Positions 1-64,000 of a stretch of DNA of 64,000 nt are shown here, piece after piece. Source of the DNA: Flavobacteriaceae bacterium (GTDB lineage Bacteria > Bacteroidota > Bacteroidia > Flavobacteriales > Flavobacteriaceae); assembly GCA_018646605.1 (NCBI GenBank), contig JABGUL010000039.1, positions 1 through 64,000 on the forward strand, in the 5' to 3' direction. The position numbers were made by a program, and so were the translations under genes. The first letter of the stretch is position 1. Each line of letters begins with the position of its first letter. The notes below the pieces were generated by a model. It saw only the letters and a list, made by a program, of their open reading frames with translations, was not told where the DNA came from and searched no databases.

Positions 1-287
1 AAGTTTTCAATACCATCTGAACGATTGTCTGACTCCCCTCCCTGTTGTTCTATACCAAATGAAACCGTTACACCAAAAACTAGGATTATAAATTCTACAA
101 TGGACTTTTTGAATCGATCAAAGAAATCTTTTATGTCGAAACGGTCACCAAGAGTAATGAGTCGTACAAACCAATTTAATTTCTCTTTTTCAATTCCAGA
201 GGATTTTTTTGTGTTTGCATATTCTTCATCAGAAATAACGCCGTCTTTATTAGTGTCAATTTTATCAAAATCATCTTTAGTAGACAT
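1..287 (-). CDS. EF-hand protein with one membrane segment (partial, 3' end outside window)
   Basis: The reverse complement of 287-1 opens with ATG and stays open to the window edge (95 codons visible). Residues 11-22 read DTNKDGVISDEE, a canonical calcium-binding EF-hand loop with D/N/D at positions 1/3/5, G at 6, I at 8 and E at 12. A charged stretch follows, then a short hydrophobic segment at about residues 63-79, then a polar Gln/Glu/Asp-rich stretch. This looks like a small cytoplasmic domain on a single-span membrane protein, resembling the short-N-terminus, one-helix proteins common in flavobacteria. The C-terminal, probably functional, part lies outside the window, so no function is assigned. 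Confidence 0.7.
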   Translation of the reverse strand, partial: MSTKDDFDKIDTNKDGVISDEEYANTKKSSGIEKEKLNWFVRLITLGDRFDIKDFFDRFKKSIVEFIILVFGVTVSFGIEQQGGESDNRSDGIEN

Positions 288-437
288 AATTATTCAAATA
301 TTAAAAAAGGTTCATTAAACTAAATTTAATTTTGTTTAATATATAGTAAGTAATACTAATTCAATAGTAGTAAAAATATGAAAAATAATCAAAACTCTTT
401 TGAATGATAAAATGAAAAGGGCTCAGTTGTAGATTTA

Positions 438-3161
438 CTATTCTTTAAAAATAAAAGGAATAGAAGGATCATATATTTCTTCTATTAGTAAAAACAGTTC
501 ATTTTCATAGGCTTCATGAACCTTTGAATCTATCAAAAGCGTTTTTTTAGTCTTAGAAGTGATCCTTTTTGAGGTAACTAAAAAAGAGTTTTCATAATTC
601 TTTAATGGAATGACCCCCGCAAGGCAATCTTGATTTGAAAATTCTTCTTTTAAAACATAACTATATAAAAACACCTGAAATAGGGCACTTTTTTTTGGGT
701 CAGAAGTTACTTCACTCATTTCATAATAAGCAAGATCATTTGCTTCTACGTTTCCGGTTTTATAATCTACAAATCGAAGAACACCATTCAAGGAATCGAT
801 TCGGTCTACTGTTCCCTTAAAAACAACTTCCTTCTTTATCTTTTCCACCCATAAAGGTTTACAAAATATGTGCTCCAATGCCTTTATTATCAATGTATTG
901 CCTTGAGAAACAAGTTCCCGTTCCATAAGAATAAAAGACCTCAAAATTTGTTCCATTACCCTGAAAACAATATGGTTTTTTCCTGTTCTGTGATCATCGT
1001 TTTTATACAAATCATTAAAACAATCTTTAAGTGTCTCGGGTAATTTATGCAACATTTGGTCGAAATCATTCAATGACAAACTCTGATTGACAAATGGCAG
1101 ATAAAGTACTTCCAAAACCTTATGCATAATTGTTCCTTTATCCATAGCACTCAGATTTAACTCAAGAGTGTCTAGTGGTTTTATTTTGAGCATACGTTGC
1201 TCATAGAATAAATATGGATTCCTTATGTATTGTGTCAGTGATGATGGCGAAAACCCTTCTTTTGCCATTTCATTCAACTGCACCAAGACTGCTTTTGTTT
1301 TAATTGCCGGTTTTACTGAATCGATTAAGTTATTAAAAGGAAGATCTACTTGTCTGAAAGTTAATTCATGCTTTGGAGATTTAAAATATTCTAATTGAAC
1401 TAAAAATCTACTTTTCTCTCCTGAAAACAGTCCCTCAGGGTTTGCGTTGTACAATAAAAAAACTTTTTTTGCTCTTTGCAAAAGTCTAAAAAAATGATAT
1501 GCATAAAGATGGTCTTGTTCGATAAAAGTATTCATTCCAAACTTCTTTTTAACATCAAAAGGAATCCACGAAACAGAAGTTTTACCAAAAGGTATTATTC
1601 CTTCATTTACGTGGGTAATGATAACATTATCAAAATCCAATAAACGTGTTTCTAAAATACCCATGATTTGAAGTTTAGAAAGTGCATCTCCAGAAAAATC
1701 AAGTGTTTGATTTTGAATAAGCATTTCAAAAACCATCTTAACCTCATTGAGCGAAGACAAATAGGGCTTTTCGGAGTGCATTAAGAGTATTTCTTCCCAA
1801 ATCAAAACAAACCGCTCGCAATTGTATTCTTGCAGCTTGTCTTCCTCCTCATTTAAATAATACTTTTTAATGGCCTCCATTAATTTTTGCATTCGATCTA
1901 GAAAAAGAGGAACGGTTTCAAAAGGACTAAACAATATTTCTTTAAGTCCAGTTCCTTCTGTAAAAGTATCAATAGGTATATACAAACGATTTGATTTTTC
2001 AAAATCCCTTAAAACCTCATTCACGGACTGCCCATTTCCCTCAAGAATAGTGTCAATAAAAGCTATTTTTGAAATTTCTTTTACTAAAAAAAAAGGGTAT
2101 CCAGTCTCACTATTAGAGTTTAATAGTTCAAATAATTTTTGGAAAAAATTAGCAAATTGTGAGCTTTTTAATGGATAACCCATTGTTATATTCCACGGTA
2201 ATTCATTGTTAGGAAGTGACGAAAGGATTGGATGCAATAAACTTTCATCTCCTAGAGCTATCACAGTAGACTCCTTTGGATTTGTTTCAAATAAATTTGT
2301 TGCCAATTGAACAGCTACCTTAGCTTGAGTAGTATTTTTAGCAATACTAAAAATTTCGAATTGCTTTTCAAAGAAAAATAAATTTGAAAAGCTATTAATT
2401 TTCTTGGATTTTAGGGCATTCCAATTTGAAAAATAATGCCTTATGAAATGCCCTGCTCCTTGAAAAGGATCATTAAAAAATTGCTCATCTATATCCCATA
2501 AAACCTCAGCTCTATCAGTTGCTAATAGTTCTTGAATAATTGTTTCTTCTGCTTTTGATAAAGCATTGAATCCAACGAAATAGTGAAATGGAAGTTCTTG
2601 CTCAGTATAGAAGGCTAAATTCCTAACTGCCTCACGAAGTTGCATTCCTGCATATCCTTCTTGATTATTAAATAACTCTTTAAATAGTAATTTATATAGT
2701 TTAGGGATTTCATTCTGAAAATTAAGATGGCGACTCTTAATATTATCTTTTACTTTAGGATCCCATTTTTCAATATTACCCACTGCATCCATAAAATCAA
2801 AAAGAGAATTGGAATCAACTAATTGTGAATCCATTTCATTAAACTCTTGGATTAAAGTAGGTGCCCAGTTAAAAAACTGTTCCATTGAATCCTGCTTCTC
2901 TTTTGGAGTGTTTTGAAAATAAACTCCAAAAAAAGTATAAAGTAAATCCATATTTGAGATTCGCTCTAAACCAGATAGCTCTTTTATAAAATCCTCAACA
3001 CTAATTATCTCAGGAGCAATCTTTGGAACATCTATCTCATTCTTTAATGCTTCTTTTAAAAAAGTAATGGATCGAATACTTGGAACAATAATCTTAACCC
3101 GATCTAATTCTTGATGGGAAGTTGTTATTATTTTAGCAACATCGTCTAAAAAAGTTTGCAT
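438..3161 (-). CDS. PD-(D/E)XK nuclease family protein, AddB-like subunit
   Basis: A 907-residue protein whose C-terminal part carries a RecB-type nuclease site: GTVDRID, then VDYKTG about 15 residues later, then FQVFLYSY, matching the D...(D/E)xK...QxxxY order of the family. The N-terminal half resembles the inactive helicase-like region of AddB and has no clear Walker A motif. In AddAB/RecBCD-type enzymes this subunit helps resect double-strand DNA ends for RecA loading. The AddA-like helicase lies upstream on the same strand at 4595-7738, separated by an OmpA-family gene, which supports the pairing. The ATG start at 3161 is 49 nt after the OmpA stop. The exact subunit name is inferred from size, motif and neighbour. 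Confidence 0.82.
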   Translation of the reverse strand: MQTFLDDVAKIITTSHQELDRVKIIVPSIRSITFLKEALKNEIDVPKIAPEIISVEDFIKELSGLERISNMDLLYTFFGVYFQNTPKEKQDSMEQFFNWAPTLIQEFNEMDSQLVDSNSLFDFMDAVGNIEKWDPKVKDNIKSRHLNFQNEIPKLYKLLFKELFNNQEGYAGMQLREAVRNLAFYTEQELPFHYFVGFNALSKAEETIIQELLATDRAEVLWDIDEQFFNDPFQGAGHFIRHYFSNWNALKSKKINSFSNLFFFEKQFEIFSIAKNTTQAKVAVQLATNLFETNPKESTVIALGDESLLHPILSSLPNNELPWNITMGYPLKSSQFANFFQKLFELLNSNSETGYPFFLVKEISKIAFIDTILEGNGQSVNEVLRDFEKSNRLYIPIDTFTEGTGLKEILFSPFETVPLFLDRMQKLMEAIKKYYLNEEEDKLQEYNCERFVLIWEEILLMHSEKPYLSSLNEVKMVFEMLIQNQTLDFSGDALSKLQIMGILETRLLDFDNVIITHVNEGIIPFGKTSVSWIPFDVKKKFGMNTFIEQDHLYAYHFFRLLQRAKKVFLLYNANPEGLFSGEKSRFLVQLEYFKSPKHELTFRQVDLPFNNLIDSVKPAIKTKAVLVQLNEMAKEGFSPSSLTQYIRNPYLFYEQRMLKIKPLDTLELNLSAMDKGTIMHKVLEVLYLPFVNQSLSLNDFDQMLHKLPETLKDCFNDLYKNDDHRTGKNHIVFRVMEQILRSFILMERELVSQGNTLIIKALEHIFCKPLWVEKIKKEVVFKGTVDRIDSLNGVLRFVDYKTGNVEANDLAYYEMSEVTSDPKKSALFQVFLYSYVLKEEFSNQDCLAGVIPLKNYENSFLVTSKRITSKTKKTLLIDSKVHEAYENELFLLIEEIYDPSIPFIFKE

Positions 3162-3210
3162 CCCTAAATGTAGAAAATCGGGTTAAGCTATCCTCAAATT
3201 AATTATAATT

Positions 3211-4512
3211 TTATTCATTAATATTAAATTGAACACGTCTATTATATCTTCTTCCTTCCGAAGTGGAGTTTGTTCTAAGTGGGCGAGTTTCTCCATAAGC
3301 AGCGCTCTTAATTTTACTTGAAGAAATACCTCTCTTGATTAAAAAACGTAAAACGGTAGCTACTCTCTTTTCAGAAAGTTCCTGATTGTAATTCACTCCA
3401 CCTGTATCATCGGTATGTCCTTCTACAATAATATTTAAATTAGGATATTGAATTAAAATAGAATAAACTTCTTCTAGAGAAATCAAAGCTTCTTCTGTTA
3501 AAATATCCTGATCCGTTTCGAATAAAATTAATTGTTCTATTTTTTCAAGTCGATCTTTTACTTTTTCTGTCATTTTAGGACATCCTTCATTTTCAATTAA
3601 TCCAAAAACCTCTGGGCATTTATCTTCACTATCTTGAATACCATCTCCATCGGTATCTGGACAACCGCTGAATTTGACTAAACCAGGAACCTCTGGACAC
3701 ACATCATCCTTGTCTGGAATACCATCTCCATCGGTATCTGGGCAACCATTATATTGAATTAAACCTGGGATTTGAGGACAATCATCTTGACTGTCTTGGA
3801 TACCATCCCCATCGGTATCTGGGCAACCGTTAAAAGTTGCAAGTCCAGGAATCTCTGGACAATTATCATCTTTATCTAAAATACCATCACCATCTGTGTC
3901 TGGCTCTCCACCAAAAAGGAAAGCTAAGCCTATCATATGCTGAAAATGTTTTATAGCGTATGTTTCTCCCGTGTTTTTATAAAGGGATTCTAAGATAATT
4001 GCCGTTTTCTTCTTTTCTCCAAACCAGTATTCTATTCCTGCACCTAAATTAAAATACCCTGCTCCTTGTTCATCAAAAATCACATATCCCCCTCCGATTT
4101 CCAGAAAAGGCATAAAACTCATACTATTAAAAACCTTGCCTAAATTATATGTGATAACTCCATCTACATTATAGTAATTATCAGAAGCAATCTTCTCACC
4201 ATAAGAAGTAATCTTGTTTAGACTAAAACGTGTTCCAAAGGAAAATCCAGCATCAATATATTTTTTAACGCCAATTGTACTTGGATAGGGTGCTATATTC
4301 CAATGATCAAGATTTGAAAATTCCTCAAACAAATCACCAGCACCTATACCGCCTGTAGGGAACGTATCGACAGCATTAGTTCCTACAAAGAAGAGCCATG
4401 GATTGGTCTCATTTTGAGCAGTAATAAGAAAATTAAAAAAAAATATAAAAATGATTGATGAATAATAATTCTTTTTGTTAAAAAAAGAATTATTTGAACT
4501 TTTGAGGGCCAT
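3211..4512 (-). CDS. OmpA-family outer membrane protein with calcium-binding DTDGDGI repeats
   Basis: A 433-residue exported protein. The N-terminus has a basic stretch and a Phe/Ile-rich hydrophobic core ending near ITAQ, a signal peptide. Residues of about 40-200 look like an 8-strand outer-membrane barrel. Four thrombospondin-type-3-like repeats follow (DTDGDGI, then D-x-CP, then GCP). The C-terminal OmpA domain shows VEGHTDDTGG and a later RRYNRRVQF, the peptidoglycan-binding signature. It probably anchors the outer membrane to the cell wall. It sits between the two AddAB-like genes on the same strand. The ATG start at 4512 is well defined because the signal peptide begins there. Confidence 0.88.
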   Translation of the reverse strand: MALKSSNNSFFNKKNYYSSIIFIFFFNFLITAQNETNPWLFFVGTNAVDTFPTGGIGAGDLFEEFSNLDHWNIAPYPSTIGVKKYIDAGFSFGTRFSLNKITSYGEKIASDNYYNVDGVITYNLGKVFNSMSFMPFLEIGGGYVIFDEQGAGYFNLGAGIEYWFGEKKKTAIILESLYKNTGETYAIKHFQHMIGLAFLFGGEPDTDGDGILDKDDNCPEIPGLATFNGCPDTDGDGIQDSQDDCPQIPGLIQYNGCPDTDGDGIPDKDDVCPEVPGLVKFSGCPDTDGDGIQDSEDKCPEVFGLIENEGCPKMTEKVKDRLEKIEQLILFETDQDILTEEALISLEEVYSILIQYPNLNIIVEGHTDDTGGVNYNQELSEKRVATVLRFLIKRGISSSKIKSAAYGETRPLRTNSTSEGRRYNRRVQFNINE

Positions 4513-4594
4513 ATTGAGTGTGTTCTTGGTTGAATTTGGGATTCAATGTTTTTTATAAAACTGTATAAAGATAATAAATTATTCAGACCACGCT

Positions 4595-7500
4595 TTACTT
4601 TCTGTGATACACGTTAATCTTATCACCAATATAGACTAAAAATTTTTCAACAGGGAAATAATTCAAGCTTATATATATTTGAGCATATTTATCTATCTGA
4701 AAACCATCTGCCTCTTTTGGATCTCCTGTCTTATAATCTATAATTACTGCACCTCCATCCTTTAATAAATTAACTCTATCTGGCCTAAGGGTAACGCCAT
4801 TTGGAACCAAAACGTCTTGTTCGCTAAGTACATGTTGGTTTCTTTCAAAATATTTTGAAATCATTGGATGTTCTATAACATCCTTAACCTTATTTATAAT
4901 AAAGTCTTGATTATCATTTTTAATTTTCTTGCTTTTAAACACATCGTCTAACACTTTTTTGTAGCTATCAGCATACACCACTTTGGATAGAACTTCATGT
5001 ATTAGTAGTCCTTTATTTTGTGCCTCTCTTATTTTAATGTCTGGAATTGAAATGGCTACGAGTCGTTTTTCCCAAAGGGTAGAAACCCCTTGATTTAGCT
5101 CTATTTTTTTTACTTCAGTTACTAAATTTTGCTTTGCTTTATCAATTTTTTTACCTTCAAAAGTCCCACATTCATAGGGTGCTAATGCCTCTAATTTTTT
5201 TCCTTGTTGTTTAGCAAAATAGCTAAATAAATGGGAATAAGTAATCGTATTATTTGAGGAAACTTCAAGAGTGATTATATAGAGTTGTTCCTTTGCTCTG
5301 GTCAAGGCTACATACAATACATTATAAGCATCTAACTGCTGTGATAAAATATATTGAGCATAAAGTGATTCCCCTATTTCACCATACAATTTCATCTCTT
5401 TTGAAGCTGTTATCCAGCCCCACTCAATTGGTGAAAGAGGCTCTTCTTGAAAAGGAAACCATAATTTTTCTTTAATCTTTGGATTTAGAGCTGTATCCAT
5501 AAAAGGCAAAATAACTACTGGAAATTCTAAGCCTTTGGCTTGATGAATTGTCATGATATGTATTGCATTAGCCCCTGCAGGTGTTGCTATTCTTAATTTA
5601 TCTTCTTGTCGCTCCCAATGCTTTAAATAGCTCGTGATTGATTGTGATTGCATTGAAGAAAATTCAAATACATCCTCTAAAAAAGCATTTAAAAAAGGAT
5701 CATTAGCAGGTAATAAATCTGTGAATCTTTCTAAAATATATTCTGAAGCCAACAAAGCAGTACTGTGTGTGCTCTTTTTTAGAGAAAAAATAAATTTAAA
5801 TTCTTCTCCCAGTTCTTTAAAAAAAGAACGACTTGAAAGATGAACAAACTTTTGAATATACTCATGATATTCAAGATTGGGTAAAGGACTTAACTCCCAA
5901 AAAATGTCTAAAATAAGTTTGTGTTCAACAAGGTCATTGGGTTGAACCGAAAGTCTCAAAATAGCCAAAACAAATTGAACTCTTTTTGAATTTCCTACTA
6001 CCAGTGACTCCGAGGAAAGAATTGAATATCCTTCCTGAATTAAGCCTTCTCCAATTGCTGAAGCCTGATCACGTTTTCTGACAAGAACAGCAATATCGCG
6101 GGCATCATAATTTGCTTCTATTGCTCTTTTTACTGCATTTAAAGTTTTTAAAATATATAGCTCTTGGTTATCCTCTTTTGACCCTCCTGTTGGCAATGCA
6201 TCAATCTGAACATAGCCCCCTTCTTTGTTTGGTTTTTGTTGGCTCCCCTCACTATAAATCTGACTATACTCTTTTACTTCAACGAGCTTTGAAAGTGACA
6301 TAAAGAAGCTATTATTAAATTCAACAATTGCTTTTCCTGAACGATAATTGATCTCTAAATTTTCCACTTCAGCTTTTACCTGAAAAGGATTTACGGTCTT
6401 ATTTAAAAGCGTAACAAACTGCTGAATATCTCCACCTCTAAAGCGATAAATAGCTTGTTTTGGATCACCAACAATTAATAGTGATCCTTGTTCACCACTT
6501 AAAGATTCACTCTCTAATGCATTTGAAATTAAGGGGATTAAATTGGACCATTGCAGCTTTGACGTATCCTGAAACTCATCTAAAAAGTAATGCAAATAAC
6601 GTTCGCCTAAACGCTCATATATAAATGGCGCATCTGTATCTTGAACTAAAGCACTTATTTTACTGTTGAATGCTCCTAAAAGTCGAACCTCTTTTTCGTT
6701 TTGTATTGATTCTAACCGTTCTTCAATCTTTTGAAGTAAACTTAGTGGCGTCAAAGAGTTTAAAGTTCGTTTAATGAGTAGGAAAATTCCTACCTTGCTT
6801 TTTAGTTTAATAAATAAGTTTAATAATTGGGGCTGTATTTCATCAATAAGATCCTTTTTAGAATGATCTAATCCTTTACTGTAAAGAGGCTTTTCCCCAA
6901 GTAATCGTAATTCTAATTGGTTATCATATAGTTTTGAGAATTTGCCTTCACTTGCCTTCTGAAAATGATTTGGCAAAATTTGATAAAAATCTCCTCGTTC
7001 TATCCCTTTCTTTTTTATTAAATCAAAAAACGCTCTAGCTGTATTCTGAATTTCATTCTCTGCTTTTTTATTCTCTTTTTGGAGAATTATACGATTTTCT
7101 TTGTGCTCCCCAATTGATTTTTTCTTGAGATCAGCTAGAGGAATACGATGATTTTCATTTAATAATATTGAAGCAAAGTCATCCAAGTCTTTTTGAATGT
7201 TCCAGCTTTGATTTTGGTTAACTTTATCTAAGCTAAAATCGGTTAATAAACGAGTAAGTGATTCTTCTTTCCCTACTTTATCTATTATTGAATTAACGGT
7301 CTCTTCAAGAAGTGACTTGGGATCAAGCACTACCTCAAAGCCATAAGGTAGCTGAAGCTCTCGGGAGAAACTACGTATAATTCTATGTGTAAACTTATCA
7401 AGGGTAATTATGTCAAAACTTCCATATTCAAATAAAATTTGATGTAACATTTTATCTGCTTTACGTGCTAGTTCGATTGGTTCAATATTCAATTCTGAAC

Positions 7501-7738
7501 AAAGGGTCTCTCCAATGTTATTTTCTTTAGGGCTATTATTTGATAAATCAAGTAGGGTTTCTAAAATCCGCTCTTTCATTTCATTAACTGCCTTATTCGT
7601 GAAAGTCAATGCCAAAAGGTTTCTGTATGATTTTGAATTTTTAGAACCTAAAAGCTGAATCAAATAACGCAACACCAGGGTATAGGTCTTTCCAGAACCT
7701 GCAGCAGCGTTGATAATATGAAAATTTGTTTGAATCAA
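4595..7738 (-). CDS. UvrD/Rep-family helicase-nuclease, AddA-like subunit
   Basis: A superfamily 1 DNA helicase with Walker A AAAGSGKT, motif II FLDEFQDT, motif III GDPKQAIYRFRGGD, helicase motif V/VI text (IHQAKGLEFPVVILPF, VLYVALTRAKEQLY) and a C-terminal RecB-type nuclease site (RPDR, IDYKTGD, QIDKYAQIY). It would unwind and degrade DNA ends together with the AddB-like protein. No ATG is available at the N-terminus. The longest frame opens with TTG at 7774. I prefer the TTG at 7738 because it puts the P-loop at residues 11-18, where the family normally has it. The gene runs divergently from sodA with only about 60-100 nt between them. Confidence 0.85.
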   Translation of the reverse strand: MIQTNFHIINAAAGSGKTYTLVLRYLIQLLGSKNSKSYRNLLALTFTNKAVNEMKERILETLLDLSNNSPKENNIGETLCSELNIEPIELARKADKMLHQILFEYGSFDIITLDKFTHRIIRSFSRELQLPYGFEVVLDPKSLLEETVNSIIDKVGKEESLTRLLTDFSLDKVNQNQSWNIQKDLDDFASILLNENHRIPLADLKKKSIGEHKENRIILQKENKKAENEIQNTARAFFDLIKKKGIERGDFYQILPNHFQKASEGKFSKLYDNQLELRLLGEKPLYSKGLDHSKKDLIDEIQPQLLNLFIKLKSKVGIFLLIKRTLNSLTPLSLLQKIEERLESIQNEKEVRLLGAFNSKISALVQDTDAPFIYERLGERYLHYFLDEFQDTSKLQWSNLIPLISNALESESLSGEQGSLLIVGDPKQAIYRFRGGDIQQFVTLLNKTVNPFQVKAEVENLEINYRSGKAIVEFNNSFFMSLSKLVEVKEYSQIYSEGSQQKPNKEGGYVQIDALPTGGSKEDNQELYILKTLNAVKRAIEANYDARDIAVLVRKRDQASAIGEGLIQEGYSILSSESLVVGNSKRVQFVLAILRLSVQPNDLVEHKLILDIFWELSPLPNLEYHEYIQKFVHLSSRSFFKELGEEFKFIFSLKKSTHSTALLASEYILERFTDLLPANDPFLNAFLEDVFEFSSMQSQSITSYLKHWERQEDKLRIATPAGANAIHIMTIHQAKGLEFPVVILPFMDTALNPKIKEKLWFPFQEEPLSPIEWGWITASKEMKLYGEIGESLYAQYILSQQLDAYNVLYVALTRAKEQLYIITLEVSSNNTITYSHLFSYFAKQQGKKLEALAPYECGTFEGKKIDKAKQNLVTEVKKIELNQGVSTLWEKRLVAISIPDIKIREAQNKGLLIHEVLSKVVYADSYKKVLDDVFKSKKIKNDNQDFIINKVKDVIEHPMISKYFERNQHVLSEQDVLVPNGVTLRPDRVNLLKDGGAVIIDYKTGDPKEADGFQIDKYAQIYISLNYFPVEKFLVYIGDKINVYHRK

Positions 7739-7804
7739 AATATTTAAAAGTGTAATAAAAGTAAGGCTTTTCAAAAGTTAAGCTCTTTTTAAGAAAAGAA
7801 AATT

Positions 7805-7812
7805 TAATTTTG
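7805..7812 (+). promoter_or_regulatory. sodA promoter -7 element
   Basis: TAATTTTG is an exact match to the Bacteroidota -7 consensus TAnnTTTG, 23 nt before the sodA ATG. I see no clear -33 TTG at the usual distance. Confidence 0.55.
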
Positions 7813-7835
7813 TATAAATCTTAAAAATTAAAATT

Positions 7836-8444
7836 ATGGCTTTTGAATTACCCTCACTTTCCTATGCATATGATGCATTAGAACCTAACATTGATTCTCG
7901 TACTATGGAAATCCATCATAGTAAACATCACAATGGTTATACGACTAACCTAAATAACGCAATTGCAGGCACTCCTTTAGCAGATCAATCAATTGAAGAG
8001 ATCCTTAAAGGATTAGATCTAAACAATAAAGCAGTAAGAAACAATGGTGGTGGATATTACAATCACAGACTTTTTTGGAATATTATGTCTCCCAATGGAG
8101 GTGGCCTTCCAACAGGTACTCTTGCAACTGCTATTGATAGCGCATTTGGTTCGTTTGATAATTTTAAAAGTGAATTTGCTAAAGCTGCTGCAACTCAATT
8201 TGGTTCCGGCTGGGCTTGGTTATGTGTTCATGTTGATGGTACTGTAAAAGTTTGCGCAACTGCTAACCAAGACAATCCATTAATGCCAGGTATCGGCTGT
8301 GGGGGAACACCAATATTAGGAATTGATGTTTGGGAGCATGCTTACTATCTTAACTATCAAAACAGACGCCCTGATTATATTCAAGCTTTCTTTAATGTAA
8401 TCGATTGGAATAAAGTAAATGAACTTTTTACCAAAGGAGCTTAA
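7836..8444 (+). CDS. sodA: superoxide dismutase, Mn type
   Basis: 202 residues, the usual length of Fe/Mn superoxide dismutases, which convert superoxide to oxygen and hydrogen peroxide in the cytoplasm. The four metal ligands are visible: His27 (MEIHHSKHH), His77 (YYNHRLFW), Asp164 and His168 (DVWEHAYY). The outer-sphere glutamine lies in TANQDNP (Gln145), as in MnSOD, rather than in the N-terminal position seen in FeSOD. I therefore favour Mn or cambialistic use; metal choice is an inference. No signal peptide. Single-gene unit with its own promoter at 7805-7812, followed by a strong hairpin. Confidence 0.95.
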
Positions 8445-8468
8445 TTCGTTTTGAATTTATTGTAAAAT

Positions 8469-8496
8469 AAAAGGGAGGAATAAATTCCTCCCTTTT
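8469..8496. terminator. hairpin terminator after sodA (copy 1)
   Basis: A perfect 12-bp stem (8469-8480 with 8485-8496), loop TAAA, flanked by A4 and T4, so it can act on either strand. It begins 24 nt after the sodA stop. Confidence 0.7.
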
Positions 8497-8511
8497 GCCC
8501 CAAATCTTACC

Positions 8512-8556
8512 ATGAACTTAACCTACTTATGTTCTGGTGGTATAAAAGTAGTTTAA
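8512..8556 (+). other. 14-codon reading frame in hairpin element copy 1 (coding status unknown)
   Basis: ATG at 8512 starts MNLTYLCSGGIKVV and stops with TAA at 8554-8556. Copy 2 has a frame of identical length starting with the same nine residues. There is no evidence that it is translated. See the findings. Confidence 0.25.
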
Positions 8557-8639
8557 CCCACCAATCAAGGTTAGTTTAATCGTTAAAATGATTTTTTATC
8601 AGTTAAAGTGTTTGGAGTATTTAAAAAGTCTTTTAAAAT

Positions 8640-8667
8640 AAAAAGGAGGAATAAATTCCTCCTTTTT
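8640..8667. terminator. hairpin terminator (copy 2), facing the PurF-like gene
   Basis: A 12-bp stem (8640-8651 with 8656-8667), loop TAAA, with A-runs and T-runs on both sides. It differs from copy 1 only by one compensated base pair. On the minus strand it lies downstream of the gene at 8783-10681 and could terminate that transcript as well. Confidence 0.7.
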
Positions 8668-8682
8668 GCCCCAAATCTTACC

Positions 8683-8727
8683 ATGAACTTAACCTACTTA
8701 TGTTCTGGTGAGTCAAAGATGAAATAA
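8683..8727 (+). other. 14-codon reading frame in hairpin element copy 2 (coding status unknown)
   Basis: ATG at 8683 starts MNLTYLCSGESKMK and stops with TAA at 8725-8727, at the same offset as in copy 1 although the last five codons differ. Coding status is unproven. Confidence 0.25.
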
Positions 8728-8782
8728 CTTACTGTTGGCATGTCATTAATTCGTTAAAGCGCATTAATTATCGATAAAGTGA

Positions 8783-10681
8783 TTAATAGGCTCTATTCTT
8801 ATTTTTGTCTACATAATTAATAAACGCCTGATTCACGACACTACAACCTCCTGGTGTAGGATAATCACCTGTAAAATACCAATCACCTAAATTATCAGGA
8901 CAGGCTTTATGCAATCCGCTAACTTTTTGGAAAATCACTTCTACATCAGCTTTGATACTATCGTTTTTAAGAATTTGAGAGATTTTTTCTGAAATTTGCT
9001 CATCGGTATAAGGGTCATAAATCGCCTTAACATAATTAGGAGGAGCTATTACTTTATCTTCTTTACTCTTTATGCATTTTTCATAAATTGATTGTATGAC
9101 GGTATTGTGGGTTCCATCATCCTTATGTAATGCTAAAGCTGCTCTAAAAGCAATGAACTCCTCTAACCTGGCCATATCTATTCCATAACAATCAGGATAA
9201 CGAATCTGTGGTGCACTTGAAACAACTACTATCTTTTTTGGTCCCAAACGATCTAACATTCTAAGGATACTCTTCTGAAGTGTTGTCCCTCTTACGATAC
9301 TGTCATCTATAATTACGAGATTGTCAGTGTTTTTCACAACACCATAAGTTATATCATAAACATGGGCAACTAAGTCATCTCTTCCGGAGTCTTCCGTTAT
9401 GAATGTTCTTAATTTGGCATCTTTTATTGCAATCTTTTCAATTCGAGGCTTCTGATTTAACATTTTAATAAGAACCGCTTTGTCTAAAGTTCCCTTTTTA
9501 TCCAATTCCCTCTTGAGCTGTTCTCTAACATGGTCTTGAACTGCACCGATCATTCCGTAAAATGAGGTTTCTGCTGTATTCGGGATAAATGAAAAAACAG
9601 TGTTTTCAAGATCCCCACCAATAGCCTTGTGAACCATTGGAAAAAGAGCACATCCCAAATCTTTTCGTTCCTGATATATAGCAGCATCGCTTCCCCTTGA
9701 AAAATAAATGCGTTCAAAAGAACATGCTTTTTTCTCTTTCGCTTCAAGGATACTTGAAATATTGGTTTCACCAGATTTTTTAGTAATGACTGCTTGACCC
9801 GGCTCAAGCTCTTGGATGGTTTCAAAAGGAACATTAAAAACCGTTTGGATAACAGGTCGTTCTGAGGCTACCACTAGAATTTCCTCATCACTGTAGTAAT
9901 AAGCCGGTCTAATGCCATTAGGGTCACGGATGACAAAAGAATCACCATGCCCCAACAATCCTGCCATTGCATATCCTCCATCCCAGTTTTTGGAAGCCTT
10001 GCGAAGTATCTTGGATATATTTAAACGTTCTGCTATCAAAGGTGAAGCCTCAGCCTTGGTAAATCCTTCTCTTTTTAAATTTTTATAAATTTTCGCTACA
10101 GCATCATCCAAAAAATGTCCGATTTTTTCCATTACAGTAACCGTATCTGCTTTTTCCTTTGGATGCTGCCCTAAGTCAACTAAATTTTCAAATAACTCAT
10201 TAACATTTGTCAAATTGAAATTCCCTGCAACAATTAAATTTCTATGCATCCAATTATTTTGTCTTAAGAAAGGATGGACACTTTCAATATTATTCTTCCC
10301 AAAGGTGCCGTAACGAACATGTCCAAGCATTAGTTCGCCAACATAAGGGACCGCTTGTTTTAATCTTTCTGGATGTAAAAGTAAATCTGGATCTAAGTCA
10401 ATTTGTTTTTGAACTCGATCGTTAATAGTTTTAAAAATATCTTGAATAGGTTGCTGTTCTGCAGACCGGACTCGACTAATGTAACGCTGCCCTGGTGACA
10501 TGTCATATTTAATACTTGCAAAACCAGCACCATCTTGACCTCTGTTATGTTGTTTTTCCATTAAAAGGTACATTTTATTGATTCCATAGAGCGCACTACC
10601 ATACTTCTCTTTATAAAATGATAAAGGTTTTTTTAGTTGTATAAGGGCAATTCCACATTCGTGCTTGATCGCGTCGCTCAT
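8783..10681 (-). CDS. amidophosphoribosyltransferase-like protein (long PurF paralogue)
   Basis: 632 residues: an N-terminal class II glutamine amidotransferase domain and a C-terminal phosphoribosyltransferase domain. Cys9 in ECGIALIQL would become the N-terminal nucleophile after removal of an 8-residue propeptide. The PRPP-binding loop is VIIDDSIVRGTT, followed by YPDCYGIDM as in PurF. Odd points: it is more than 100 residues longer than typical PurF, and the glutaminase segment normally reading AHNGNLTN reads AGNFNLTN, changing the His and the oxyanion-hole Gly. This looks like the divergent long form found in Bacteroidota, so its activity as the first purine enzyme is not certain. It lies 15 nt downstream of the PfkB gene and is probably co-transcribed with it. 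Confidence 0.8.
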   Translation of the reverse strand: MSDAIKHECGIALIQLKKPLSFYKEKYGSALYGINKMYLLMEKQHNRGQDGAGFASIKYDMSPGQRYISRVRSAEQQPIQDIFKTINDRVQKQIDLDPDLLLHPERLKQAVPYVGELMLGHVRYGTFGKNNIESVHPFLRQNNWMHRNLIVAGNFNLTNVNELFENLVDLGQHPKEKADTVTVMEKIGHFLDDAVAKIYKNLKREGFTKAEASPLIAERLNISKILRKASKNWDGGYAMAGLLGHGDSFVIRDPNGIRPAYYYSDEEILVVASERPVIQTVFNVPFETIQELEPGQAVITKKSGETNISSILEAKEKKACSFERIYFSRGSDAAIYQERKDLGCALFPMVHKAIGGDLENTVFSFIPNTAETSFYGMIGAVQDHVREQLKRELDKKGTLDKAVLIKMLNQKPRIEKIAIKDAKLRTFITEDSGRDDLVAHVYDITYGVVKNTDNLVIIDDSIVRGTTLQKSILRMLDRLGPKKIVVVSSAPQIRYPDCYGIDMARLEEFIAFRAALALHKDDGTHNTVIQSIYEKCIKSKEDKVIAPPNYVKAIYDPYTDEQISEKISQILKNDSIKADVEVIFQKVSGLHKACPDNLGDWYFTGDYPTPGGCSVVNQAFINYVDKNKNRAY

Positions 10682-10696
10682 GAGAAAAAATAATAT

Positions 10697-11626
10697 TTAA
10701 GTTAATTCAATTTCAAATTCCGTTAATGATTTAAAGGTATAAACACGTTGTCTTAGTTCAGAAAAGGTTAGTTCTTCAAGAGACTTCGTTCCAAATTTTT
10801 GAACTGTAAATGAAGCCATTGCAGAACCAATGATGGTGGCCGTTTTCATTTCTTCAAAAGAAATTTTTCCACATTGAGAAAGATGGCCTACAAATCCTCC
10901 AATAAAACTATCGCCTGCACCTGTTGGATCAAAAACTTCTTCTAATGGTAACGCTGGCGCACAAAATATTTTCTGGTCATGGAAAAGCAAAGCTCCATGT
11001 TCCCCTTTTTTTATAATTACATAATTAGGCCCCATAGCATGTAACTTTTGAGCAGCCTCAACCAATGAGTGAGTTTGAGTTATCTGTCTTGCCTCCTCAT
11101 CATTTATTGAGATGACATCTACTTTAGAAATGACTTCGTCTAGTTTTTCACGATAACTCTCAATCCAGAAATTCATCGTGTCCAAAACAACCAAATCAGG
11201 CTTCACGTCCATTTGACTCAAAACTTCTAACTGTAAATTTGGATCTAAATTCCCCAAAAGTACTATACTTGCGTCCTTATAATTATCAGGAACTATTGGT
11301 TCAAACTTAGTAAGGACATTTAACTGAGTATCTAGTGTCGTTCTGGTATTGAGATCATTGTGATACTTTCCACTCCAAAAGAATGTTTTCTCACCAGGAA
11401 TGGAAACTACTCCTGATAAATCCAACCCTTTCTCTTCAAGTAAGTCGAGGTGTTGTTGTTCAAAATCATCTCCTATTACCGAAACCAAACCGCATTGAGT
11501 TTCAAATTGAGATGCCGCAAGGCCAATATATGTGGCACATCCCCCTAATATTTTTCCTGTTTTTCCAAAGGGCGTTTCAATCGCGTCATAGGCCATTGTA
11601 CCTATCACTAAAAGTTTGTTATTCAT
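10697..11626 (-). CDS. PfkB-family sugar kinase
   Basis: 309 residues with the ribokinase/PfkB fold signatures: the N-terminal substrate-side motif GGCATYIGLAAS and the C-terminal PfkB signature DPTGAGDSFIGGF with the catalytic Asp. It phosphorylates a sugar or nucleoside hydroxyl with ATP; the substrate cannot be read from sequence. It is the first gene of a probable two-gene unit with the PurF-like protein, suggesting a role in nucleotide or PRPP-related metabolism. A -7 element TACTTTTG ends 4 nt before the ATG, so the transcript may be leaderless. Confidence 0.85.
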   Translation of the reverse strand: MNNKLLVIGTMAYDAIETPFGKTGKILGGCATYIGLAASQFETQCGLVSVIGDDFEQQHLDLLEEKGLDLSGVVSIPGEKTFFWSGKYHNDLNTRTTLDTQLNVLTKFEPIVPDNYKDASIVLLGNLDPNLQLEVLSQMDVKPDLVVLDTMNFWIESYREKLDEVISKVDVISINDEEARQITQTHSLVEAAQKLHAMGPNYVIIKKGEHGALLFHDQKIFCAPALPLEEVFDPTGAGDSFIGGFVGHLSQCGKISFEEMKTATIIGSAMASFTVQKFGTKSLEELTFSELRQRVYTFKSLTEFEIELT

Positions 11627-11630
11627 ATTA

Positions 11631-11638
11631 CAAAAGTA
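11631..11638 (-). promoter_or_regulatory. promoter -7 element of the PfkB/PurF-like unit
   Basis: On the minus strand TACTTTTG (TAnnTTTG) is followed by TAAT and then the ATG at 11626. The 4-nt gap predicts a leaderless or nearly leaderless mRNA. Confidence 0.55.
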
Positions 11639-11702
11639 AAAAAGTCTGAGTGCCTTTTTCTATTTAAATCAAACATTTATTAAAGACTATAAACAATCGT
11701 TT

Positions 11703-12200
11703 TTAGGCCTTGGAGTTTTCTTTTTCAATTTGTTCAAAAAATACATCTGGGATTAAATTTTTCCCTTTTGCTGCAATAACAGCCAATTCATCACAACGCT
11801 CATTTTGAGGATGCTGATTATGACCTTTAATCCACTGAAAATTCACATTATGCTTCCTGTAGATTTTTAAGAATCGTTTCCACAAATCACTGTTTTTTTT
11901 ATCCTTAAATGCTTTTTTCTCCCACCCAAAAACCCATTTTTTATCTACAGAGTCTATTACATATTTAGAATCTGAAAAAACCACCACCTCTAAAGGTTGC
12001 TTTTTTAAAAGCTCTAAACCCACAATTACAGCCAATAACTCCATCCTATTGTTTGTAGTTCTGACAAAACCTTGTGAAAATTCCTTAACGTATGACATCT
12101 CAGCCCATTCCAAACGAAGACCATAACCGCCAGGACCAGGGTTTCCTAGCGAAGATCCGTCAGTGTAAAGATAAACTGGCTTAGATTTCATTTCTATCAT
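11703..12200 (-). CDS. rnhA: ribonuclease HI
   Basis: 165 residues, typical for bacterial RNase HI, which cuts the RNA strand of RNA-DNA hybrids. The active-site carboxylates are all present: Asp14 (YTDGSSLGNPG), Glu54 (NNRMELLA), Asp77 (FSDSKYVID) and Asp137 (ERCDELA), with the catalytic-loop His127 in WIKGHNQHP. Its start overlaps the end of purN by 20 nt on the same strand, so the two are translated from one message. An alternative ATG three codons downstream would still overlap purN. Confidence 0.95.
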   Translation of the reverse strand: MIEMKSKPVYLYTDGSSLGNPGPGGYGLRLEWAEMSYVKEFSQGFVRTTNNRMELLAVIVGLELLKKQPLEVVVFSDSKYVIDSVDKKWVFGWEKKAFKDKKNSDLWKRFLKIYRKHNVNFQWIKGHNQHPQNERCDELAVIAAKGKNLIPDVFFEQIEKENSKA

Positions 12201-12762
12201 TTAATAATAAAGAGGCAATTACTTTTGGAAAGAATTGCTTTTCCAAACTTTGTATTTTTGCTGCTATATCAGATTCTTCATCATCTGGAACAAGCGCTAT
12301 TGTAGTTTGAAAAATATAATCCCCCTGATCATACTCCTCATTTACATAATGAATGGTAATACCTGTTTCTTTCTCATTATTTTCTTTTACTGCTTTATGA
12401 ACGTGACTTCCATACATACCTTTGCCACCATATTTTGGCAATAGTGCTGGATGGATATTAATAATTTTGGTTGGAAAAGTCTCAACCCAATCTACCCCTA
12501 TTCTCCATAAAAATCCTGCTAGCACTATCAAATCAGGGGCTAAAGATTTTATTTCATCAAGTAGAATTCCATTGACAAAACTGTCCCTGTCGAAAATTAC
12601 GCCCTCTAAACCAAAATCTTTTATTCTATTCAAAACACCCGCTTTGGGATTATTTGTGTAGACGCCCAAAATCTCAATATCGGCATTGTGTTCAAAAAAG
12701 CGGCAAATATTTTCCACATTTGAACCACTTCCTGATGCCAATAAAATAATCTTTTTAGTCAT
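12181..12762 (-). CDS. purN: phosphoribosylglycinamide formyltransferase
   Basis: 193 residues. It transfers a formyl group from 10-formyltetrahydrofolate to glycinamide ribonucleotide, the third step of purine synthesis. The phosphate-binding start LASGSGSN and the catalytic trio Asn102, His104 (INIHPALLPKY) and Asp145 (YDQGDYIFQ) are all visible and correspond to the E. coli enzyme. It is the first gene of a purN-rnhA unit divergent from acpP across 154 nt. The PurF-like gene nearby adds a purine theme to this segment. Confidence 0.95.
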   Translation of the reverse strand: MTKKIILLASGSGSNVENICRFFEHNADIEILGVYTNNPKAGVLNRIKDFGLEGVIFDRDSFVNGILLDEIKSLAPDLIVLAGFLWRIGVDWVETFPTKIINIHPALLPKYGGKGMYGSHVHKAVKENNEKETGITIHYVNEEYDQGDYIFQTTIALVPDDEESDIAAKIQSLEKQFFPKVIASLLLNDRNEI

Positions 12763-12823
12763 TTTTTTACACTTAACTCAAGCCATTACAAAGGGCTAAC
12801 ATGTTTTGCCTTAAATAAGAAAT

Positions 12824-12831
12824 CAAAATTA
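12824..12831 (-). promoter_or_regulatory. purN promoter -7 element
   Basis: On the minus strand TAATTTTG matches TAnnTTTG. A TTG at 12851-12849 lies 17 nt upstream and could be the -33 element. It leaves a leader of about 60 nt before the purN ATG. Confidence 0.5.
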
Positions 12832-12876
12832 AACTTATTATTCAAGTTCAATCTAGTGTAATCGTCTAAAGTTTTA

Positions 12877-12884
12877 TATTTTTG
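12877..12884 (+). promoter_or_regulatory. acpP promoter -7 element
   Basis: TATTTTTG matches TAnnTTTG exactly and lies 32 nt before the acpP ATG in the purN/acpP divergent region. Confidence 0.55.
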
Positions 12885-12916
12885 TTGACACTTTTAATTA
12901 AAACTAAAAATTAATT

Positions 12917-13150
12917 ATGTCAGACATTTCCTCAAGAGTAAAGGCAATCATAGTTGATAAACTAGGGGTTGACGAAAATGAAGTTGTTGCAGAAGCAAGC
13001 TTTACAAATGACTTAGGAGCCGACTCCTTAGACACAGTGGAATTGATCATGGAATTCGAAAAAGAATTTGATATTCAAATTCCAGATGACCAAGCAGAAA
13101 ATATTGCTACAGTTGGTCAAGCCATCCAATTTATAGAACAAGCAGACTAA
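12917..13150 (+). CDS. acpP: acyl carrier protein
   Basis: 77 acidic residues with the phosphopantetheine attachment site [10 protein letters not shown], Ser37. It carries growing acyl chains as thioesters during type II fatty acid synthesis. fabF follows after 9 nt, the classic acpP-fabF pair, and rnc, the IPExxxVDY gene and pyk continue the same strand. The promoter element lies at 12877-12884. Confidence 0.97.
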
Positions 13151-13159
13151 ATTAGTCCC

Positions 13160-14410
13160 ATGAAACCAAGACGTGTCGTAGTTACCGGATTGGGGGCACT
13201 TACGCCAATTGGAAACACCCTCTCAACATATTGGGAGGGTCTTCTTTCTGGCACCAGTGGGGCGGCTCCAATTACTTACTTTGATCCTACTTTATTCAAA
13301 ACTCAATTTGCCTGCGAGCTCAAGGGATTTGATGCATTAGATCATTTTGACAGAAAGGAAGCTAGAAAATACGATCGCTTTGCACAATATGCATTGGTGA
13401 GTGTTGCAGAAGCGGTTGAAGATGCAAAACTTCCTCTGGAAACTATTGACAAAGATCGCGTGGGAGTAATCTGGGGTGCAGGTATAGGGGGCCTAGAGAC
13501 ATTTCAAAATGAGGTCTTAAATTTTGCAGCTTTAAATGAAAACCCTCGCTTTAACCCATTCTTTATCCCAAAGATGATTGCAGATATTGCGCCAGGCTTG
13601 ATTTCTATAAAATATGGCTTTAGAGGGCCAAACTTTGCAACTGTTTCTGCTTGTGCCTCCGCCTCAAATGCTATGATAGATGCACTAAATTATATTCGTT
13701 TAGGCTATGCAGATGTTATGGTTACTGGTGGATCAGAGGCAGGTGTCACCAAGGCAGGAATTGGCGGTTTTAATGCTATGCATGCACTTTCAACCCGTAA
13801 TGATGACCCTAAAACAGCATCACGTCCTTTTGACAAGGAGCGAGATGGTTTTGTTCTGGGCGAAGGGGCCGGTGCATTGATATTAGAATCCTATGAACAT
13901 GCCACAGCACGTGGAGCTACTATATATGCTGAACTTGCTGGAGGTGGTCTTTCTGCAGATGCATACCATATGACTGCACCTCATCCAGATGGATTAGGAG
14001 CAATTAAAGTGATGGAAAATTGCTTACGAGATGCCAATGTACTTCCGAGCGAAGTAGATGCAATAAATATGCACGGCACTTCTACGCCACTTGGAGATAT
14101 TGCAGAGTCTAATGCAATTATAAAAGTATTCAAAGAGCATGCATATGCTATGAATATTAATTCAACAAAATCCATGACAGGACATTTATTGGGAGCTGCA
14201 GGAGCTATTGAAGCCATTGCATCCATTATGGCAATGAAACACAACATTGTACCTCCGACAATAAATCATAAAACACCTGATGAAAACATTGATTCTAAAA
14301 TCAATTTTACTTTTGGAAAAGCTCAAAAAAGAAACATAGACATTGCCCTTTCAAACACTTTTGGTTTTGGCGGACACAATGCATGTGTTTTGTTTAAAAA
14401 AATGATTTAA
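13160..14410 (+). CDS. fabF: beta-ketoacyl-ACP synthase II
   Basis: 416 residues, a condensing enzyme that extends acyl-ACP with malonyl-ACP in the cytoplasm. The Cys-His-His triad is complete: Cys165 (TVSACASASN), His305 (NMHGTSTPLGD) and His342 (TGHLLGAAGA). Length and motifs match FabF rather than FabH, which uses Cys-His-Asn. It sits 9 nt after acpP. A terminator-shaped hairpin lies about 30 nt beyond its stop, inside the start of rnc, and may separate expression of acpP-fabF from the genes downstream. Confidence 0.96.
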   Translation: MKPRRVVVTGLGALTPIGNTLSTYWEGLLSGTSGAAPITYFDPTLFKTQFACELKGFDALDHFDRKEARKYDRFAQYALVSVAEAVEDAKLPLETIDKDRVGVIWGAGIGGLETFQNEVLNFAALNENPRFNPFFIPKMIADIAPGLISIKYGFRGPNFATVSACASASNAMIDALNYIRLGYADVMVTGGSEAGVTKAGIGGFNAMHALSTRNDDPKTASRPFDKERDGFVLGEGAGALILESYEHATARGATIYAELAGGGLSADAYHMTAPHPDGLGAIKVMENCLRDANVLPSEVDAINMHGTSTPLGDIAESNAIIKVFKEHAYAMNINSTKSMTGHLLGAAGAIEAIASIMAMKHNIVPPTINHKTPDENIDSKINFTFGKAQKRNIDIALSNTFGFGGHNACVLFKKMI

Positions 14411-14419
14411 CTTAATGGT

Positions 14420-15163
14420 GTGAAAATCATTAACTACATACGAAATTCCCGAATGGCAACATCCGGGAATTTTTTTATTCAACTTCAAAAAAAGTTGAAT
14501 ATCAGAACTCGTAATAAGGAGCTTTACAAAAAAGCTTTTACACACAGCTCAGTAAATCTTAAAGACAAGGAAGGAAATACCATCAACTTTGAACGCTTGG
14601 AGTTTTTAGGGGATGCATTACTAAGTACAATTGTTGCAGAATATCTTTTTAACTTTCATCCAGAAGCCAAAGAAGGTGAGTTAACTAAACTTAGGGCCAA
14701 AATTGTAAGTCGTTCTCAACTCAATTCTATTGGAAAACAAATGGGGCTTTTTGAACTCGCGGATATTTCAAGTCATCACAAAACGTTTGGTGAAAATATT
14801 CATGGGAACTTGATTGAGTCATTGATTGGCGCACTCTTTATTGACAAAGGATACAATAAAACAAAAGACTATGTTTTAAAATACATGCTTGATCCTTATA
14901 TTGATATGGATGAGCTAGACAATATGGTTTTAAGCTATAAGAGTCTTTTGATCGAATGGTCTCAGAAACAAAAACAAGAGTTGGAGATCAGAACAGAAAA
15001 CGATGGAGGTTTAGATCCAAATATTAATTATACCTGTCAAATTTATTTAGGTAAAAAGTTAATCTCAAAGGCACGCGGCTTATCAAAGAAAAAAGCTGAA
15101 GAAAAAGCCGCCAAAATAGCAGTAAGTGTACTTAAGCCATACAAAATAAATAGAGATGAGTAA
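14420..15163 (+). CDS. rnc: ribonuclease III
   Basis: 247 residues. The RNase III signature ERLEFLGDALLS is near residues 49-60, a second acidic site appears in NLIESLIGALFIDKGY, and a C-terminal double-stranded-RNA-binding domain ends with SKKKAEEKAAKIAV. It processes rRNA and structured RNAs. I keep the GTG start at 14420: the N-terminal pattern (MKIINYIRNSR...FFIQLQKKL) resembles what I recall of flavobacterial homologues. An ATG at codon 12 is an alternative. The first 20 codons contain a terminator-like hairpin. The gene overlaps the next one by 8 nt. Confidence 0.93.
   Translation: MKIINYIRNSRMATSGNFFIQLQKKLNIRTRNKELYKKAFTHSSVNLKDKEGNTINFERLEFLGDALLSTIVAEYLFNFHPEAKEGELTKLRAKIVSRSQLNSIGKQMGLFELADISSHHKTFGENIHGNLIESLIGALFIDKGYNKTKDYVLKYMLDPYIDMDELDNMVLSYKSLLIEWSQKQKQELEIRTENDGGLDPNINYTCQIYLGKKLISKARGLSKKKAEEKAAKIAVSVLKPYKINRDE
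14443..14476 (+). terminator. terminator-like hairpin inside the rnc 5' coding region
   Basis: A perfect 9-bp stem (AAATTCCCG at 14443-14451 with CGGGAATTT at 14464-14472) and a 12-nt loop, running into T14470-T14476. It lies 32 nt after the fabF stop and within codons 8-19 of rnc. It could end acpP-fabF transcripts, attenuate rnc, or be an RNase III self-cleavage site. Confidence 0.6.
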
Positions 15164-15629
15164 AAAAGTATACCATCTAGAATTGGAAGAAGAACTGCTA
15201 GAAGATGAAATACTGGCCTTGCATACCACATTGGAAGCGCATCAAATTGCTTTTTTCCTAAATCAATCTATTGGGGCAAAATTTAAAAGAAGTAAAAAAG
15301 ACCTCTACGGTAAAAAAGTTAAAACTTCTTTCATCCATTTTGAATGGAAAAATCAAGCCTACGATTTGAACTGTTCCCTTTTTTCAAATAAGAATTCAAA
15401 TGAAAAGGATCAACAAAATTTAAATTCTACTGCATTATTTGACATACCGCTAAGAAATAAAGTATCTTTAATCTCTGAATTTAAAACCGTTGATTTTTTC
15501 ATAAAATCTACAGATAGCAATACTATTGAAACTATATTGTCACGACTAAAAGATTGGTCGAGTATATCATTGATCTATGCCATTCCTGTAAACAAAATTA
15601 AAAATCAACTAAACTTAATATTTGATTAA
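15156..15629 (+). CDS. IPExxxVDY family protein
   Basis: 157 residues with no signal peptide or membrane segment. It fits the Bacteroidota-only IPExxxVDY family, in which a conserved C-terminal Ile-Pro motif sits close to a final Asp/Tyr; here the end reads YAIPVNKIKNQLNLIFD, a degenerate form. Position strongly supports the call, since in this lineage the family typically sits between rnc and pyk. It overlaps rnc by 8 nt and pyk by 1 nt. No function is known to me. Confidence 0.75.
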   Translation: MSKKVYHLELEEELLEDEILALHTTLEAHQIAFFLNQSIGAKFKRSKKDLYGKKVKTSFIHFEWKNQAYDLNCSLFSNKNSNEKDQQNLNSTALFDIPLRNKVSLISEFKTVDFFIKSTDSNTIETILSRLKDWSSISLIYAIPVNKIKNQLNLIFD

Positions 15630-17056
15630 TGAATTTTATCAAAAAAACCAAAATCGTTGCAACCCTAGGTCCTGCTTCATCTACAGAAGATGTTTTAGAA
15701 AAAATGATCCATGAAGGCGTAAATGTTTTTCGAATAAACTTTTCTCATGCAGACTATAATGATGTTTCTGATCGTATTAAAATGATTCGAAAAGTCGATA
15801 AAAAATTAAACCGAAATACTTCTATTTTAGCTGACCTCCAAGGACCAAAGTTACGTGTTGGCAAAATGGAAGAAGGTGCTTTTGTTGAGCCAGGAGATGA
15901 GGTCGTCTTTTTGACTGACGCCCCCTTTGTAGGGAATGCAAAAAAAGCCTATATGAATTACAAAAATTTTCCAAAAGATGTTTCGGGTGGAGAACGTATT
16001 TTATTGGATGATGGCAAACTTATCTTTGAGGTTACGGCAACTAATAAAAAAAACCAAGTAAATGCAAAGGTGATTCAAGGTGGTCCTTTTAAATCAAACA
16101 AAGGTGTCAATTTACCTAACACTAAAATTTCTCTTCCTGCACTTACAGAAAAAGACATAAAAGACGCGGAGTTTATCTTTACTCAAGATGTTGATTGGAT
16201 AGCACTTTCTTTTGTACGCTTTAGCCAAGATTTGATAGATTTACAGGAATTAATGGCGAAGCATACGGATCAAAAAATACCCATTATTGCTAAAATTGAG
16301 AAACCGGAAGCACTTGAAAACATTGACAAAATCATAGCCCACTGCGATGGTCTAATGGTTGCTCGAGGAGACTTGGGGGTCGAAGTTCCAGCACAAGAAG
16401 TTCCCTTGATTCAGAAGCGCTTGGTTCACTTAGCAAAAAAAGCACGTATTCCAATTATCATTGCCACTCAGATGATGGAAACAATGATTGACAGTCTAAC
16501 TCCTACCAGAGCAGAAGTAAATGACGTCGCAAATTCTGTAATGGATGGTGCCGATGCCGTAATGCTTTCTGGAGAAACTTCTGTGGGTAAATATCCAGTA
16601 GAAGTAATACAAACTATGTCAAACATTCTGATTTCTGTGGAGGGCTCGAGCTTAATTCAGGTTCCGCAAGAAGCACCAACAATTCGTACAAAGCGTTTTA
16701 TAACAAAGTCTATTTGTTTTCATGCCGCTCATATTGCTAACGATATTGAAGCAAAAGCAATATGTACACTTACAAATAGCGGTTATACAGCTTTTCAAAT
16801 CTCTTCATGGAGACCCAGTGCTCATGTTTTGGTATTTACTTCAAATACAAGAATACTTAATCGTCTTAACCTTTTATGGGGTGTTAAAACTTTTTACTAC
16901 AACAACTTAAACAGCACAGATAAGACCGTTGAAGAAATAAATGAATTAGCACTTAAGCAAGGTTATGTTGAAAGAGAAGATATGGTTGTTAATCTAACGG
17001 CTATGCCAATACAAACCAAAGGGATGGTGAATACACTTCGTGTATCAACTATCTAA
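15629..17056 (+). CDS. pyk: pyruvate kinase
   Basis: 475 residues. It converts phosphoenolpyruvate and ADP to pyruvate and ATP, the last step of glycolysis. The sequence shows the N-terminal TKIVATLGPAS, the active-site signature IPIIAKIEKPEALENID with its catalytic Lys, VARGDLGVE and the metal-site region MDGADAVMLSGETSVGKYP. Its stop codon overlaps the stop of the convergent dinB gene by 4 nt, leaving no room for a terminator between them. Confidence 0.97.
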   Translation: MNFIKKTKIVATLGPASSTEDVLEKMIHEGVNVFRINFSHADYNDVSDRIKMIRKVDKKLNRNTSILADLQGPKLRVGKMEEGAFVEPGDEVVFLTDAPFVGNAKKAYMNYKNFPKDVSGGERILLDDGKLIFEVTATNKKNQVNAKVIQGGPFKSNKGVNLPNTKISLPALTEKDIKDAEFIFTQDVDWIALSFVRFSQDLIDLQELMAKHTDQKIPIIAKIEKPEALENIDKIIAHCDGLMVARGDLGVEVPAQEVPLIQKRLVHLAKKARIPIIIATQMMETMIDSLTPTRAEVNDVANSVMDGADAVMLSGETSVGKYPVEVIQTMSNILISVEGSSLIQVPQEAPTIRTKRFITKSICFHAAHIANDIEAKAICTLTNSGYTAFQISSWRPSAHVLVFTSNTRILNRLNLLWGVKTFYYNNLNSTDKTVEEINELALKQGYVEREDMVVNLTAMPIQTKGMVNTLRVSTI

Positions 17057-18153
17057 AACGGCAAACTCAATTGTGGATTTTTAATTAAAAGCTCAGGTTT
17101 AGGAATTTCTTTTTTTGATGTATTTAGATTTGATAATGAAATTCCAATGAGCCTCACAGAGTTCAAAAGTTTTTCTTGATAGAGTAATTTTTTTGATTCC
17201 TCGAAAATTAACTCTTTTGAAGATAAATAAAGTGTTCCCGTTTTACTTCGGGTTTGTTGAATAAAATCACTGTATTTTATTTTAAGTGTAATAGTTTTCC
17301 CTGCTACTTTATTTTTTTTAGTTCGCTTTTCTAACAGTGCTGAAATCAATTTAAGCTTTTCTTCTATATAAACTTCACTACTCAAATTAGTTTCAAAAGT
17401 TCTTTCTGCACCTAAAGATTTGGGGATACGATGCGGTTTTACTTCACTCGTATGAATTCCTCTAACTACTTTAAAATAATGAATCCCTGATTTTCCAAAA
17501 TGCTTTTCTAGAAAAGCTGCAGACTGAAGTTTCAAATCATTACCCGAATAAATTCCCAGACCATACATTTTAAGTTTTGTCTTAGCACCAATACCATGAA
17601 ATTTTTTTACGTCCAAATTTTCCAAAAAGGAAAGCACCTCTTCTGGAGGTATTGTCTTTTGACCATTTGGCTTATTCCAATCGCTCGCTATTTTAGCCAA
17701 AAACTTATTTATCGAAATCCCAGCAGATGCTGTTAATCCAGTTTTAGAAAAAATTTTTTCTCTAATTTCTTGAGCCACCATCGTTGCTGATGGATATTCT
17801 GAAACATCTAAAAAAGCTTCATCTAAAGATAAAGGCTCTACCAAAGAAGTATATTCTAAAAACACAGAACGTACAATTTCTGAGATCTCCTTATAGCGGT
17901 CAAATCGAGTAGGCGCAAAAATCAAATGAGGGCACAACCGTTTTGCAATCACACCGCTTAAAGCACTACGTACTCCATATTTACGAGCTTCATAACTGGC
18001 CGCTGAAACTACTCCTCGGTCACCACCCCCACCAACAGCAAGTGGTTTACCTCTCCATTTAGGATGGTCCAATTGTTCAACCGCTGCAAAAAAAGCATCC
18101 ATGTCTACATGAATAATTTTTCGAGTTGAATCAAAAGTAAACTCATCTTTCAT
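17053..18153 (-). CDS. dinB: DNA polymerase IV (Y-family)
   Basis: 366 residues, the usual Pol IV length. Catalytic acids appear in HVDMDAFFAAVEQ (Asp17) and PLSLDEAFLDV (Asp111, Glu112). A helix-hairpin-helix stretch (KKFHGIGAKTKLKMYGLGI) and a little-finger domain follow. It performs translesion and error-prone synthesis. The C-terminal PELLIKNPQLSLPF resembles a beta-clamp-binding tail (QLSLPF). It follows the ABM-domain gene by 21 nt and is probably the last gene of a three-gene unit starting with the isoaspartyl peptidase. Confidence 0.95.
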   Translation of the reverse strand: MKDEFTFDSTRKIIHVDMDAFFAAVEQLDHPKWRGKPLAVGGGGDRGVVSAASYEARKYGVRSALSGVIAKRLCPHLIFAPTRFDRYKEISEIVRSVFLEYTSLVEPLSLDEAFLDVSEYPSATMVAQEIREKIFSKTGLTASAGISINKFLAKIASDWNKPNGQKTIPPEEVLSFLENLDVKKFHGIGAKTKLKMYGLGIYSGNDLKLQSAAFLEKHFGKSGIHYFKVVRGIHTSEVKPHRIPKSLGAERTFETNLSSEVYIEEKLKLISALLEKRTKKNKVAGKTITLKIKYSDFIQQTRSKTGTLYLSSKELIFEESKKLLYQEKLLNSVRLIGISLSNLNTSKKEIPKPELLIKNPQLSLPF

Positions 18154-18174
18154 CGCTTTTCTTAAGCTTTAATT

Positions 18175-18489
18175 TTACTTTTTTTTGTCAAAACTATACT
18201 CTCGCATTACTTCGCATACTTTAATGGTGAATTTTGAATAGGCTATCTCTTTTCCATACTGTTGAGCAAAAAGATGCTGGGAATTATCCTTCCATTTTTT
18301 TATTGAGTTCATGCAAGTCCAATAGCTAATAGTTACTCCTCTACCCGATTTTTCACGATAAGATTCTACCCCTAAAAATCCATCCGCTTCATTGACAAGC
18401 TCCAGCATTTGATTTGAAAATTCATGGTATTTTTGATCTTCAAATTGGGAGAGTTGACTTGAAAAAATTACTGAAAAATAGTTTGACAT
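18175..18489 (-). CDS. antibiotic biosynthesis monooxygenase (ABM) fold protein
   Basis: 104 residues. The pattern (YFSVIFSSQL near the start, EADGFLGVESYRE, then TISYWTCMNSIKKWKDNSQH) is that of small ABM/heme-degrading-type dimeric ferredoxin-like proteins. The substrate is unknown; many members act as monooxygenases on quinone-like molecules, others are stress proteins. Its ATG overlaps the upstream peptidase stop by one base (TAATG), so the two are translationally coupled. Confidence 0.8.
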   Translation of the reverse strand: MSNYFSVIFSSQLSQFEDQKYHEFSNQMLELVNEADGFLGVESYREKSGRGVTISYWTCMNSIKKWKDNSQHLFAQQYGKEIAYSKFTIKVCEVMREYSFDKKK

Positions 18490-19514
18490 TACTCGTCTTT
18501 ATAAATCTTTACATTTAAATTACCGACTGCATCCATATGGGCTCGATACATTCCTGGTGTATTCATTTCCATAGCGACATTGCCCTTCCAATCAATTCCT
18601 ACTACGCCTCCATCACCTCCCATACCACCTACTTTATCATGAATTACAGTATGTGCGGCTTCCTGAATGCTGAGTCCCTTGTATTCCATCAAGGCAGAAA
18701 TATCATGAGCAACTACAGAGCGGATAAAAAATTCACCCCATCCTGTTGCAGAAATAGCACAAGTAGCATTATTAGCGTACGTTCCTGCACCAATTATTGG
18801 AGCGTCCCCAATTCGATTCCACTTTTTATTTGTCATTCCTCCAGTTGAAGTCCCTGCAGCTAAATTCCCTTTCAAATCTAAAGCTACGCAACCTACTGTT
18901 CCATATCGCTGATGCTTTATGAATTCTGCTTCTAAGGAAGATGTTTCCTTTTCTTTTGACTCTGCTTCTTTTACCCGCTTTAAGGCATTTATTCTTCGTT
19001 CTGTGTAAAAGTATTCTGGCTCTACAATATCTAAACCTTGAGAAGCTGCAAAAGCATCTGCCCCTGCGCCTGAAAGCATTACGTGAGGGGAATTTTCCAT
19101 CACTTTAATGGCTGCTGATATGGGATGTTTAATTGTTCTAACCCCTGAAATTGCTCCGGCATCAAGTTGAGCTCCATGCATAAAAGAAGCGTCTAATTCA
19201 ATTGTTTCATCGGCGGTAAGCACTGCTCCCTTTCCAGCATTAAATAAGGGAGAATCTTCCATTACGTGAATCGTTTTTTCAACAGCTTCTTGACTGCTTC
19301 CTCCGTTTTTAAGAATAGCATGACCTACTTTGATAGCTTCTGCCAAAACTTTTCGATAAGCTGACTCTGTTTCTGGAGTCATATTAGCTCTTAAAATTGT
19401 CCCTGCACCACCATGAATAACAATTCCAAAGGTTGGTTCTTGTGGTTGTTCTTTTTTTACCGGTTGCTGACAAGAAAAGGTTAGTAATAAAGAAAGCATT
19501 ATAATCTTTTTCAT
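18489..19514 (-). CDS. isoaspartyl peptidase / L-asparaginase, lipoprotein
   Basis: 341 residues of the N-terminal-nucleophile (Ntn) hydrolase family that cuts beta-aspartyl dipeptides and asparagine. The proenzyme cleavage point is before Thr206 in RYGTVGCVALD, with the conserved GNLAAGTSTGGMTNK and GDAPIIGAGTYAN downstream. The N-terminus has a signal peptide and lipobox ending at Cys15 (LLTFSC), so it should be a membrane-anchored periplasmic lipoprotein, unlike the cytoplasmic E. coli IaaA. It leads a unit with the ABM gene and dinB. Confidence 0.9.
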   Translation of the reverse strand: MKKIIMLSLLLTFSCQQPVKKEQPQEPTFGIVIHGGAGTILRANMTPETESAYRKVLAEAIKVGHAILKNGGSSQEAVEKTIHVMEDSPLFNAGKGAVLTADETIELDASFMHGAQLDAGAISGVRTIKHPISAAIKVMENSPHVMLSGAGADAFAASQGLDIVEPEYFYTERRINALKRVKEAESKEKETSSLEAEFIKHQRYGTVGCVALDLKGNLAAGTSTGGMTNKKWNRIGDAPIIGAGTYANNATCAISATGWGEFFIRSVVAHDISALMEYKGLSIQEAAHTVIHDKVGGMGGDGGVVGIDWKGNVAMEMNTPGMYRAHMDAVGNLNVKIYKDE

Positions 19515-19608
19515 AAGGTAGGATTCTATTTTATTAATTAAATGTAAGTTATTTAAGCTGAAAATGAAACTTCACCTAAAATGAAGTATTTTTATAAAAA
19601 AATAAATT

Positions 19609-20043
19609 ATGTACGCCGTTTTAAAAACTATTCATTCGTATTGGGCCTTTTTAGTCCTCCTCATTTTAGTTATTGCCATTGTCAATGCTTTCATTGGAAA
19701 ATCTTCTGGAAGAGACTTTGGTGCAAAAGATCTGAGAATCAGTCTTTTTGGACTTATCTTTTCTCACATACAATTACTTGTTGGTTTAATTCTTTATTTT
19801 GTTTCCCCTTGGTTTAACCAGTGGTCTGAAATGGGAATGGGCGTCATGAAAAATGCAGAAGCAAGATTGTATCTTGTAGAACATCCCATCACTAATATTT
19901 TAGCAATCATTTTAATAACGATGGGCTGGTCCATGCATAAAAGACAAACTTTATCTACTAAAAAGTTTTTAAGAATTGGCCTTTTTTACGGCATAGGATT
20001 ACTTCTTTTATTGAGTAGAATTCCATGGAATACTTGGTTGTAA
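19609..20043 (+). CDS. four-helix integral membrane protein of unknown function
   Basis: 144 residues with about four membrane helices (roughly 10-32, 44-64, 95-113 and 120-140). Conserved-looking polar positions include His9 (IHSYWAF), HIQ in helix 2 and EHP before helix 3, which could bind a cofactor such as heme, but that is conjecture. Similar Bacteroidota proteins are sometimes mislabelled as ribosomal protein L27; nothing here resembles L27. The ATG start at 19609 lies shortly after a TATTTTTA sequence, a near-match to the -7 consensus. gpsA follows after 25 nt. Confidence 0.75.
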   Translation: MYAVLKTIHSYWAFLVLLILVIAIVNAFIGKSSGRDFGAKDLRISLFGLIFSHIQLLVGLILYFVSPWFNQWSEMGMGVMKNAEARLYLVEHPITNILAIILITMGWSMHKRQTLSTKKFLRIGLFYGIGLLLLLSRIPWNTWL

Positions 20044-20068
20044 TCCTATGTAGATCCCCTATCTAAAA

Positions 20069-21076
20069 ATGCTTAAAATTAGTTCCCCAAAAATTACACT
20101 TGCCGTACTCGGAGGCGGTAGCTGGGCTACCGCACTTGTCAAAATTTTCACTGACAGTAAAATTCATGTGAATTGGTATGTTCGCAACCCAGAAGACGCT
20201 CAAAAAATAATAGCTACTTCAAAAAATCCAAACTACCTAACTGAGATTAAATTTAAGCCCAGTAGAATTTCCGTAAGTAGTGATATTAATGAAGTTGTTT
20301 CTAAATCCGAATGGATTGTTTTTGCCATTCCCTCAGCATATCTTGAAAGTGAATTAAAAAAAATTAAGCCCCCGTTAAAAGACAAAATCATTGTTTCTGG
20401 AGTAAAAGGATTTATTCCTGAAACACAGCTCATTGTTGGAGAACATTTACATCGGCATTACGGTCTTTCTTGGGAACGATTTATTGTTATTGGAGGCCCT
20501 TCACATGCTGAAGAAATTGCTTTGGAACGACTTTCCTATCTAACTTTAGCATCTAAGAGTAAAGACAATGCTGCCTTGCTTCATCGACTGATGAGAACCT
20601 CATACTTAAAAGTAAAAGTTTCAAATGATGTCATTGGAATTGAATATGCGGCTACACTTAAAAACGTTTATGCATTAGCCTCTGGAATTGCACATGGTTT
20701 GAGTTATGGTGATAATTTTCAAAGTGTGTTAATTAGTAATTCTACTCGGGAAATGAATCGATTCATAAAAAAAGTAAGCAATCGTAAAAGGAACATTAAT
20801 CATTCTGCTTATCTCGGAGATTTATTAGTTACTGCCTATTCACTTTTTAGTAGAAATCGTCGTTTTGGAAATATGATTGGACGAGGATATACTGTAAAGG
20901 GAGCACAATTAGAAATGAATATGGTAGCTGAGGGCTATTACGCATGCGAATCTGCATATAAAATGAGTAAATCACTTGGGGTAAACACGCCCATCATCGA
21001 TGCAATTTATGGAGTTTTATATCTTAAAAAAAGCCCCAGAAGGATGTTTCAAAAACTTTCGAAAAAGTTAAGCTAG
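20069..21076 (+). CDS. gpsA: NAD(P)H-dependent glycerol-3-phosphate dehydrogenase
   Basis: 335 residues. It reduces dihydroxyacetone phosphate to sn-glycerol-3-phosphate for phospholipid synthesis. The Rossmann start LGGGSWATALVKIF, IVSGVKGFIPETQ, IGGPSHAEEIA, the catalytic-Lys segment YAATLKNVYALASGIAHGL and the C-terminal NRRFGNMIGRGY are all characteristic. No signal peptide. Its TAG stop shares 4 nt (CTAG) with the stop of the convergent pheS. Confidence 0.93.
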   Translation: MLKISSPKITLAVLGGGSWATALVKIFTDSKIHVNWYVRNPEDAQKIIATSKNPNYLTEIKFKPSRISVSSDINEVVSKSEWIVFAIPSAYLESELKKIKPPLKDKIIVSGVKGFIPETQLIVGEHLHRHYGLSWERFIVIGGPSHAEEIALERLSYLTLASKSKDNAALLHRLMRTSYLKVKVSNDVIGIEYAATLKNVYALASGIAHGLSYGDNFQSVLISNSTREMNRFIKKVSNRKRNINHSAYLGDLLVTAYSLFSRNRRFGNMIGRGYTVKGAQLEMNMVAEGYYACESAYKMSKSLGVNTPIIDAIYGVLYLKKSPRRMFQKLSKKLS

Positions 21077-22089
21077 AGTGTTGCTTTAAACTGCTTTAAA
21101 AAGCGAACATCATTTTCAAAGAAAAGTCTAATGTCACTAATTTGATACAACAGCATCGCGATTCTTTCAATTCCCATTCCAAAAGCAAAGCCTGAATACT
21201 CGTCTGGATCTATTCCACAATTTTTTAAAACATTTGGATCGACCATTCCGCAGCCCATAATTTCAAGCCATCCTGTTCCTTTTGTAATTCTGTAATCGGT
21301 TTCTGTTTCTAAACCCCAATAAATATCGACCTCAGCGCTAGGCTCAGTAAAGGGAAAATATGATGGCCTAAGACGAATCTTAGAATTACCAAATAGAGAC
21401 TCTGTAAAGTATTGTAAGGTTTGTTTTAAATCCGCAAAGGATACGTTTTTTGCAATGTACAACCCTTCAACTTGATGAAAAATACAATGCGCCCTTGAAG
21501 AAATAGCCTCATTACGAAATACTCTACCAGGAGAGATTGTTCGAATGGGAGGTTGATTTTTTTCCATATAACGCACCTGAACTGAGGAGGTATGTGTGCG
21601 TAATAGAATATCAGGATCCGTCTGTATAAAAAAAGTGTCCTGCATATCACGAGCCGGATGATATTCGGGTAAGTTTAAAGCAGTAAAATTGTGCCAATCA
21701 TCTTCAATCTCTGGGCCTTCTGAAATGGTAAAACCAATCTGAGTGAAAATATCAATAATACGGTTTTTAACGACAGCTAGAGGATGTCTATTTCCTGTTT
21801 GAATAGGAAAAGGTGTTCTTGTTGGATCATTAAGAATCGCTTTCGCACCTTTACTGTTCATTTGTGATTGTAGCTCTTTTATTTTGTCAGATACCGCTGT
21901 CTTTAAGGTATTGAGTTCCTGCCCAAATGCTTTTTTCTCATCAACAGGAACTTCCCGAAATGTAGCAAACAATGAGTTGAGGATTCCTTTTTTTCCTGCA
22001 TAACTAACTCTAAATTCCTCAATAGCTTTGGCGTCACTGCTAGAAAAAGCGTTTACCTGTTCCAAATATTCTTTTACGCGTTCAATCAT
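21073..22089 (-). CDS. pheS: phenylalanyl-tRNA synthetase alpha subunit
   Basis: 338 residues, class II aminoacyl-tRNA synthetase catalytic subunit. Motif 2 FRNEAISSRAHCIFHQVEG and motif 3 GFAFGMGIERIAMLLY are present, and the N-terminal coiled tRNA-binding arm spans about residues 1-90. It charges tRNA-Phe together with PheT, which is not in this window. A -7 element TATTTTTG lies only 4 nt before the ATG, suggesting a leaderless mRNA starting just after the stop of the upstream gene at 22110. Confidence 0.97.
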   Translation of the reverse strand: MIERVKEYLEQVNAFSSSDAKAIEEFRVSYAGKKGILNSLFATFREVPVDEKKAFGQELNTLKTAVSDKIKELQSQMNSKGAKAILNDPTRTPFPIQTGNRHPLAVVKNRIIDIFTQIGFTISEGPEIEDDWHNFTALNLPEYHPARDMQDTFFIQTDPDILLRTHTSSVQVRYMEKNQPPIRTISPGRVFRNEAISSRAHCIFHQVEGLYIAKNVSFADLKQTLQYFTESLFGNSKIRLRPSYFPFTEPSAEVDIYWGLETETDYRITKGTGWLEIMGCGMVDPNVLKNCGIDPDEYSGFAFGMGIERIAMLLYQISDIRLFFENDVRFLKQFKATL

Positions 22090-22093
22090 GATA

Positions 22094-22101
22094 CAAAAAT
22101 A
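22094..22101 (-). promoter_or_regulatory. pheS promoter -7 element
   Basis: On the minus strand TATTTTTG (TAnnTTTG) is followed by TATC and the pheS ATG at 22089. The 4-nt gap predicts a leaderless transcript. Confidence 0.5.
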
Positions 22102-22109
22102 AATTAGTT

Positions 22110-22475
22110 TTATGAAATGACCCCCTGCTTGAGGAAGTAATCTACAATGGCACTCTTGATTAAAACACTTTGCTCCCCTGATTTTAAGTAGGGCAAAGGC
22201 TCTACAAGTTCAAAATGTGGCCATCCTTGTTCATCAATAAAGTCAAAACGATAATATCCAAAGGGCTCTAAAATGGTACAAACTCCTATGTGTATTAAAT
22301 TGACATTATCTTCCTTCTTAAATCGTTGGTGTGGTTTGCCGAATTCCTGAAGACCGATCAAATAGAGAACTCCTTCAACATCTAATGCTTCGCCATCTGA
22401 AAATGTATCTGTTAAAAACAAGATTAAATCATCCCAGCGTTCTTTTAATTGAGGGTCTCGTCCATTTTTTGACAT
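22110..22475 (-). CDS. small conserved-type protein of unknown function
   Basis: 121 residues, soluble and acidic, with no signal peptide or membrane segment. Visible features are a LKERWDDLILFLTDTFSDGE stretch near the N-terminus and an aromatic, Pro-containing C-terminal half (EPFGYYRFDFIDEQGWPHFE). I do not recognise a named family. I start it at the ATG at 22475; two more upstream codons (TTG-TGT) are open but unlikely. A -7 element TATCTTTG lies 3 nt before this ATG, which supports the choice and suggests a leaderless mRNA. Confidence 0.75.
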   Translation of the reverse strand: MSKNGRDPQLKERWDDLILFLTDTFSDGEALDVEGVLYLIGLQEFGKPHQRFKKEDNVNLIHIGVCTILEPFGYYRFDFIDEQGWPHFELVEPLPYLKSGEQSVLIKSAIVDYFLKQGVIS

Positions 22476-22478
22476 ACA

Positions 22479-22486
22479 CAAAGATA
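22479..22486 (-). promoter_or_regulatory. promoter -7 element of the gene at 22110-22475
   Basis: On the minus strand TATCTTTG matches TAnnTTTG and is followed by TGT and then the ATG. This is the tightest promoter-to-start spacing in the window. Confidence 0.5.
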
Positions 22487-22586
22487 CATTTTTAGCATAT
22501 TAGTAGCGATCATTTGTTTTTCAATTTCGATTACTCTTATTTCTAAAAAAGAATCATTTATAAGCCTAAAATAGTACTTTAGACAA

Positions 22587-23105
22587 ATGAATATATTTGA
22601 TATTGTAATTGTAATCTTGCTAGCCTACTCCCTTTTCCGTGGAATTAGTAAAGGTTTTGTTATTGAGATATCCGGTATGATTGCCTTATTTTTAGGTATT
22701 ATGGGTGCTTTTAAGTTTTCTTCTTTTGTTGGTACCTACCTTACACATTATGTTTCATGGAGTCCAAAAATAATTCAAGCAGTTAGCTTTATACTACTCT
22801 TTATAGGGATCGTTTATGCAATTTCTCTTTTGGCAAAAATGCTCACCAAAGCACTTAAGATTGTAGCTTTAGGAGGGCTTAATCGATTGTTGGGCGGAGT
22901 TTTCGGAGTTTTAAAATGGTGTATTATTTTGAGTGCCCTAACATTGGTTTTCAAAGAAATCAATTCATTAATGACCCTTGTGTCTCCATTTATTTTGGAA
23001 GTGTCTATCGCTTATCCTATCCTTGAACAATTAGGTGCTTTTCTATTTGATTGGGTAATGCAGTTTGAAACGCTTCAAGAAAAACAAATTGTTGTAAGCT
23101 ACTAA
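22587..23105 (+). CDS. cvpA: CvpA-family membrane protein
   Basis: 172 residues with four predicted membrane helices (about 2-20, 25-45, 65-85 and 100-125). The order NIFDIVIVILLAYSLFRGISKGF then EISGMIALFLGI is the hallmark start of CvpA/colicin V production proteins. CvpA homologues affect envelope integrity in other bacteria; the mechanism is unclear. The TAA stop overlaps the BatE stop of the opposite strand by 4 nt. Confidence 0.9.
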   Translation: MNIFDIVIVILLAYSLFRGISKGFVIEISGMIALFLGIMGAFKFSSFVGTYLTHYVSWSPKIIQAVSFILLFIGIVYAISLLAKMLTKALKIVALGGLNRLLGGVFGVLKWCIILSALTLVFKEINSLMTLVSPFILEVSIAYPILEQLGAFLFDWVMQFETLQEKQIVVSY

Positions 23106-23899
23106 TTTAAACTTCTTAAATCAGCGTTTTTTATCCATCCCTCAGAACCGTTCGCAATTCGAATTTTATTCCATTCATCAAGGGATTCAAGCAATTCAAT
23201 TTTGGTTCCTTCATGAAGCGTAAATTGAATTTCACCCCGCTGATTGGGTTCTGACCATATGTCTATTTTGTTTGAAAAAAGAATGGCATACTGGGTGTTT
23301 TTTTGCTGCTGATTAACGGAAAAAGTAATCGCAAAACTACTTATAAAAAGAGCTAAGGAGACTAAAGATAAAAGGAAGAAAATTCTCTTTAGCTGGGATG
23401 CATTTAAAAATAAATAAGCAATAAAAAAAAGCGCAAATAACCATATCCAAACTAAGGTAATCTTAGACCAGGTGGTAATAGAAAATAATTCAAAAATTCC
23501 CTCTTGCAGTTGAGCCAATTGGGATTTTGGTATTGCTTCAATTGCATCAATAGTCATGTTTTGTGCAAATGCACTATTGGTCTTAATATCCTTATTATCA
23601 GGATCTAATTGTTTTGCTTTTTCAAAATAATAAATACTTTCAGCAACATTATTTAAACGATAATAGGCATTCCCCATGTTGAAATATAAAGCAGCACTAT
23701 GACTTCCCATATCAAGAGTTTGTACGTAGAGGGAAATAGCCTTTGTGAAATCCCCATCATTGTATGCAGCATTGCCTTGTTCAAACAACTCCTCAGAAGA
23801 GTTTTGAGCGCAAACATTCAAAACACCCATCATAAAAAACACAATGATGATTCTTTCAAGATTACTTCGAAACGGTTTTATAACGATACCTTTTTTCAT
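23102..23899 (-). CDS. batE: BatE: TPR and SH3 domain membrane protein
   Basis: 265 residues: a signal-like hydrophobic segment (about 15-31), two to three TPR helices (EELFEQGNAAYNDGDFTKAI, SAALYFNMGNAYYRLNNVAE), two membrane helices (about 145-185) and a C-terminal bacterial SH3 domain ending LDEWNKIRIANGSEGWIK. This architecture is that of BatE, the last gene of the Bacteroides aerotolerance operon. The ATG overlaps the BatD stop as ATGA. Presumed inner-membrane/periplasmic partner of BatA-D. Confidence 0.9.
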   Translation of the reverse strand: MKKGIVIKPFRSNLERIIIVFFMMGVLNVCAQNSSEELFEQGNAAYNDGDFTKAISLYVQTLDMGSHSAALYFNMGNAYYRLNNVAESIYYFEKAKQLDPDNKDIKTNSAFAQNMTIDAIEAIPKSQLAQLQEGIFELFSITTWSKITLVWIWLFALFFIAYLFLNASQLKRIFFLLSLVSLALFISSFAITFSVNQQQKNTQYAILFSNKIDIWSEPNQRGEIQFTLHEGTKIELLESLDEWNKIRIANGSEGWIKNADLRSLN

Positions 23900-25668
23900 A
23901 ATTGACGATCTATACTTGCTATAACACTGCTTGCTTTTTCGTAATCTACTTTGATACTGACAGACGAGCCTGGAGCATATCTTGCTAATTCACAATTTTC
24001 AATTACAGCAACAAAGTCTAATGCTGTTTGTTTGTTTACTTTTTTATTTAGCAGCAAACGTTCAATTTTATCTTTAGTCAACTCTGTAGTTTCAATTTGT
24101 AATTTAGCCTTTAAGTAATTATGCAACGCTCGCTCCAACGCTTCATAAAAAACCACTTGATCTTCAAATGCTTTCTTTGCAGAACTTAAATACTTTTTAG
24201 CCAAGCGTTGTGCTTCACGTTGTTTACTGCTTACACTATCTTCTTTTCGTTCCAATATAAAGCGCTTCAAAAGAAATGCAAGAAACATTAACATTATTGG
24301 AAGGCCTAATAGACTCCAAAAGAGTGTGCTTTTCCAGAATGCTGTTGTATTTATTGGGCTTAATTTTGTGTTTAAAATAATAAAGCTAAAAGTAGTGTCT
24401 GCAGTGTCGACCAGTTGCTTCGTTAAGCTTTTGGATTCATCTCGAGAGTTTCCAGCGACAGGACCCTCAAAAACATCTACAAGTAAATCTTGAGACCGTA
24501 CACTTTTATAGTTTTTTGTTTTAGGGTCAAAATAAGAAAATTGAACTGGTGGAATGGGATACTTCCCTTGGTATTGAGGTACTATTGTATAGGCGTCTTC
24601 AATAGTTCCATCCATTCCAGAAAGGTTAATTTTAACGTTTTCTGTATGCTCAGGTTCATAAACCTCTAGGGTATTAGGGACGTTTATTTTGGGTAGATTG
24701 AATAATTTCAAATTCCCATTCCCTTTAACTTTTAGGGTTGCTTGGAATGATTCCGAAGCCTTTAATGCATCTTTATCTAAAATCACATCAAAGTCAAACT
24801 GTCCAACAGCACCAGTAAATCCGGGAGGTTTATTTTTTTCTGGTAAACTTTTAACATCTATCACTCGCCTTCCAGCAGTAATAGTTTTTTGCCCTTGGGT
24901 GAGAATTCTCCTACCAAAGAGGTCACGTCGGTTACTGGGTACGCTCAGGCTTAAATTTAGGGTAAGGGGTTCTATATTGAGTTTCCCTGTTTTTTGCGGG
25001 TAAAGCACAACTTTCCGCCAAACTACCTCATTGTAAGGTTCTCCATTATAAACTCCTTTTGTATTTACCCTTACCTGTCCGATTTTTATTAAGTGACTCC
25101 AAAAATCACCATAACTAGGCGATTCTAATTCTTGTACATCTGAAATCGAAATTGGGTTTCTAAAATAGAGCTTGTAAACCACAGAAATACCCTCATTCAA
25201 ATAAGGATTAGAATTTGAAATTTCAGCTACTAGCTTAATATTTTCATCTGTGATGTAGTCAATATTGTTAGGATCATTTGGTTTTTCAACAGCTTCTGTT
25301 ACTTCTATGGTTATGGGAGTTGTTTTATAGACCTCACCATTAATCGTTATTTGGGCTTGATCTAAGGTTATTTTGCCTTTTAGCTTAGGAGTTAAAAAAT
25401 AAGTATAGGTTTTCGAAAAACTACGCACACCATTTACCCATGATCTGCTGACTGCCTGTTGGGGTCCGCTAACTACTTGAAATCCTGTAAAAAGTGGTGG
25501 AATAAAATTATCTCCATTCTCATTCATCTCAAAATCAACCCGAAGACGCTCATTGAGTCCTAATCGTTTTTTACTCACCTTTGCTTCAAAGCTAACCTGA
25601 GCTTGAGTCATAAAGGTGATCAATAATAAAAACCCTACTAGTGATCGAGATACCAAAAGTCGAATCAT
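23896..25668 (-). CDS. batD: BatD: large periplasmic, membrane-anchored Bat protein
   Basis: About 590 residues. A signal peptide ends near TQAQ, then beta-rich repeats with SFEAKVSKKRLGLNERL and YFLTPKLKGKI typical of the BatD/oxygen-tolerance family, a membrane helix around residues 445-470 (FWSLLGLPIMLMFLAFLL) and a C-terminal cytoplasmic helical part. I start at the ATG at 25668, 2 nt after the BatC stop; three upstream codons (TTG-GTA-ATT) are open but would put the start inside batC. Function in Bat systems is linked to envelope stress and oxygen tolerance, mechanism unresolved. Confidence 0.92.
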   Translation of the reverse strand: MIRLLVSRSLVGFLLLITFMTQAQVSFEAKVSKKRLGLNERLRVDFEMNENGDNFIPPLFTGFQVVSGPQQAVSRSWVNGVRSFSKTYTYFLTPKLKGKITLDQAQITINGEVYKTTPITIEVTEAVEKPNDPNNIDYITDENIKLVAEISNSNPYLNEGISVVYKLYFRNPISISDVQELESPSYGDFWSHLIKIGQVRVNTKGVYNGEPYNEVVWRKVVLYPQKTGKLNIEPLTLNLSLSVPSNRRDLFGRRILTQGQKTITAGRRVIDVKSLPEKNKPPGFTGAVGQFDFDVILDKDALKASESFQATLKVKGNGNLKLFNLPKINVPNTLEVYEPEHTENVKINLSGMDGTIEDAYTIVPQYQGKYPIPPVQFSYFDPKTKNYKSVRSQDLLVDVFEGPVAGNSRDESKSLTKQLVDTADTTFSFIILNTKLSPINTTAFWKSTLFWSLLGLPIMLMFLAFLLKRFILERKEDSVSSKQREAQRLAKKYLSSAKKAFEDQVVFYEALERALHNYLKAKLQIETTELTKDKIERLLLNKKVNKQTALDFVAVIENCELARYAPGSSVSIKVDYEKASSVIASIDRQL

Positions 25669-25670
25669 AA

Positions 25671-26504
25671 TTACCAATCTTTTTTGCCCCTAACGGGAAC
25701 GCCTTTTACTTTTTTAGCATTTACTTTATCCTGTACTTTCTTTTCCTGATTATTCATAGCCTCTAAGAGACTTTGGACTTGTTGAGGGGATAGTTGTCCT
25801 TGTCTAGGAGGTTGCTTTTTTTCTTCAGGTTTGTTTTCACCTTCATTTGGTTTTTGATCTTTCTTTTGATCTCCTTCGTTTTTAGGTTCGCCTTCATCGT
25901 TGGATTGGTCGCCTTCGTCCCCTTCTTTATCTTGGTCTTGTTCGTCCTTATTTTCTTTATCACCTTCCTTATCTTCGTCCTGATCTTTCTCGTCCTCCTG
26001 ATCTTTATCCTGCTGGTCTTTTTGGTCTTTTTTATCGTCTTCTTCTTGCTCCTCTGGTGGTTTTTCGTTTTCTAAAAGCTCCTTTGCCAAAGCATAATTA
26101 TATCTAGTTTCTTCATCGGTAGGATTATTCCGCAACCCATTTTTATAAGCCTCTACAGCCTTTTGATACTCTTTTTTTTGCATGTAAACATTCCCCATAT
26201 TATGAAATGCTCTGTGTTTGTCTTCTTTGGAACTTGCAAACTTTTGAGTTTGAAAAAAGCGCTGGGAAGCTTCATCATACTTTTTATCTAAAAAATGAGT
26301 ATTCCCTAAATTATAAAGTGCTGTTGCTTTTTCAGGGGCAAGGGACAGTGCTTTTCTGTAGGATTTTTCTGCTTTAATATAGGCCTCGTTTTGGGCTTCT
26401 TCATTTCCCTCATAGATATGATTAGTCACCTTCCCTTCTTGAGCAAAACTCAAATTAAAGGAGCAGTATAACAATCCTATTAATATTTTACCTCTCATTT
26501 TCAT
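25671..26504 (-). CDS. batC: BatC: TPR protein with acidic low-complexity tail
   Basis: 277 residues: signal peptide (to about residue 21), three TPR motifs (about 30-140, e.g. ATALYNLGNTHFLDKKYDEA and HRAFHNMGNVYMQKKEYQKA), then a Glu/Asp/Lys/Gln-rich low-complexity segment (about 150-235), then a short SPQQVQSLLEAMNNQEKK helix that is conserved in BatC/BatB-type proteins. Expected in the periplasm as a scaffold for the Bat complex. Overlaps batB by 17 nt. The repetitive DNA of the acidic segment generates a spurious hydrophobic frame on the other strand. Confidence 0.92.
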   Translation of the reverse strand: MKMRGKILIGLLYCSFNLSFAQEGKVTNHIYEGNEEAQNEAYIKAEKSYRKALSLAPEKATALYNLGNTHFLDKKYDEASQRFFQTQKFASSKEDKHRAFHNMGNVYMQKKEYQKAVEAYKNGLRNNPTDEETRYNYALAKELLENEKPPEEQEEDDKKDQKDQQDKDQEDEKDQDEDKEGDKENKDEQDQDKEGDEGDQSNDEGEPKNEGDQKKDQKPNEGENKPEEKKQPPRQGQLSPQQVQSLLEAMNNQEKKVQDKVNAKKVKGVPVRGKKDW

Positions 26505-27528
26505 TAAATAAATTCAGTTTCTGAACCCACTTTGTTTTTGTTTCAAACAAAAATAGGTCGATTATAAGAAAAAGTAAAGCGGCAATTAAAAAAGGTTGAA
26601 ATCGATCTTTATAGCTTACAAATTTTTTAGCTTCAAACTCCTTTTTATCCATTGCTTTAAGTTGTTCAGAAACAAAATCCAACACAGCTTGTGTGTCATT
26701 TCCGTCCTGATATTGACCATCAGTAGCATTTGCTATTGCTTCCAAAGTCTCTTGATTTCTTTTAGTAATAACTACTTCTCCATTAAAATCTTTTTTGTAA
26801 GATTCTACAACATTATTTCTTTTTATGGGAATCGGAGCACCTGCTTCCGTTCCTACGCCAAAGGTGAAGATTTTTATCCCCATTGCTGCAGCTCTTGATG
26901 CGGCATTAGATGCATCTTCAGAGTGATCTTCTCCATCTGAAATCAAAAAGATCACCCTATTAGTTTGATCTTCATCATCAAAAAACGTTCCAGACAAATC
27001 AATGGCACTATCCAATGCTGTTCCTTGAGAAGAAAGCATTTCTGTATTGAGTGCTTGTAAAAACATTTTAGCTGCACTGTAGTCCGTTGTTATTGGCAAT
27101 TGTGGGACTGCCTGAGCGGCATATGCTATAATTCCCACACGATCACTAGCCAGTTGATTTAAAATTGCGGAAACCAATCTTTTTGATTTTTCAAGTCGAT
27201 TGGGTGCAATATCTTCTGCCAACATACTTTTTGAAACATCAATTGCAAACACAATGTCAACTCCCTCCCTTTTCACTGTCTCAAGCTGTGTTCCTATCTT
27301 AGGATTCATTAATCCTAAAACTAATAAAGCGATTGCAATACTCAGCACAATCATTTTCAATCCAGGCTTAAATTTAGAACGATTTGGACTTAGTTCGTCT
27401 AAAAGTTCAGCGTTAGCAAACTTTGCTTGAGTTCTTTTTTTCCATCTAAGAACTAGGATATAGGCAAGCCAAAATACGGGAAGTATTGCTAGAAAATAAA
27501 TGTATTGGTAAGCGTCTATCTGATACAT
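26488..27528 (-). CDS. batB: BatB: membrane protein with von Willebrand factor A domain
   Basis: 346 residues: two N-terminal membrane helices (about 8-26 and 58-77), a vWA domain with an intact MIDAS metal site (DVSKSMLAED and the later SDGEDHSED), and a C-terminal helix (about 310-330). Typical of Bat operon BatB, with the domain facing the periplasm. Follows batA directly, with no intergenic base. Likely forms a metal-dependent complex with BatA and BatC. Confidence 0.92.
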   Translation of the reverse strand: MYQIDAYQYIYFLAILPVFWLAYILVLRWKKRTQAKFANAELLDELSPNRSKFKPGLKMIVLSIAIALLVLGLMNPKIGTQLETVKREGVDIVFAIDVSKSMLAEDIAPNRLEKSKRLVSAILNQLASDRVGIIAYAAQAVPQLPITTDYSAAKMFLQALNTEMLSSQGTALDSAIDLSGTFFDDEDQTNRVIFLISDGEDHSEDASNAASRAAAMGIKIFTFGVGTEAGAPIPIKRNNVVESYKKDFNGEVVITKRNQETLEAIANATDGQYQDGNDTQAVLDFVSEQLKAMDKKEFEAKKFVSYKDRFQPFLIAALLFLIIDLFLFETKTKWVQKLNLFNENER

Positions 27529-28533
27529 CTAAATAAAACTTTTAAATATTGTATTTTTTCCAATCCATTCTAGGACAATCAATATTAAGGCAAGAAGAAT
27601 AAGTATTCGGTATTTTTCTTCATAATTATAATACTTAAACTCTTCAACCTCTGTCTTTTCAAGCTTGTTTATCTCTTCATAAATTTCTTCCAATTTTTTA
27701 TTGTCTGTGGCTCTAAAATAAATTCCGCCTGTCGCTGTTGCAATTTCCTGAAGTAAAGCTTCATCAATTTCTACTTTTGTCATTGCATATTGGAAACTTC
27801 CATTGGGTAATATCCCCACAGGTGCTCTAGCCGTTCCGTTACTTCCAAGTCCAATGGTATACGTTTTTATACCAAACTCTACTGCAAGCTCCGTTGCAAT
27901 TTTTGGATCTATGAAGCCAGAATTATTCACCCCATCTGTAAGTAAAATAATGACTTTACTTTTCGCTCTACTGTCTTTTAAACGGTTTACAGAGGTTGCA
28001 AGACCCATTCCAATTGCAGTTCCATCTTCTATTAACCCTTGATATGAAATTTCTCTTAATGCTCCTTTTACAATTCCTTTATCACTGGTAATAGGAGTCA
28101 ACGTGTAACTCTCCCCAGCATAAACAACCAATCCAATCCGATCTGATAAACGATCATCAACAAAAGCTGAGGCAACTCTTTTTAAGGCACTCAATCGATC
28201 GGGTTTTAAATCTTGCGCTAACATGCTTGAAGAAACATCAATAGCCATTACAATATCTATTCCTTTATTTGTTTTTGTTCGCGTCGATATATCTACCGTT
28301 TGTGGTCTTGCAATTGCCAAAATAATCATTGCTAATGCTACTAATCTAAAAACAAAGAGGATGGGCCTAAGTAAGCTCCAAAAAGATGAATGCTGCTTGA
28401 AACTTGAAAGACTAGACATTTTGAGTTCTGCTTGAGCTTTCCGCCAGGTTACTACATGCCAAAGAATGACCCCTGGAAGTAGAAGTAATAACCAGAGGTA
28501 GTCAGGATTTGCAAAATAGATTCCTTCAAACAT
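27529..28533 (-). CDS. batA: BatA: membrane protein with von Willebrand factor A domain
   Basis: 334 residues: two N-terminal helices (about 8-25 and 55-75), a vWA domain with the MIDAS motif DVSSSMLAQD, a second ligand loop (TDGVNNSGF), and a C-terminal helix (about 310-326). Highly similar in layout to BatB, its neighbour and presumed partner. The MoxR ATPase of the same operon is thought to remodel such vWA proteins. Starts 2 nt after the stop of the 541-residue gene. Confidence 0.92.
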   Translation of the reverse strand: MFEGIYFANPDYLWLLLLLPGVILWHVVTWRKAQAELKMSSLSSFKQHSSFWSLLRPILFVFRLVALAMIILAIARPQTVDISTRTKTNKGIDIVMAIDVSSSMLAQDLKPDRLSALKRVASAFVDDRLSDRIGLVVYAGESYTLTPITSDKGIVKGALREISYQGLIEDGTAIGMGLATSVNRLKDSRAKSKVIILLTDGVNNSGFIDPKIATELAVEFGIKTYTIGLGSNGTARAPVGILPNGSFQYAMTKVEIDEALLQEIATATGGIYFRATDNKKLEEIYEEINKLEKTEVEEFKYYNYEEKYRILILLALILIVLEWIGKNTIFKSFI

Positions 28534-28535
28534 TT

Positions 28536-30161
28536 TTAGAGTTCTTTAATCAGTTCTATACTATTGATTATACGTTGCTCAATTTCAGACGCATAACGAT
28601 CTTCCTTTTCATACATCATCGTTAAAATAATGGTTCCTTCTTCAAAGGTTAAAAGTAATGTGTTAAAGCTACATCTCACACGATCCTTTTCGCCCTTTTT
28701 AGGATAATCTAAAGTTCCAAAAATCTTTGCAACTGGAACTCCTGATGGAAGTGTTACCTCATCGTTTTTCATTAAAATATTTACAGCACCACCAGATTCA
28801 AAATTTGAAATAATCGTATTAACTAAAGCTTGTGCTTTTTCTGTATTTGCTTGTTGAGGGTCTGAATTCGTTTCTTCTTTCTTAAGCTCTAGTTTAGGAA
28901 AGTCAAATTTTAAATCAATATAAAAAGGACTGTCTAAAGTTCCCAGACTAAACTGTTGAATAAGATCATTTTCATTTGGTATTCGTTCCAAAACCTCCGG
29001 AGTTTCAATTTTTAATGGAGGTGTACCGTATTGACTATTCACCCATTGACCACTATACAATCCCTTAGTGGGATACATCAAAAGGGTGTCTCTAACAGGA
29101 TAAAAACCATATACAAGCATAGAAACAACCAAGATTGTAACAGCTAAAATTCCTGTTCCTGATAAACCCCAAATCCATTGTTCTTTTCTACGCCTTTTAG
29201 CTAAATATTCTTTGTACGCTTCCTTTTCTCTCAATTCTTCCTCAGTAGGTTCAGGGAGTGCTTCTTTTGTTTCCATGACCACATGCTCGACTGCTTTTCG
29301 ATCTTCATTTGCAATTCTGTATTCTGGCATAGATTTGGCAAATTTGACTAGATCGGCGGTCTTTAACACTTCTCTTAAACTTTTCAAGGTGGCATGATCT
29401 AAATCTAAAGTCCCTGCATCTTTTCGCATTTCAAGCTTATTAAGCAACTCTTCTGAGGTGCTTTCTAGCGCATCAATTTTAGCTTCTTCTTCTAAATAAC
29501 GTCTTACTACATCGGTTAATCTTGAATAGTACAATTTATATTCGTCCTGCAACGTGGGCTTTTCAGACTCCAAAGCTTTGAGTTCTTCAATGGCTCTATC
29601 GAAAGGGGGAAGTTCTCTTTCACGCAATTCCTTTCTTCTTTTCTGAAATAAATAAGTATAAGATATTCCTAATATTATCAGTGCAAAAACGAGTCCCCAA
29701 AGAACTCTTGAGATTAAAACATCGTAGTTTTTTTCAACTGTAAATAAAGGCTTAATATCAAATAATTTCTGCTTGGTTGTATCTACTATCACAGAGTTTA
29801 CACGAACAGGTATAAGGTCTGCTATTTTAGAAAAACCATTGACTAAGATCTGTTGCTGTGGAATAAAATAATTGCCTGAATCAAAATGAATCAGAGCATA
29901 TCTTTTAGTGTATAAATAATGTGTTCGCGTTCGAAGCGTATCAATCAAGCTTTCTTCTAGAAGCTCAAAGGGAGCAAAAATGGGTTGTTCAGGAAAAATA
30001 ACCTGAGCTATACTATCTGCTTTTACTTGTAACGTATAATTAAGTTGTGCCCCAATTTTAATTTGGGTTGAATCAACAGCTGCTTTGAGCTCTACTTCAC
30101 TTTGAGCCCAAAGGGAAAGAGTTATTGAAAAATAGACGAACAAAGGAAGTGTGTACTTCAT
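28536..30161 (-). CDS. Bat-operon membrane protein, BatD-like N-terminus, unnamed
   Basis: 541 residues: signal peptide to about residue 20, a beta-rich periplasmic part starting SEVELKAAVDSTQIKIGAQL that looks like one BatD-type repeat, a membrane helix near 152-170, a charged helical cytoplasmic segment (about 175-330), a second helix near 335-355, and a C-terminal domain with PSGVPVAKIFGTLDY. It occupies the position between the DUF58 and BatA genes where Bacteroidota often have an accessory Bat gene. It may act as a membrane adaptor; no enzymatic motif is visible. Confidence 0.75.
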   Translation of the reverse strand: MKYTLPLFVYFSITLSLWAQSEVELKAAVDSTQIKIGAQLNYTLQVKADSIAQVIFPEQPIFAPFELLEESLIDTLRTRTHYLYTKRYALIHFDSGNYFIPQQQILVNGFSKIADLIPVRVNSVIVDTTKQKLFDIKPLFTVEKNYDVLISRVLWGLVFALIILGISYTYLFQKRRKELRERELPPFDRAIEELKALESEKPTLQDEYKLYYSRLTDVVRRYLEEEAKIDALESTSEELLNKLEMRKDAGTLDLDHATLKSLREVLKTADLVKFAKSMPEYRIANEDRKAVEHVVMETKEALPEPTEEELREKEAYKEYLAKRRRKEQWIWGLSGTGILAVTILVVSMLVYGFYPVRDTLLMYPTKGLYSGQWVNSQYGTPPLKIETPEVLERIPNENDLIQQFSLGTLDSPFYIDLKFDFPKLELKKEETNSDPQQANTEKAQALVNTIISNFESGGAVNILMKNDEVTLPSGVPVAKIFGTLDYPKKGEKDRVRCSFNTLLLTFEEGTIILTMMYEKEDRYASEIEQRIINSIELIKEL

Positions 30162-30162
30162 A

Positions 30163-31029
30163 TTATATCCTTGCTTTAAAATACCCTAACAATTTTTTCA
30201 CATAACTTTCTTCAACACTACAGCTAAGATTTCCAGCTCCATTCTTCTGAAAGAGTTCTTGGTATTCAGTGGTCCGCTTATTATAATGTTCCACATACTG
30301 ATTTCTTACTTTTTTAGAATGCGTATTTATCCATCTAATAGCGCTTGTTTCGGCGTCCCGCATTGGTACAATTCCTAATTTAGGAAGTTCCGTTTCTACA
30401 GGATCATAAACGCGAATCCCTGTGAGATCATGTTTCTTTGCAGTAATTCGCAACGTTTTTTCATATCCTGAATCCATAAAATCAGAAAGAATAAAAACAA
30501 TTGCTTTCTTTTTCAAAACACCTGAGAGAAATTCCAATGCTGCTGAAATATTGGTTTCTGTGCTTTTTGGTTTAAATTCTAATAATTCTCTTATGATTCT
30601 CAAAATATGGGATCGCCCTTTTTTGGGAGGTATAAATAACTCTATTTGATCCGAAAATAAAACTAGACCAACTTTATCGTTGTTTTGAAGTGCAGAAAAG
30701 GCTAAAGTAGCTGCTATTTCAGTTAAAATTTCTCTTTTAAATTGTGTTTTTGTTCCAAATTTTTCAGAACCACTAACGTCCACTACCAGCATCAATGTTA
30801 ATTCACGCTCTTCCTCAAAAACCTTCACAAAAGGTTCGTTATACCGTGCCGTTACATTCCAATCGATTGCGCGTACATCGTCTCCAAACTGATATTGCCG
30901 AACCTCACTAAAAGTCATCCCACGCCCTTTAAAAGTTGAATGATATTCTCCTCCAAAAACGTGATCGCTTAAACGACGTGTTTTAATCTCAATTTTGCGA
31001 ACTTTTTTAAGTAGCGCTTTTGTATCCAT
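30163..31029 (-). CDS. DUF58 domain protein with vWA-like fold
   Basis: 288 residues, cytoplasmic. It carries the DUF58 signature GRGMTFSEVRQYQFGDDVR...IDWNVTAR and a vWA-like MIDAS start LVVDVSGSEKFG. DUF58 proteins are almost always encoded next to MoxR ATPases and are thought to be their substrate or adaptor. Here it follows moxR by 41 nt and precedes the bat genes, fitting the canonical order. Confidence 0.9.
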   Translation of the reverse strand: MDTKALLKKVRKIEIKTRRLSDHVFGGEYHSTFKGRGMTFSEVRQYQFGDDVRAIDWNVTARYNEPFVKVFEEERELTLMLVVDVSGSEKFGTKTQFKREILTEIAATLAFSALQNNDKVGLVLFSDQIELFIPPKKGRSHILRIIRELLEFKPKSTETNISAALEFLSGVLKKKAIVFILSDFMDSGYEKTLRITAKKHDLTGIRVYDPVETELPKLGIVPMRDAETSAIRWINTHSKKVRNQYVEHYNKRTTEYQELFQKNGAGNLSCSVEESYVKKLLGYFKARI

Positions 31030-31070
31030 TGGGTTCTATGGTTGTAATCTGTTTTGAACTAGTTGTTGTT

Positions 31071-32078
31071 CTAAGGAACCTCAACCTCATTGATGATTTG
31101 AGTAATCAAATCTTCAGAAGTAATATTTTCAGCCTCGGCTTCATAGGTTAATCCGATTCGATGACGTAATACATCAAAAATAACCGCTCGAACATCTTCG
31201 GGAATTACATATCCTCGATGTTTTAAGAAAGCATGACATTTTGCAGCAGTAGCTAAATTGATACTCCCCCGGGGAGAAGCACCAAAACTGATTAAAGGCT
31301 TTATCGATTCCAGATTATAATTCTCAGGATATCGCGTCGCGAAAACTAAATTGAGGATGTAACTTTCTATTTTTTCGTCCATGTAGACCTCGCGAACGGT
31401 TTCCTGAGCTGTTAATATTTGCTTCGTTGTTACTACTGGATTCACTTTAACTTGATTGCTACTCAAATTGTTTCTTACGATTAACTGCTCCTCTTCTAAT
31501 TTTGGATAATCGATCACTGTTTTTAACATAAATCGATCAACTTGTGCTTCAGGCAAAGGGTAAGTTCCTTCTTGTTCTACTGGGTTTTGAGTTGCCATAA
31601 CCAGAAAGGGGGCTTGAAGTTTAAAGGTTGTATCTCCAATTGTGACTTGTTTTTCTTGCATCGCCTCTAAAAGTGCAGATTGAACCTTTGCGGGTGCACG
31701 ATTGATCTCATCAGCGAGAACAAAATTGGCAAAAATAGGTCCCTTTTTTATGGAGAAATCATTCTCCTTTATGTTGTATATCATTGTTCCAACTACATCC
31801 GCAGGAAGTAAGTCGGGAGTAAACTGTATTCGACTAAAACTCCCCTTTACAGCCTGACTCAAGGTGTTTATCGCTAAGGTTTTTGCCAAACCTGGAACTC
31901 CTTCCAAAAGTATATGGCCTCTACCAAGCAATCCAATTAGCAAACGCTCTACCATGTGCTTTTGACCAACAATTACTTTATTCATTTCAAAGGTCAGCAA
32001 ATCAATAAATGCACTTTCTTTTTCAATTTTCTCATTGATTGCATTGATGTCAATCATTTCATTTTTACTGTTCTCCAT
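31071..32078 (-). CDS. MoxR-family AAA+ ATPase
   Basis: 335 residues. Walker A-type loop LLEGVPGLAKTLAIN, Walker B LADEINRAPAKVQSALLEAMQE, sensor 1 FLVMATQNPVEQEGTYPLPEAQ with the arginine finger region DRF, all characteristic of MoxR ATPases. It is a cytoplasmic chaperone-like ATPase for vWA-domain proteins, here the DUF58, BatA and BatB proteins downstream. First gene of an eight-gene unit ending with batE. No exact TAnnTTTG is seen upstream. Confidence 0.93.
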   Translation of the reverse strand: MENSKNEMIDINAINEKIEKESAFIDLLTFEMNKVIVGQKHMVERLLIGLLGRGHILLEGVPGLAKTLAINTLSQAVKGSFSRIQFTPDLLPADVVGTMIYNIKENDFSIKKGPIFANFVLADEINRAPAKVQSALLEAMQEKQVTIGDTTFKLQAPFLVMATQNPVEQEGTYPLPEAQVDRFMLKTVIDYPKLEEEQLIVRNNLSSNQVKVNPVVTTKQILTAQETVREVYMDEKIESYILNLVFATRYPENYNLESIKPLISFGASPRGSINLATAAKCHAFLKHRGYVIPEDVRAVIFDVLRHRIGLTYEAEAENITSEDLITQIINEVEVP

Positions 32079-32337
32079 AAGAATTTTCTACATTTTTTTT
32101 CGGATAGCAAATTTGAAAAATATATTTTCAGTATGTTGTTAACAATTGGTTAAAAATTGGGCTTAGGGAAAAATATAGAAGCTCCCAAATGTTGCTATTT
32201 TAGGAGTGAATTTAATCTAATTAATCTAAACTCAATAATTTAAACTTTATTAAAACAAGTTGAATGTATATTAAAGATTGATTTATACATTTATTATATA
32301 AATTTAAAAATAAGATGAATATTAAATATTTAACCCT
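32079..32337. other. AT-rich divergent intergenic region (moxR / aldo-keto reductase)
   Basis: 259 nt, very AT-rich. It holds a tandem 9-bp repeat TTAATCTAA x2 at 32212-32229 and an 8-codon frame (ATG at 32315, TGA at 32339-32341) that ends on top of the TTG start of the next gene. No RNA gene or exact -7 consensus is seen. Confidence 0.5.
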
Positions 32338-33204
32338 TTGAACACCTTTTCAAGAATTATCTCTGGGACCATGACCTGGGGAGTATGGGGAAGTAAATTT
32401 TCTACGAAAGAAATTCAATCCCTTATAGAACAATCTATTGACATGGGTGTGAACACTTTTGATCATGCCGATATTTATGGAGGATATACAACCGAATCTG
32501 ATTTTGGTGCTGCTTTTAAAAAGAGTACTGTAAATAGAGACTCTGTCTTTTTTATTTCCAAATGTGGTATTCAAATGCCATGTGATGCAAGACCTTTACC
32601 AGTAAAACATTACGATTATACGGAGAAACATATTCGTATGAGTGTTGAAAATTCTTTACGCCACTTAAATACGGATTATCTAGACGTATTACTCCTGCAT
32701 CGCCCAAGTCCTTTAATGCATGCTGAAACCGTTGCCAAAGTAACTCTAGACTTAAAAAAAGAAGGAAAAATTAGACAATTGGGGGTGTCAAATTTTACTC
32801 CCTCCCAAATGTCGCTTCTTCAACAAGAAGTTAAACTAGAATGGAATCAATTAGAATGTTCATTGACACATGAAAATGGGCTTTTTGATGGTACACTTGA
32901 CCACATGAAAATTCATGGTATTGGTTCTATGGCTTGGAGTCCACTTGGAAGTTACTTTAAAGAAAATGATGCTAAAAAGCAGCGTATTTTAAAATGTATG
33001 ACACCCCTCTGTGAAAAATATAATTGTACTGAAGATCAATTACTCTTGACATGGCTTTTATACCATCCCTCAAAAATTTATCCTGTCATAGGAACAACCT
33101 CAGCAAAGCGAATAGAACTCAGCATCGCAGCCCTTGATATAAAATTAGAAATTACTGATTGGTTTTTACTATTGGAAGCTAGTATGGGAGAACCTTTACC
33201 CTAA
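32338..33204 (+). CDS. aldo/keto reductase
   Basis: 288 residues, NAD(P)H-dependent TIM-barrel oxidoreductase. The catalytic tetrad is visible: Asp and Tyr in FDHADIYGGY, Lys in FISKCGIQ, His in VLLLHRPSP; the cofactor region is PVIGTTSAKRIE. It resembles the YdhF-like branch. The start is TTG at 32338; no ATG exists before the conserved residues (the first in-frame ATG is the Met of SGTMTWG, inside the barrel). Followed after 10 nt by an SDR gene, so the two reductases are probably one unit. Substrate unknown. Confidence 0.88.
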   Translation: MNTFSRIISGTMTWGVWGSKFSTKEIQSLIEQSIDMGVNTFDHADIYGGYTTESDFGAAFKKSTVNRDSVFFISKCGIQMPCDARPLPVKHYDYTEKHIRMSVENSLRHLNTDYLDVLLLHRPSPLMHAETVAKVTLDLKKEGKIRQLGVSNFTPSQMSLLQQEVKLEWNQLECSLTHENGLFDGTLDHMKIHGIGSMAWSPLGSYFKENDAKKQRILKCMTPLCEKYNCTEDQLLLTWLLYHPSKIYPVIGTTSAKRIELSIAALDIKLEITDWFLLLEASMGEPLP

Positions 33205-33214
33205 AAACATTAAA

Positions 33215-33967
33215 ATGAAAGATAAAATTATAGTAATCACAGGAGCTAGCAGTGGAATAGGTTGGGCAACAGCAGAAGCCTTTTCTCAGGAAGGAGCCAA
33301 GCTAATTTTATGTGGAAGAAGAAAAGAAAAATTAGAATTATTAGCTAGTAAACTAAATTCTAAAACCCTCATTCTCACTTTTGACGTAAGAGACCGGAAA
33401 GCAGTTTTTGAAGCTTTAGAAAACCTTCCAGAAGATTGGAAAAATATTGATGTTCTAATTAATAATGCTGGAAATGCACATGGCCTTGATCCCGTTCAAA
33501 CTGCAAATCTAGAGGATTGGGATGCTATGATTGATGGAAATGTAAAAGGGCTAATGTATGTTACCAAAGCGCTACTCCCTCAAATGATTGAATCCAAAAA
33601 GGGTCATATTATTAATCTTGGATCCATTGCTGGAAAAGAAGTATATCCCAATGGAAGCGTTTATTGCAGTAGTAAATTTGCGGTAGATGCATTTACTCAA
33701 GGGCTAAGGATTGATTTAAATAAAGATGGAATTAAAGTAGGCGCCATTCATCCTGGACTTGTTCAGACAGAATTTTCAGAAATTCGATTTAAAGGAGATC
33801 AAAAACGTGCTGCTAAAGTGTATGAAGGAATTGATGCCTTAACCGCTAAAGATGTTGCGGATGCAATTTTGTATATGACTAAAGCCCCACTTCATGTGAA
33901 TGTTGCTGATCTCGTTTTGCTACCAACAAGACAAGCAAATGCTTACATTTCAAACAGAAAAATATAA
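33215..33967 (+). CDS. short-chain dehydrogenase/reductase
   Basis: 250 residues. Cofactor loop TGASSGIGWATAE, the NNAG motif (LINNAGNAHG), catalytic Ser-Tyr-Lys (LGSIAGKEV..YCSSKFAVD), and RRKEK after strand 2 that favours NADP. It resembles YdfG-like serine/3-hydroxy acid dehydrogenases. Second gene of a pair with the aldo/keto reductase. A 24-nt gap separates it from the convergent esterase gene. Confidence 0.88.
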   Translation: MKDKIIVITGASSGIGWATAEAFSQEGAKLILCGRRKEKLELLASKLNSKTLILTFDVRDRKAVFEALENLPEDWKNIDVLINNAGNAHGLDPVQTANLEDWDAMIDGNVKGLMYVTKALLPQMIESKKGHIINLGSIAGKEVYPNGSVYCSSKFAVDAFTQGLRIDLNKDGIKVGAIHPGLVQTEFSEIRFKGDQKRAAKVYEGIDALTAKDVADAILYMTKAPLHVNVADLVLLPTRQANAYISNRKI

Positions 33968-33991
33968 TTTGTTTAAAAATTGTACTAAAAT

Positions 33992-34921
33992 CTAATTTAA
34001 AACTCTGAGAACAAAAGCCTCTGGCCTTTCCGAATAGATTCCTGAAAATTCTAAGTCTACTTCTATCGCTTTTAATCTTAAATAATCGGAATGTTTATAA
34101 CTGTGATACAAAACATCAAAGTCAATTTCTCCTTGATTATTAATCAATTCATCTCCTGCTTGGTTAAAAACATAGAGCGGAGGATCATTTGAATCCATAA
34201 AATCTCTATAATCAACAGCAGCAAGATCTTCTTGTGATGGTTCACCATTGTAAAACTGCGAAAAAAGAGTTTGTAAAACAGGGCTCATTTCCCTCAATTC
34301 ATCCAAAGAAAAAGAGTTAAACACATTTTCCCATTCGTATAAATTATAGGTGCTTTGAGCAGCTAGAGCTAAAACTCCTTGTACTTGAGTATTGCTTGCT
34401 TCGCGAAATCCATTCCATTGCGCAATTCCAGCTCCTGCAGAAACCCCTGCTAAAACTATTTTGTTACTTGGAATTTTAAGGTTATTTAGTTGACTTTGAA
34501 CAAAATTAATTACCGCGGTACCATCCTCCAAAGCTGATATTACTCCTTTATTTCCTGGGGTATTTATTAAGGTATAGTTTGCACTTACAATCGTAATTTT
34601 ATTTACTAAAAGGGACTCCATAGTTTCTAAAAGTAAATCGTTATAAGCATCTGCCTTATCACCAGCAATAAATCCACCTCCATGAAAAAACAGAACGACC
34701 CCTTTAGAATCTCCCTCAGAAGGCATCAAAATATCCAATACGTTTCGAGTTCCATTTCCATAGCTTACATTTTGAAAAAAAAGATCATTGCCTCCCAGTG
34801 GAGATTTTGATGCTATTACTCCTAAAGCACTTTCCAATGAGGATTCTAACTCTTCTCTCGTTTCTCCTTTTTCACAAGAAACTAGAAATAAAGCAAATAG
34901 TAAGATTGATAGTTTTTTCAT
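33992..34921 (-). CDS. alpha/beta hydrolase (carboxylesterase-like) lipoprotein
   Basis: 309 residues. Signal peptide with lipobox ending at Cys (LFLVSC) near residue 16, so an envelope lipoprotein. The oxyanion motif VVLFFHGGGFIAGDK and nucleophile elbow LAGVSAGAGIAQW are those of the HSL/carboxylesterase-type alpha/beta hydrolases; the Asp in PPLYVFNQAGDELIN and a His near YHSYKHSDY could complete the triad. Substrate unknown. It follows hflX by 34 nt on the same strand but may have its own promoter (TATATTTTG, one base off consensus spacing). Confidence 0.82.
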   Translation of the reverse strand: MKKLSILLFALFLVSCEKGETREELESSLESALGVIASKSPLGGNDLFFQNVSYGNGTRNVLDILMPSEGDSKGVVLFFHGGGFIAGDKADAYNDLLLETMESLLVNKITIVSANYTLINTPGNKGVISALEDGTAVINFVQSQLNNLKIPSNKIVLAGVSAGAGIAQWNGFREASNTQVQGVLALAAQSTYNLYEWENVFNSFSLDELREMSPVLQTLFSQFYNGEPSQEDLAAVDYRDFMDSNDPPLYVFNQAGDELINNQGEIDFDVLYHSYKHSDYLRLKAIEVDLEFSGIYSERPEAFVLRVLN

Positions 34922-34955
34922 TATTTATGTTTTTTACAAAATATACGTTTGATTT

Positions 34956-36164
34956 TTACTCTTCTAATCCTTCTGGATACAAAAAATGATTGTATGGAAA
35001 GCGAGTGACATGAATTTCCCTAACTTCTTGATAAAGGCGTTCTCTAAAACCCTCTAAATTATCTTTATTTATTGCAGAAATAAAAAGTGCTTGACCATTC
35101 ATTCTATGCATCCATGTTTGCTTCCATTCCTCTAAACTAAAATGCTTTTCTTCTCTTTGTTCGATAAGCTCAGTTTCATCCCAAGGCTCTGGTTGATACA
35201 CATCAATTTTGTTGAATACCATCAGAGTAGGTTTATCCAAACTTTTTATTTCTTTTAAAATTTGATTTACCGAATCTATATGATCCTCAAAATTAGGGTG
35301 GGAAATATCTACTACATGCAATAATAAATCAGCTTCTTGAACCTCATCTAAAGTACTCTTGAAGGACTCAACCAATTGCGTAGGAAGTTTTCTTATAAAT
35401 CCAACTGTATCACTCATAAGAAAAGGAAGGTTTCCAATTACTACTTTTCGAACGGTAGTGTCAAGTGTCGCAAAGAGTTTGTTTTCAGCAAAGACATTAC
35501 TTTTTGCCACCACATTCATCAAAGTAGATTTTCCTACATTAGTATAACCCACCAAAGCAACACGAACCAACGCACCTCGATTTCCTCGTTGTGTCGCCAT
35601 TTGCTTATCGATGTTTATCAATTTCTTTTTTAGAAGAGAAATTTTATCTCTAACAATCCTTCGATCCGTTTCAATCTCTGTCTCTCCAGGCCCACGCATT
35701 CCAATTCCTCCACGTTGTCTCTCCAAGTGAGTCCACAGACCTTTCAATCTTGGAAGTAAATATTCATATTGCGCTAATTCCACCTGAGTTCGGGCATAGC
35801 TCGTCTGTGCACGTTGTGCAAAAATATCCAGTATCAATCCCGTTCGATCCAAGATTTTAACCTTCAATGTTTTTTCAATATTTCCCTGTTGTGCGGGGGT
35901 CAATTCATCATCAAAAATCACCGAAGAAATATCATTCTCATTTACAAACTCTAAAACCTCTTGAATTTTTCCTGAGCCTATAAAGGTTTTAGGATTAGGA
36001 AGGTCTATTTTTTGGGTAAAGCGTTGCATTACCTCTCCACCAGCAGTAAATGCTAAAAAAGCTAATTCATCTAAATATTCTTTAGACTGTTGTATGTCTT
36101 GTCGTGAATTTATAATTCCAACTAAGACTGTTTTTTCTACATCAAGAGATTTTTCTTCAATCAT
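34956..36164 (-). CDS. hflX: GTPase HflX
   Basis: 402 residues: an N-terminal HflX domain with TFIGSGKIQEV and DDELTPAQQGNIEK, a coiled linker with RGGIGMRGPGETEIETDRR, then a G domain with G1 VGYTNVGKST, G3 DTVGFIRKLP and G4 FNKID. HflX binds the large ribosomal subunit and rescues or splits stalled ribosomes under stress. It starts 1 nt after lpxH and belongs to the metB-like/lpxH/hflX unit. Confidence 0.95.
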   Translation of the reverse strand: MIEEKSLDVEKTVLVGIINSRQDIQQSKEYLDELAFLAFTAGGEVMQRFTQKIDLPNPKTFIGSGKIQEVLEFVNENDISSVIFDDELTPAQQGNIEKTLKVKILDRTGLILDIFAQRAQTSYARTQVELAQYEYLLPRLKGLWTHLERQRGGIGMRGPGETEIETDRRIVRDKISLLKKKLINIDKQMATQRGNRGALVRVALVGYTNVGKSTLMNVVAKSNVFAENKLFATLDTTVRKVVIGNLPFLMSDTVGFIRKLPTQLVESFKSTLDEVQEADLLLHVVDISHPNFEDHIDSVNQILKEIKSLDKPTLMVFNKIDVYQPEPWDETELIEQREEKHFSLEEWKQTWMHRMNGQALFISAINKDNLEGFRERLYQEVREIHVTRFPYNHFLYPEGLEE

Positions 36165-36165
36165 G

Positions 36166-36927
36166 TTAGGATGTTTCCCATTTTTTTAAAGCAACTTTTT
36201 TTCCATCAAACTCTCCATAAGTAAAATGTGTAATCCAATCTCCTAAGTTTATATAGGTGGACTTTTCGTTCAATTTAATCTCCATGGGTAGATGGCGATG
36301 ACCAAAAAGAAAATAATCATAGTGTTTATCTTCTAATTTACGCTTTGCGTATAAAGCTAACCACTCATTTTCTTCTCCTAAAAAAGAAACGTCTTCTGAC
36401 CCTGAAATCAATTTGTTTTTTACTGAAAAATACTGCCCTAATTTAACTCCCAAGTCAGGATGGAGGCCCTGGAAAAGTCTTTTTGCTAGAGGATTGGTAA
36501 ATAGTTTTTTCATCCGTTTATAGCCATTATCATTAGGTCCCAAACCATCACCATGTCCAATAAAAAAATGTGTGTTTTCAATGGTAAACTCTTTAGGCTT
36601 ATGATAAACAGGAATTCCTAATTCTGTTTCGAAATAATCTTTCATCCACAAATCATGATTCCCCACAAAATAATGAACGGGTATCCCTTGATCTACAAAT
36701 TCAGCAAGCTTTCCTAATATTCTGATAAAGCCCTTGGGTACTACCGTTTTATATTCAAACCAAAAATCAAATAAATCTCCTACCAAAAATAAAGCTGCTG
36801 TATCCATTTGAATATGATTTAACCAATTCAAAAAGTACGTCTCACGCACTTTACTGACATGCCGTGTGGGCGCACCAAAATGCTGATCCGAAGTAAAATA
36901 TATTTTTTTATTTTTAGGGAGCTTCAT
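36166..36927 (-). CDS. lpxH: UDP-2,3-diacylglucosamine diphosphatase (LpxH-type metallophosphatase)
   Basis: 253 residues of the calcineurin-like phosphatase family. Metal-binding motifs in order: TSDQHFG, VGDLFDFW, VGNHDLW, IGHGDG and FGHRHLP. The spacing and size fit LpxH/LpxH2, which hydrolyses UDP-2,3-diacylglucosamine to lipid X in lipid A synthesis at the inner membrane. Gap of 3 nt to the upstream PLP enzyme and 1 nt to hflX. Confidence 0.88.
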   Translation of the reverse strand: MKLPKNKKIYFTSDQHFGAPTRHVSKVRETYFLNWLNHIQMDTAALFLVGDLFDFWFEYKTVVPKGFIRILGKLAEFVDQGIPVHYFVGNHDLWMKDYFETELGIPVYHKPKEFTIENTHFFIGHGDGLGPNDNGYKRMKKLFTNPLAKRLFQGLHPDLGVKLGQYFSVKNKLISGSEDVSFLGEENEWLALYAKRKLEDKHYDYFLFGHRHLPMEIKLNEKSTYINLGDWITHFTYGEFDGKKVALKKWETS

Positions 36928-36930
36928 TTT

Positions 36931-38082
36931 TTATCCAATGGCTTGTTCTAAGTCTGCTATCAAATCTCGTACATCTTCAATCCCAATACTCAAGCGGACT
37001 AGTGCGTCTACAACGCCACTTTTCTCTCTCAAGGTTTTGGGGATAGAAGCATGTGTCATACTGGCCGGGTGTCCGGCTAAACTCTCAACACCTCCTAAAG
37101 ATTCTGCAAGGGTAAATATTTTTAACTTCTCTACAATTTTAATTGCAGCGTCATAATCCGCTCCTTTGGTTACAAAAGACAACATCCCTCCAAAATCTTT
37201 CATCTGGGCTTTTGCAACTTTATGGTTGGGATGATCTTCAAATCCGGGCCAATAGACTTTCTCTATTTTGGGATGTTTTTTTAGATAGTTTGCTATTTCG
37301 GTAGCATTCTCGCAATGGCGCTGCATTCTTACATGCAATGTCTTTATGCCTCTGAGAGTTAAAAAGCTATCCATTGGGCCACAAATGGCTCCACTAGCGT
37401 TTTGGATAAACCCAATACGTTCTGCTATGAGGGGATCATTGACAACCAAAGAACCTAAAACAACATCGGAATGTCCTGCTAAGTATTTTGTAGCCGAATG
37501 CATCACAATATCAGCTCCCAAAGTAAGAGGTTGCTGCAGATATGGAGACGCGAAGGTATTGTCGACAGCAACCAAAATTTTATGCGGTTTTGCTATGGTA
37601 GCTATAGCTTTAATGTCAATCACATTCATCATGGGATTCGTAGGTGTTTCTACCCAGATCAATTTGGTCTTTTTGTTTATTATTGCTGCTATATTTTGCG
37701 GATCATTCATTCCCACAAAATGAAATTTCAATCCGAAATCTTCAAAAATTTTGGTAAAAAGGCGATAGGATCCACCGTATAAATCATCTGTTGAAATAAT
37801 TTCATCTCCCGGTTTTAATAATTTTAAAACAGCATCCATAGCGGCTAAACCTGACCCAAAAGCAAAACCAAATTTTCCTGCTTCTATACTAGCCAAAGAT
37901 TTTTCGAGGGCTTGGCGGGTAGGGTTGTGCGTTCTGCTGTATTCAAACCCTTTATGGCCGCCTGGTGTTGATTGAGCATAGGTAGAGGTTTGATAAATTG
38001 GAGGCATTACTGCTCCATAAGCTTTGTCTGGCTCTTGTCCACCGTGAATGGTTGTACTATTAAAATGTAATTTTTCTTCCAT
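36931..38082 (-). CDS. cystathionine gamma-synthase/lyase (PLP trans-sulfuration enzyme)
   Basis: 383 residues of the Cys/Met metabolism PLP family. PLP-binding Lys in HSATKYLAGHSD, SRTHNPTRQALEKSLASIE near the N-terminus, VETPTNPMMNVID and the C-terminal ESLAGHPASMTHASIP. Either cystathionine gamma-synthase (methionine synthesis) or gamma-lyase (cysteine synthesis); sequence alone does not separate them. First gene of a unit with lpxH and hflX. The promoter -7 TAATTTTG lies 4 nt before its ATG, predicting a leaderless mRNA. Confidence 0.88.
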   Translation of the reverse strand: MEEKLHFNSTTIHGGQEPDKAYGAVMPPIYQTSTYAQSTPGGHKGFEYSRTHNPTRQALEKSLASIEAGKFGFAFGSGLAAMDAVLKLLKPGDEIISTDDLYGGSYRLFTKIFEDFGLKFHFVGMNDPQNIAAIINKKTKLIWVETPTNPMMNVIDIKAIATIAKPHKILVAVDNTFASPYLQQPLTLGADIVMHSATKYLAGHSDVVLGSLVVNDPLIAERIGFIQNASGAICGPMDSFLTLRGIKTLHVRMQRHCENATEIANYLKKHPKIEKVYWPGFEDHPNHKVAKAQMKDFGGMLSFVTKGADYDAAIKIVEKLKIFTLAESLGGVESLAGHPASMTHASIPKTLREKSGVVDALVRLSIGIEDVRDLIADLEQAIG

Positions 38083-38086
38083 TTTA

Positions 38087-38094
38087 CAAAATTA
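38087..38094 (-). promoter_or_regulatory. promoter -7 element of the trans-sulfuration gene
   Basis: On the minus strand TAATTTTG (TAnnTTTG), then TAAA, then the ATG at 38082; a 4-nt gap as in pheS and thiL. Confidence 0.5.
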
Positions 38095-38192
38095 TTTGGG
38101 CGTGTGTTAAACCTTGTAAAGGTATTTGATTTTATGCAAAACGCCTGTTTTTCAATAAAAATGATTTTTCTTTGTAGCCTAAATAGACCTGT

Positions 38193-38549
38193 ATGCGTGT
38201 TTTTTATTTTTTGAGTAGTTGCGATACTTGCAAGCGAATTCTAGCAGAACTTCCATTAGACTCCTCGATTGCCCAAATTGATATTAAAAAAAATCCATTA
38301 ACAGCTTCCCAATTGGCGCAACTTCATGCCCTGGCTGGAAGTTACGAAGCCCTTTTTAGTAAACGTGCACAGTTGTATAAACAAAGGTGTTTAAAAGATC
38401 AAATACTATCCGAAAATGATATTAAAGATTTGCTTTTAGAACATTATACTTTTTTAAAACGCCCAGTATTGCTTTATGACAATAAACTATTCATAGGAAA
38501 TACCGCAAAGGTCATTACTGAAGCCAAAGCTTTTTTAAATGAACAATAG
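38193..38549 (+). CDS. ArsC/Spx-family thioredoxin-fold protein
   Basis: 118 residues. A thioredoxin-like fold begins FYFLSSCDTCKRIL with a CxxC pair at Cys10 and Cys13, then IDIKKNPLTASQL and FLKRPVLLYDNKLFIGN, the ArsC/YffB/Spx order in which the conserved RP precedes the last strand. It may be a glutathione- or thiol-dependent reductase; true arsenate reduction is not established. It overlaps the start of the following transporter by 11 nt. Confidence 0.85.
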   Translation: MRVFYFLSSCDTCKRILAELPLDSSIAQIDIKKNPLTASQLAQLHALAGSYEALFSKRAQLYKQRCLKDQILSENDIKDLLLEHYTFLKRPVLLYDNKLFIGNTAKVITEAKAFLNEQ

Positions 38550-39435
38550 GGTTCTTGCACTTCTGGCAGCATTAGGGGCGACCACAATTTATGGAATGAA
38601 TCACACCATTGCCAAAGTAGTAATGCCACATTATATTGGTGCTTTTGGATTCATCATGCTTCGTGTCGTGGGTGCTGCTATTCTATTCTGGATGGTAGGC
38701 CTCTTTACTCCAAAAGAGAAAATTGATCGCAAGGATTACCTTAGGATTTTTGGGGCGGCACTTTTAGGAATGTGCATCAATATGCTTATGTTTTTTAAAG
38801 GCTTACAACTTTCAACGCCAATCAATAGTGGTGTAATTGTAACACTCACCCCTATTATTATCCTCATTCTTTCAGCTTTTTTTCTGAAAGAAAAACTAAC
38901 TAATCTGAAATTTATGGGAATAGTACTTGGCTTTTCTGGAGCTTTATTACTCATTTTATATGGGAATACTTCTCAAGTGTCCAATGCGCCTAATGTACCT
39001 CTTGGAAATAGCATGATGTTGATTAATTCAATTAGTTACGGAGCCTATTTGGTTCTTGTAAAGCCACTTACTAAAAAATACAGCACCGTAACTCTAATGA
39101 AATGGATGTTTCTATTGGGTGTTATTATGACTTTTCCAATCACCTATCCTGAAGCCAGTGCCGTTTCTTGGAGTACCCTTCCTTTTGAGGCCATTTGGCG
39201 GATGGGATTTGTAATAATAGGAACTACCTTTTTGACCTATTTGCTTAATGTGTATGCCTTAAAAACGCTTCCTGCAACCACCATTGGTGCCTTTGCCTAT
39301 CTCCAACCTTTAATCACTATAGTGTACGCTGTTTTAACAGGAAATGACACTTTAGATGCTGTTAAAATCTCTGCCTGTTTGTTGGTTTTTCTTGGGGTGT
39401 ATTTGGTCTCAAAAAAAATAAAACAAAATTCTTAA
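38539..39435 (+). CDS. EamA/DMT-family transporter
   Basis: 298 residues, about ten membrane helices arranged as two EamA repeats (NGMNHTIAKVV and LINSISYGAYLVLVKPL start the two halves). Drug/metabolite exporters of this superfamily move amino acids, nucleotides or drugs; the substrate is not readable. It overlaps the ArsC-like gene by 11 nt, so the two are co-expressed. Its TAA stop shares 4 nt (TTAA) with the convergent peptidase stop. Confidence 0.9.
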   Translation: MNNRVLALLAALGATTIYGMNHTIAKVVMPHYIGAFGFIMLRVVGAAILFWMVGLFTPKEKIDRKDYLRIFGAALLGMCINMLMFFKGLQLSTPINSGVIVTLTPIIILILSAFFLKEKLTNLKFMGIVLGFSGALLLILYGNTSQVSNAPNVPLGNSMMLINSISYGAYLVLVKPLTKKYSTVTLMKWMFLLGVIMTFPITYPEASAVSWSTLPFEAIWRMGFVIIGTTFLTYLLNVYALKTLPATTIGAFAYLQPLITIVYAVLTGNDTLDAVKISACLLVFLGVYLVSKKIKQNS

Positions 39436-40718
39436 CGCATCCCAGCCTCTGACAATAAAATAAGCATGGCTAATTGTATGGCTTTATACCCCTCATCATT
39501 CAACCACCATTCATCAAGCGAATGTGCCTTGCCTCCTTTTCCACCACGCCCAATGGTTATTGCGGGGACTCCTTTGGCAATTGGGATGTTGGAATCGGTT
39601 GACCCTCTTGTAAGAAAGGGCTTTTCACCAAAAAAAGTAGTTGCTGCAAGCGACCGTTGAATTAAGGGTAAATCATCTGCAAGTTCTCCTGAAGGGCGGT
39701 TTCCAATTTTATCTAAAACAGCCATTAAATCGGGACCCCTTCTTTTAATACCATTTTGGTGGGCTCGAGCTTTATTTACCGCTTCTTGTAAAAGAGATTC
39801 CATAGCATCCAAACGAGAGGGTTCAATTGATCGAATATCAATTTCCATTATCGATTCAAAAGGAATGGAGTTAATTGAGGTTCCTCCAGAAATAACGCCC
39901 ACATTATAACTTGTTTTAGGTCCCTCGGCTGTATAAACATCTGCTGCTGCTACAAAATTACTAATAGCCTCACCTAATGCATGATGTGGATTGGCCAATC
40001 CAAAAGCACCCCACGAGTGTCCTCCAGGACCTTTAAAGGTGACTCTGTAGCGATATGATCCTAGACCTTTGTTATTCACCCGTCCAATATCTCCTCCATC
40101 TATTGCAATCCAGCTATCAATTTGTGGACCATTTTCTCTAAAAAGGTGTTTCACACCTCGCAAATCTCCTAGCCCTTCTTCTCCTACAGTCCCTACAAAA
40201 AGAACATTGTCTTTGGGTTGGATATCGGTCTTTTTCATAGACTCTATAATGGTCAATAACATACTCAACGCTCTGGTATCGTCTCCAATTCCTGGAGCAT
40301 AAAGGGTGTCATTTTTAATCCGCACTTTAACATCCGTACCTTCAGGAAAAACTGTGTCTAAATGTGCATCCAATACCACATTTCGATTCCCTTCATACCC
40401 CTTAAGCAATCCCAATACATTCCCAACGGCATCAATCCAAACAGAATCCAATCCAAGAGTCCTAAAATAATCAGCATAAACAAGGCCTCTCTTTTCTTCT
40501 TTGAAAGGGGGTGCCTCAATTTCTGTAAGTTCTATATGGCGTTCCATTGTAATGGAATCCATCTCTTGGATGTGGTCAAATACCTTTTGAATTTTTTTAT
40601 TTTTCACCAATTTTTGAATCGCCTTTGTATATTGCTTTTCTATAGAGGGGTTTTTTTGGCCAAACGTGAGTTGGGTAAAACCTAAAAGAAAGATTAAAAG
40701 AGAAAATCTGTACATCAT
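39432..40718 (-). CDS. M20-family metallopeptidase, exported
   Basis: 428 residues with a signal peptide (MMYRFSLLIFLLGFTQLTFGQ). Zinc-site motifs VVLDAHLDTVFPEG, GIGDDTRALSM and GTVGEEGLGDLRG, plus the lid domain FKGPGGHSWGAFG and the late ligand AHSLDEWW, follow the M20 (PepT/carboxypeptidase G2-like) order. Probably a periplasmic amino- or dipeptidase. It lies 8 nt downstream of a thioesterase gene on the same strand and ends on the stop of the convergent DMT gene. Confidence 0.9.
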   Translation of the reverse strand: MMYRFSLLIFLLGFTQLTFGQKNPSIEKQYTKAIQKLVKNKKIQKVFDHIQEMDSITMERHIELTEIEAPPFKEEKRGLVYADYFRTLGLDSVWIDAVGNVLGLLKGYEGNRNVVLDAHLDTVFPEGTDVKVRIKNDTLYAPGIGDDTRALSMLLTIIESMKKTDIQPKDNVLFVGTVGEEGLGDLRGVKHLFRENGPQIDSWIAIDGGDIGRVNNKGLGSYRYRVTFKGPGGHSWGAFGLANPHHALGEAISNFVAAADVYTAEGPKTSYNVGVISGGTSINSIPFESIMEIDIRSIEPSRLDAMESLLQEAVNKARAHQNGIKRRGPDLMAVLDKIGNRPSGELADDLPLIQRSLAATTFFGEKPFLTRGSTDSNIPIAKGVPAITIGRGGKGGKAHSLDEWWLNDEGYKAIQLAMLILLSEAGMR

Positions 40719-40726
40719 ATATCGTT

Positions 40727-41206
40727 TTATAAGGTTAAATTTTTTGGCGTTTTATTCCACCTTCGTGTGTCTTTATTAGTCAGCTCCTTGTAATTTAATG
40801 TTTTATTTGTTTCATTAAATCGAGTGATAAGTTCCTCGGGGATTTCAGCTAATTTTCTAGTCTTGAGATTCATCCAGCCTCCCATCATCTCACATCTCGC
40901 AATATTAAGACCTTGTTTATCATAAAAATTATGTTCAAACTCAAAAAAAGTTCCGTTTTTACTCATCCCAGCAAGAACTGTAGAAACGCTTATTTTTTGA
41001 TCTGGCAAAGCTTCTTTAAAATAAAAAAGGTGTTCATCAAAAACAACTGGACCTATTCCTAGGCTCGTTAAACGCTGATGTGTTAGTCCCAAAGATTGTA
41101 AAAAAGCCATCCTTACTTCACCCGCGTAAGTTATGTAAGATATATTGGCTAAATGTCGGTTTGCATCCAAATCACTCCATCGTATTTCAAATTCTTTTAA
41201 AAACAT
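40727..41206 (-). CDS. 4HBT-family acyl-CoA thioesterase
   Basis: 159 residues with the hotdog-fold 4-hydroxybenzoyl-CoA thioesterase pattern: IRWSDLDANRHLANISYITYAGEVR at the N-terminus carries the catalytic Asp in SDLDANRH, followed by VSTVLAGMSKNGTFFEFEH. It hydrolyses acyl-CoA or acyl-ACP thioesters in the cytoplasm; substrate unknown. It diverges from the cytochrome c gene across 56 nt and precedes the M20 peptidase. Confidence 0.88.
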   Translation of the reverse strand: MFLKEFEIRWSDLDANRHLANISYITYAGEVRMAFLQSLGLTHQRLTSLGIGPVVFDEHLFYFKEALPDQKISVSTVLAGMSKNGTFFEFEHNFYDKQGLNIARCEMMGGWMNLKTRKLAEIPEELITRFNETNKTLNYKELTNKDTRRWNKTPKNLTL

Positions 41207-41262
41207 GGCTTCAATTTTCCTGTAAATCTATTCTTTTTCTATTTTTAACAAAATTTAATTAC

Positions 41263-41742
41263 ATGAAAAAAATAATACTATTTTTTGGTCTCGTATTTTT
41301 AATGAGTTGCGGATCTTCAGAAGAAAAGAAAAAAGGTTTTGAATATAACCGAACTCAAAAGGAGGAGAAAAAATTTAATTCTACAGGAGGATCCTCAGTG
41401 CCTGTAGATATGGATAATAAAGGTATAGGACCTATAAAAAGTGTTGATTTTGGACGCTCTGTAGATAACTCCATGGCGGAACAAGGAAAAACAATTTTCA
41501 GTCAAAAATGTACCGCTTGTCATATGGCAGAAAGAAAATTAATCGGTCCTGCTATGAAAGGAATTTATGAGCGAAGAAGCCCCGAATGGGTCATGAATAT
41601 GCTTTTGAATCCTGCTGAAATGCTAAAGCAAGACCCTATTGCTAAAGCCTTGCTTGAAGAATATAATAATGTAATGATGCTCAATCAAAACTTGAGTCAA
41701 GAAGAAGCGCGTTCCATTAGTGAATACCTAAGAACTCTATAA
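41263..41742 (+). CDS. c-type cytochrome lipoprotein
   Basis: 159 residues from the ATG at 41263; the open frame extends upstream but only this start gives a signal peptide. Lipobox ending at Cys16 (FLMSCGSS), a polar linker, then one heme site C83-T-A-C86-H87 with ERKLIGPAMKGIY after it and the likely axial Met in VMMLNQNLS. Electron carrier anchored in the envelope. It is convergent, with a 6-nt overlap, with the hitch-hiker subunit of the GMC dehydrogenase, and is the obvious candidate acceptor for it. Confidence 0.9.
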   Translation: MKKIILFFGLVFLMSCGSSEEKKKGFEYNRTQKEEKKFNSTGGSSVPVDMDNKGIGPIKSVDFGRSVDNSMAEQGKTIFSQKCTACHMAERKLIGPAMKGIYERRSPEWVMNMLLNPAEMLKQDPIAKALLEEYNNVMMLNQNLSQEEARSISEYLRTL

Positions 41743-42312
41743 AGACCAGGCTTTTCCACCGGTGGTTTCCATAAGGTCAACACATCCTTTTTGTTGGCCT
41801 GGAACGGGAGCATAAGCCAATACATTTTCTCCAATAAATTCATTTGTTTTAAATGCATTTACGGTTAAATTCCTTAGTTGCCCTGCAAACTTAGCGGCAT
41901 CTTCTTCACCTGCAGGAACATCATTCCCCGGTTTAAGATATTTAGCTAGTTGAGCATCCCAATCTGTTCCGCTTAATTCACTTGCATTGGTTTTTCCTGC
42001 GGCACTTGTTCCCGCTTCTTTAAAAGCTTTCCAAGCGTCAACAAAATTATCTTGTCGCTCTTTATCCCAGACAGCATCAATATAGGCATCTGCAAATTCA
42101 GGGAGTTTTAATTCAATTGCTCCGGGAATATCTGTTTTAGGAATAATTAACTCCATCAAATTGGAGACAATTCCAAAATCTTCTGCGGGTATAAATACAG
42201 GGGTATAAGTTACCGCTGTCTGACAACTTTGAAATAAACTCACTACGGTAGGAGTGATTGCAATGGCTCCAATTCCGGAACCAATATTTCGTAAGGCTTT
42301 TCTTCTATCCAT
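41737..42312 (-). CDS. gluconate 2-dehydrogenase subunit 3-family (hitch-hiker) protein
   Basis: 191 residues. Twin arginines (MDRRKALRNIG) followed by a hydrophobic stretch look like a Tat signal, and a Cys near residue 30 (FQSC) might be lipidated. The body matches the gluconate 2-dehydrogenase subunit 3 family (LIIPKTDIPGAIE, LPEFADAYIDAVW). Such small subunits carry the signal that exports a folded GMC flavoprotein subunit lacking its own; the GMC gene lies 10 nt upstream and indeed has none. Confidence 0.9.
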   Translation of the reverse strand: MDRRKALRNIGSGIGAIAITPTVVSLFQSCQTAVTYTPVFIPAEDFGIVSNLMELIIPKTDIPGAIELKLPEFADAYIDAVWDKERQDNFVDAWKAFKEAGTSAAGKTNASELSGTDWDAQLAKYLKPGNDVPAGEEDAAKFAGQLRNLTVNAFKTNEFIGENVLAYAPVPGQQKGCVDLMETTGGKAWSL

Positions 42313-42322
42313 TTCTATACTA

Positions 42323-44014
42323 TTAAATATTCATTTTTTTCAATTCTTCGACTGCATGGTTTGCAGCTCTTGCGGTCAATGCCATGTATGTAAGCGAAGG
42401 ATTTACATTCCCTGCTGAGGTCATTGCCGCTCCATCAGTTACATAAACATTTGGCACGTCATGCAATTGATTATTCGCATTTAATACCGATGTTTTACGG
42501 TCACGACCCATTCTTGCAGAACCCATTTCATGAATTCCTAGTCCGATTGCATAATCACCATCATACCCTCTTACGTCTTTAAAACCAGCATTTTCGAGCA
42601 TTTCAGCAGCTTGTTGTTGCATATCTTTTCTCATGTTGAGCTCGTTTTCCTTGATTGTAGCATCAAAGGTAACGGTAGGTAATCCCCACTGATCTAAATT
42701 TTCGTAATCTAATGTCATTTTATTATCATGGTAGGGTAGAATTTCTCCAAATCCACCTAATCCCATTCTCCAGTCTCCTGGAGTTGTTACAGCTTCTTTA
42801 AAGGCAGCACCGTACGCCATTTCTGCGATAGAATCCGACCAGTTTCCTCTGCTAGCTCCCCCTTGATATCCATAACCACGGGTAAAATCTTTACGGTTTG
42901 TATTTCCGCCGATATTTCTAAAACGAGGAATATAAACCCCATTTGGTCTTCTTCCTGTATAGTATTTATCTTCGAATCCTTCAAAACGTCCTGAAGCACC
43001 TACACCTAAATGGTGGTCCATAATATTATGTCCTAACTCTCCAGAATCATTCCCCATTCCATTTGGAAAGCGCTCTGATTTGGACTGCATTAAAATAGAA
43101 GTTGTTGGAATTGCAGAAGCACATAAAAAGATCACTTTTGCATTAAATTCATACACTTCTTTAGTTTCCGCATCGATTACACGGACTCCAGTGGCGCGTT
43201 TTGTGTCAGCATCATAAATTACCTCGTGCACAACCGAATTGGCCCTAAGAGTCATGTTTCCTGTTGCCTCAGCAGTTGGAAGTGTTGAAGAGTTACTACT
43301 AAAGTAAGCTCCAAATGGACAACCTCGCATGCAGCGGTTTCTGTATTGGCAGTTACTTCTTCCTAAGCCTGGTTTTAAACCTTCGGTAATATGCGCTGTT
43401 CTTCCCATTGTCAAAATACGGTCATCGTACTTTTCACTCATCGATGATTTTAATACATCTTCCACACAATTCATTTCCATTGCTTTCAAATAATTGCCAT
43501 CTGGAAACTGTGGTAAACCAACATTTTCTCCACTGACACCAATAAATTCTTCTACATGATTGTACCAGGGGGCTAGATCTTTGTAACGAATGGGCCAATC
43601 TACGGCAATTCCATCTTGGAGATTGGCTGTAAAATCAAAATCTGTAAGTCGGTAACTTTGTCTTCCCCACATTAAGGAACGTCCTCCTACGTGATACCCT
43701 CGCATCCAGTCAAAACGATTTGTCTCATTATATGGATGTTTGACATCATCAACAAAAAAATGTTTATTAGATTCAGTAGTAGTATATCCGGTCCTACTTT
43801 GCTTTCCTTGGGTTTTTTTAGTTTCCTGAGTAATCACATCCCCTGTTTTATAATCCCAAGGATCATTATTCATAGTTGGGTAGTCTTCAACGTGTTTGAC
43901 CATAGGTCCTCGTTCTAGGACCAAAGTTTTTAACCCTTTTTCACATAGCTCTTTTGCTGCCCATCCACCGCTGATTCCGGTTCCAACAACTATTGCATCG
44001 TAGTTTGTTTCCAT
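42323..44014 (-). CDS. GMC oxidoreductase, dehydrogenase catalytic subunit with iron-sulfur motif
   Basis: 563 residues. The FAD Rossmann motif VVGTGISGGWAA is at 9-20, WGRQSYRL near 116, and the C-terminal GMC domain has GIHEMGSARMG (His495) and GNVNPSLTYMAL. A Cys222-x5-Cys228-x3-Cys232-Pro motif matches the [3Fe-4S] site described for bacterial FAD glucose dehydrogenase. This indicates electron output to a cytochrome rather than to oxygen. No signal peptide; export is expected on the Tat hitch-hiker encoded 10 nt downstream. With the DUF1080 and isomerase neighbours it is a good candidate glycoside 3-dehydrogenase; the substrate is inferred from context. Confidence 0.9.
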   Translation of the reverse strand: METNYDAIVVGTGISGGWAAKELCEKGLKTLVLERGPMVKHVEDYPTMNNDPWDYKTGDVITQETKKTQGKQSRTGYTTTESNKHFFVDDVKHPYNETNRFDWMRGYHVGGRSLMWGRQSYRLTDFDFTANLQDGIAVDWPIRYKDLAPWYNHVEEFIGVSGENVGLPQFPDGNYLKAMEMNCVEDVLKSSMSEKYDDRILTMGRTAHITEGLKPGLGRSNCQYRNRCMRGCPFGAYFSSNSSTLPTAEATGNMTLRANSVVHEVIYDADTKRATGVRVIDAETKEVYEFNAKVIFLCASAIPTTSILMQSKSERFPNGMGNDSGELGHNIMDHHLGVGASGRFEGFEDKYYTGRRPNGVYIPRFRNIGGNTNRKDFTRGYGYQGGASRGNWSDSIAEMAYGAAFKEAVTTPGDWRMGLGGFGEILPYHDNKMTLDYENLDQWGLPTVTFDATIKENELNMRKDMQQQAAEMLENAGFKDVRGYDGDYAIGLGIHEMGSARMGRDRKTSVLNANNQLHDVPNVYVTDGAAMTSAGNVNPSLTYMALTARAANHAVEELKKMNI

Positions 44015-44057
44015 TAAGATTTTTTTTATTTTTTTGTTTGCTTTGATCTGAGTCCCT

Positions 44058-44065
44058 CAAATATA
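44058..44065 (-). promoter_or_regulatory. promoter -7 element of the GMC operon
   Basis: On the minus strand TATATTTG matches TAnnTTTG, 43 nt before the GMC ATG at 44014. The inverted repeat at 44094-44109 lies about 29 nt upstream of it. Confidence 0.5.
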
Positions 44066-44093
44066 AATATTTTATCGTGGGATCTTAAATATT

Positions 44094-44109
44094 TGTCTAA
44101 TTTTAGACA
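44094..44109. promoter_or_regulatory. candidate operator: 16-bp inverted repeat between divergent sugar-oxidation operons
   Basis: TGTCTAA-TT-TTAGACA, with perfect 7-bp arms and a 2-nt spacer. It sits in the 127-nt region between the GMC operon and the isomerase/MFS operon, placed to affect both. No regulator gene lies in the locus. Confidence 0.4.
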
Positions 44110-44141
44110 TATAATTTCTGTTAAAGTTTAAATCAAACCAA

Positions 44142-45116
44142 ATGAAACAAAATAAATTTATCAAGTCAATTGGACTCATCGTACTCGCTATTACAGTTCT
44201 CAACAGTGTTGTAGCCTGCAAAAATATTCCAAAAAAAAAAGTTGAAAATAAAACTCCCTTTTTCAAACTTTCTTTAGCGCAATGGTCATTTCATCGTGCT
44301 TTTCGTTCTGGGGACACTTCTCCTTATGAATTTGCAAAAATGGCTCATGAATTAGGTTTTGAAGGATTAGAATATGTAAGTGCACTCTATCCAGATGTCA
44401 TGAACAGTGAAGACAAACCAGCAGCAATACAAAATTTCGTTTCTAGAAATAATGCCCATGCAGCAGAATATAAAATGCAAAATGTATTAATTATGGTTGA
44501 CTCTGAAGGAGATTTATCAAGCTCCAATGAAGAAGCGAGAATGACAGCCATTGAAAATCATAAGCTATGGATCAAGGCAGCTCATGACATGAAATGTACT
44601 TCGGTTCGCTTGAATCTTTATGGGGAAAAAGATCCTGATAAATGGATTGAAAATTCAATCAAAAGTTTGGCTGTGTTGAGCGATTATGCAGCACCACTTA
44701 ACATTAATGTGATTGTAGAAAATCATGGGCGAATTACTTCAAATGTTCCTCTTTTGATGCAAGCTATCAATGGTTCTCAAAAATCTAATTGTGGAACCCT
44801 CCCTGATTTTGGAAATTTCTGTATTGCAGAAGAAGGATACGGTTCTGTATTTGATGGCAGTTGTAAAGAAATTTATGATTTCTACAAAGGAGTCACTGAG
44901 ATGATGCCTAGAGCCTTTGGGGTGAGTGCTAAATCAAACGACTTTGATGCCGAAGGAAATGAAACCACTCTTGACTTCATGAAACTTATGACCATTGTTA
45001 AAGAAGCAGGGTATACCGGATTTGTGGGAGTAGAATATGAAGGATTTCGTCTTTCTGAAAAAGAAGGAATAATTGCTACTAAAAAATTATTGGAAACGAT
45101 CGGTGCTAAACTTTAG
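44142..45116 (+). CDS. sugar phosphate isomerase/epimerase-fold protein, lipoprotein
   Basis: 324 residues. A signal peptide with lipobox ends at Cys26 (NSVVAC), then a xylose-isomerase-like TIM barrel (AP endonuclease 2 fold) starts FKLSLAQWSFHRAF. Candidate metal ligands: Glu in VIVENHGR, Asp in TLPDFGNF, Glu in GVEYEGF. An exported member fits a periplasmic step such as isomerising or cleaving a 3-keto sugar. First gene of the operon divergent from the GMC dehydrogenase; the MFS gene follows after 2 nt. Confidence 0.85.
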   Translation: MKQNKFIKSIGLIVLAITVLNSVVACKNIPKKKVENKTPFFKLSLAQWSFHRAFRSGDTSPYEFAKMAHELGFEGLEYVSALYPDVMNSEDKPAAIQNFVSRNNAHAAEYKMQNVLIMVDSEGDLSSSNEEARMTAIENHKLWIKAAHDMKCTSVRLNLYGEKDPDKWIENSIKSLAVLSDYAAPLNINVIVENHGRITSNVPLLMQAINGSQKSNCGTLPDFGNFCIAEEGYGSVFDGSCKEIYDFYKGVTEMMPRAFGVSAKSNDFDAEGNETTLDFMKLMTIVKEAGYTGFVGVEYEGFRLSEKEGIIATKKLLETIGAKL

Positions 45117-45118
45117 TA

Positions 45119-46330
45119 ATGGTTTTAAAAACTAGGATTCAGCTCTCTTTTTTATTCTTTCTAGAATTTTTTATTTGGGGTGCTTGGTTTGTTACAATGG
45201 GTACTTTTCTTTCAAAAGAATTTAGTGCCAGCGGAGGACAACTTGCGATGGCATATGAAACCCAATCTATAGGTGCTATTATTGCCCCCTTCATTATTGG
45301 GCTAATTGCAGATCGGTATTTTGAAGCACAAAAAATTTTAGGCGTTTTACATCTTATGGGGAGTGGTCTGTTATATTTCGCTGCAAGTGCTGAAAGTTTC
45401 ACCTTGTTTTATCCCTACATATTTATATATATGCTTTTATACATGCCGACTTTAGCTCTAGCAAATTCTGTAGCTTTCCATCAAATGAAAAACCCCTCAA
45501 AAGAGTTTGCACCAATTCGGGTTTTGGGAAGTTTAGGCTGGATTATCGCAGGACTTACAATAGGTTATTTCGCTTGGGAGGGGAAAGCAGTTTTACAATA
45601 CACTTTTTATATGGCTGCTACCGCATCACTTTTGATGGGTATTTTTAGTTTTACTTTACCAAAAACTCCACCTAAAGCAGATCGCCAAAAGAAAATTACA
45701 TTGCGAGAAATTCTTGGTCTAGATGCTCTGGCGATGCTAAAAGATCGCGGTTTTCTGTTTTTCTTTATTGCCTCTATTTTAGTTTGTATTCCACTGGCGT
45801 TTTACTACCAGCATGCAAATCAATTTTTGAATGAGTTAGGAATGAAAGCTGCTGCTTCTAAAATGATTATGGGGCAAATTTCTGAAGTCCTATTTCTATT
45901 ACTCCTCCCTATTTTCCTAAAAAGATATGGCGTCAAAAACGCACTGATAGTAGGTATTTTAGCTTGGGGCTTACGCTATTTGTTATTTGCTTTTGGTAAT
46001 GTTGGAGAACAAACCTGGATGCTCCTTTTTGGTATAATTCTGCATGGTGTTTGTTACGATTTCTTTTTTGTTTCTGGACAAATATATACTGATTTTAAAG
46101 CCGGAGAAAAATTCAAGAGTGCTGCGCAAGGACTAATCACTTTAGCCACCTATGGCGTTGGAATGCTCATTGGATTCAGATTTGCTGGATGGCTAACGGA
46201 TCAATATGCCATAGAGGGTGGACATTTATGGAGAGAAATATGGGTTCAACCCGCAATTTTTTCTTTTATTGTACTTATTCTTTTTCTACTATTTTTTAAA
46301 AATGAAACCATTAAAATTAAAACACTATGA
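45119..46330 (+). CDS. MFS transporter, nucleoside:H+ symporter-like
   Basis: 403 residues, 12 membrane helices. The start LSFLFFLEFFIWGAWFVTMGTFL and GLIADRYFEAQKIL are typical of the nucleoside H+ symporter (NupG/XapB-like) branch of MFS. In this operon, between sugar isomerases and a Gfo/Idh/MocA enzyme, it probably imports a sugar derivative across the inner membrane. It overlaps the next gene by 4 nt (ATGA). Confidence 0.88.
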   Translation: MVLKTRIQLSFLFFLEFFIWGAWFVTMGTFLSKEFSASGGQLAMAYETQSIGAIIAPFIIGLIADRYFEAQKILGVLHLMGSGLLYFAASAESFTLFYPYIFIYMLLYMPTLALANSVAFHQMKNPSKEFAPIRVLGSLGWIIAGLTIGYFAWEGKAVLQYTFYMAATASLLMGIFSFTLPKTPPKADRQKKITLREILGLDALAMLKDRGFLFFFIASILVCIPLAFYYQHANQFLNELGMKAAASKMIMGQISEVLFLLLLPIFLKRYGVKNALIVGILAWGLRYLLFAFGNVGEQTWMLLFGIILHGVCYDFFFVSGQIYTDFKAGEKFKSAAQGLITLATYGVGMLIGFRFAGWLTDQYAIEGGHLWREIWVQPAIFSFIVLILFLLFFKNETIKIKTL

Positions 46331-47466
46331 GTAAAATAAGACTAGGCGTTCTAGGCGGTGGCGGAGACTCTCTTATTGGAGTTCTTCATCGGGTAGCTTC
46401 AAATATGTATGACCGTTATGAAATTACCGGGGGGGTCTTTAATCCCAATTATGAGGAAAATATAAAATTCGCCAAACACATTGGGGTAAATACAGATAGA
46501 GTCTATGTTGATTTTGATACTTTTATCGAAGAAGAAATTAAAAAACCCGAAGGTGAGCGTATCGAAGTGGTATCCATTTTAACTCCCAATTTCCTTCATT
46601 TTCCTATGGCCAAAAAACTTTTGGAAAATGGCTTTAATGTCATTTGTGAAAAACCTATGACAACATCTTATGCAGAGGCAAAAGAATTAGAGACATTACA
46701 AAAAAAGCATAATGCAATTTTTGCTGTCACATACACTTATACAGGCTATCCTATGGTTCGTCATATGAAACATATGATTGCTGAGGGTGAAATAGGAGCC
46801 GTCCAAAAAGTAGACATACAATATTATCAAGGATGGATCAATCCGGTAATCCATGACCCAGAAGTACGTAAAACAGTATGGAGATTAGATCCTAAAAAAG
46901 CGGGGATCAGCTCATGTATTGGTGATATTGGAACCCATGCTTTTCAGATGGTTGAATATCTAACCGGACAAGAAGTCAAATCTGTTCTTGCCGATTTAAA
47001 CAACTTGTATGAAGATAATACCCTGGACATTGACGGAACTATTTTAGTCCGTTTTTCTGACACCTTTAAAGGAGTATTAAGAGCGAGTCAGATTGCTACA
47101 GGTGAAGAAAATAATCTAACAGTCGCTATTTATGGAACAAAAGGAGCTTATAAATGGGAACAAGAAAATCCTAATTTTTTATATCATTTAAAAGACGATG
47201 AACCTCGACGCGTTATAAAACCAGGAAATGCCTATGTCTCTGATGTAGCTGCTGATGGAACAAAATTACCTGGAGGTCATCCCGAAGGAATTTTTGACGC
47301 TATGGGAAATATATACAAAGGGGTAGCAAAAGCCTTACGAGGAGAAACCGCCTTTAAGGGTGAATTTCCTACAATGCACGAGGGAGTAAGAGGGATGCTA
47401 TTTATTGAAAAAGTTGTTGAATCACATAAAAACGGAAATATATGGCAAAGCATGGAGAACGAATGA
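46327..47466 (+). CDS. Gfo/Idh/MocA-family oxidoreductase
   Basis: 379 residues. The N-terminal Rossmann LGVLGGGGDSLIGVLHR and EKPMTTSYAEAKELE with the catalytic Lys of the EKP motif, then DIGTHAFQMVEYLTG of the C-terminal domain. NAD(P)-dependent sugar or cyclitol dehydrogenase, cytoplasmic (no signal). Here it could reduce a 3-keto sugar back to a normal sugar after import. It overlaps the following isomerase by 4 nt (ATGA). Confidence 0.9.
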   Translation: MSKIRLGVLGGGGDSLIGVLHRVASNMYDRYEITGGVFNPNYEENIKFAKHIGVNTDRVYVDFDTFIEEEIKKPEGERIEVVSILTPNFLHFPMAKKLLENGFNVICEKPMTTSYAEAKELETLQKKHNAIFAVTYTYTGYPMVRHMKHMIAEGEIGAVQKVDIQYYQGWINPVIHDPEVRKTVWRLDPKKAGISSCIGDIGTHAFQMVEYLTGQEVKSVLADLNNLYEDNTLDIDGTILVRFSDTFKGVLRASQIATGEENNLTVAIYGTKGAYKWEQENPNFLYHLKDDEPRRVIKPGNAYVSDVAADGTKLPGGHPEGIFDAMGNIYKGVAKALRGETAFKGEFPTMHEGVRGMLFIEKVVESHKNGNIWQSMENE

Positions 47467-48515
47467 AAACTATAAAAGGTCCTGGTATTTTTCTAGCACA
47501 ATTCGTAGATAGCCAAGCACCCTTTAACAGTCTTGATGGTATGTGTAAGTGGGCAGCGGATTTAGGATACAGAGGTATCCAAATACCAACTTGGGAAACA
47601 TTTCTAATTGACCTAGATAAAGCCGCAGAAAGTCAAACCTACTGTGATGAATTAAAAGGAAAGATTAATTCTTATGGTTTAGAGATTACAGAACTTTCTA
47701 CACATCTTCAGGGTCAGCTCGTGGCAGTTCATTCAGCCTATGATTTAATGTTTGACAACTTCGCCCCTGAACCCTTAAGAAAAAACCCTAAGGCAAGAAC
47801 GGAATGGGCAATAGAAACGATGAAAAAAGCAGCTATTGCAAGTAAACGCCTAGGACTAAAAACCCACGCCACCTTTTCAGGTGCCTTACTGTGGCATACT
47901 TGGCATCCTTGGCCTCAGAGACCCCAAGGACTTGTTGAGCTTGGCTTCGCTGAATTAGCAAAACGATGGAAACCTATTCTAGATGTCTTTGATGACAATG
48001 GTGTAGATGTATGTTATGAAATACATCCTGGAGAAGACTTACATGATGGGGTCACTTTTGAGCGATTTTTAGAAGCTACAGGAAATCATAAACGAGTCAA
48101 TATTTTGTATGATCCTAGCCATTTTGTTTTACAACAATTGGACTATATTGAATATATAGATCATTACCATCAATTCATTAAATCATTCCACGTGAAAGAT
48201 TCAGAATTTAAACCTAATGGCAAAAAAGGAGCCTTTGGAGGATATGGAGATTGGATTGACCGCGCAGGTCGCTATCGCTCTCCAGGTGATGGACAGATTG
48301 ATTTCAAAACTATCTTTACAAAACTAACAGAATATGGGTGTGATGTATGGGCAGTAATGGAATGGGAGTGCTGCATCAAAAGTCCCGAGCAAGGCGCTAG
48401 AGAAGGAGCTTCATTTATCCAAAATCACATTATAGAAGCTACAGAAAAAACCTTTGATGATTTTGCCGGAGGTACTATCGACGAACAACACTTGCGTAAC
48501 ATATTAAACCTTTAA
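47463..48515 (+). CDS. sugar phosphate isomerase/epimerase-fold protein, cytoplasmic
   Basis: 350 residues from the ATG at 47463, whose ATGA overlaps the Gfo/Idh stop; an ATG seven codons upstream is also open but less likely. TIM barrel of the xylose-isomerase type with metal ligands visible: Glu in VCYEIHPGED, Asp in ILYDPSHF, His in FHVKDSE, Glu in VMEWECC. No signal peptide, unlike its paralogue at 44142. Likely works with the Gfo/Idh enzyme on imported sugar. Confidence 0.88.
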   Translation: MKTIKGPGIFLAQFVDSQAPFNSLDGMCKWAADLGYRGIQIPTWETFLIDLDKAAESQTYCDELKGKINSYGLEITELSTHLQGQLVAVHSAYDLMFDNFAPEPLRKNPKARTEWAIETMKKAAIASKRLGLKTHATFSGALLWHTWHPWPQRPQGLVELGFAELAKRWKPILDVFDDNGVDVCYEIHPGEDLHDGVTFERFLEATGNHKRVNILYDPSHFVLQQLDYIEYIDHYHQFIKSFHVKDSEFKPNGKKGAFGGYGDWIDRAGRYRSPGDGQIDFKTIFTKLTEYGCDVWAVMEWECCIKSPEQGAREGASFIQNHIIEATEKTFDDFAGGTIDEQHLRNILNL

Positions 48516-48533
48516 CACTTTAAACAAAACTTT

Positions 48534-49262
48534 ATGAAAAAAATATTTTTAGCTCTATTGACACTTGGATTAATGACCGGTAGTGCACCACTAAAAGAAA
48601 AAACTGTACCCACAGTTGATGCAAAATGGGAATCACTATTCGATGGTGAAACTCTTAATGGTTGGCATCGTTTCAATCGTATGGGAGTTACCCCTATATG
48701 GACAGCCAAAGATGGAGTACTTACCTTTGATCCTGAACTGCTTCCCAAAGGAGATTATATTCATGATATTGTAACCGACAACACCTATAAAAGTTTTCAA
48801 TTGTCAATAGAATGGAATATCTCTGAAGGAGGTAACAGTGGAATTTTTTGGGGAGTTCAAGAGGGAGAAAATCATAACAAACCCTATTCAACAGGTCCAG
48901 AAATCCAAGTATTAGATAACGAAAGACATCCTGATGCTAAAGCAAATCCAAAATTTCACCAAGCAGGTGCACTATATGACATGGTTCAGCCTTCTAAAGA
49001 TGTCTGTAAGCCCGCGGGTGAATGGAATCATGTGCTCCTTACAATAGACCATAATAAAAATGAAGGAAGTGTTGAGTTAAATGGTACTAAAATTGTTGAA
49101 TTTCCATTAAGTGGAGAAGAATGGGACACTATGGTTGCCAACTCAAAATTCAATGATAAGTGTGACTTCAAGCGTTTTGGAAAAATGAAATCTGGTAAAA
49201 TTGGTTTACAAGATCATGGCAACAAAGTGTCTTTTAGAAACATCAAAATTCGTAAACTTTAA
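48534..49262 (+). CDS. DUF1080 (3-keto-disaccharide hydrolase family) protein, secreted
   Basis: 242 residues, with a signal peptide (MKKIFLALLTLGLMTGSA). The body is a concanavalin-like jelly roll with hallmark DUF1080 text: ESLFDGETLNGWHRF, FQLSIEWNISEGGNSGIFWG, GPEIQVLDNERHPDA and GKIGLQDHGNKVSFRNIKI. Members of this family (PF06439) act on 3-keto-glycosides. Last gene of the sugar operon; yicC follows after 10 nt. It supports reading the whole locus as a 3-keto-glycoside pathway. Confidence 0.9.
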   Translation: MKKIFLALLTLGLMTGSAPLKEKTVPTVDAKWESLFDGETLNGWHRFNRMGVTPIWTAKDGVLTFDPELLPKGDYIHDIVTDNTYKSFQLSIEWNISEGGNSGIFWGVQEGENHNKPYSTGPEIQVLDNERHPDAKANPKFHQAGALYDMVQPSKDVCKPAGEWNHVLLTIDHNKNEGSVELNGTKIVEFPLSGEEWDTMVANSKFNDKCDFKRFGKMKSGKIGLQDHGNKVSFRNIKIRKL

Positions 49263-49272
49263 GTTATAAAAT

Positions 49273-50130
49273 ATGATCCTATCCATGACGGGTTTTGGTA
49301 AAACCGAAACCCAATGGGAAGATAAAAACCTCAGTGTTGAGATTCGTTCCTTAAATAGTAAAAATGCTGATATAAATCTAAGAACTCCCTCGTATTTAAG
49401 AGAAATGGATACGGAAATCCGAAAGCGTATCGCTCAACAATTGCATCGAGGAAAAATAGACTTAAATATATTCATTGAATTTAATGGTCAAAATGCACCC
49501 TCAACAATTAATACCTCTGTTGTAAAATCTTATATCGGTCAGCTTAAAGAAATTGGAGACGTTTCTGAAAATGAAATGATGGCTATCGCCATGCGTTTAC
49601 CTGATACCTTGTCCTCAGAACGAGAAACGTTACAAGAAGTTGAAAAAGAAGCGATTTTTAATCTATTAAACCAAGTCATAAAAGACATTGAAAGCTATAG
49701 AAGAGATGAAGGTAAGGCGCTTGAAAAGGATTTTTTGAAACGGATTGATCTCATTGAGGGACATCTCACATCTGTTATTAAAATTGATCCAGAGAGAAGT
49801 GATAAAATAGAACAAAAACTTCGTTCTGCACTAGACGATTTAAAAATTGAAGTGGATACCAATCGTTTTGAACAAGAATTGATTTTTTATCTTGAAAAGT
49901 TTGACATTACCGAAGAAAAGGTTCGCCTTAAAAATCATTTAGACTATTTTAAAGAAGTTATGAAGAATGATTTCCCTAATGGTAAAAAATTAGGCTTTAT
50001 TGCTCAAGAAATGGGTCGCGAAATCAATACCATTGGATCAAAAGCGAATCATGCTGAACTGCAAAAAGTTGTTGTTCAAATGAAAGATGAATTGGAGAAA
50101 ATAAAAGAACAACTATTAAACGTACTCTAA
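49273..50130 (+). CDS. YicC-family endoribonuclease
   Basis: 285 residues. N-terminal MTGFGKTETQWEDKNLSVEIRSLNSK and C-terminal KLGFIAQEMGREINTIGSKANHAEL are the two YicC signatures. YicC proteins are endoribonucleases implicated in small-RNA turnover. It heads the yicC-gmk-nadD group; its TAA stop is immediately followed by the gmk TTG start after one base. Confidence 0.93.
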   Translation: MILSMTGFGKTETQWEDKNLSVEIRSLNSKNADINLRTPSYLREMDTEIRKRIAQQLHRGKIDLNIFIEFNGQNAPSTINTSVVKSYIGQLKEIGDVSENEMMAIAMRLPDTLSSERETLQEVEKEAIFNLLNQVIKDIESYRRDEGKALEKDFLKRIDLIEGHLTSVIKIDPERSDKIEQKLRSALDDLKIEVDTNRFEQELIFYLEKFDITEEKVRLKNHLDYFKEVMKNDFPNGKKLGFIAQEMGREINTIGSKANHAELQKVVVQMKDELEKIKEQLLNVL

Positions 50131-50131
50131 A

Positions 50132-50701
50132 TTGAATTCAGGGAAACTCATCGTCTTTTCTGCCCCTTCAGGAAGTGGTAAAACCACTTTGGTTCACCAT
50201 TTACTATCCCAAACCCTTCCTCTAGGATTTTCAATTTCTGCAACTTCAAGAAAACCACGCGGACAAGAAGAAGACGGGGTCGATTATTATTTTCTGAGCG
50301 CTTCTGAATTTCAGATGAAAATCGAAGAAAAAGCATTTTTGGAATACGAAGAAGTATACCAAAACACTTTTTATGGGACGTATACATCAGAGCTGGAACG
50401 ACTATGGGCAGAGGGAAAACAAGTTCTGTTTGACATTGATGTAGTGGGGGGAATAAACATTAAAAAGCAGTATCCAGATCAAACCCTTGCAATTTTTGTA
50501 AAACCTCCTTCTTTAAATGAACTTGAAGATCGCCTCAGAAAACGCGGAACTGATAGCGAAGAAAAAATTAAAGAGCGCTTGGAAAAAGCAAAAATAGAAA
50601 TTGAATATGCCACGCAATTCGATTATTGTTTAATCAATGAAGACATGGAAACTGCCAAGAAGGAAGTTGTTCAATTGGTTTCTGACTTCATAAATCCCTG
50701 A
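50132..50701 (+). CDS. gmk: guanylate kinase
   Basis: 189 residues. Phosphorylates GMP to GDP. P-loop APSGSGKT at 11-18, GMP-binding SATSRKPRGQEEDGVDYYF and YEEVYQNTFYGT, lid RLRKRGTDSEEKIKERL. It begins with TTG at 50132, one base after the yicC stop; the conserved P-loop position supports this non-ATG start. nadD follows after 20 nt. Confidence 0.95.
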   Translation: MNSGKLIVFSAPSGSGKTTLVHHLLSQTLPLGFSISATSRKPRGQEEDGVDYYFLSASEFQMKIEEKAFLEYEEVYQNTFYGTYTSELERLWAEGKQVLFDIDVVGGINIKKQYPDQTLAIFVKPPSLNELEDRLRKRGTDSEEKIKERLEKAKIEIEYATQFDYCLINEDMETAKKEVVQLVSDFINP

Positions 50702-50721
50702 GGGATACCTACCTTTACCCT

Positions 50722-51303
50722 GTGAAAAAAATTGGTTTGTATTTTGGAACCTTTAATCCGATTCATAAAGGACATCTGGCTTTAGGTATATACTTTGCTG
50801 AGCAAACAGACCTCGACCAAGTTTGGTATGTAGTGAGTCCTCAAAATCCTTTTAAAGTTGATGATTTGTTATTAGACGACCAACACCGTTTAAAAATGGT
50901 GCGCCTTGCATTAGAAGATGAGCCTAAGCTGACCGCTAGCGATATTGAATTCTCTCTTCCCAAACCCAATTATACCATCCATACTCTGGAACATTTAGTT
51001 CAAATCCATCCCGAACAACAATTTGTGCTATTGATGGGAGAGGATAATCTTGTTCATTTTGATCGGTGGAAACATCATGAACGTATTTTAGAACGCGTTG
51101 AGGTTTATGTATACCCTAGACAACATGAGAGTTTTCCTCCTACAGCTTTATTAAATCATGAAAAAGTGAAATTAATAGATGCTCCCAAGCTTGAGTATAC
51201 CTCTACTGCAGTAAGGGAAATCTTAAAAAAAGGGGGAAGTGTTGAAGCCTTTATCCCCAATGCCAGTTGGGTTTATATGGAGAAAAAGGGGTTTTATAAA
51301 TAA
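50722..51303 (+). CDS. nadD: nicotinate-nucleotide adenylyltransferase
   Basis: 193 residues. Transfers AMP to nicotinate mononucleotide in NAD synthesis. Nucleotidyltransferase motif GTFNPIHKGHL near the N-terminus, LLMGEDNLVHFDRW in the middle and the C-terminal YTSTAVREIL (ISSTxxR-like). The start is GTG at 50722. Last gene of yicC-gmk-nadD; a 135-nt gap to the convergent glycosyltransferase follows. Confidence 0.94.
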   Translation: MKKIGLYFGTFNPIHKGHLALGIYFAEQTDLDQVWYVVSPQNPFKVDDLLLDDQHRLKMVRLALEDEPKLTASDIEFSLPKPNYTIHTLEHLVQIHPEQQFVLLMGEDNLVHFDRWKHHERILERVEVYVYPRQHESFPPTALLNHEKVKLIDAPKLEYTSTAVREILKKGGSVEAFIPNASWVYMEKKGFYK

Positions 51304-51438
51304 AACATGTAACCTAAAAGTTGTCGTGTAAGATTATTTATTTGATCTTTTTAGGACATAAATAATAGTTTTAGAGCTTAAAACTCAATTCTAATCAAAA
51401 TGAGCTGCTAAAATCTCCTACAAAAAAAGAATGAATGT

Positions 51439-52716
51439 TCACCCGTTCATGATTTCTTCCACCAAACGTTTTGTTAAACCCTCTCGACTCCAACGCTCTA
51501 TGTTGGGAAAACTATTTTGAAGATGATCTTTTTGAGAGGCTACCTGTTCAATAAATTCTAAAATACCTTGATTATCTTGGGCTTCCAACATCTTGGCTGC
51601 TGACCCTTGGGCTATAAATTTTCCAGCTTCAGAATTTGGATCACCTATTGAGAGTACCGGGACTTCAGTCGCTATATATTCTAGAATTTTTCCTGATATC
51701 ATTTGTGTATGTGCGCCTTCAAAAATAAAATTGAGGAGAAGGTGGGCGCTTTTCATAAGTTGTATGGCCTCTCGATGGGGGATGTATCCATGAAAAATAA
51801 GTTCAATTTTAGGATATTTTAAACGTATTCCTTCAACAATCTCTTGATTAATATTACCTGCAAGAGATAATCGTACAGGAGCCTTTAGGTTACTTAAAAT
51901 CCGAAGTACAGATTCATAATCTTGATTTTGTGTCAATAAGCCCGTGTATACCACGTGAAATACTTTTTTGGTTATTATCCTTTTAATTTCCTGAAATAAC
52001 TTTGTATCATAGCCATTAGGAATTGAAATAAATTTTTGCCTTGGAGCTCTGACTCTAAGTTTATCGTGGAGTGCACCACCCACGGTAGTCAAAACACCAT
52101 CGGCAGCTTGAAGTACTTTTTTTTCTAAAGCCAAATCTTTTTGAATTGCATTTTTAGAACGATACATCTCACTATTATAAAAAATATCCGTCCAAGGATC
52201 TCTAAAGTCTACCCACCATTTTACATCAAATTGTTCTTTGAGTTGAAGTCCCGCCAAATGAGTAGAGTGTGGAGGTCCTGTGGTAACTAAATACGATATT
52301 GTTTCCTCTTTTAAGACCTTTTGAGCTGCTTTTATAGCAAACGGAATCCAACCTTTTCGTGCATCGGGAATAAAAAAGTTTCCTCGAACAAAGGCCGCAA
52401 ATTTCCCTAAAGCACTTTTTCGTTTGACTTCACCTTGAGGAATTCCTTTTTGGGAACTGCCAGTAGTCAAAAGGGAATACCAGCGTAATGGCTCCCTTGT
52501 GGTTGTTTTAATTATATGAATATCTTCAACTTCTTCCAACAAACTTTTATCCCAAACTGCATAGGAAGCTTTTCCTTCGTCAACTGTTATTACAATGGGA
52601 TCCCATCCCAACTGTTTTAGGTATTTGGCAAAATACATCCAACGCTGAACTCCAGAACCTCCAGCGGGAGGCCAATAGTAAGAAATAATCAAGATTTTTT
52701 GTGTGGGTATTTTCAC
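51439..52716 (-). CDS. GT4-type glycosyltransferase
   Basis: 425 residues from a GTG at 52716. The N-terminus KILIISYYWPPAGGSGVQRW and the C-terminal half with VYTGLLTQNQDYESVL and SGKILEYIATEVPVLSIG are those of GT-B fold, GT4-like transferases; donor and acceptor unknown. A longer frame opens at 52782 but overlaps the DUF2480 gene by 65 nt. The GTG directly after that gene's TAA (TAAGGTG) fits the domain start better. It may ride at the end of the suf operon. Confidence 0.85.
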   Translation of the reverse strand: MKIPTQKILIISYYWPPAGGSGVQRWMYFAKYLKQLGWDPIVITVDEGKASYAVWDKSLLEEVEDIHIIKTTTREPLRWYSLLTTGSSQKGIPQGEVKRKSALGKFAAFVRGNFFIPDARKGWIPFAIKAAQKVLKEETISYLVTTGPPHSTHLAGLQLKEQFDVKWWVDFRDPWTDIFYNSEMYRSKNAIQKDLALEKKVLQAADGVLTTVGGALHDKLRVRAPRQKFISIPNGYDTKLFQEIKRIITKKVFHVVYTGLLTQNQDYESVLRILSNLKAPVRLSLAGNINQEIVEGIRLKYPKIELIFHGYIPHREAIQLMKSAHLLLNFIFEGAHTQMISGKILEYIATEVPVLSIGDPNSEAGKFIAQGSAAKMLEAQDNQGILEFIEQVASQKDHLQNSFPNIERWSREGLTKRLVEEIMNG

Positions 52717-52717
52717 C

Positions 52718-53224
52718 TTATTTTTTTGCCTTCCATAAAGGTACGGAAGAACAAGCTTCCCCATAAAATAAACTTTTAGCAACCGACTGTAATCGCTGTA
52801 CTAAAAGAATGTAGGCATCTTGAGGAATTGTTTTATCCGAACACCCTTTAATCATTATGGGTTTGTCTACAAAAGGGGTTAGATCTATGTTAGAAAGCAT
52901 TTGGCGGTACAACTGTTGCTCTAAATCTTGTAAGGAACCCAAAACTACCATCTTGGCAGAATTTAAATAGGATGTCACCAATAGTGTAGCCCAAGCAGGA
53001 AGTATGGCATCTGCGCTACAGCCAAGAGCTACAAAATGTTCTGAGTATGTATTCCAATCATGTTTTTTTAAAGCTTCTCTAAACGGTTTTTCACGCAGTA
53101 GAAACCCTTGTTCTAACCATTGTGACAAATCAATAAATGTACGTGTCCCCATGGGAATATATTCCTCTAAGTCAAAATTTACAAGAACACTATTAGCTAC
53201 CTTATTGACAATTGCTTCTGCCAT
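52718..53224 (-). CDS. DUF2480 family protein
   Basis: 168 residues, soluble, matching the Bacteroidota DUF2480 family (VNKVANSVLVNFDLEEYIP at the start, MVVLGSLQDLEQQLYRQML, IMIKGCSDKTIPQDAYILL). The family is commonly found with SUF genes; function unknown. It lies 2 nt downstream of the DUF59 gene and is followed directly by the glycosyltransferase start. Confidence 0.85.
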   Translation of the reverse strand: MAEAIVNKVANSVLVNFDLEEYIPMGTRTFIDLSQWLEQGFLLREKPFREALKKHDWNTYSEHFVALGCSADAILPAWATLLVTSYLNSAKMVVLGSLQDLEQQLYRQMLSNIDLTPFVDKPIMIKGCSDKTIPQDAYILLVQRLQSVAKSLFYGEACSSVPLWKAKK

Positions 53225-53226
53225 GT

Positions 53227-53550
53227 TTACAACATTCCTAATTCAAGTTTAGCCTCTTCACTCATCAAGTCCTGCGTCCAAGGCGGATCAAAAGTAATCT
53301 CCACCGCTGCAGTTTTTACTTCATCAAGAGACTTTACTTTTTCTTCTACTTCCATAGGAAGGGATTCAGCCACAGGACAATTGGGTGTTGTTAGTGTCAT
53401 TAGTATTTTGACATCCAAATCTTCATTTACAAATACGTCGTAGATCAATCCTAATTCATAAATATCAACTGGAATTTCAGGATCATAAATGGTTTTTAAA
53501 ACATTCACTATTTTTTCTCCAAGGACATTGGTATCGATTGCTTCTGACAT
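53227..53550 (-). CDS. DUF59/MIP18-family iron-sulfur assembly protein (SufT-like)
   Basis: 107 residues. The DUF59 signature is complete: TIYDPEIPVDIYELGLIYDV, LMTLTTPNCPVAESLP with its conserved Cys, and FDPPWTQDLMSEEAKLELG. Members help mature iron-sulfur proteins. Sits between sufE (6-nt gap) and DUF2480 in the suf operon. Confidence 0.92.
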   Translation of the reverse strand: MSEAIDTNVLGEKIVNVLKTIYDPEIPVDIYELGLIYDVFVNEDLDVKILMTLTTPNCPVAESLPMEVEEKVKSLDEVKTAAVEITFDPPWTQDLMSEEAKLELGML

Positions 53551-53556
53551 AAGAAT

Positions 53557-53982
53557 TTAGTTCAATTGTGTTTGAAAAGCCACAGCATACATTTTTATTT
53601 GTTTGATCATAGAGACCAAACCATTAGCACGTGTGGGTGATAAATGTTCTTTTAGTCCAATTTCATCAATAAAGGTAGTATTGGCAGCTAAAATATCTTT
53701 TGGATGCTGGTTTGAAAACGCTCGTATTAATATAGCGATGATTCCTTTTGTAATAATGGCATCACTATCTGCAGTGAAGTTTAACTTGTCTTGCTCTAAT
53801 TGTGCATGAACCCATACTTTGCTTTGACATCCTTTTATAATGTGATTGTCTGTTTTGTATTCTTCAGCGATTAAAGGAAGTGATTTTCCTAAATCAATCA
53901 TATATTCATAGCGTTGCATCCAATCATCAAATAATGAAAATTCTTCTACAATCTCTTCTTGAATGGCTTCTATCGTTTTCAT
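53557..53982 (-). CDS. sufE: sulfur acceptor protein SufE
   Basis: 141 residues. SufE accepts the persulfide from SufS and stimulates its desulfurase activity. The active Cys52 lies in IIKGCQSKVWVHA, and RYEYMIDLGKSLP near the N-terminus is typical. It follows sufS by 16 nt. Confidence 0.95.
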   Translation of the reverse strand: MKTIEAIQEEIVEEFSLFDDWMQRYEYMIDLGKSLPLIAEEYKTDNHIIKGCQSKVWVHAQLEQDKLNFTADSDAIITKGIIAILIRAFSNQHPKDILAANTTFIDEIGLKEHLSPTRANGLVSMIKQIKMYAVAFQTQLN

Positions 53983-53998
53983 ATTTAAAAATATAAAA

Positions 53999-55213
53999 TT
54001 ATTGCAACATGGCTACTGCCTTTCTTATTCCTGCTTCCAAGCGATCTATTTCTTCAAATGTATTATAAAAAGAAAAAGAAACGCGAACCGTCCCTGGGAT
54101 TTTATAAAAGTCCATAATAGGTTGCGCACAGTGGTGACCCGTTCGAACAGCAATTCCCATTTGATCTAATATACTTCCAATATCATAAGGATGAATGGAT
54201 CCTACGTTAAAGGAAATAACTGCTGTTTTTTCTGTGGCTTCCCCATAAATTTTTAATCCTTCAATCTTTTCCAAAGCAGACGTGGCATACGTTAATAATT
54301 CTGCCTCATAACCCGCTATTGTATCAAACCCTATACCATTCATATAATCCAATGCAGCTCCAAAAGCAATACCACCAGAAATATTGGGTGTTCCCGCTTC
54401 AAACTTATGGGGTAAATCAGCATAGATTGTTTTTTCAAAAGTAACCGTAGCAATCATTTCTCCTCCTCCTTGATAAGGGGGAAGGGTTTGGAGTAGTTCT
54501 GTTTTGCCATATAACATTCCAACGCCTGTAGGTCCACACAATTTATGTGCAGAGGTTACGTAATAATCCACATTCAAAGCTTGAACATCTGCTTTGATAT
54601 GGGGTGATGCCTGAGCACCATCAATTAAGACTTTAGCCCCTTTAGTATGGGCTTTTTCAATAATTTCTTGAATCGGATTGATCGTTCCTAACGCATTGGA
54701 AACATGATTTACAAATACCAATTTAGTATTTGAATTCAGAAGACCGTCAAAAGCTTCCATATCCAAAGTTCCTTCATGCGTCATCGGGATTACTCTTAAA
54801 AGTGCCTCTGTTTTTTCACACAACATTTGCCAAGGCACAATATTAGAATGATGTTCTAAAGCAGAAATTAAAAGTTCGTCTCCTTTTTTAAGAATTGAAG
54901 CATAGCCTGAAGCAATACAATTGATACTTTCAGTAGTTCCTGCTGTAAAAATAATCTCATGGGGATAAGCTGCATTAAAATGTTTTTGAATTGTAGCCCT
55001 AGCATTTTCGTATGCATCCGTTGCCTCTTGACTCAATTTGTGAACTCCCCTATGAATGTTTGCATTATAACGATAATAATAATCAGAAATAACCTCAACA
55101 ACCTGTTTGGGTGTTTGTGAGGTTGCTGCATTATCCAAATAAACAAGAGGTTGCCCATTTACCTCTCGAGATAAAATAGGAAAGTCTTTGCGAAGTTGGT
55201 TTACATCAAACAT
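53999..55213 (-). CDS. sufS: cysteine desulfurase SufS
   Basis: 404 residues, class V PLP aminotransferase fold. PLP Lys in YVTSAHKLCGPTGVG, active-site Cys362 in RTGHHCAQPIMD, and the N-terminal VYLDNAATSQTP. It releases sulfur from cysteine and passes it to SufE. It begins right after sufD with no gap. Confidence 0.96.
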   Translation of the reverse strand: MFDVNQLRKDFPILSREVNGQPLVYLDNAATSQTPKQVVEVISDYYYRYNANIHRGVHKLSQEATDAYENARATIQKHFNAAYPHEIIFTAGTTESINCIASGYASILKKGDELLISALEHHSNIVPWQMLCEKTEALLRVIPMTHEGTLDMEAFDGLLNSNTKLVFVNHVSNALGTINPIQEIIEKAHTKGAKVLIDGAQASPHIKADVQALNVDYYVTSAHKLCGPTGVGMLYGKTELLQTLPPYQGGGEMIATVTFEKTIYADLPHKFEAGTPNISGGIAFGAALDYMNGIGFDTIAGYEAELLTYATSALEKIEGLKIYGEATEKTAVISFNVGSIHPYDIGSILDQMGIAVRTGHHCAQPIMDFYKIPGTVRVSFSFYNTFEEIDRLEAGIRKAVAMLQ

Positions 55214-56530
55214 CTATAATTCAAATCCTAAACTGACGCCAAGTTTCTTGGCAATTTGATTATTAATTCGCTTTTTCAACGAAGGTAATTGTACGCTTTC
55301 TAAAACGTTATTTGCGAATGCATAAGTCAAGAGCGCTTTTGCCTCTTTCTTTGGAATTCCTCTAGAACGTAAATAAAATAGTGCTTCTTCGTCCAACTGT
55401 CCAATTGTACAACCATGAGAACATTTTACATCATCTGCATAAATTTCCAATTGAGGTTTGGTATTGACGGTTGCTTTATCATCCAAAAGAATATTGTTGT
55501 TCTGTTGAAATGCATTTGTCTTTTGAGCAATTTTATCTACCAATATCTGTCCGTTAAAAACTCCTTCTGAACGTTCAGAAAAAATTCCTTTATAATCTTG
55601 ATGACTTTCACAGTTGGGTTGAGCATGGTGCACCAAAGTAGCGTGATCTACATGTTGTTTTCCTTTCAAAATAGTTACTCCTTTGAGCGTAGAAAGAATG
55701 TGTTCTCCTTTATGAAAATAATTTAAATTATTCCGTGTCAATTTACCCCCTAAAGAAAAAGTATGAACACTGGCATGACTATTCTTTTCTTGAATAATGT
55801 AGGTGTTGTCAATTAAAGAAGCGGATTCTAGATCATTTTGAAGCTTATAATAATCCATAAAGGCATCTTGGTGTACATAGATTTCCGTAACACAGTTCGT
55901 TACTACTGGATGCTCTTTAAGGCTCTGGTGTCGCTCTATAATTTGAACTTGTGCGTTTTGATCCACAACTATTAAGTTACGAGGTTGTAACCAAACCGCT
56001 TTTTCTTTTCCAGTTGAAAAGTGTATAATTTCTATTGGCTTTTCTGCAACAACATTTTTAGGAATATAGATAAAAGCCCCTTCTTTAGCGTAAGAAGTGT
56101 TTAATGCCGTCATACTGTCTTCCTGATTCGCTATTTTATTAAAATAGGTGTCAATTAATTTCTTGTATTTAGGTTTGCTTAATGCCGCTGAAAGTAAACA
56201 GACATCAATCCCATCATGGGTGGTGTTTGATAAAAAAGGGCTGTAGACCCCATCAATAAAAATAACTTTGTAAGTATCCGTATCGAATAAAAAATATTTT
56301 TTGACTTCTTTAAGATCTACGTTTGTTTCATCCTTTGGAAAAATAGCATAATCTTGATTAATCAAATTTGCCAAGGAGGTATATTTCCAAGCTTCATCTT
56401 TTTTAGTAGGAAAGCCTTTTTCTTCAAATACTTTTAAAGCAGCAACACGCGTTTGATGAACTAAATCTGAAAGATCCATCCCGTCATCAAAAGCCAAATG
56501 AGAAGAAACTAATTTTTCTTTAAATTCCAT
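55214..56530 (-). CDS. sufD: iron-sulfur cluster assembly protein SufD
   Basis: 438 residues, beta-helix scaffold subunit of SufBC2D. It has the SufD/SufB core text (HHAQPNCESHQDYKGIF, FNGQILVDKIAQKTNAFQQN, DDVKCSHGCTIGQLDEEALFYLRSRGI). It lies 1 nt after sufC and directly before sufS. Confidence 0.95.
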   Translation of the reverse strand: MEFKEKLVSSHLAFDDGMDLSDLVHQTRVAALKVFEEKGFPTKKDEAWKYTSLANLINQDYAIFPKDETNVDLKEVKKYFLFDTDTYKVIFIDGVYSPFLSNTTHDGIDVCLLSAALSKPKYKKLIDTYFNKIANQEDSMTALNTSYAKEGAFIYIPKNVVAEKPIEIIHFSTGKEKAVWLQPRNLIVVDQNAQVQIIERHQSLKEHPVVTNCVTEIYVHQDAFMDYYKLQNDLESASLIDNTYIIQEKNSHASVHTFSLGGKLTRNNLNYFHKGEHILSTLKGVTILKGKQHVDHATLVHHAQPNCESHQDYKGIFSERSEGVFNGQILVDKIAQKTNAFQQNNNILLDDKATVNTKPQLEIYADDVKCSHGCTIGQLDEEALFYLRSRGIPKKEAKALLTYAFANNVLESVQLPSLKKRINNQIAKKLGVSLGFEL

Positions 56531-56531
56531 A

Positions 56532-57278
56532 TTATGCTAATTCTTTAATCCAATCGTAGCCTTTTGCTTCCAATTCGTGAGCTAATTCTTTTGTTCCAGA
56601 TTTTACGATTTTACCATCAAAAAGGACATGTACAAAATCAGGTACTATATGATCTAAAAGACGTTGGTAATGTGTAATTACTATAACAGCGTTGTCTTTG
56701 CTTCTAAGTTTATTGACCCCATTGGCTACAATTTTCAATGCATCAATGTCCAAGCCAGAATCGGTTTCATCGAGGATTGCAAGAGCGGGCTCTAACATTG
56801 CCATTTGAAAGATTTCATTTCTCTTTTTTTCTCCCCCAGAAAAACCTTCGTTTAATGAACGCGATAAAAACTTAGAATCGATTTCTAAAAGTTGGGCTTT
56901 CTCTCTAATCTTTTTTAATAATTCACTTGCAGGCATATCCTCCAAGCCTTTTGCTTTTCGGTTGGCATTTATTGCAGTTTTAATAAAGTTAGTTACCGAT
57001 ACTCCGGGAATTTCAACAGGATATTGGAAGGAAAGAAAAATCCCCTCATGCGCTCTTTCCTCAGCGTCCAATTCTGAGAGATCTTTCCCTCTTAATAATA
57101 TTTTTCCAGCGGTCATTTCATAGTCCTCATTTCCAGCAATTACAGAAGAAAGCGTACTCTTTCCTGAGCCATTAGGTCCCATAATCGCATGGACTTCTCC
57201 TGCTTTTACATCAAGGTCTATCCCCTTTAAAATATCTTTACCCTCAATTTGGGCGTGTAAATTTTCAATCGTTAACAT
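56532..57278 (-). CDS. sufC: iron-sulfur cluster assembly ATPase SufC
   Basis: 248 residues, ABC-type ATPase. Walker A MGPNGSGKST, signature NEGFSGGEKKRNEI, Walker B AILDETDSGLDIDAL and the switch His in VITHYQRLL. Powers cluster assembly on SufB/SufD. Starts 11 nt after sufB. Confidence 0.97.
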   Translation of the reverse strand: MLTIENLHAQIEGKDILKGIDLDVKAGEVHAIMGPNGSGKSTLSSVIAGNEDYEMTAGKILLRGKDLSELDAEERAHEGIFLSFQYPVEIPGVSVTNFIKTAINANRKAKGLEDMPASELLKKIREKAQLLEIDSKFLSRSLNEGFSGGEKKRNEIFQMAMLEPALAILDETDSGLDIDALKIVANGVNKLRSKDNAVIVITHYQRLLDHIVPDFVHVLFDGKIVKSGTKELAHELEAKGYDWIKELA

Positions 57279-57289
57279 AGTTGGTTTTT

Positions 57290-58735
57290 TTATCCCACTG
57301 ATCCTTCAAGGGAAATTTCTAACAATTTTTGTGCTTCTACTGCAAACTCCATAGGAAGCTTATTTAATACTTCCTTGCTAAATCCATTCACAATTAATGC
57401 AATGGCTTTTTCTGTATCGATTCCTCTTTGGTTACAGTAAAATATTTGATCTTCACCAATTTTACTGGTTGTTGCTTCATGTTCAATTTGTGCAGAATTA
57501 CTTTTTGCTTCGATATACGGAAACGTGTGTGCTCCACAATCGTTACCCATTAGAAGAGAATCACATTGTGAGAAGTTTCTGGCATTCTTAGCACGCGCTC
57601 CTACTTGAACTAATCCACGGTAGCTATTCTGGGATTTTCCAGCAGATATTCCTTTTGAAATGATCGTACTACGGGTATTATTTCCTAGATGAATCATTTT
57701 GGTTCCCGTATCGGCTTGTTGATAGTTGTTTGTAACTGCAATGGAATAAAATTCTCCAATGGAATGGTCTCCTTTCAAAATACAAGAAGGATATTTCCAC
57801 GTCACTGCTGATCCAGTTTCTACTTGTGTCCAAGATATTTTAGAGCGATTGTGGCAAATTCCACGTTTTGTCACAAAATTAAAAACACCCCCTTTACCTT
57901 CTTTATCTCCTGGGTACCAATTTTGAACTGTTGAATATTTGATTTCAGCATCATCAAGAGCTATCAATTCAACAACAGCAGCATGAAGTTGATTTTCATC
58001 TCTGGAAGGAGCGGTACATCCTTCAAGGTAACTAACATAACTTCCTTGATCTGCGATAACTAAAGTCCGTTCAAATTGTCCAGTCCCCGCTTGATTGATT
58101 CTAAAATAAGTTGATAGTTCCATTGGGCAACGAACTCCCTTTGGGATATAACAAAAAGATCCATCAGTAAATACAGCAGAGTTTAATCCAGCGTAGTAAT
58201 TGTCTTTAGGAGGAATAACACTTCCTATGTATTTTTTGACCAATTCTGGATGCTCTTTAATCGCCTCCGATATGGAACAGAAAATAATTCCTTTTTCTGC
58301 TAATGTCTTTTTGAAAGTAGTCGCCACAGAGACAGAATCCATCACGATATCTACTGCAACACCGGATAGTTTCTTTTGTTCATCAATAGAGATACCCAAT
58401 TTATTAAAAGTTTCTAATAATTCAGGATCTACCTCGTCTAAACTCTCATATTTAGCTTGCTTTTTAGGGGCAGAATAGAATGATATGGATTGTAAGTCTG
58501 GTTTTTTGTAAGTAACATTTGCCCAATCAGGCTCTGTCATTTCTAGCCATGATGCATAAGCATCCAGACGCCACTGGGTCATCCATTCAGGCTCCCCCTT
58601 TTTTTCAGAAATCTTACGAACAACCTCTTCACTCAAACCAATTGGAAAGGTGTCTGATTCAATGTCCGTATAGAAACCATACTCATACTCCTTGGTCTCT
58701 AATTCTTTCTTTAATTCTTCTTCTGTATATGCCAT
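57290..58735 (-). CDS. sufB: iron-sulfur cluster assembly protein SufB
   Basis: 481 residues, the normal SufB length. Core motifs: [65 protein letters not shown] and [21 protein letters not shown] with the conserved late Cys. Scaffold on which the cluster is built. It follows sufA by 9 nt. Confidence 0.97.
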
Positions 58736-58744
58736 TCTTTTTTT

Positions 58745-59074
58745 TTAAAGTGAAAAACTTTCCCCACAACCGCAAGTTCGCTGAGCGTTGGGATTATTAA
58801 ACACAAAACCTTTTCCGTTAAGACCGCCAGAATATTCTAAAACAGTTCCAACTAGGTATAAAAGACTTTTTTTGTCAACTAAAATTTTTACCTGATTGTC
58901 TTCAAATAATTTATCTTCCTCATTAAGCACATCATCAAATTTTAAATCATATGACAAACCTGAGCAACCTCCACTTTTTACACCAACTCTGACAAAATCT
59001 TGAATGGGGTCAAAACCCTCTTCTTTCATCAAATTGGCTACTTTTTGTTTTGCAGTTTCTGAAACCTTAATCAT
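58745..59074 (-). CDS. sufA: A-type iron-sulfur carrier (SufA/IscA)
   Basis: 109 residues. The three cluster-binding cysteines are present: Cys37 (SGGCSGLSY), Cys101 and Cys103 (RTCGCGESF). It receives and transfers Fe-S clusters. It heads the suf operon, with the promoter element at 59104-59111 and a leader of 29 nt. A-type carriers are hard to tell apart; the suf context gives the name. Confidence 0.93.
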   Translation of the reverse strand: MIKVSETAKQKVANLMKEEGFDPIQDFVRVGVKSGGCSGLSYDLKFDDVLNEEDKLFEDNQVKILVDKKSLLYLVGTVLEYSGGLNGKGFVFNNPNAQRTCGCGESFSL

Positions 59075-59103
59075 CCTAATAAAGAATTAATCTAAATTAA
59101 GCA

Positions 59104-59111
59104 CAAATATA
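59104..59111 (-). promoter_or_regulatory. suf operon promoter -7 element
   Basis: On the minus strand TATATTTG matches TAnnTTTG, 29 nt before the sufA ATG. No Fur- or IscR-like palindrome was evident by eye. Confidence 0.55.
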
Positions 59112-59173
59112 ACCTATTTCTATGGATTTTAATGTTTAAGTTATTGAATTAAACTATTGTAAAATCAAGTCTT

Positions 59174-60514
59174 TTAATGCCAAATTGCAAGGAAAATATC
59201 TTTTCCGCCTTGTGAGATAGTAAAGTCCCCTAACGTGCTTTCAGTACTTCCAGCTACTTGAATTTTTCCTTCTTTACTTTCATTAATTGCATAAGGTATG
59301 TCTAGCCCATTTCCCAAAAGATTATAAGAACCTATAACACTTCCGTTAGCAAGAGTATGCACTAAAATAATATTATTTGCCAAAAAAGAATCTTCAGACC
59401 CCAGGTTATTCGGTGCCTGATGTCCCACCAAAACAAGAGTGCCGTTTGATCGTTCGAGTATTGCATTTGCTGTTTCAAAACCTTCACCTCCAATGTTTTT
59501 ATTTGACTTTAAAACACCTTCTTTAGAAAAAAAAGCTATGAAAATATCGGAGGAGCCAAAGGCATTTTCAATATCACCATCAGCACTGTACGTTTGTCCC
59601 AAAATCACATAATCTCCATTACGATTTTCAATTATAGCTTTGGCACTATCATAACCTGAACCACCAAATGAACGTTCCCAAAGTAAATCACCTGCTGCGT
59701 TTAATTTTATAATCCAAGCATCGTAACTCCCTCGAGGATCACTGATATCAACATCTTGACTTTCTGAAGCTCCTACCAAAACAAAATCCCCATTGGACGT
59801 CTCAATAGCATCATATGAACGATCATTGCTTGATCCTCCAAAATAACTACGCCACACCAAATCTCCATTTTTATCTACTTTATGACACCAGAATTCCCCA
59901 GCACCATGACGTTGATTGAAATGCATTTGTTTACCGTCTTGACCCGCTCCATTGGACGCTGAAACATCCAAAAAACCGTTAAAAAAAAGTCCTCCATCTT
60001 GGGTTGCGACAATATTATAGGCATGATCATGGCCTAAAAACCCAAAACTTTTTTCCCATAAAAGTTCACCCTCAGCATCAATTCTTAATAACCAATTGTC
60101 ATGCTGCCCCAAATTTAAAGAGGCATCCCCATCATCACTTTGGCTATATCCAATTAGAGCATATCCTCCTGTGTTCAATTCAACAATATCATATCCTCTA
60201 TCGTCTTTACTACCTCCATAGGTCTTAACCCATTGAAGAGTTGAAACTGCATTAAATTTCATTACAAAAAAATCACTCCCACCCCTTTCTTTGAAGCTAA
60301 AGTCACCATCTGTACTTTGGGTATTTCCTATCATAGCATATCCTCCGTCTGATGTAGTAATAATACTATGTACCGAATCTTCCTCACTCCCCCCATAAAT
60401 TGAAATGCCTCCCCATTCGCCCTTTGCTATAGAAACCTCAGGCCAATTAGTCTCAGTAATTGGTGTACAAGACACAACTGAAAAAAGAAATAAAAAAACT
60501 GAAAAATGACGCAT
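59174..60514 (-). CDS. lipoprotein with repeated beta-propeller-like units
   Basis: 446 residues. Signal peptide with lipobox ending at Cys16 (FSVVSC). The rest is about seven repeats of roughly 50 residues with the pattern GGS-x-DD...TSDGGYAMIG...STDGD...D-F/W-x-x-K...W-x-x-x-(Y/F)GG. This suggests a secreted beta-propeller or similar surface protein. Starts 3 nt after the stop of the LVIVD-repeat lipoprotein, so the two are co-expressed. Function unknown. Confidence 0.85.
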   Translation of the reverse strand: MRHFSVFLFLFSVVSCTPITETNWPEVSIAKGEWGGISIYGGSEEDSVHSIITTSDGGYAMIGNTQSTDGDFSFKERGGSDFFVMKFNAVSTLQWVKTYGGSKDDRGYDIVELNTGGYALIGYSQSDDGDASLNLGQHDNWLLRIDAEGELLWEKSFGFLGHDHAYNIVATQDGGLFFNGFLDVSASNGAGQDGKQMHFNQRHGAGEFWCHKVDKNGDLVWRSYFGGSSNDRSYDAIETSNGDFVLVGASESQDVDISDPRGSYDAWIIKLNAAGDLLWERSFGGSGYDSAKAIIENRNGDYVILGQTYSADGDIENAFGSSDIFIAFFSKEGVLKSNKNIGGEGFETANAILERSNGTLVLVGHQAPNNLGSEDSFLANNIILVHTLANGSVIGSYNLLGNGLDIPYAINESKEGKIQVAGSTESTLGDFTISQGGKDIFLAIWH

Positions 60515-60516
60515 AT

Positions 60517-61782
60517 TTATTCTGACGCTTTAACCAAAAATAACCCGGAATTAATATCATTAATAGCAATTACCCCACTTTCAAAATAGGGGTAAACATT
60601 CCAAACTCCGTCAAATTTTGCATTATTGTCTTGGGGATAGGTGTCAAAAAAACCAAATTCAGTGATTTCTTTAATCCCAATTTTACTGATGTCCAAAACC
60701 CGTAATCCAGCGGTATAACTTGCAATGAAGAAAAAATCTCCTTTAGAATATCCATTATGATCAATTGCATTGACTCCAGCAAAATAATTATAATGTAGAA
60801 CAGGATCCATTAGATTCGTGAGATCAAAAATGCGGGTTAATGTGGGGGATCCAAATTTAAATTCATCCAATTCGTCCCCTAAAAAAAAGTACTTATGGTC
60901 TTCCGAAAGATAACCCTGATGAGTATACCCTCCATTTTCATAGGTTATTGAATTAACTCTTTTAGGGCTTTCTTTATCTGTAACATCCACAATCACAACC
61001 TGATTATTATTTCCACCATCACTATTACTCCCAAAAAGCAATTCCTTCCCCTGAAAATTAGGATCAGGCCCATCATAAATAACAATTTGAGCATCATGGG
61101 TATAGGAATCAGCTTCATAACCCCCCACAATTATTGGATTTTTAGGATCGTTTATGTCAATAAATACTGGCCCCCCATTATACAGGCTAGAGCCTATTAC
61201 ATAGGCAAAACCACTCTCTTCATTTATAGCGATGTTATGAGCATTTCCAAATTCTGTGAGGTGTGAATCTACAGTAAAATTTTGTTTTTCTGTCAAATCT
61301 CTCAATCGTGTCAAGTCAAAAACCTGAAGTCCATGGCCCGCTGCCTCGCTTACAATAAAAGCATGATTATTATATACTTTTACATCTCTCCATGGGCTTG
61401 GATCAGTTGCAGTAAGTAATTTTCCTAAAAAGATTGGAGCCATTGGATTACTAATATCCACAAAAGCGGTCCCATCATCTAAGCCAGAAAGTACATATTC
61501 TTTTTCTGTCTCTGGATCTGTCCATCCCCAATTATCATTTCCTGAGGTACTATCAAAATCTTCGAGAGAAATTCTAGCTAACAAGTCATATCCAGAACAT
61601 GGATACATCCCTGCCATTCCATTTTCGCATGGGTAAGATAAATTTAAAGGATCTCCGGGTGTTATGGGACTACCTGGCACCCCAATTACTATTGAATCGT
61701 CTAAATAATCGTCTTCAATAATTTCGTCATTATAACAACTAGCAAGAAGGAATAACATAGAAATTAGGGCAAAATATTTCAT
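60517..61782 (-). CDS. LVIVD-repeat lipoprotein (choice-of-anchor B type)
   Basis: 421 residues with a lipobox ending at Cys16 (LFLLASC). At least six LVIVD-like repeats are visible: TAFVDISNPMAPIFLG, LQVFDLTRLRDL, PVFIDINDPKNPIIVGGY, VVIVDVTDKESPKRV, TRIFDLTNLMDPVL, LRVLDISK. This is the beta-propeller pattern of the choice-of-anchor B family. Surface or periplasmic; function unknown. First of a two-lipoprotein unit with the promoter element at 61795-61802. Confidence 0.87.
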   Translation of the reverse strand: MKYFALISMLFLLASCYNDEIIEDDYLDDSIVIGVPGSPITPGDPLNLSYPCENGMAGMYPCSGYDLLARISLEDFDSTSGNDNWGWTDPETEKEYVLSGLDDGTAFVDISNPMAPIFLGKLLTATDPSPWRDVKVYNNHAFIVSEAAGHGLQVFDLTRLRDLTEKQNFTVDSHLTEFGNAHNIAINEESGFAYVIGSSLYNGGPVFIDINDPKNPIIVGGYEADSYTHDAQIVIYDGPDPNFQGKELLFGSNSDGGNNNQVVIVDVTDKESPKRVNSITYENGGYTHQGYLSEDHKYFFLGDELDEFKFGSPTLTRIFDLTNLMDPVLHYNYFAGVNAIDHNGYSKGDFFFIASYTAGLRVLDISKIGIKEITEFGFFDTYPQDNNAKFDGVWNVYPYFESGVIAINDINSGLFLVKASE

Positions 61783-61794
61783 CTATTTTTTTTT

Positions 61795-61802
61795 CAAAAT
61801 TA
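61795..61802 (-). promoter_or_regulatory. promoter -7 element of the two-lipoprotein operon
   Basis: On the minus strand TAATTTTG matches TAnnTTTG, 12 nt before the ATG at 61782. Confidence 0.5.
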
Positions 61803-61852
61803 CGAAAAAACATAAAGCACTAATTATTGAGTTGGGTTTTAATCAGGATATG

Positions 61853-61860
61853 TATTTTTG
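61853..61860 (+). promoter_or_regulatory. thiL promoter -7 element
   Basis: TATTTTTG matches TAnnTTTG and a TTG at 61832-61834, 18 nt upstream, can serve as -33. The ATG of thiL follows after 4 nt, so the mRNA would be leaderless. Confidence 0.55.
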
Positions 61861-61864
61861 TGGC

Positions 61865-62920
61865 ATGTTAGAAAATAAAAATCCCTCTAAAACCTCTCTC
61901 TCCTCTCTAGGGGAGTTTGCTTTAATTGACCATTTAACAAATACCGTAGAATTAACTCAAAGTTCAAGTGTTATGGGTATTGGAGATGATGCGGCAATTC
62001 TAGATTTATCTGAAGGCCAAACCTTGGTGACTACTGATCTTCTTATTGAAGGTGTTCATTTCGACTTAAGCTATATGCCATTAAAACATTTAGGCTACAA
62101 AGCTGTAATTGTTAACCTGTCTGACATTTACGCTATGAATGCTAAACCCAATCAAATTACAGTCTCCATAGCTGTTTCAAATCGTTTTACGTTAGAGGCG
62201 CTTGAGGAATTATATAGCGGAATTCAATTGGCATGTAAAAATCATACCGTTGACTTAATTGGGGGGGATACTACAAGCAGCACTTCAGGATTGACAATTT
62301 CCATCACCGCCATTGGTAGTGCAATTGACAAACAAGTTACACGACGTTCAGGAGCTCAAGAAAATGACCTGTTAGTTGTAAGCGGGGACCTAGGTGGAGC
62401 CTATGCAGGTCTGCAAATATTAGAACGTGAAAAAGCTGTTTTTAAAGTAAACCCTAACAACCAACCTGACCTTACCAATTATGCCTACAGCATAGAAAGA
62501 CAACTCAAGCCAGAAGCTCGAAAGGATGTCATTGATTTACTTGCTGAATTAAAAATTAAGCCTACTTCGATGATTGACATAAGTGATGGTCTTTCTTCAG
62601 AAATCATTCATCTCTCGAAATCATCCAAAGTAGGATTCAAGGTTTTTGAAGAAAAATTACCTATTGACCACGAAGTAATAAGTATTTGTGAAGAGTTTAA
62701 ATTTAATTCAACCACTGCGGTTTTGAATGGAGGGGAAGATTATGAATTACTTTTCACCGTTCCTCAAAAAGAGTTTGATAAAATTAAAAACCATCCCTTG
62801 CTTTCAATTATTGGCCATGCCTGTGATTTCGCAACTGGGTGTCAATTAGTAAATGGATTAGGGCAACAAATTGAATTGACTGCTCAAGGCTGGCAATCCT
62901 TTTCAGGGGATTCAAATTAG
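61865..62920 (+). CDS. thiL: thiamine-monophosphate kinase
   Basis: 351 residues from the ATG at 61865. Phosphorylates thiamine monophosphate to thiamine pyrophosphate. Motifs: LGEFALIDHLT, GIGDDAAILD, TTDLLIEGVHFDL, VNLSDIYAMNAKPNQI, LIGGDTTSS, IDISDGLSSEIIHL and NGGEDYELLFT. The frame is open further upstream (TTG at 61832, ATG at 61850), but these lie within the promoter at 61832-61860, and homologues I recall start close to the SLGEFALI segment. Its stop overlaps the ZIP gene stop by 4 nt. Confidence 0.94.
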   Translation: MLENKNPSKTSLSSLGEFALIDHLTNTVELTQSSSVMGIGDDAAILDLSEGQTLVTTDLLIEGVHFDLSYMPLKHLGYKAVIVNLSDIYAMNAKPNQITVSIAVSNRFTLEALEELYSGIQLACKNHTVDLIGGDTTSSTSGLTISITAIGSAIDKQVTRRSGAQENDLLVVSGDLGGAYAGLQILEREKAVFKVNPNNQPDLTNYAYSIERQLKPEARKDVIDLLAELKIKPTSMIDISDGLSSEIIHLSKSSKVGFKVFEEKLPIDHEVISICEEFKFNSTTAVLNGGEDYELLFTVPQKEFDKIKNHPLLSIIGHACDFATGCQLVNGLGQQIELTAQGWQSFSGDSN

Positions 62921-63732
62921 CCTAAGGCTACATCCAACATCATCATTACAATAAAGCCCAAGATAAATCCTAAAGTTGCAATATCCGTATATTTATCCTG
63001 TTGAGTTTCCGGGATAACTTCTTCGACAACCACAAATATCATGGCGCCTGCTGCAAAGGAAAGAGCATAAGGAAGTAAAGGAGTGAAAAAAGATACAGCT
63101 ACAGCACCAATAACTGCGGCTATAGGTTCTACAACAGCAGAAAGCTGGCCATACCAAAAGCTTTTAAAACGACTTACCCCTTGCCTTCTCATTGGCATTG
63201 AAACTGCAATTCCCTCAGGGAAATTCTGAATCCCAATACCAATTGCCAAGGCTACTGCGCCTGCGATTGAAGCTTCTGGAATTCCGGCAGCTACCCCACC
63301 AAATAAAACACCTACTGCCAATCCCTCAGGGATATTATGTAAGGTAATTGCTAATACTAATAACGTTGTTCTATGCCAGGGTGTTTTGATCCCTTCACTT
63401 TCTTTAAAATTAATATGAATATGAGGTAATATCTTGTCCAATCCAAAAATAAAAAGTGCTCCTAAACCAAATCCGATAGCAGCAGGCATTACTTTAGTGA
63501 AGCCCTCACCGGGACTCATCTCTATACCCGGAGCCAATAAACTCCAGAAGCTCGCAGCTACCATGACACCTCCCGTAAAGCCCAATAGCCCGTCCAAAAC
63601 AGCACGACTCAAATCTTTAACAAAAAAAACTAAAGAAGCCCCTAAAGCTGTTAAACCCCATGTAAATACTGTAGCATAAAATGCACCCAATACCGGGTCT
63701 GTATTTTGAAAAAACTCAATGACTTTATCCAT
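62917..63732 (-). CDS. ZIP-family metal transporter
   Basis: 271 residues, about eight membrane helices. The two metal-binding helices read TLHNIPEGLAVG and IQNFPEGIAVSMPMR, the ZIP (GufA/ZupT-like) hallmark. Moves zinc or other divalent metals across the inner membrane, probably inward. Promoter element at 63747-63754. Convergent with thiL (4-nt overlap) and divergent from crtY. Confidence 0.92.
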   Translation of the reverse strand: MDKVIEFFQNTDPVLGAFYATVFTWGLTALGASLVFFVKDLSRAVLDGLLGFTGGVMVAASFWSLLAPGIEMSPGEGFTKVMPAAIGFGLGALFIFGLDKILPHIHINFKESEGIKTPWHRTTLLVLAITLHNIPEGLAVGVLFGGVAAGIPEASIAGAVALAIGIGIQNFPEGIAVSMPMRRQGVSRFKSFWYGQLSAVVEPIAAVIGAVAVSFFTPLLPYALSFAAGAMIFVVVEEVIPETQQDKYTDIATLGFILGFIVMMMLDVALG

Positions 63733-63746
63733 AATGTGGTTTTATG

Positions 63747-63754
63747 CAAAAATA
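63747..63754 (-). promoter_or_regulatory. ZIP transporter promoter -7 element
   Basis: On the minus strand TATTTTTG matches TAnnTTTG, 14 nt before the ATG at 63732. Confidence 0.5.
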
Positions 63755-63812
63755 AACACTTGTCGCTAATTCTGTTCAAATAAAACGCTTTTAATTACTT
63801 TTACCAATTACT

Positions 63813-64000
63813 ATGGAAAAGCAAGTTTTTGATTATATTATTTGTGGAGGTGGTGCCTCCGGCTTATTGCTTGCAAATGCTCTTCTGGAAGATCCTCATT
63901 TCAAAGCCAAAAAAATCTTATTAATTGAAAAAGAGGACAAAAATTCAAATGATCGCACCTGGTGTTTTTGGGAAAAAAGCCCTGGGAATTTTGATGGTTT
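63813..64000 (+). CDS. crtY: lycopene beta-cyclase (partial, runs off window)
   Basis: 62 codons are visible from the ATG at 63813 to the window edge. The N-terminal dinucleotide-binding fold DYIICGGGASGLLLA is followed by LLIEKE and DRTWCFWE, the last a hallmark of CrtY-type lycopene cyclases. It converts lycopene to beta-carotene, as expected for a pigmented flavobacterium that may also make proteorhodopsin retinal or zeaxanthin. A near-consensus TACTTTTA at 63796-63803 could be its -7 element. Confidence 0.85.
   Translation, partial: MEKQVFDYIICGGGASGLLLANALLEDPHFKAKKILLIEKEDKNSNDRTWCFWEKSPGNFDG

Follow-up and report, generated by a model that had tools for sequence, protein, structure and literature searches.

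The 338-bp gap between a sodA-like and a purF-like gene in a Flavobacteriaceae bacterium holds an array of two nearly identical short elements. What are these elements, on which strand do they work, and with what would their product pair? The window, that is, the whole stretch of DNA analysed, comprised 64,000 nucleotides (contig JABGUL010000039.1, positions 1 to 64,000). A first-pass annotation had described the array as a tandem RNA element, read along the plus strand as a hairpin with a 43-nt single-strand tail.

Two tandem copies and their predicted RNA

The copies at 8464–8539 and 8635–8710 mismatched only at G8473/A8644 and C8492/T8663, the partners in one stem pair; on rechecking the positions, the earlier description of 76-nt duplicates with two differences in a single pair was exact. 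The chance that two random differences per 76 nt fall on one stem pair was about 0.5% (13 of 2850 position pairs), complementarity not yet being required. The following 34 nt had diverged, as previously noted, with 12 of 34 positions identical between 8540–8573 and 8711–8744. The similarity said to return at 8581–8610 and 8752–8781 was also found (19/30), and this span covers most of each copy's two-box operator. A genome search confined the element to this one locus. The flanking genes, whose names are presumptive, and the parts of both copies were as follows.

7836–8444, plus strand: ORF, presumed sodA-like Fe/Mn superoxide dismutase; convergent flank, a homologue of which flanks the array in most loci
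8783–10681, minus strand: ORF, presumed purF-like amidophosphoribosyltransferase; co-directional upstream flank, a homologue of which flanks the array in most loci
8636–8709, minus strand: predicted sRNA copy 1 (purF-proximal), ~74 nt; covariance model R1 71.3 bits; two hairpins, fold z = −4.2
8465–8538, minus strand: predicted sRNA copy 2 (sodA-proximal), architecture as in copy 1; R1 71.3 bits; fold z = −4.1
8709–8680, minus strand: 5' hairpin of copy 1, then the single-stranded linker AAGAUUUGGGGC, then the terminator
8669–8699, minus strand: invariant core of copy 1, AAGTAGGTTAAGTTCATGGTAAGATTTGGGG; near-invariant in ~450 units and complementary to predicted target translation starts
8498–8528, minus strand: invariant core of copy 2, near-invariant in ~450 units
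8640–8667, minus strand: intrinsic terminator hairpin and U-tract of copy 1, with an A-U pair at the G-C position of copy 2
8469–8496, minus strand: intrinsic terminator hairpin and U-tract of copy 2; nearly symmetric, 24 nt past the sodA stop

The covariance model R1 describes the sRNA's 5' part. The minus-strand reading was obtained from about 450 distinct units anchored at their right-hand side, and the predicted 5' ends were placed from the spacing to the −7 box. Folding gave an RNA of ~74 nt in which ACCAGAAC AUAAGUAGGUUAA GUUCAUGGU form the 5' hairpin and AAGAUUUGGGGC stays single-stranded, followed by a 12-bp terminator hairpin and a U-rich end. The invariant 5' half consists of the loop AUAAGUAGGUUAA, the arm GUUCAUGGU, and the linker AAGAUUUGGGG.

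Terminator stems were scored sequence by sequence, because a MAFFT alignment of the whole sRNA misaligns terminators of unequal length and makes the RNAalifold terminator meaningless. By this measurement 449 of the 450 distinct units kept an uninterrupted stem of 11–15 bp, with letters differing between units, and stem changes between paralogues of one array were two-sided in 502 cases and one-sided in 127. The compensatory character ascribed to the base-pair change is thereby upheld; the reported sequence observation is confirmed, and the family-wide stem evidence leaves no doubt about it. The copy 2 terminator may also serve sodA.

The 5' hairpin was present in all folds, its variation being limited to one-sided (G-U) changes and shifted bulges. 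No two-sided compensatory change was found in it among the homologous units, because its 3' arm is invariant; its pairing is plausible from the folds rather than proven by covariation. The core was near-invariant at all three codon positions and carried a 1-nt indel between lineages (AAGATTT vs AGATTT); with no codon pattern either, it is therefore not coding. The suspicion that the tail is constrained beyond the needs of a terminator was well founded, as ~31 nt of the 5' half were almost invariant across ~450 units.

Each unit thus combines what the sequence of a sRNA gene would hold, namely a promoter of its own (TAnnTTTG logo), a short RNA, an intrinsic terminator, and non-coding content. 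Judged by these features, the element is a pair of tandem minus-strand genes for a previously undescribed sRNA, whose expression we infer. The RNA nature and the tandem duplication given in the annotation therefore stood, and its strand did not, since the −7 box and operator orientation place the function on the minus strand. What had been called the hairpin is the intrinsic terminator at the sRNA's 3' end, and the supposed single-strand tail is its 5' body, itself partly a hairpin, plus the −7 box. A plus-strand 3'UTR tail or a leader peptide was ruled out by the −7 box orientation, the core indels, and the absent codon pattern.

Promoter, operator, and distribution of the family

The predicted control elements of the two copies were located as follows.

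8714–8721, minus strand: −7 box of copy 1, CATCTTTG (TAnnTTTG type), from the anchored logo
8543–8550, minus strand: −7 box of copy 2, TACTTTTA, from the anchored logo
8748–8779, minus strand: putative operator of copy 1, direct repeat CTTTATCGATAA / CTTTAACGAATT with a 20-bp period; two-box PWM score 13.3
8577–8608, minus strand: putative operator of copy 2, direct repeat CTTTAACTGATA / TTTTAACGATTA with a 20-bp period; two-box PWM score 13.1

Across ~450 units the Bacteroidota −7 box gave the logo T97 A100 n n T100 T100 (T/A) G82, with 1.8–2 bits at the TAnnTTTG positions, and it lay 22–24 nt ahead of the AAGTAGG core in nearly all copies. The operator boxes (TTTnAnCnAA) begin 58 and 38 nt upstream of the −7 box, giving the 20-bp period. 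Both boxes were found in class A copies, in arrays of 1–7, and the two window copies belong to this class. A second class, 79 of the 450 units, always stood last before sodA in shared arrays; its operator boxes were not prominent, and a −33 TTTG was present in 41 of the 79. End copies on the sodA side, of a distinct class (TTTATGG, GGGACGAAAAGGG), with the promoter TTTGTTATTTNNCACAATACCAGTAATTTAG were observed at L012, L013, L026, L030–L032, L152, L158, L165, and others. This promoter resembles the housekeeping −33/−7 type and differs from that of the operator-bearing copies, and the end copy is possibly constitutive.

In the window's own genome the operator motif, at two mismatches or fewer, gave 96 matches against 140 for the control, i.e., no excess over control. 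In sequence the operator may resemble the LytTR consensus (ATCAGTTAAA). Operators of the LytTR family are direct repeats separated by 11–13 bp (PMC6193735), and a 9-bp box plus 11 bp, the 20-bp period seen here, agrees with that spacing. A LytTR-type regulator is compatible with these repeats and is a lead, not more, to the candidate factor. The TAACTGA heptamers, which are contiguous tandem repeats (PMC4679880), were rejected as unlike the sRNA operator.

DNA homologues were found in 245 of 301 sampled Flavobacteriaceae genomes (~80%), in 1–7 tandem copies, which bears out the earlier impression that other flavobacteria share the tail. The genera include Maribacter, Zobellia, Muricauda/Flagellimonas, Arenibacter, Eudoraea, Robiginitalea, Cellulophaga, Kordia, Croceivirga, and Candidatus Arcticimaribacter, and one large genus (g129) carried the divergent form TAGTAGGTTAAGTTTATGGTAGATTTGGGG. 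An array was not detected in 56 of the 301 family genomes (~19%), complete genomes among them (e.g., genera g133, g176, and g121). At 164 loci, sodA and purF were both present in 124, one of them in 37, and neither in 3. Among the loci listed, the element was co-oriented with purF and opposed to sodA, and its spacing from sodA was variable.

With R1, neither the order's other families nor the remainder of the phylum yielded a convincing homologue. Two matches outside the family were dismissed as chance-like: G644 (31 bits) has neither a TAnnTTTG box nor a terminator, and G759 (28 bits) lies inside an apparently continuous coding stretch. The element is not a member of Flavo-1 or of another Rfam family; the Rfam 15 covariance models gave 0 matches in the window at gathering score, and a lax search gave sub-threshold chance matches without Flavo-1. 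In the literature, including a full-text look for strings of the sRNA sequence, no description was found. By these comparisons the sRNA family appears new and specific to Flavobacteriaceae.

A peptide mRNA and other candidate partners

The composite pattern CCCCAAATCT-N(2-32)-ATGAA, applied to 61 genomes, returned the arrays and a recurrent near-full-length complementary site, e.g., CCCCAAATCTACCATAAACTTAAAAACTTATGAA; its reversed control gave 3 matches over all 61 genomes. In many genera this site precedes one small ORF, e.g., MNIATNLPEQPTNDESKFKQTLKENLQFLKSLVYLTKKIFML. At the loci inspected its neighbours were genes that we take to encode a CoA-transferase subunit on one side and, convergent to the ORF, a peptide-type ABC transporter ATPase on the other; in relatives of the window's genome this place is the scoB / oligopeptide ABC transporter junction. 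The peptide is ~42 aa long (35–44 aa) and basic, with a conserved C-terminus (LTKK[IVL]FML) and an amphipathic C-terminal segment. Its maximum 18-residue Kyte-Doolittle mean was ~0.8, with no clear transmembrane helix, and it had no match in Pfam or NCBIfam. The peptide profile A3 was present in 132 of the 301 family genomes, 130 of which were also sRNA-positive (hypergeometric 1.5e-13, phylogeny not corrected).

The profile derives from ORFs that were first spotted by complementarity, and one pairing site lies within the coding sequence; for this reason only a 5'UTR test on loci found by their protein is independent. At 39 such loci the 5'UTR duplexes had a median of −36 kcal/mol and a median z of −6.2 against dinucleotide shuffles, all with z < −2, and the reversed-sRNA control had a median of −18 kcal/mol; these energies leave aside intramolecular folding and RNA-binding proteins. 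In most cases the AUG fell inside the best duplex, which extended from about −30 to +3. Each peptide leader had on average 3.1 perfectly complementary stretches of 8 nt or more, compared with 0.31 for shuffled sequences. About three complementary stretches were observed per leader, some far upstream of the start and one inside the coding sequence, where the codons of the N-terminal N-L-P motif form part of a second pairing site; the Leu codon was CTA in 45 of 47 cases, compared with 70 of 274 elsewhere in these ORFs. Segments predicted to pair include GAUUUGGGG on the sRNA side and CCCCAAAUC on the side of the peptide leader.

Applied to 49 peptide promoters, the operator matrix, trained on sRNA promoters only, reached a median of 16.1 (shuffled sequences, 5.7 ± 2.5), with its maximum at spacing 20 and ~28 nt upstream of a −7-like box. 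Detection by a matrix trained on the sRNA argues that sRNA and peptide gene very probably have one regulator in common.

In the window's own genome the peptide profile had no match. The window sRNA is of the AAGATTT type, and such genomes mostly have shorter, divergent peptide relatives with shorter complementarity where there is any (e.g., L539, L544, L547). L539 also carries a tandem pair of LTKK-FM family peptide genes (601 and 1015) whose leaders show partial complementarity to the sRNA. Searches of the own genome with the 22-mer complement at 3 mismatches and with TTAACCTACTTA returned the array only, and complete CCCCAAATC or loop complements close to starts were not found there. Among 66 ORF starts of the window, duplex prediction gave no convincing target (median −16 kcal/mol). 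The best value, −26 kcal/mol, belonged to the gene at 55213 (minus strand), by eye presumably cysteine-desulfurase-like, which starts MFDVNQLRKDFPILSREVNGQPLVY and is a weak candidate.

CCCCAAATC is the 9-nt complement of the linker; a search for it near the ORF starts of other genomes gave several leaders of secreted proteins or lipoproteins. CCCCAAATC(T) or a near variant was observed close to the start codon in the secreted or lipoprotein leaders L401, L286, L306, L143, L044, and L010. The L401 leader holds CCCCAAATCCCAAATCTTAACACCTACTTATG near the AUG plus ACCTACTTATG, complementary to the sRNA loop. Three genes for small Zn-ribbon-like proteins (CKCC motif, ~77–88 aa), at L458 (~1476), L463 (~1460), and L418 (~1500), have CCCCAAATCT immediately ahead of the AUG, and upstream they carry TTTCATCGA repeats that look like the operator. 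These three are probable further members of the sRNA-peptide regulon.

Proposed mechanism, rival readings, and significance

From homology, architecture, synteny, complementarity, and the shared operator, all read in the DNA, we infer expression, repression, and the identity of a factor, and consider it probable that the arrays encode tandem trans-acting sRNAs of ~74 nt which have their own operator-controlled promoters and pair with translation starts, the peptide mRNA being the best-supported partner in a dose-set incoherent feed-forward loop. One transcription factor, through the operator with 20-bp period, would activate both the peptide mRNA and the 1–7 sRNA copies. The 5' half of the sRNA would then pair with the peptide mRNA across the AUG (about −30 to +3) and at sites upstream and in the 5' coding sequence. 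Pairing would block translation of the peptide, repression and not activation being assumed, and the copy number of the array (1–7) would set the sRNA dose. The peptide would appear only transiently or above a threshold, because the co-activated sRNA covers the start codon and blocks translation.

A real possibility, falling just short of likely, is that the sRNA mainly represses many secreted, lipoprotein, or SusC-like mRNAs at their start codons and that the peptide mRNA is one of many. FopS of Bacteroides thetaiotaomicron would be the model: paralogous sRNAs with 14 dispersed copies in Bacteroidaceae, targeting SusC mRNAs and reported as deposited in Rfam (PMC11697453). The linker complement near the AUG of the six lipoprotein or secreted leaders and CCCCAAATCT just ahead of the Zn-ribbon starts speak for it. 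So do 68 matches of CCCCAAATC against 23 of the reversed pattern in G001. The reversed pattern is, however, a poor control for codon bias, and CCCCAAATC showed no enrichment in G000 (17 vs 13) and G533 (17 vs 14). Extended complementarity conserved across genera was established for the peptide alone. The flavobacterial sRNA resembles FopS in being multicopy, in its 5' seed and terminator, and in its predicted start-codon pairing, which is a similar way of working and not membership. It differs in standing in tandem at one syntenic locus, in having no Rfam 15 match, and in a peptide-mRNA partner with the same operator; homology to FopS was sought through Rfam, without a match, and through R1, which had no convincing homologue outside Flavobacteriaceae. 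The reverse arrangement, in which the co-regulated peptide mRNA would be a sponge that titrates the sRNA off its real targets, seems unlikely to us. The roughly three complementary stretches per leader, including those far upstream and within the coding sequence, and the operator common to both genes would suit a sponge, but the strongest site lies nearly always over the AUG, and the peptide is conserved as a protein, including a C-terminus (LTKKIFML) outside the pairing regions.

Type I toxin-antitoxin systems with a trans-encoded antitoxin, e.g., TisB/IstR, also use antisense pairing in the leader of a small-peptide mRNA, and the pairing predicted here with the peptide mRNA leader is of that kind. 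It is improbable in our judgement that the peptide acts on membranes as a toxin for which the array supplies the RNA antitoxin. The small size and basic character of the peptide, its amphipathic C-terminal segment, an antisense RNA over its translation start, and near-exclusive co-occurrence would fit such a pair; the peptide is, however, only moderately hydrophobic, and arrays occur in genomes without detectable peptide. The candidate antitoxin is also multicopy, unlike that of TisB/IstR, and one operator activating both toxin and antitoxin would be unusual. Exceedingly improbable, finally, is a plus-strand 3' element of sodA, made of hairpin and conserved tail, or a DNA element. The nearly symmetric hairpin, 24 nt past the sodA stop, could terminate sodA, yet up to 7 repeats occur, each having its own −7 box and operator on the minus strand, and the distance to sodA varies. 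The peptide gene, which is transcribed into a complement of the minus-strand product, also has its operator and −7 box in the same orientation.

Two other sRNA groups invite comparison. LhrC1–5 of Listeria monocytogenes are multicopy sRNAs under one two-component system that use redundant pairing sites to block translation of their targets (PMC4132741). The flavobacterial tandem copies likewise each carry the same operator; phylum, sequence, and target are different, the redundant sites lie here in the target leader, and homology was not indicated by Rfam. In Flavobacterium psychrophilum, Rfp18 and other Rfp sRNAs came from RNA-seq, and Rfp18 is described as having at least 3 stem-loops and regulating metalloproteases (PMC9723704). 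By its described stem-loops Rfp18 would differ from the present sRNA with its two hairpins. The array sRNA could correspond to another, unnamed Rfp RNA of F. psychrophilum.

On the sequences sampled, the whole family Flavobacteriaceae appears to share an as yet unstudied RNA-peptide regulatory circuit. It is possible, if rather doubtful, that this is a chromosomally fixed, family-wide module in which the array tunes the antisense dose against a co-activated amphipathic peptide through leader and coding-sequence sites, as a switch resembling type I toxin-antitoxin systems or acting in peptide signalling.

In oceans, soils, and fish, few bacteria are as abundant as the Flavobacteriaceae. To our knowledge few of their sRNAs are known, and our literature search found no published sRNA-target pair of such kind for the family. 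A sRNA family in ~80% of the sampled genomes now has a predicted promoter, operator, partner gene, and precise pairing positions, and is thus directly testable. With it come a peptide family not described before (C-terminus LTKK[IVL]FML) and a regulator that sRNA and peptide gene likely share. These bacteria mostly do without Shine-Dalgarno sequences, and the system could address how antisense pairing at a start codon works where they are not used.
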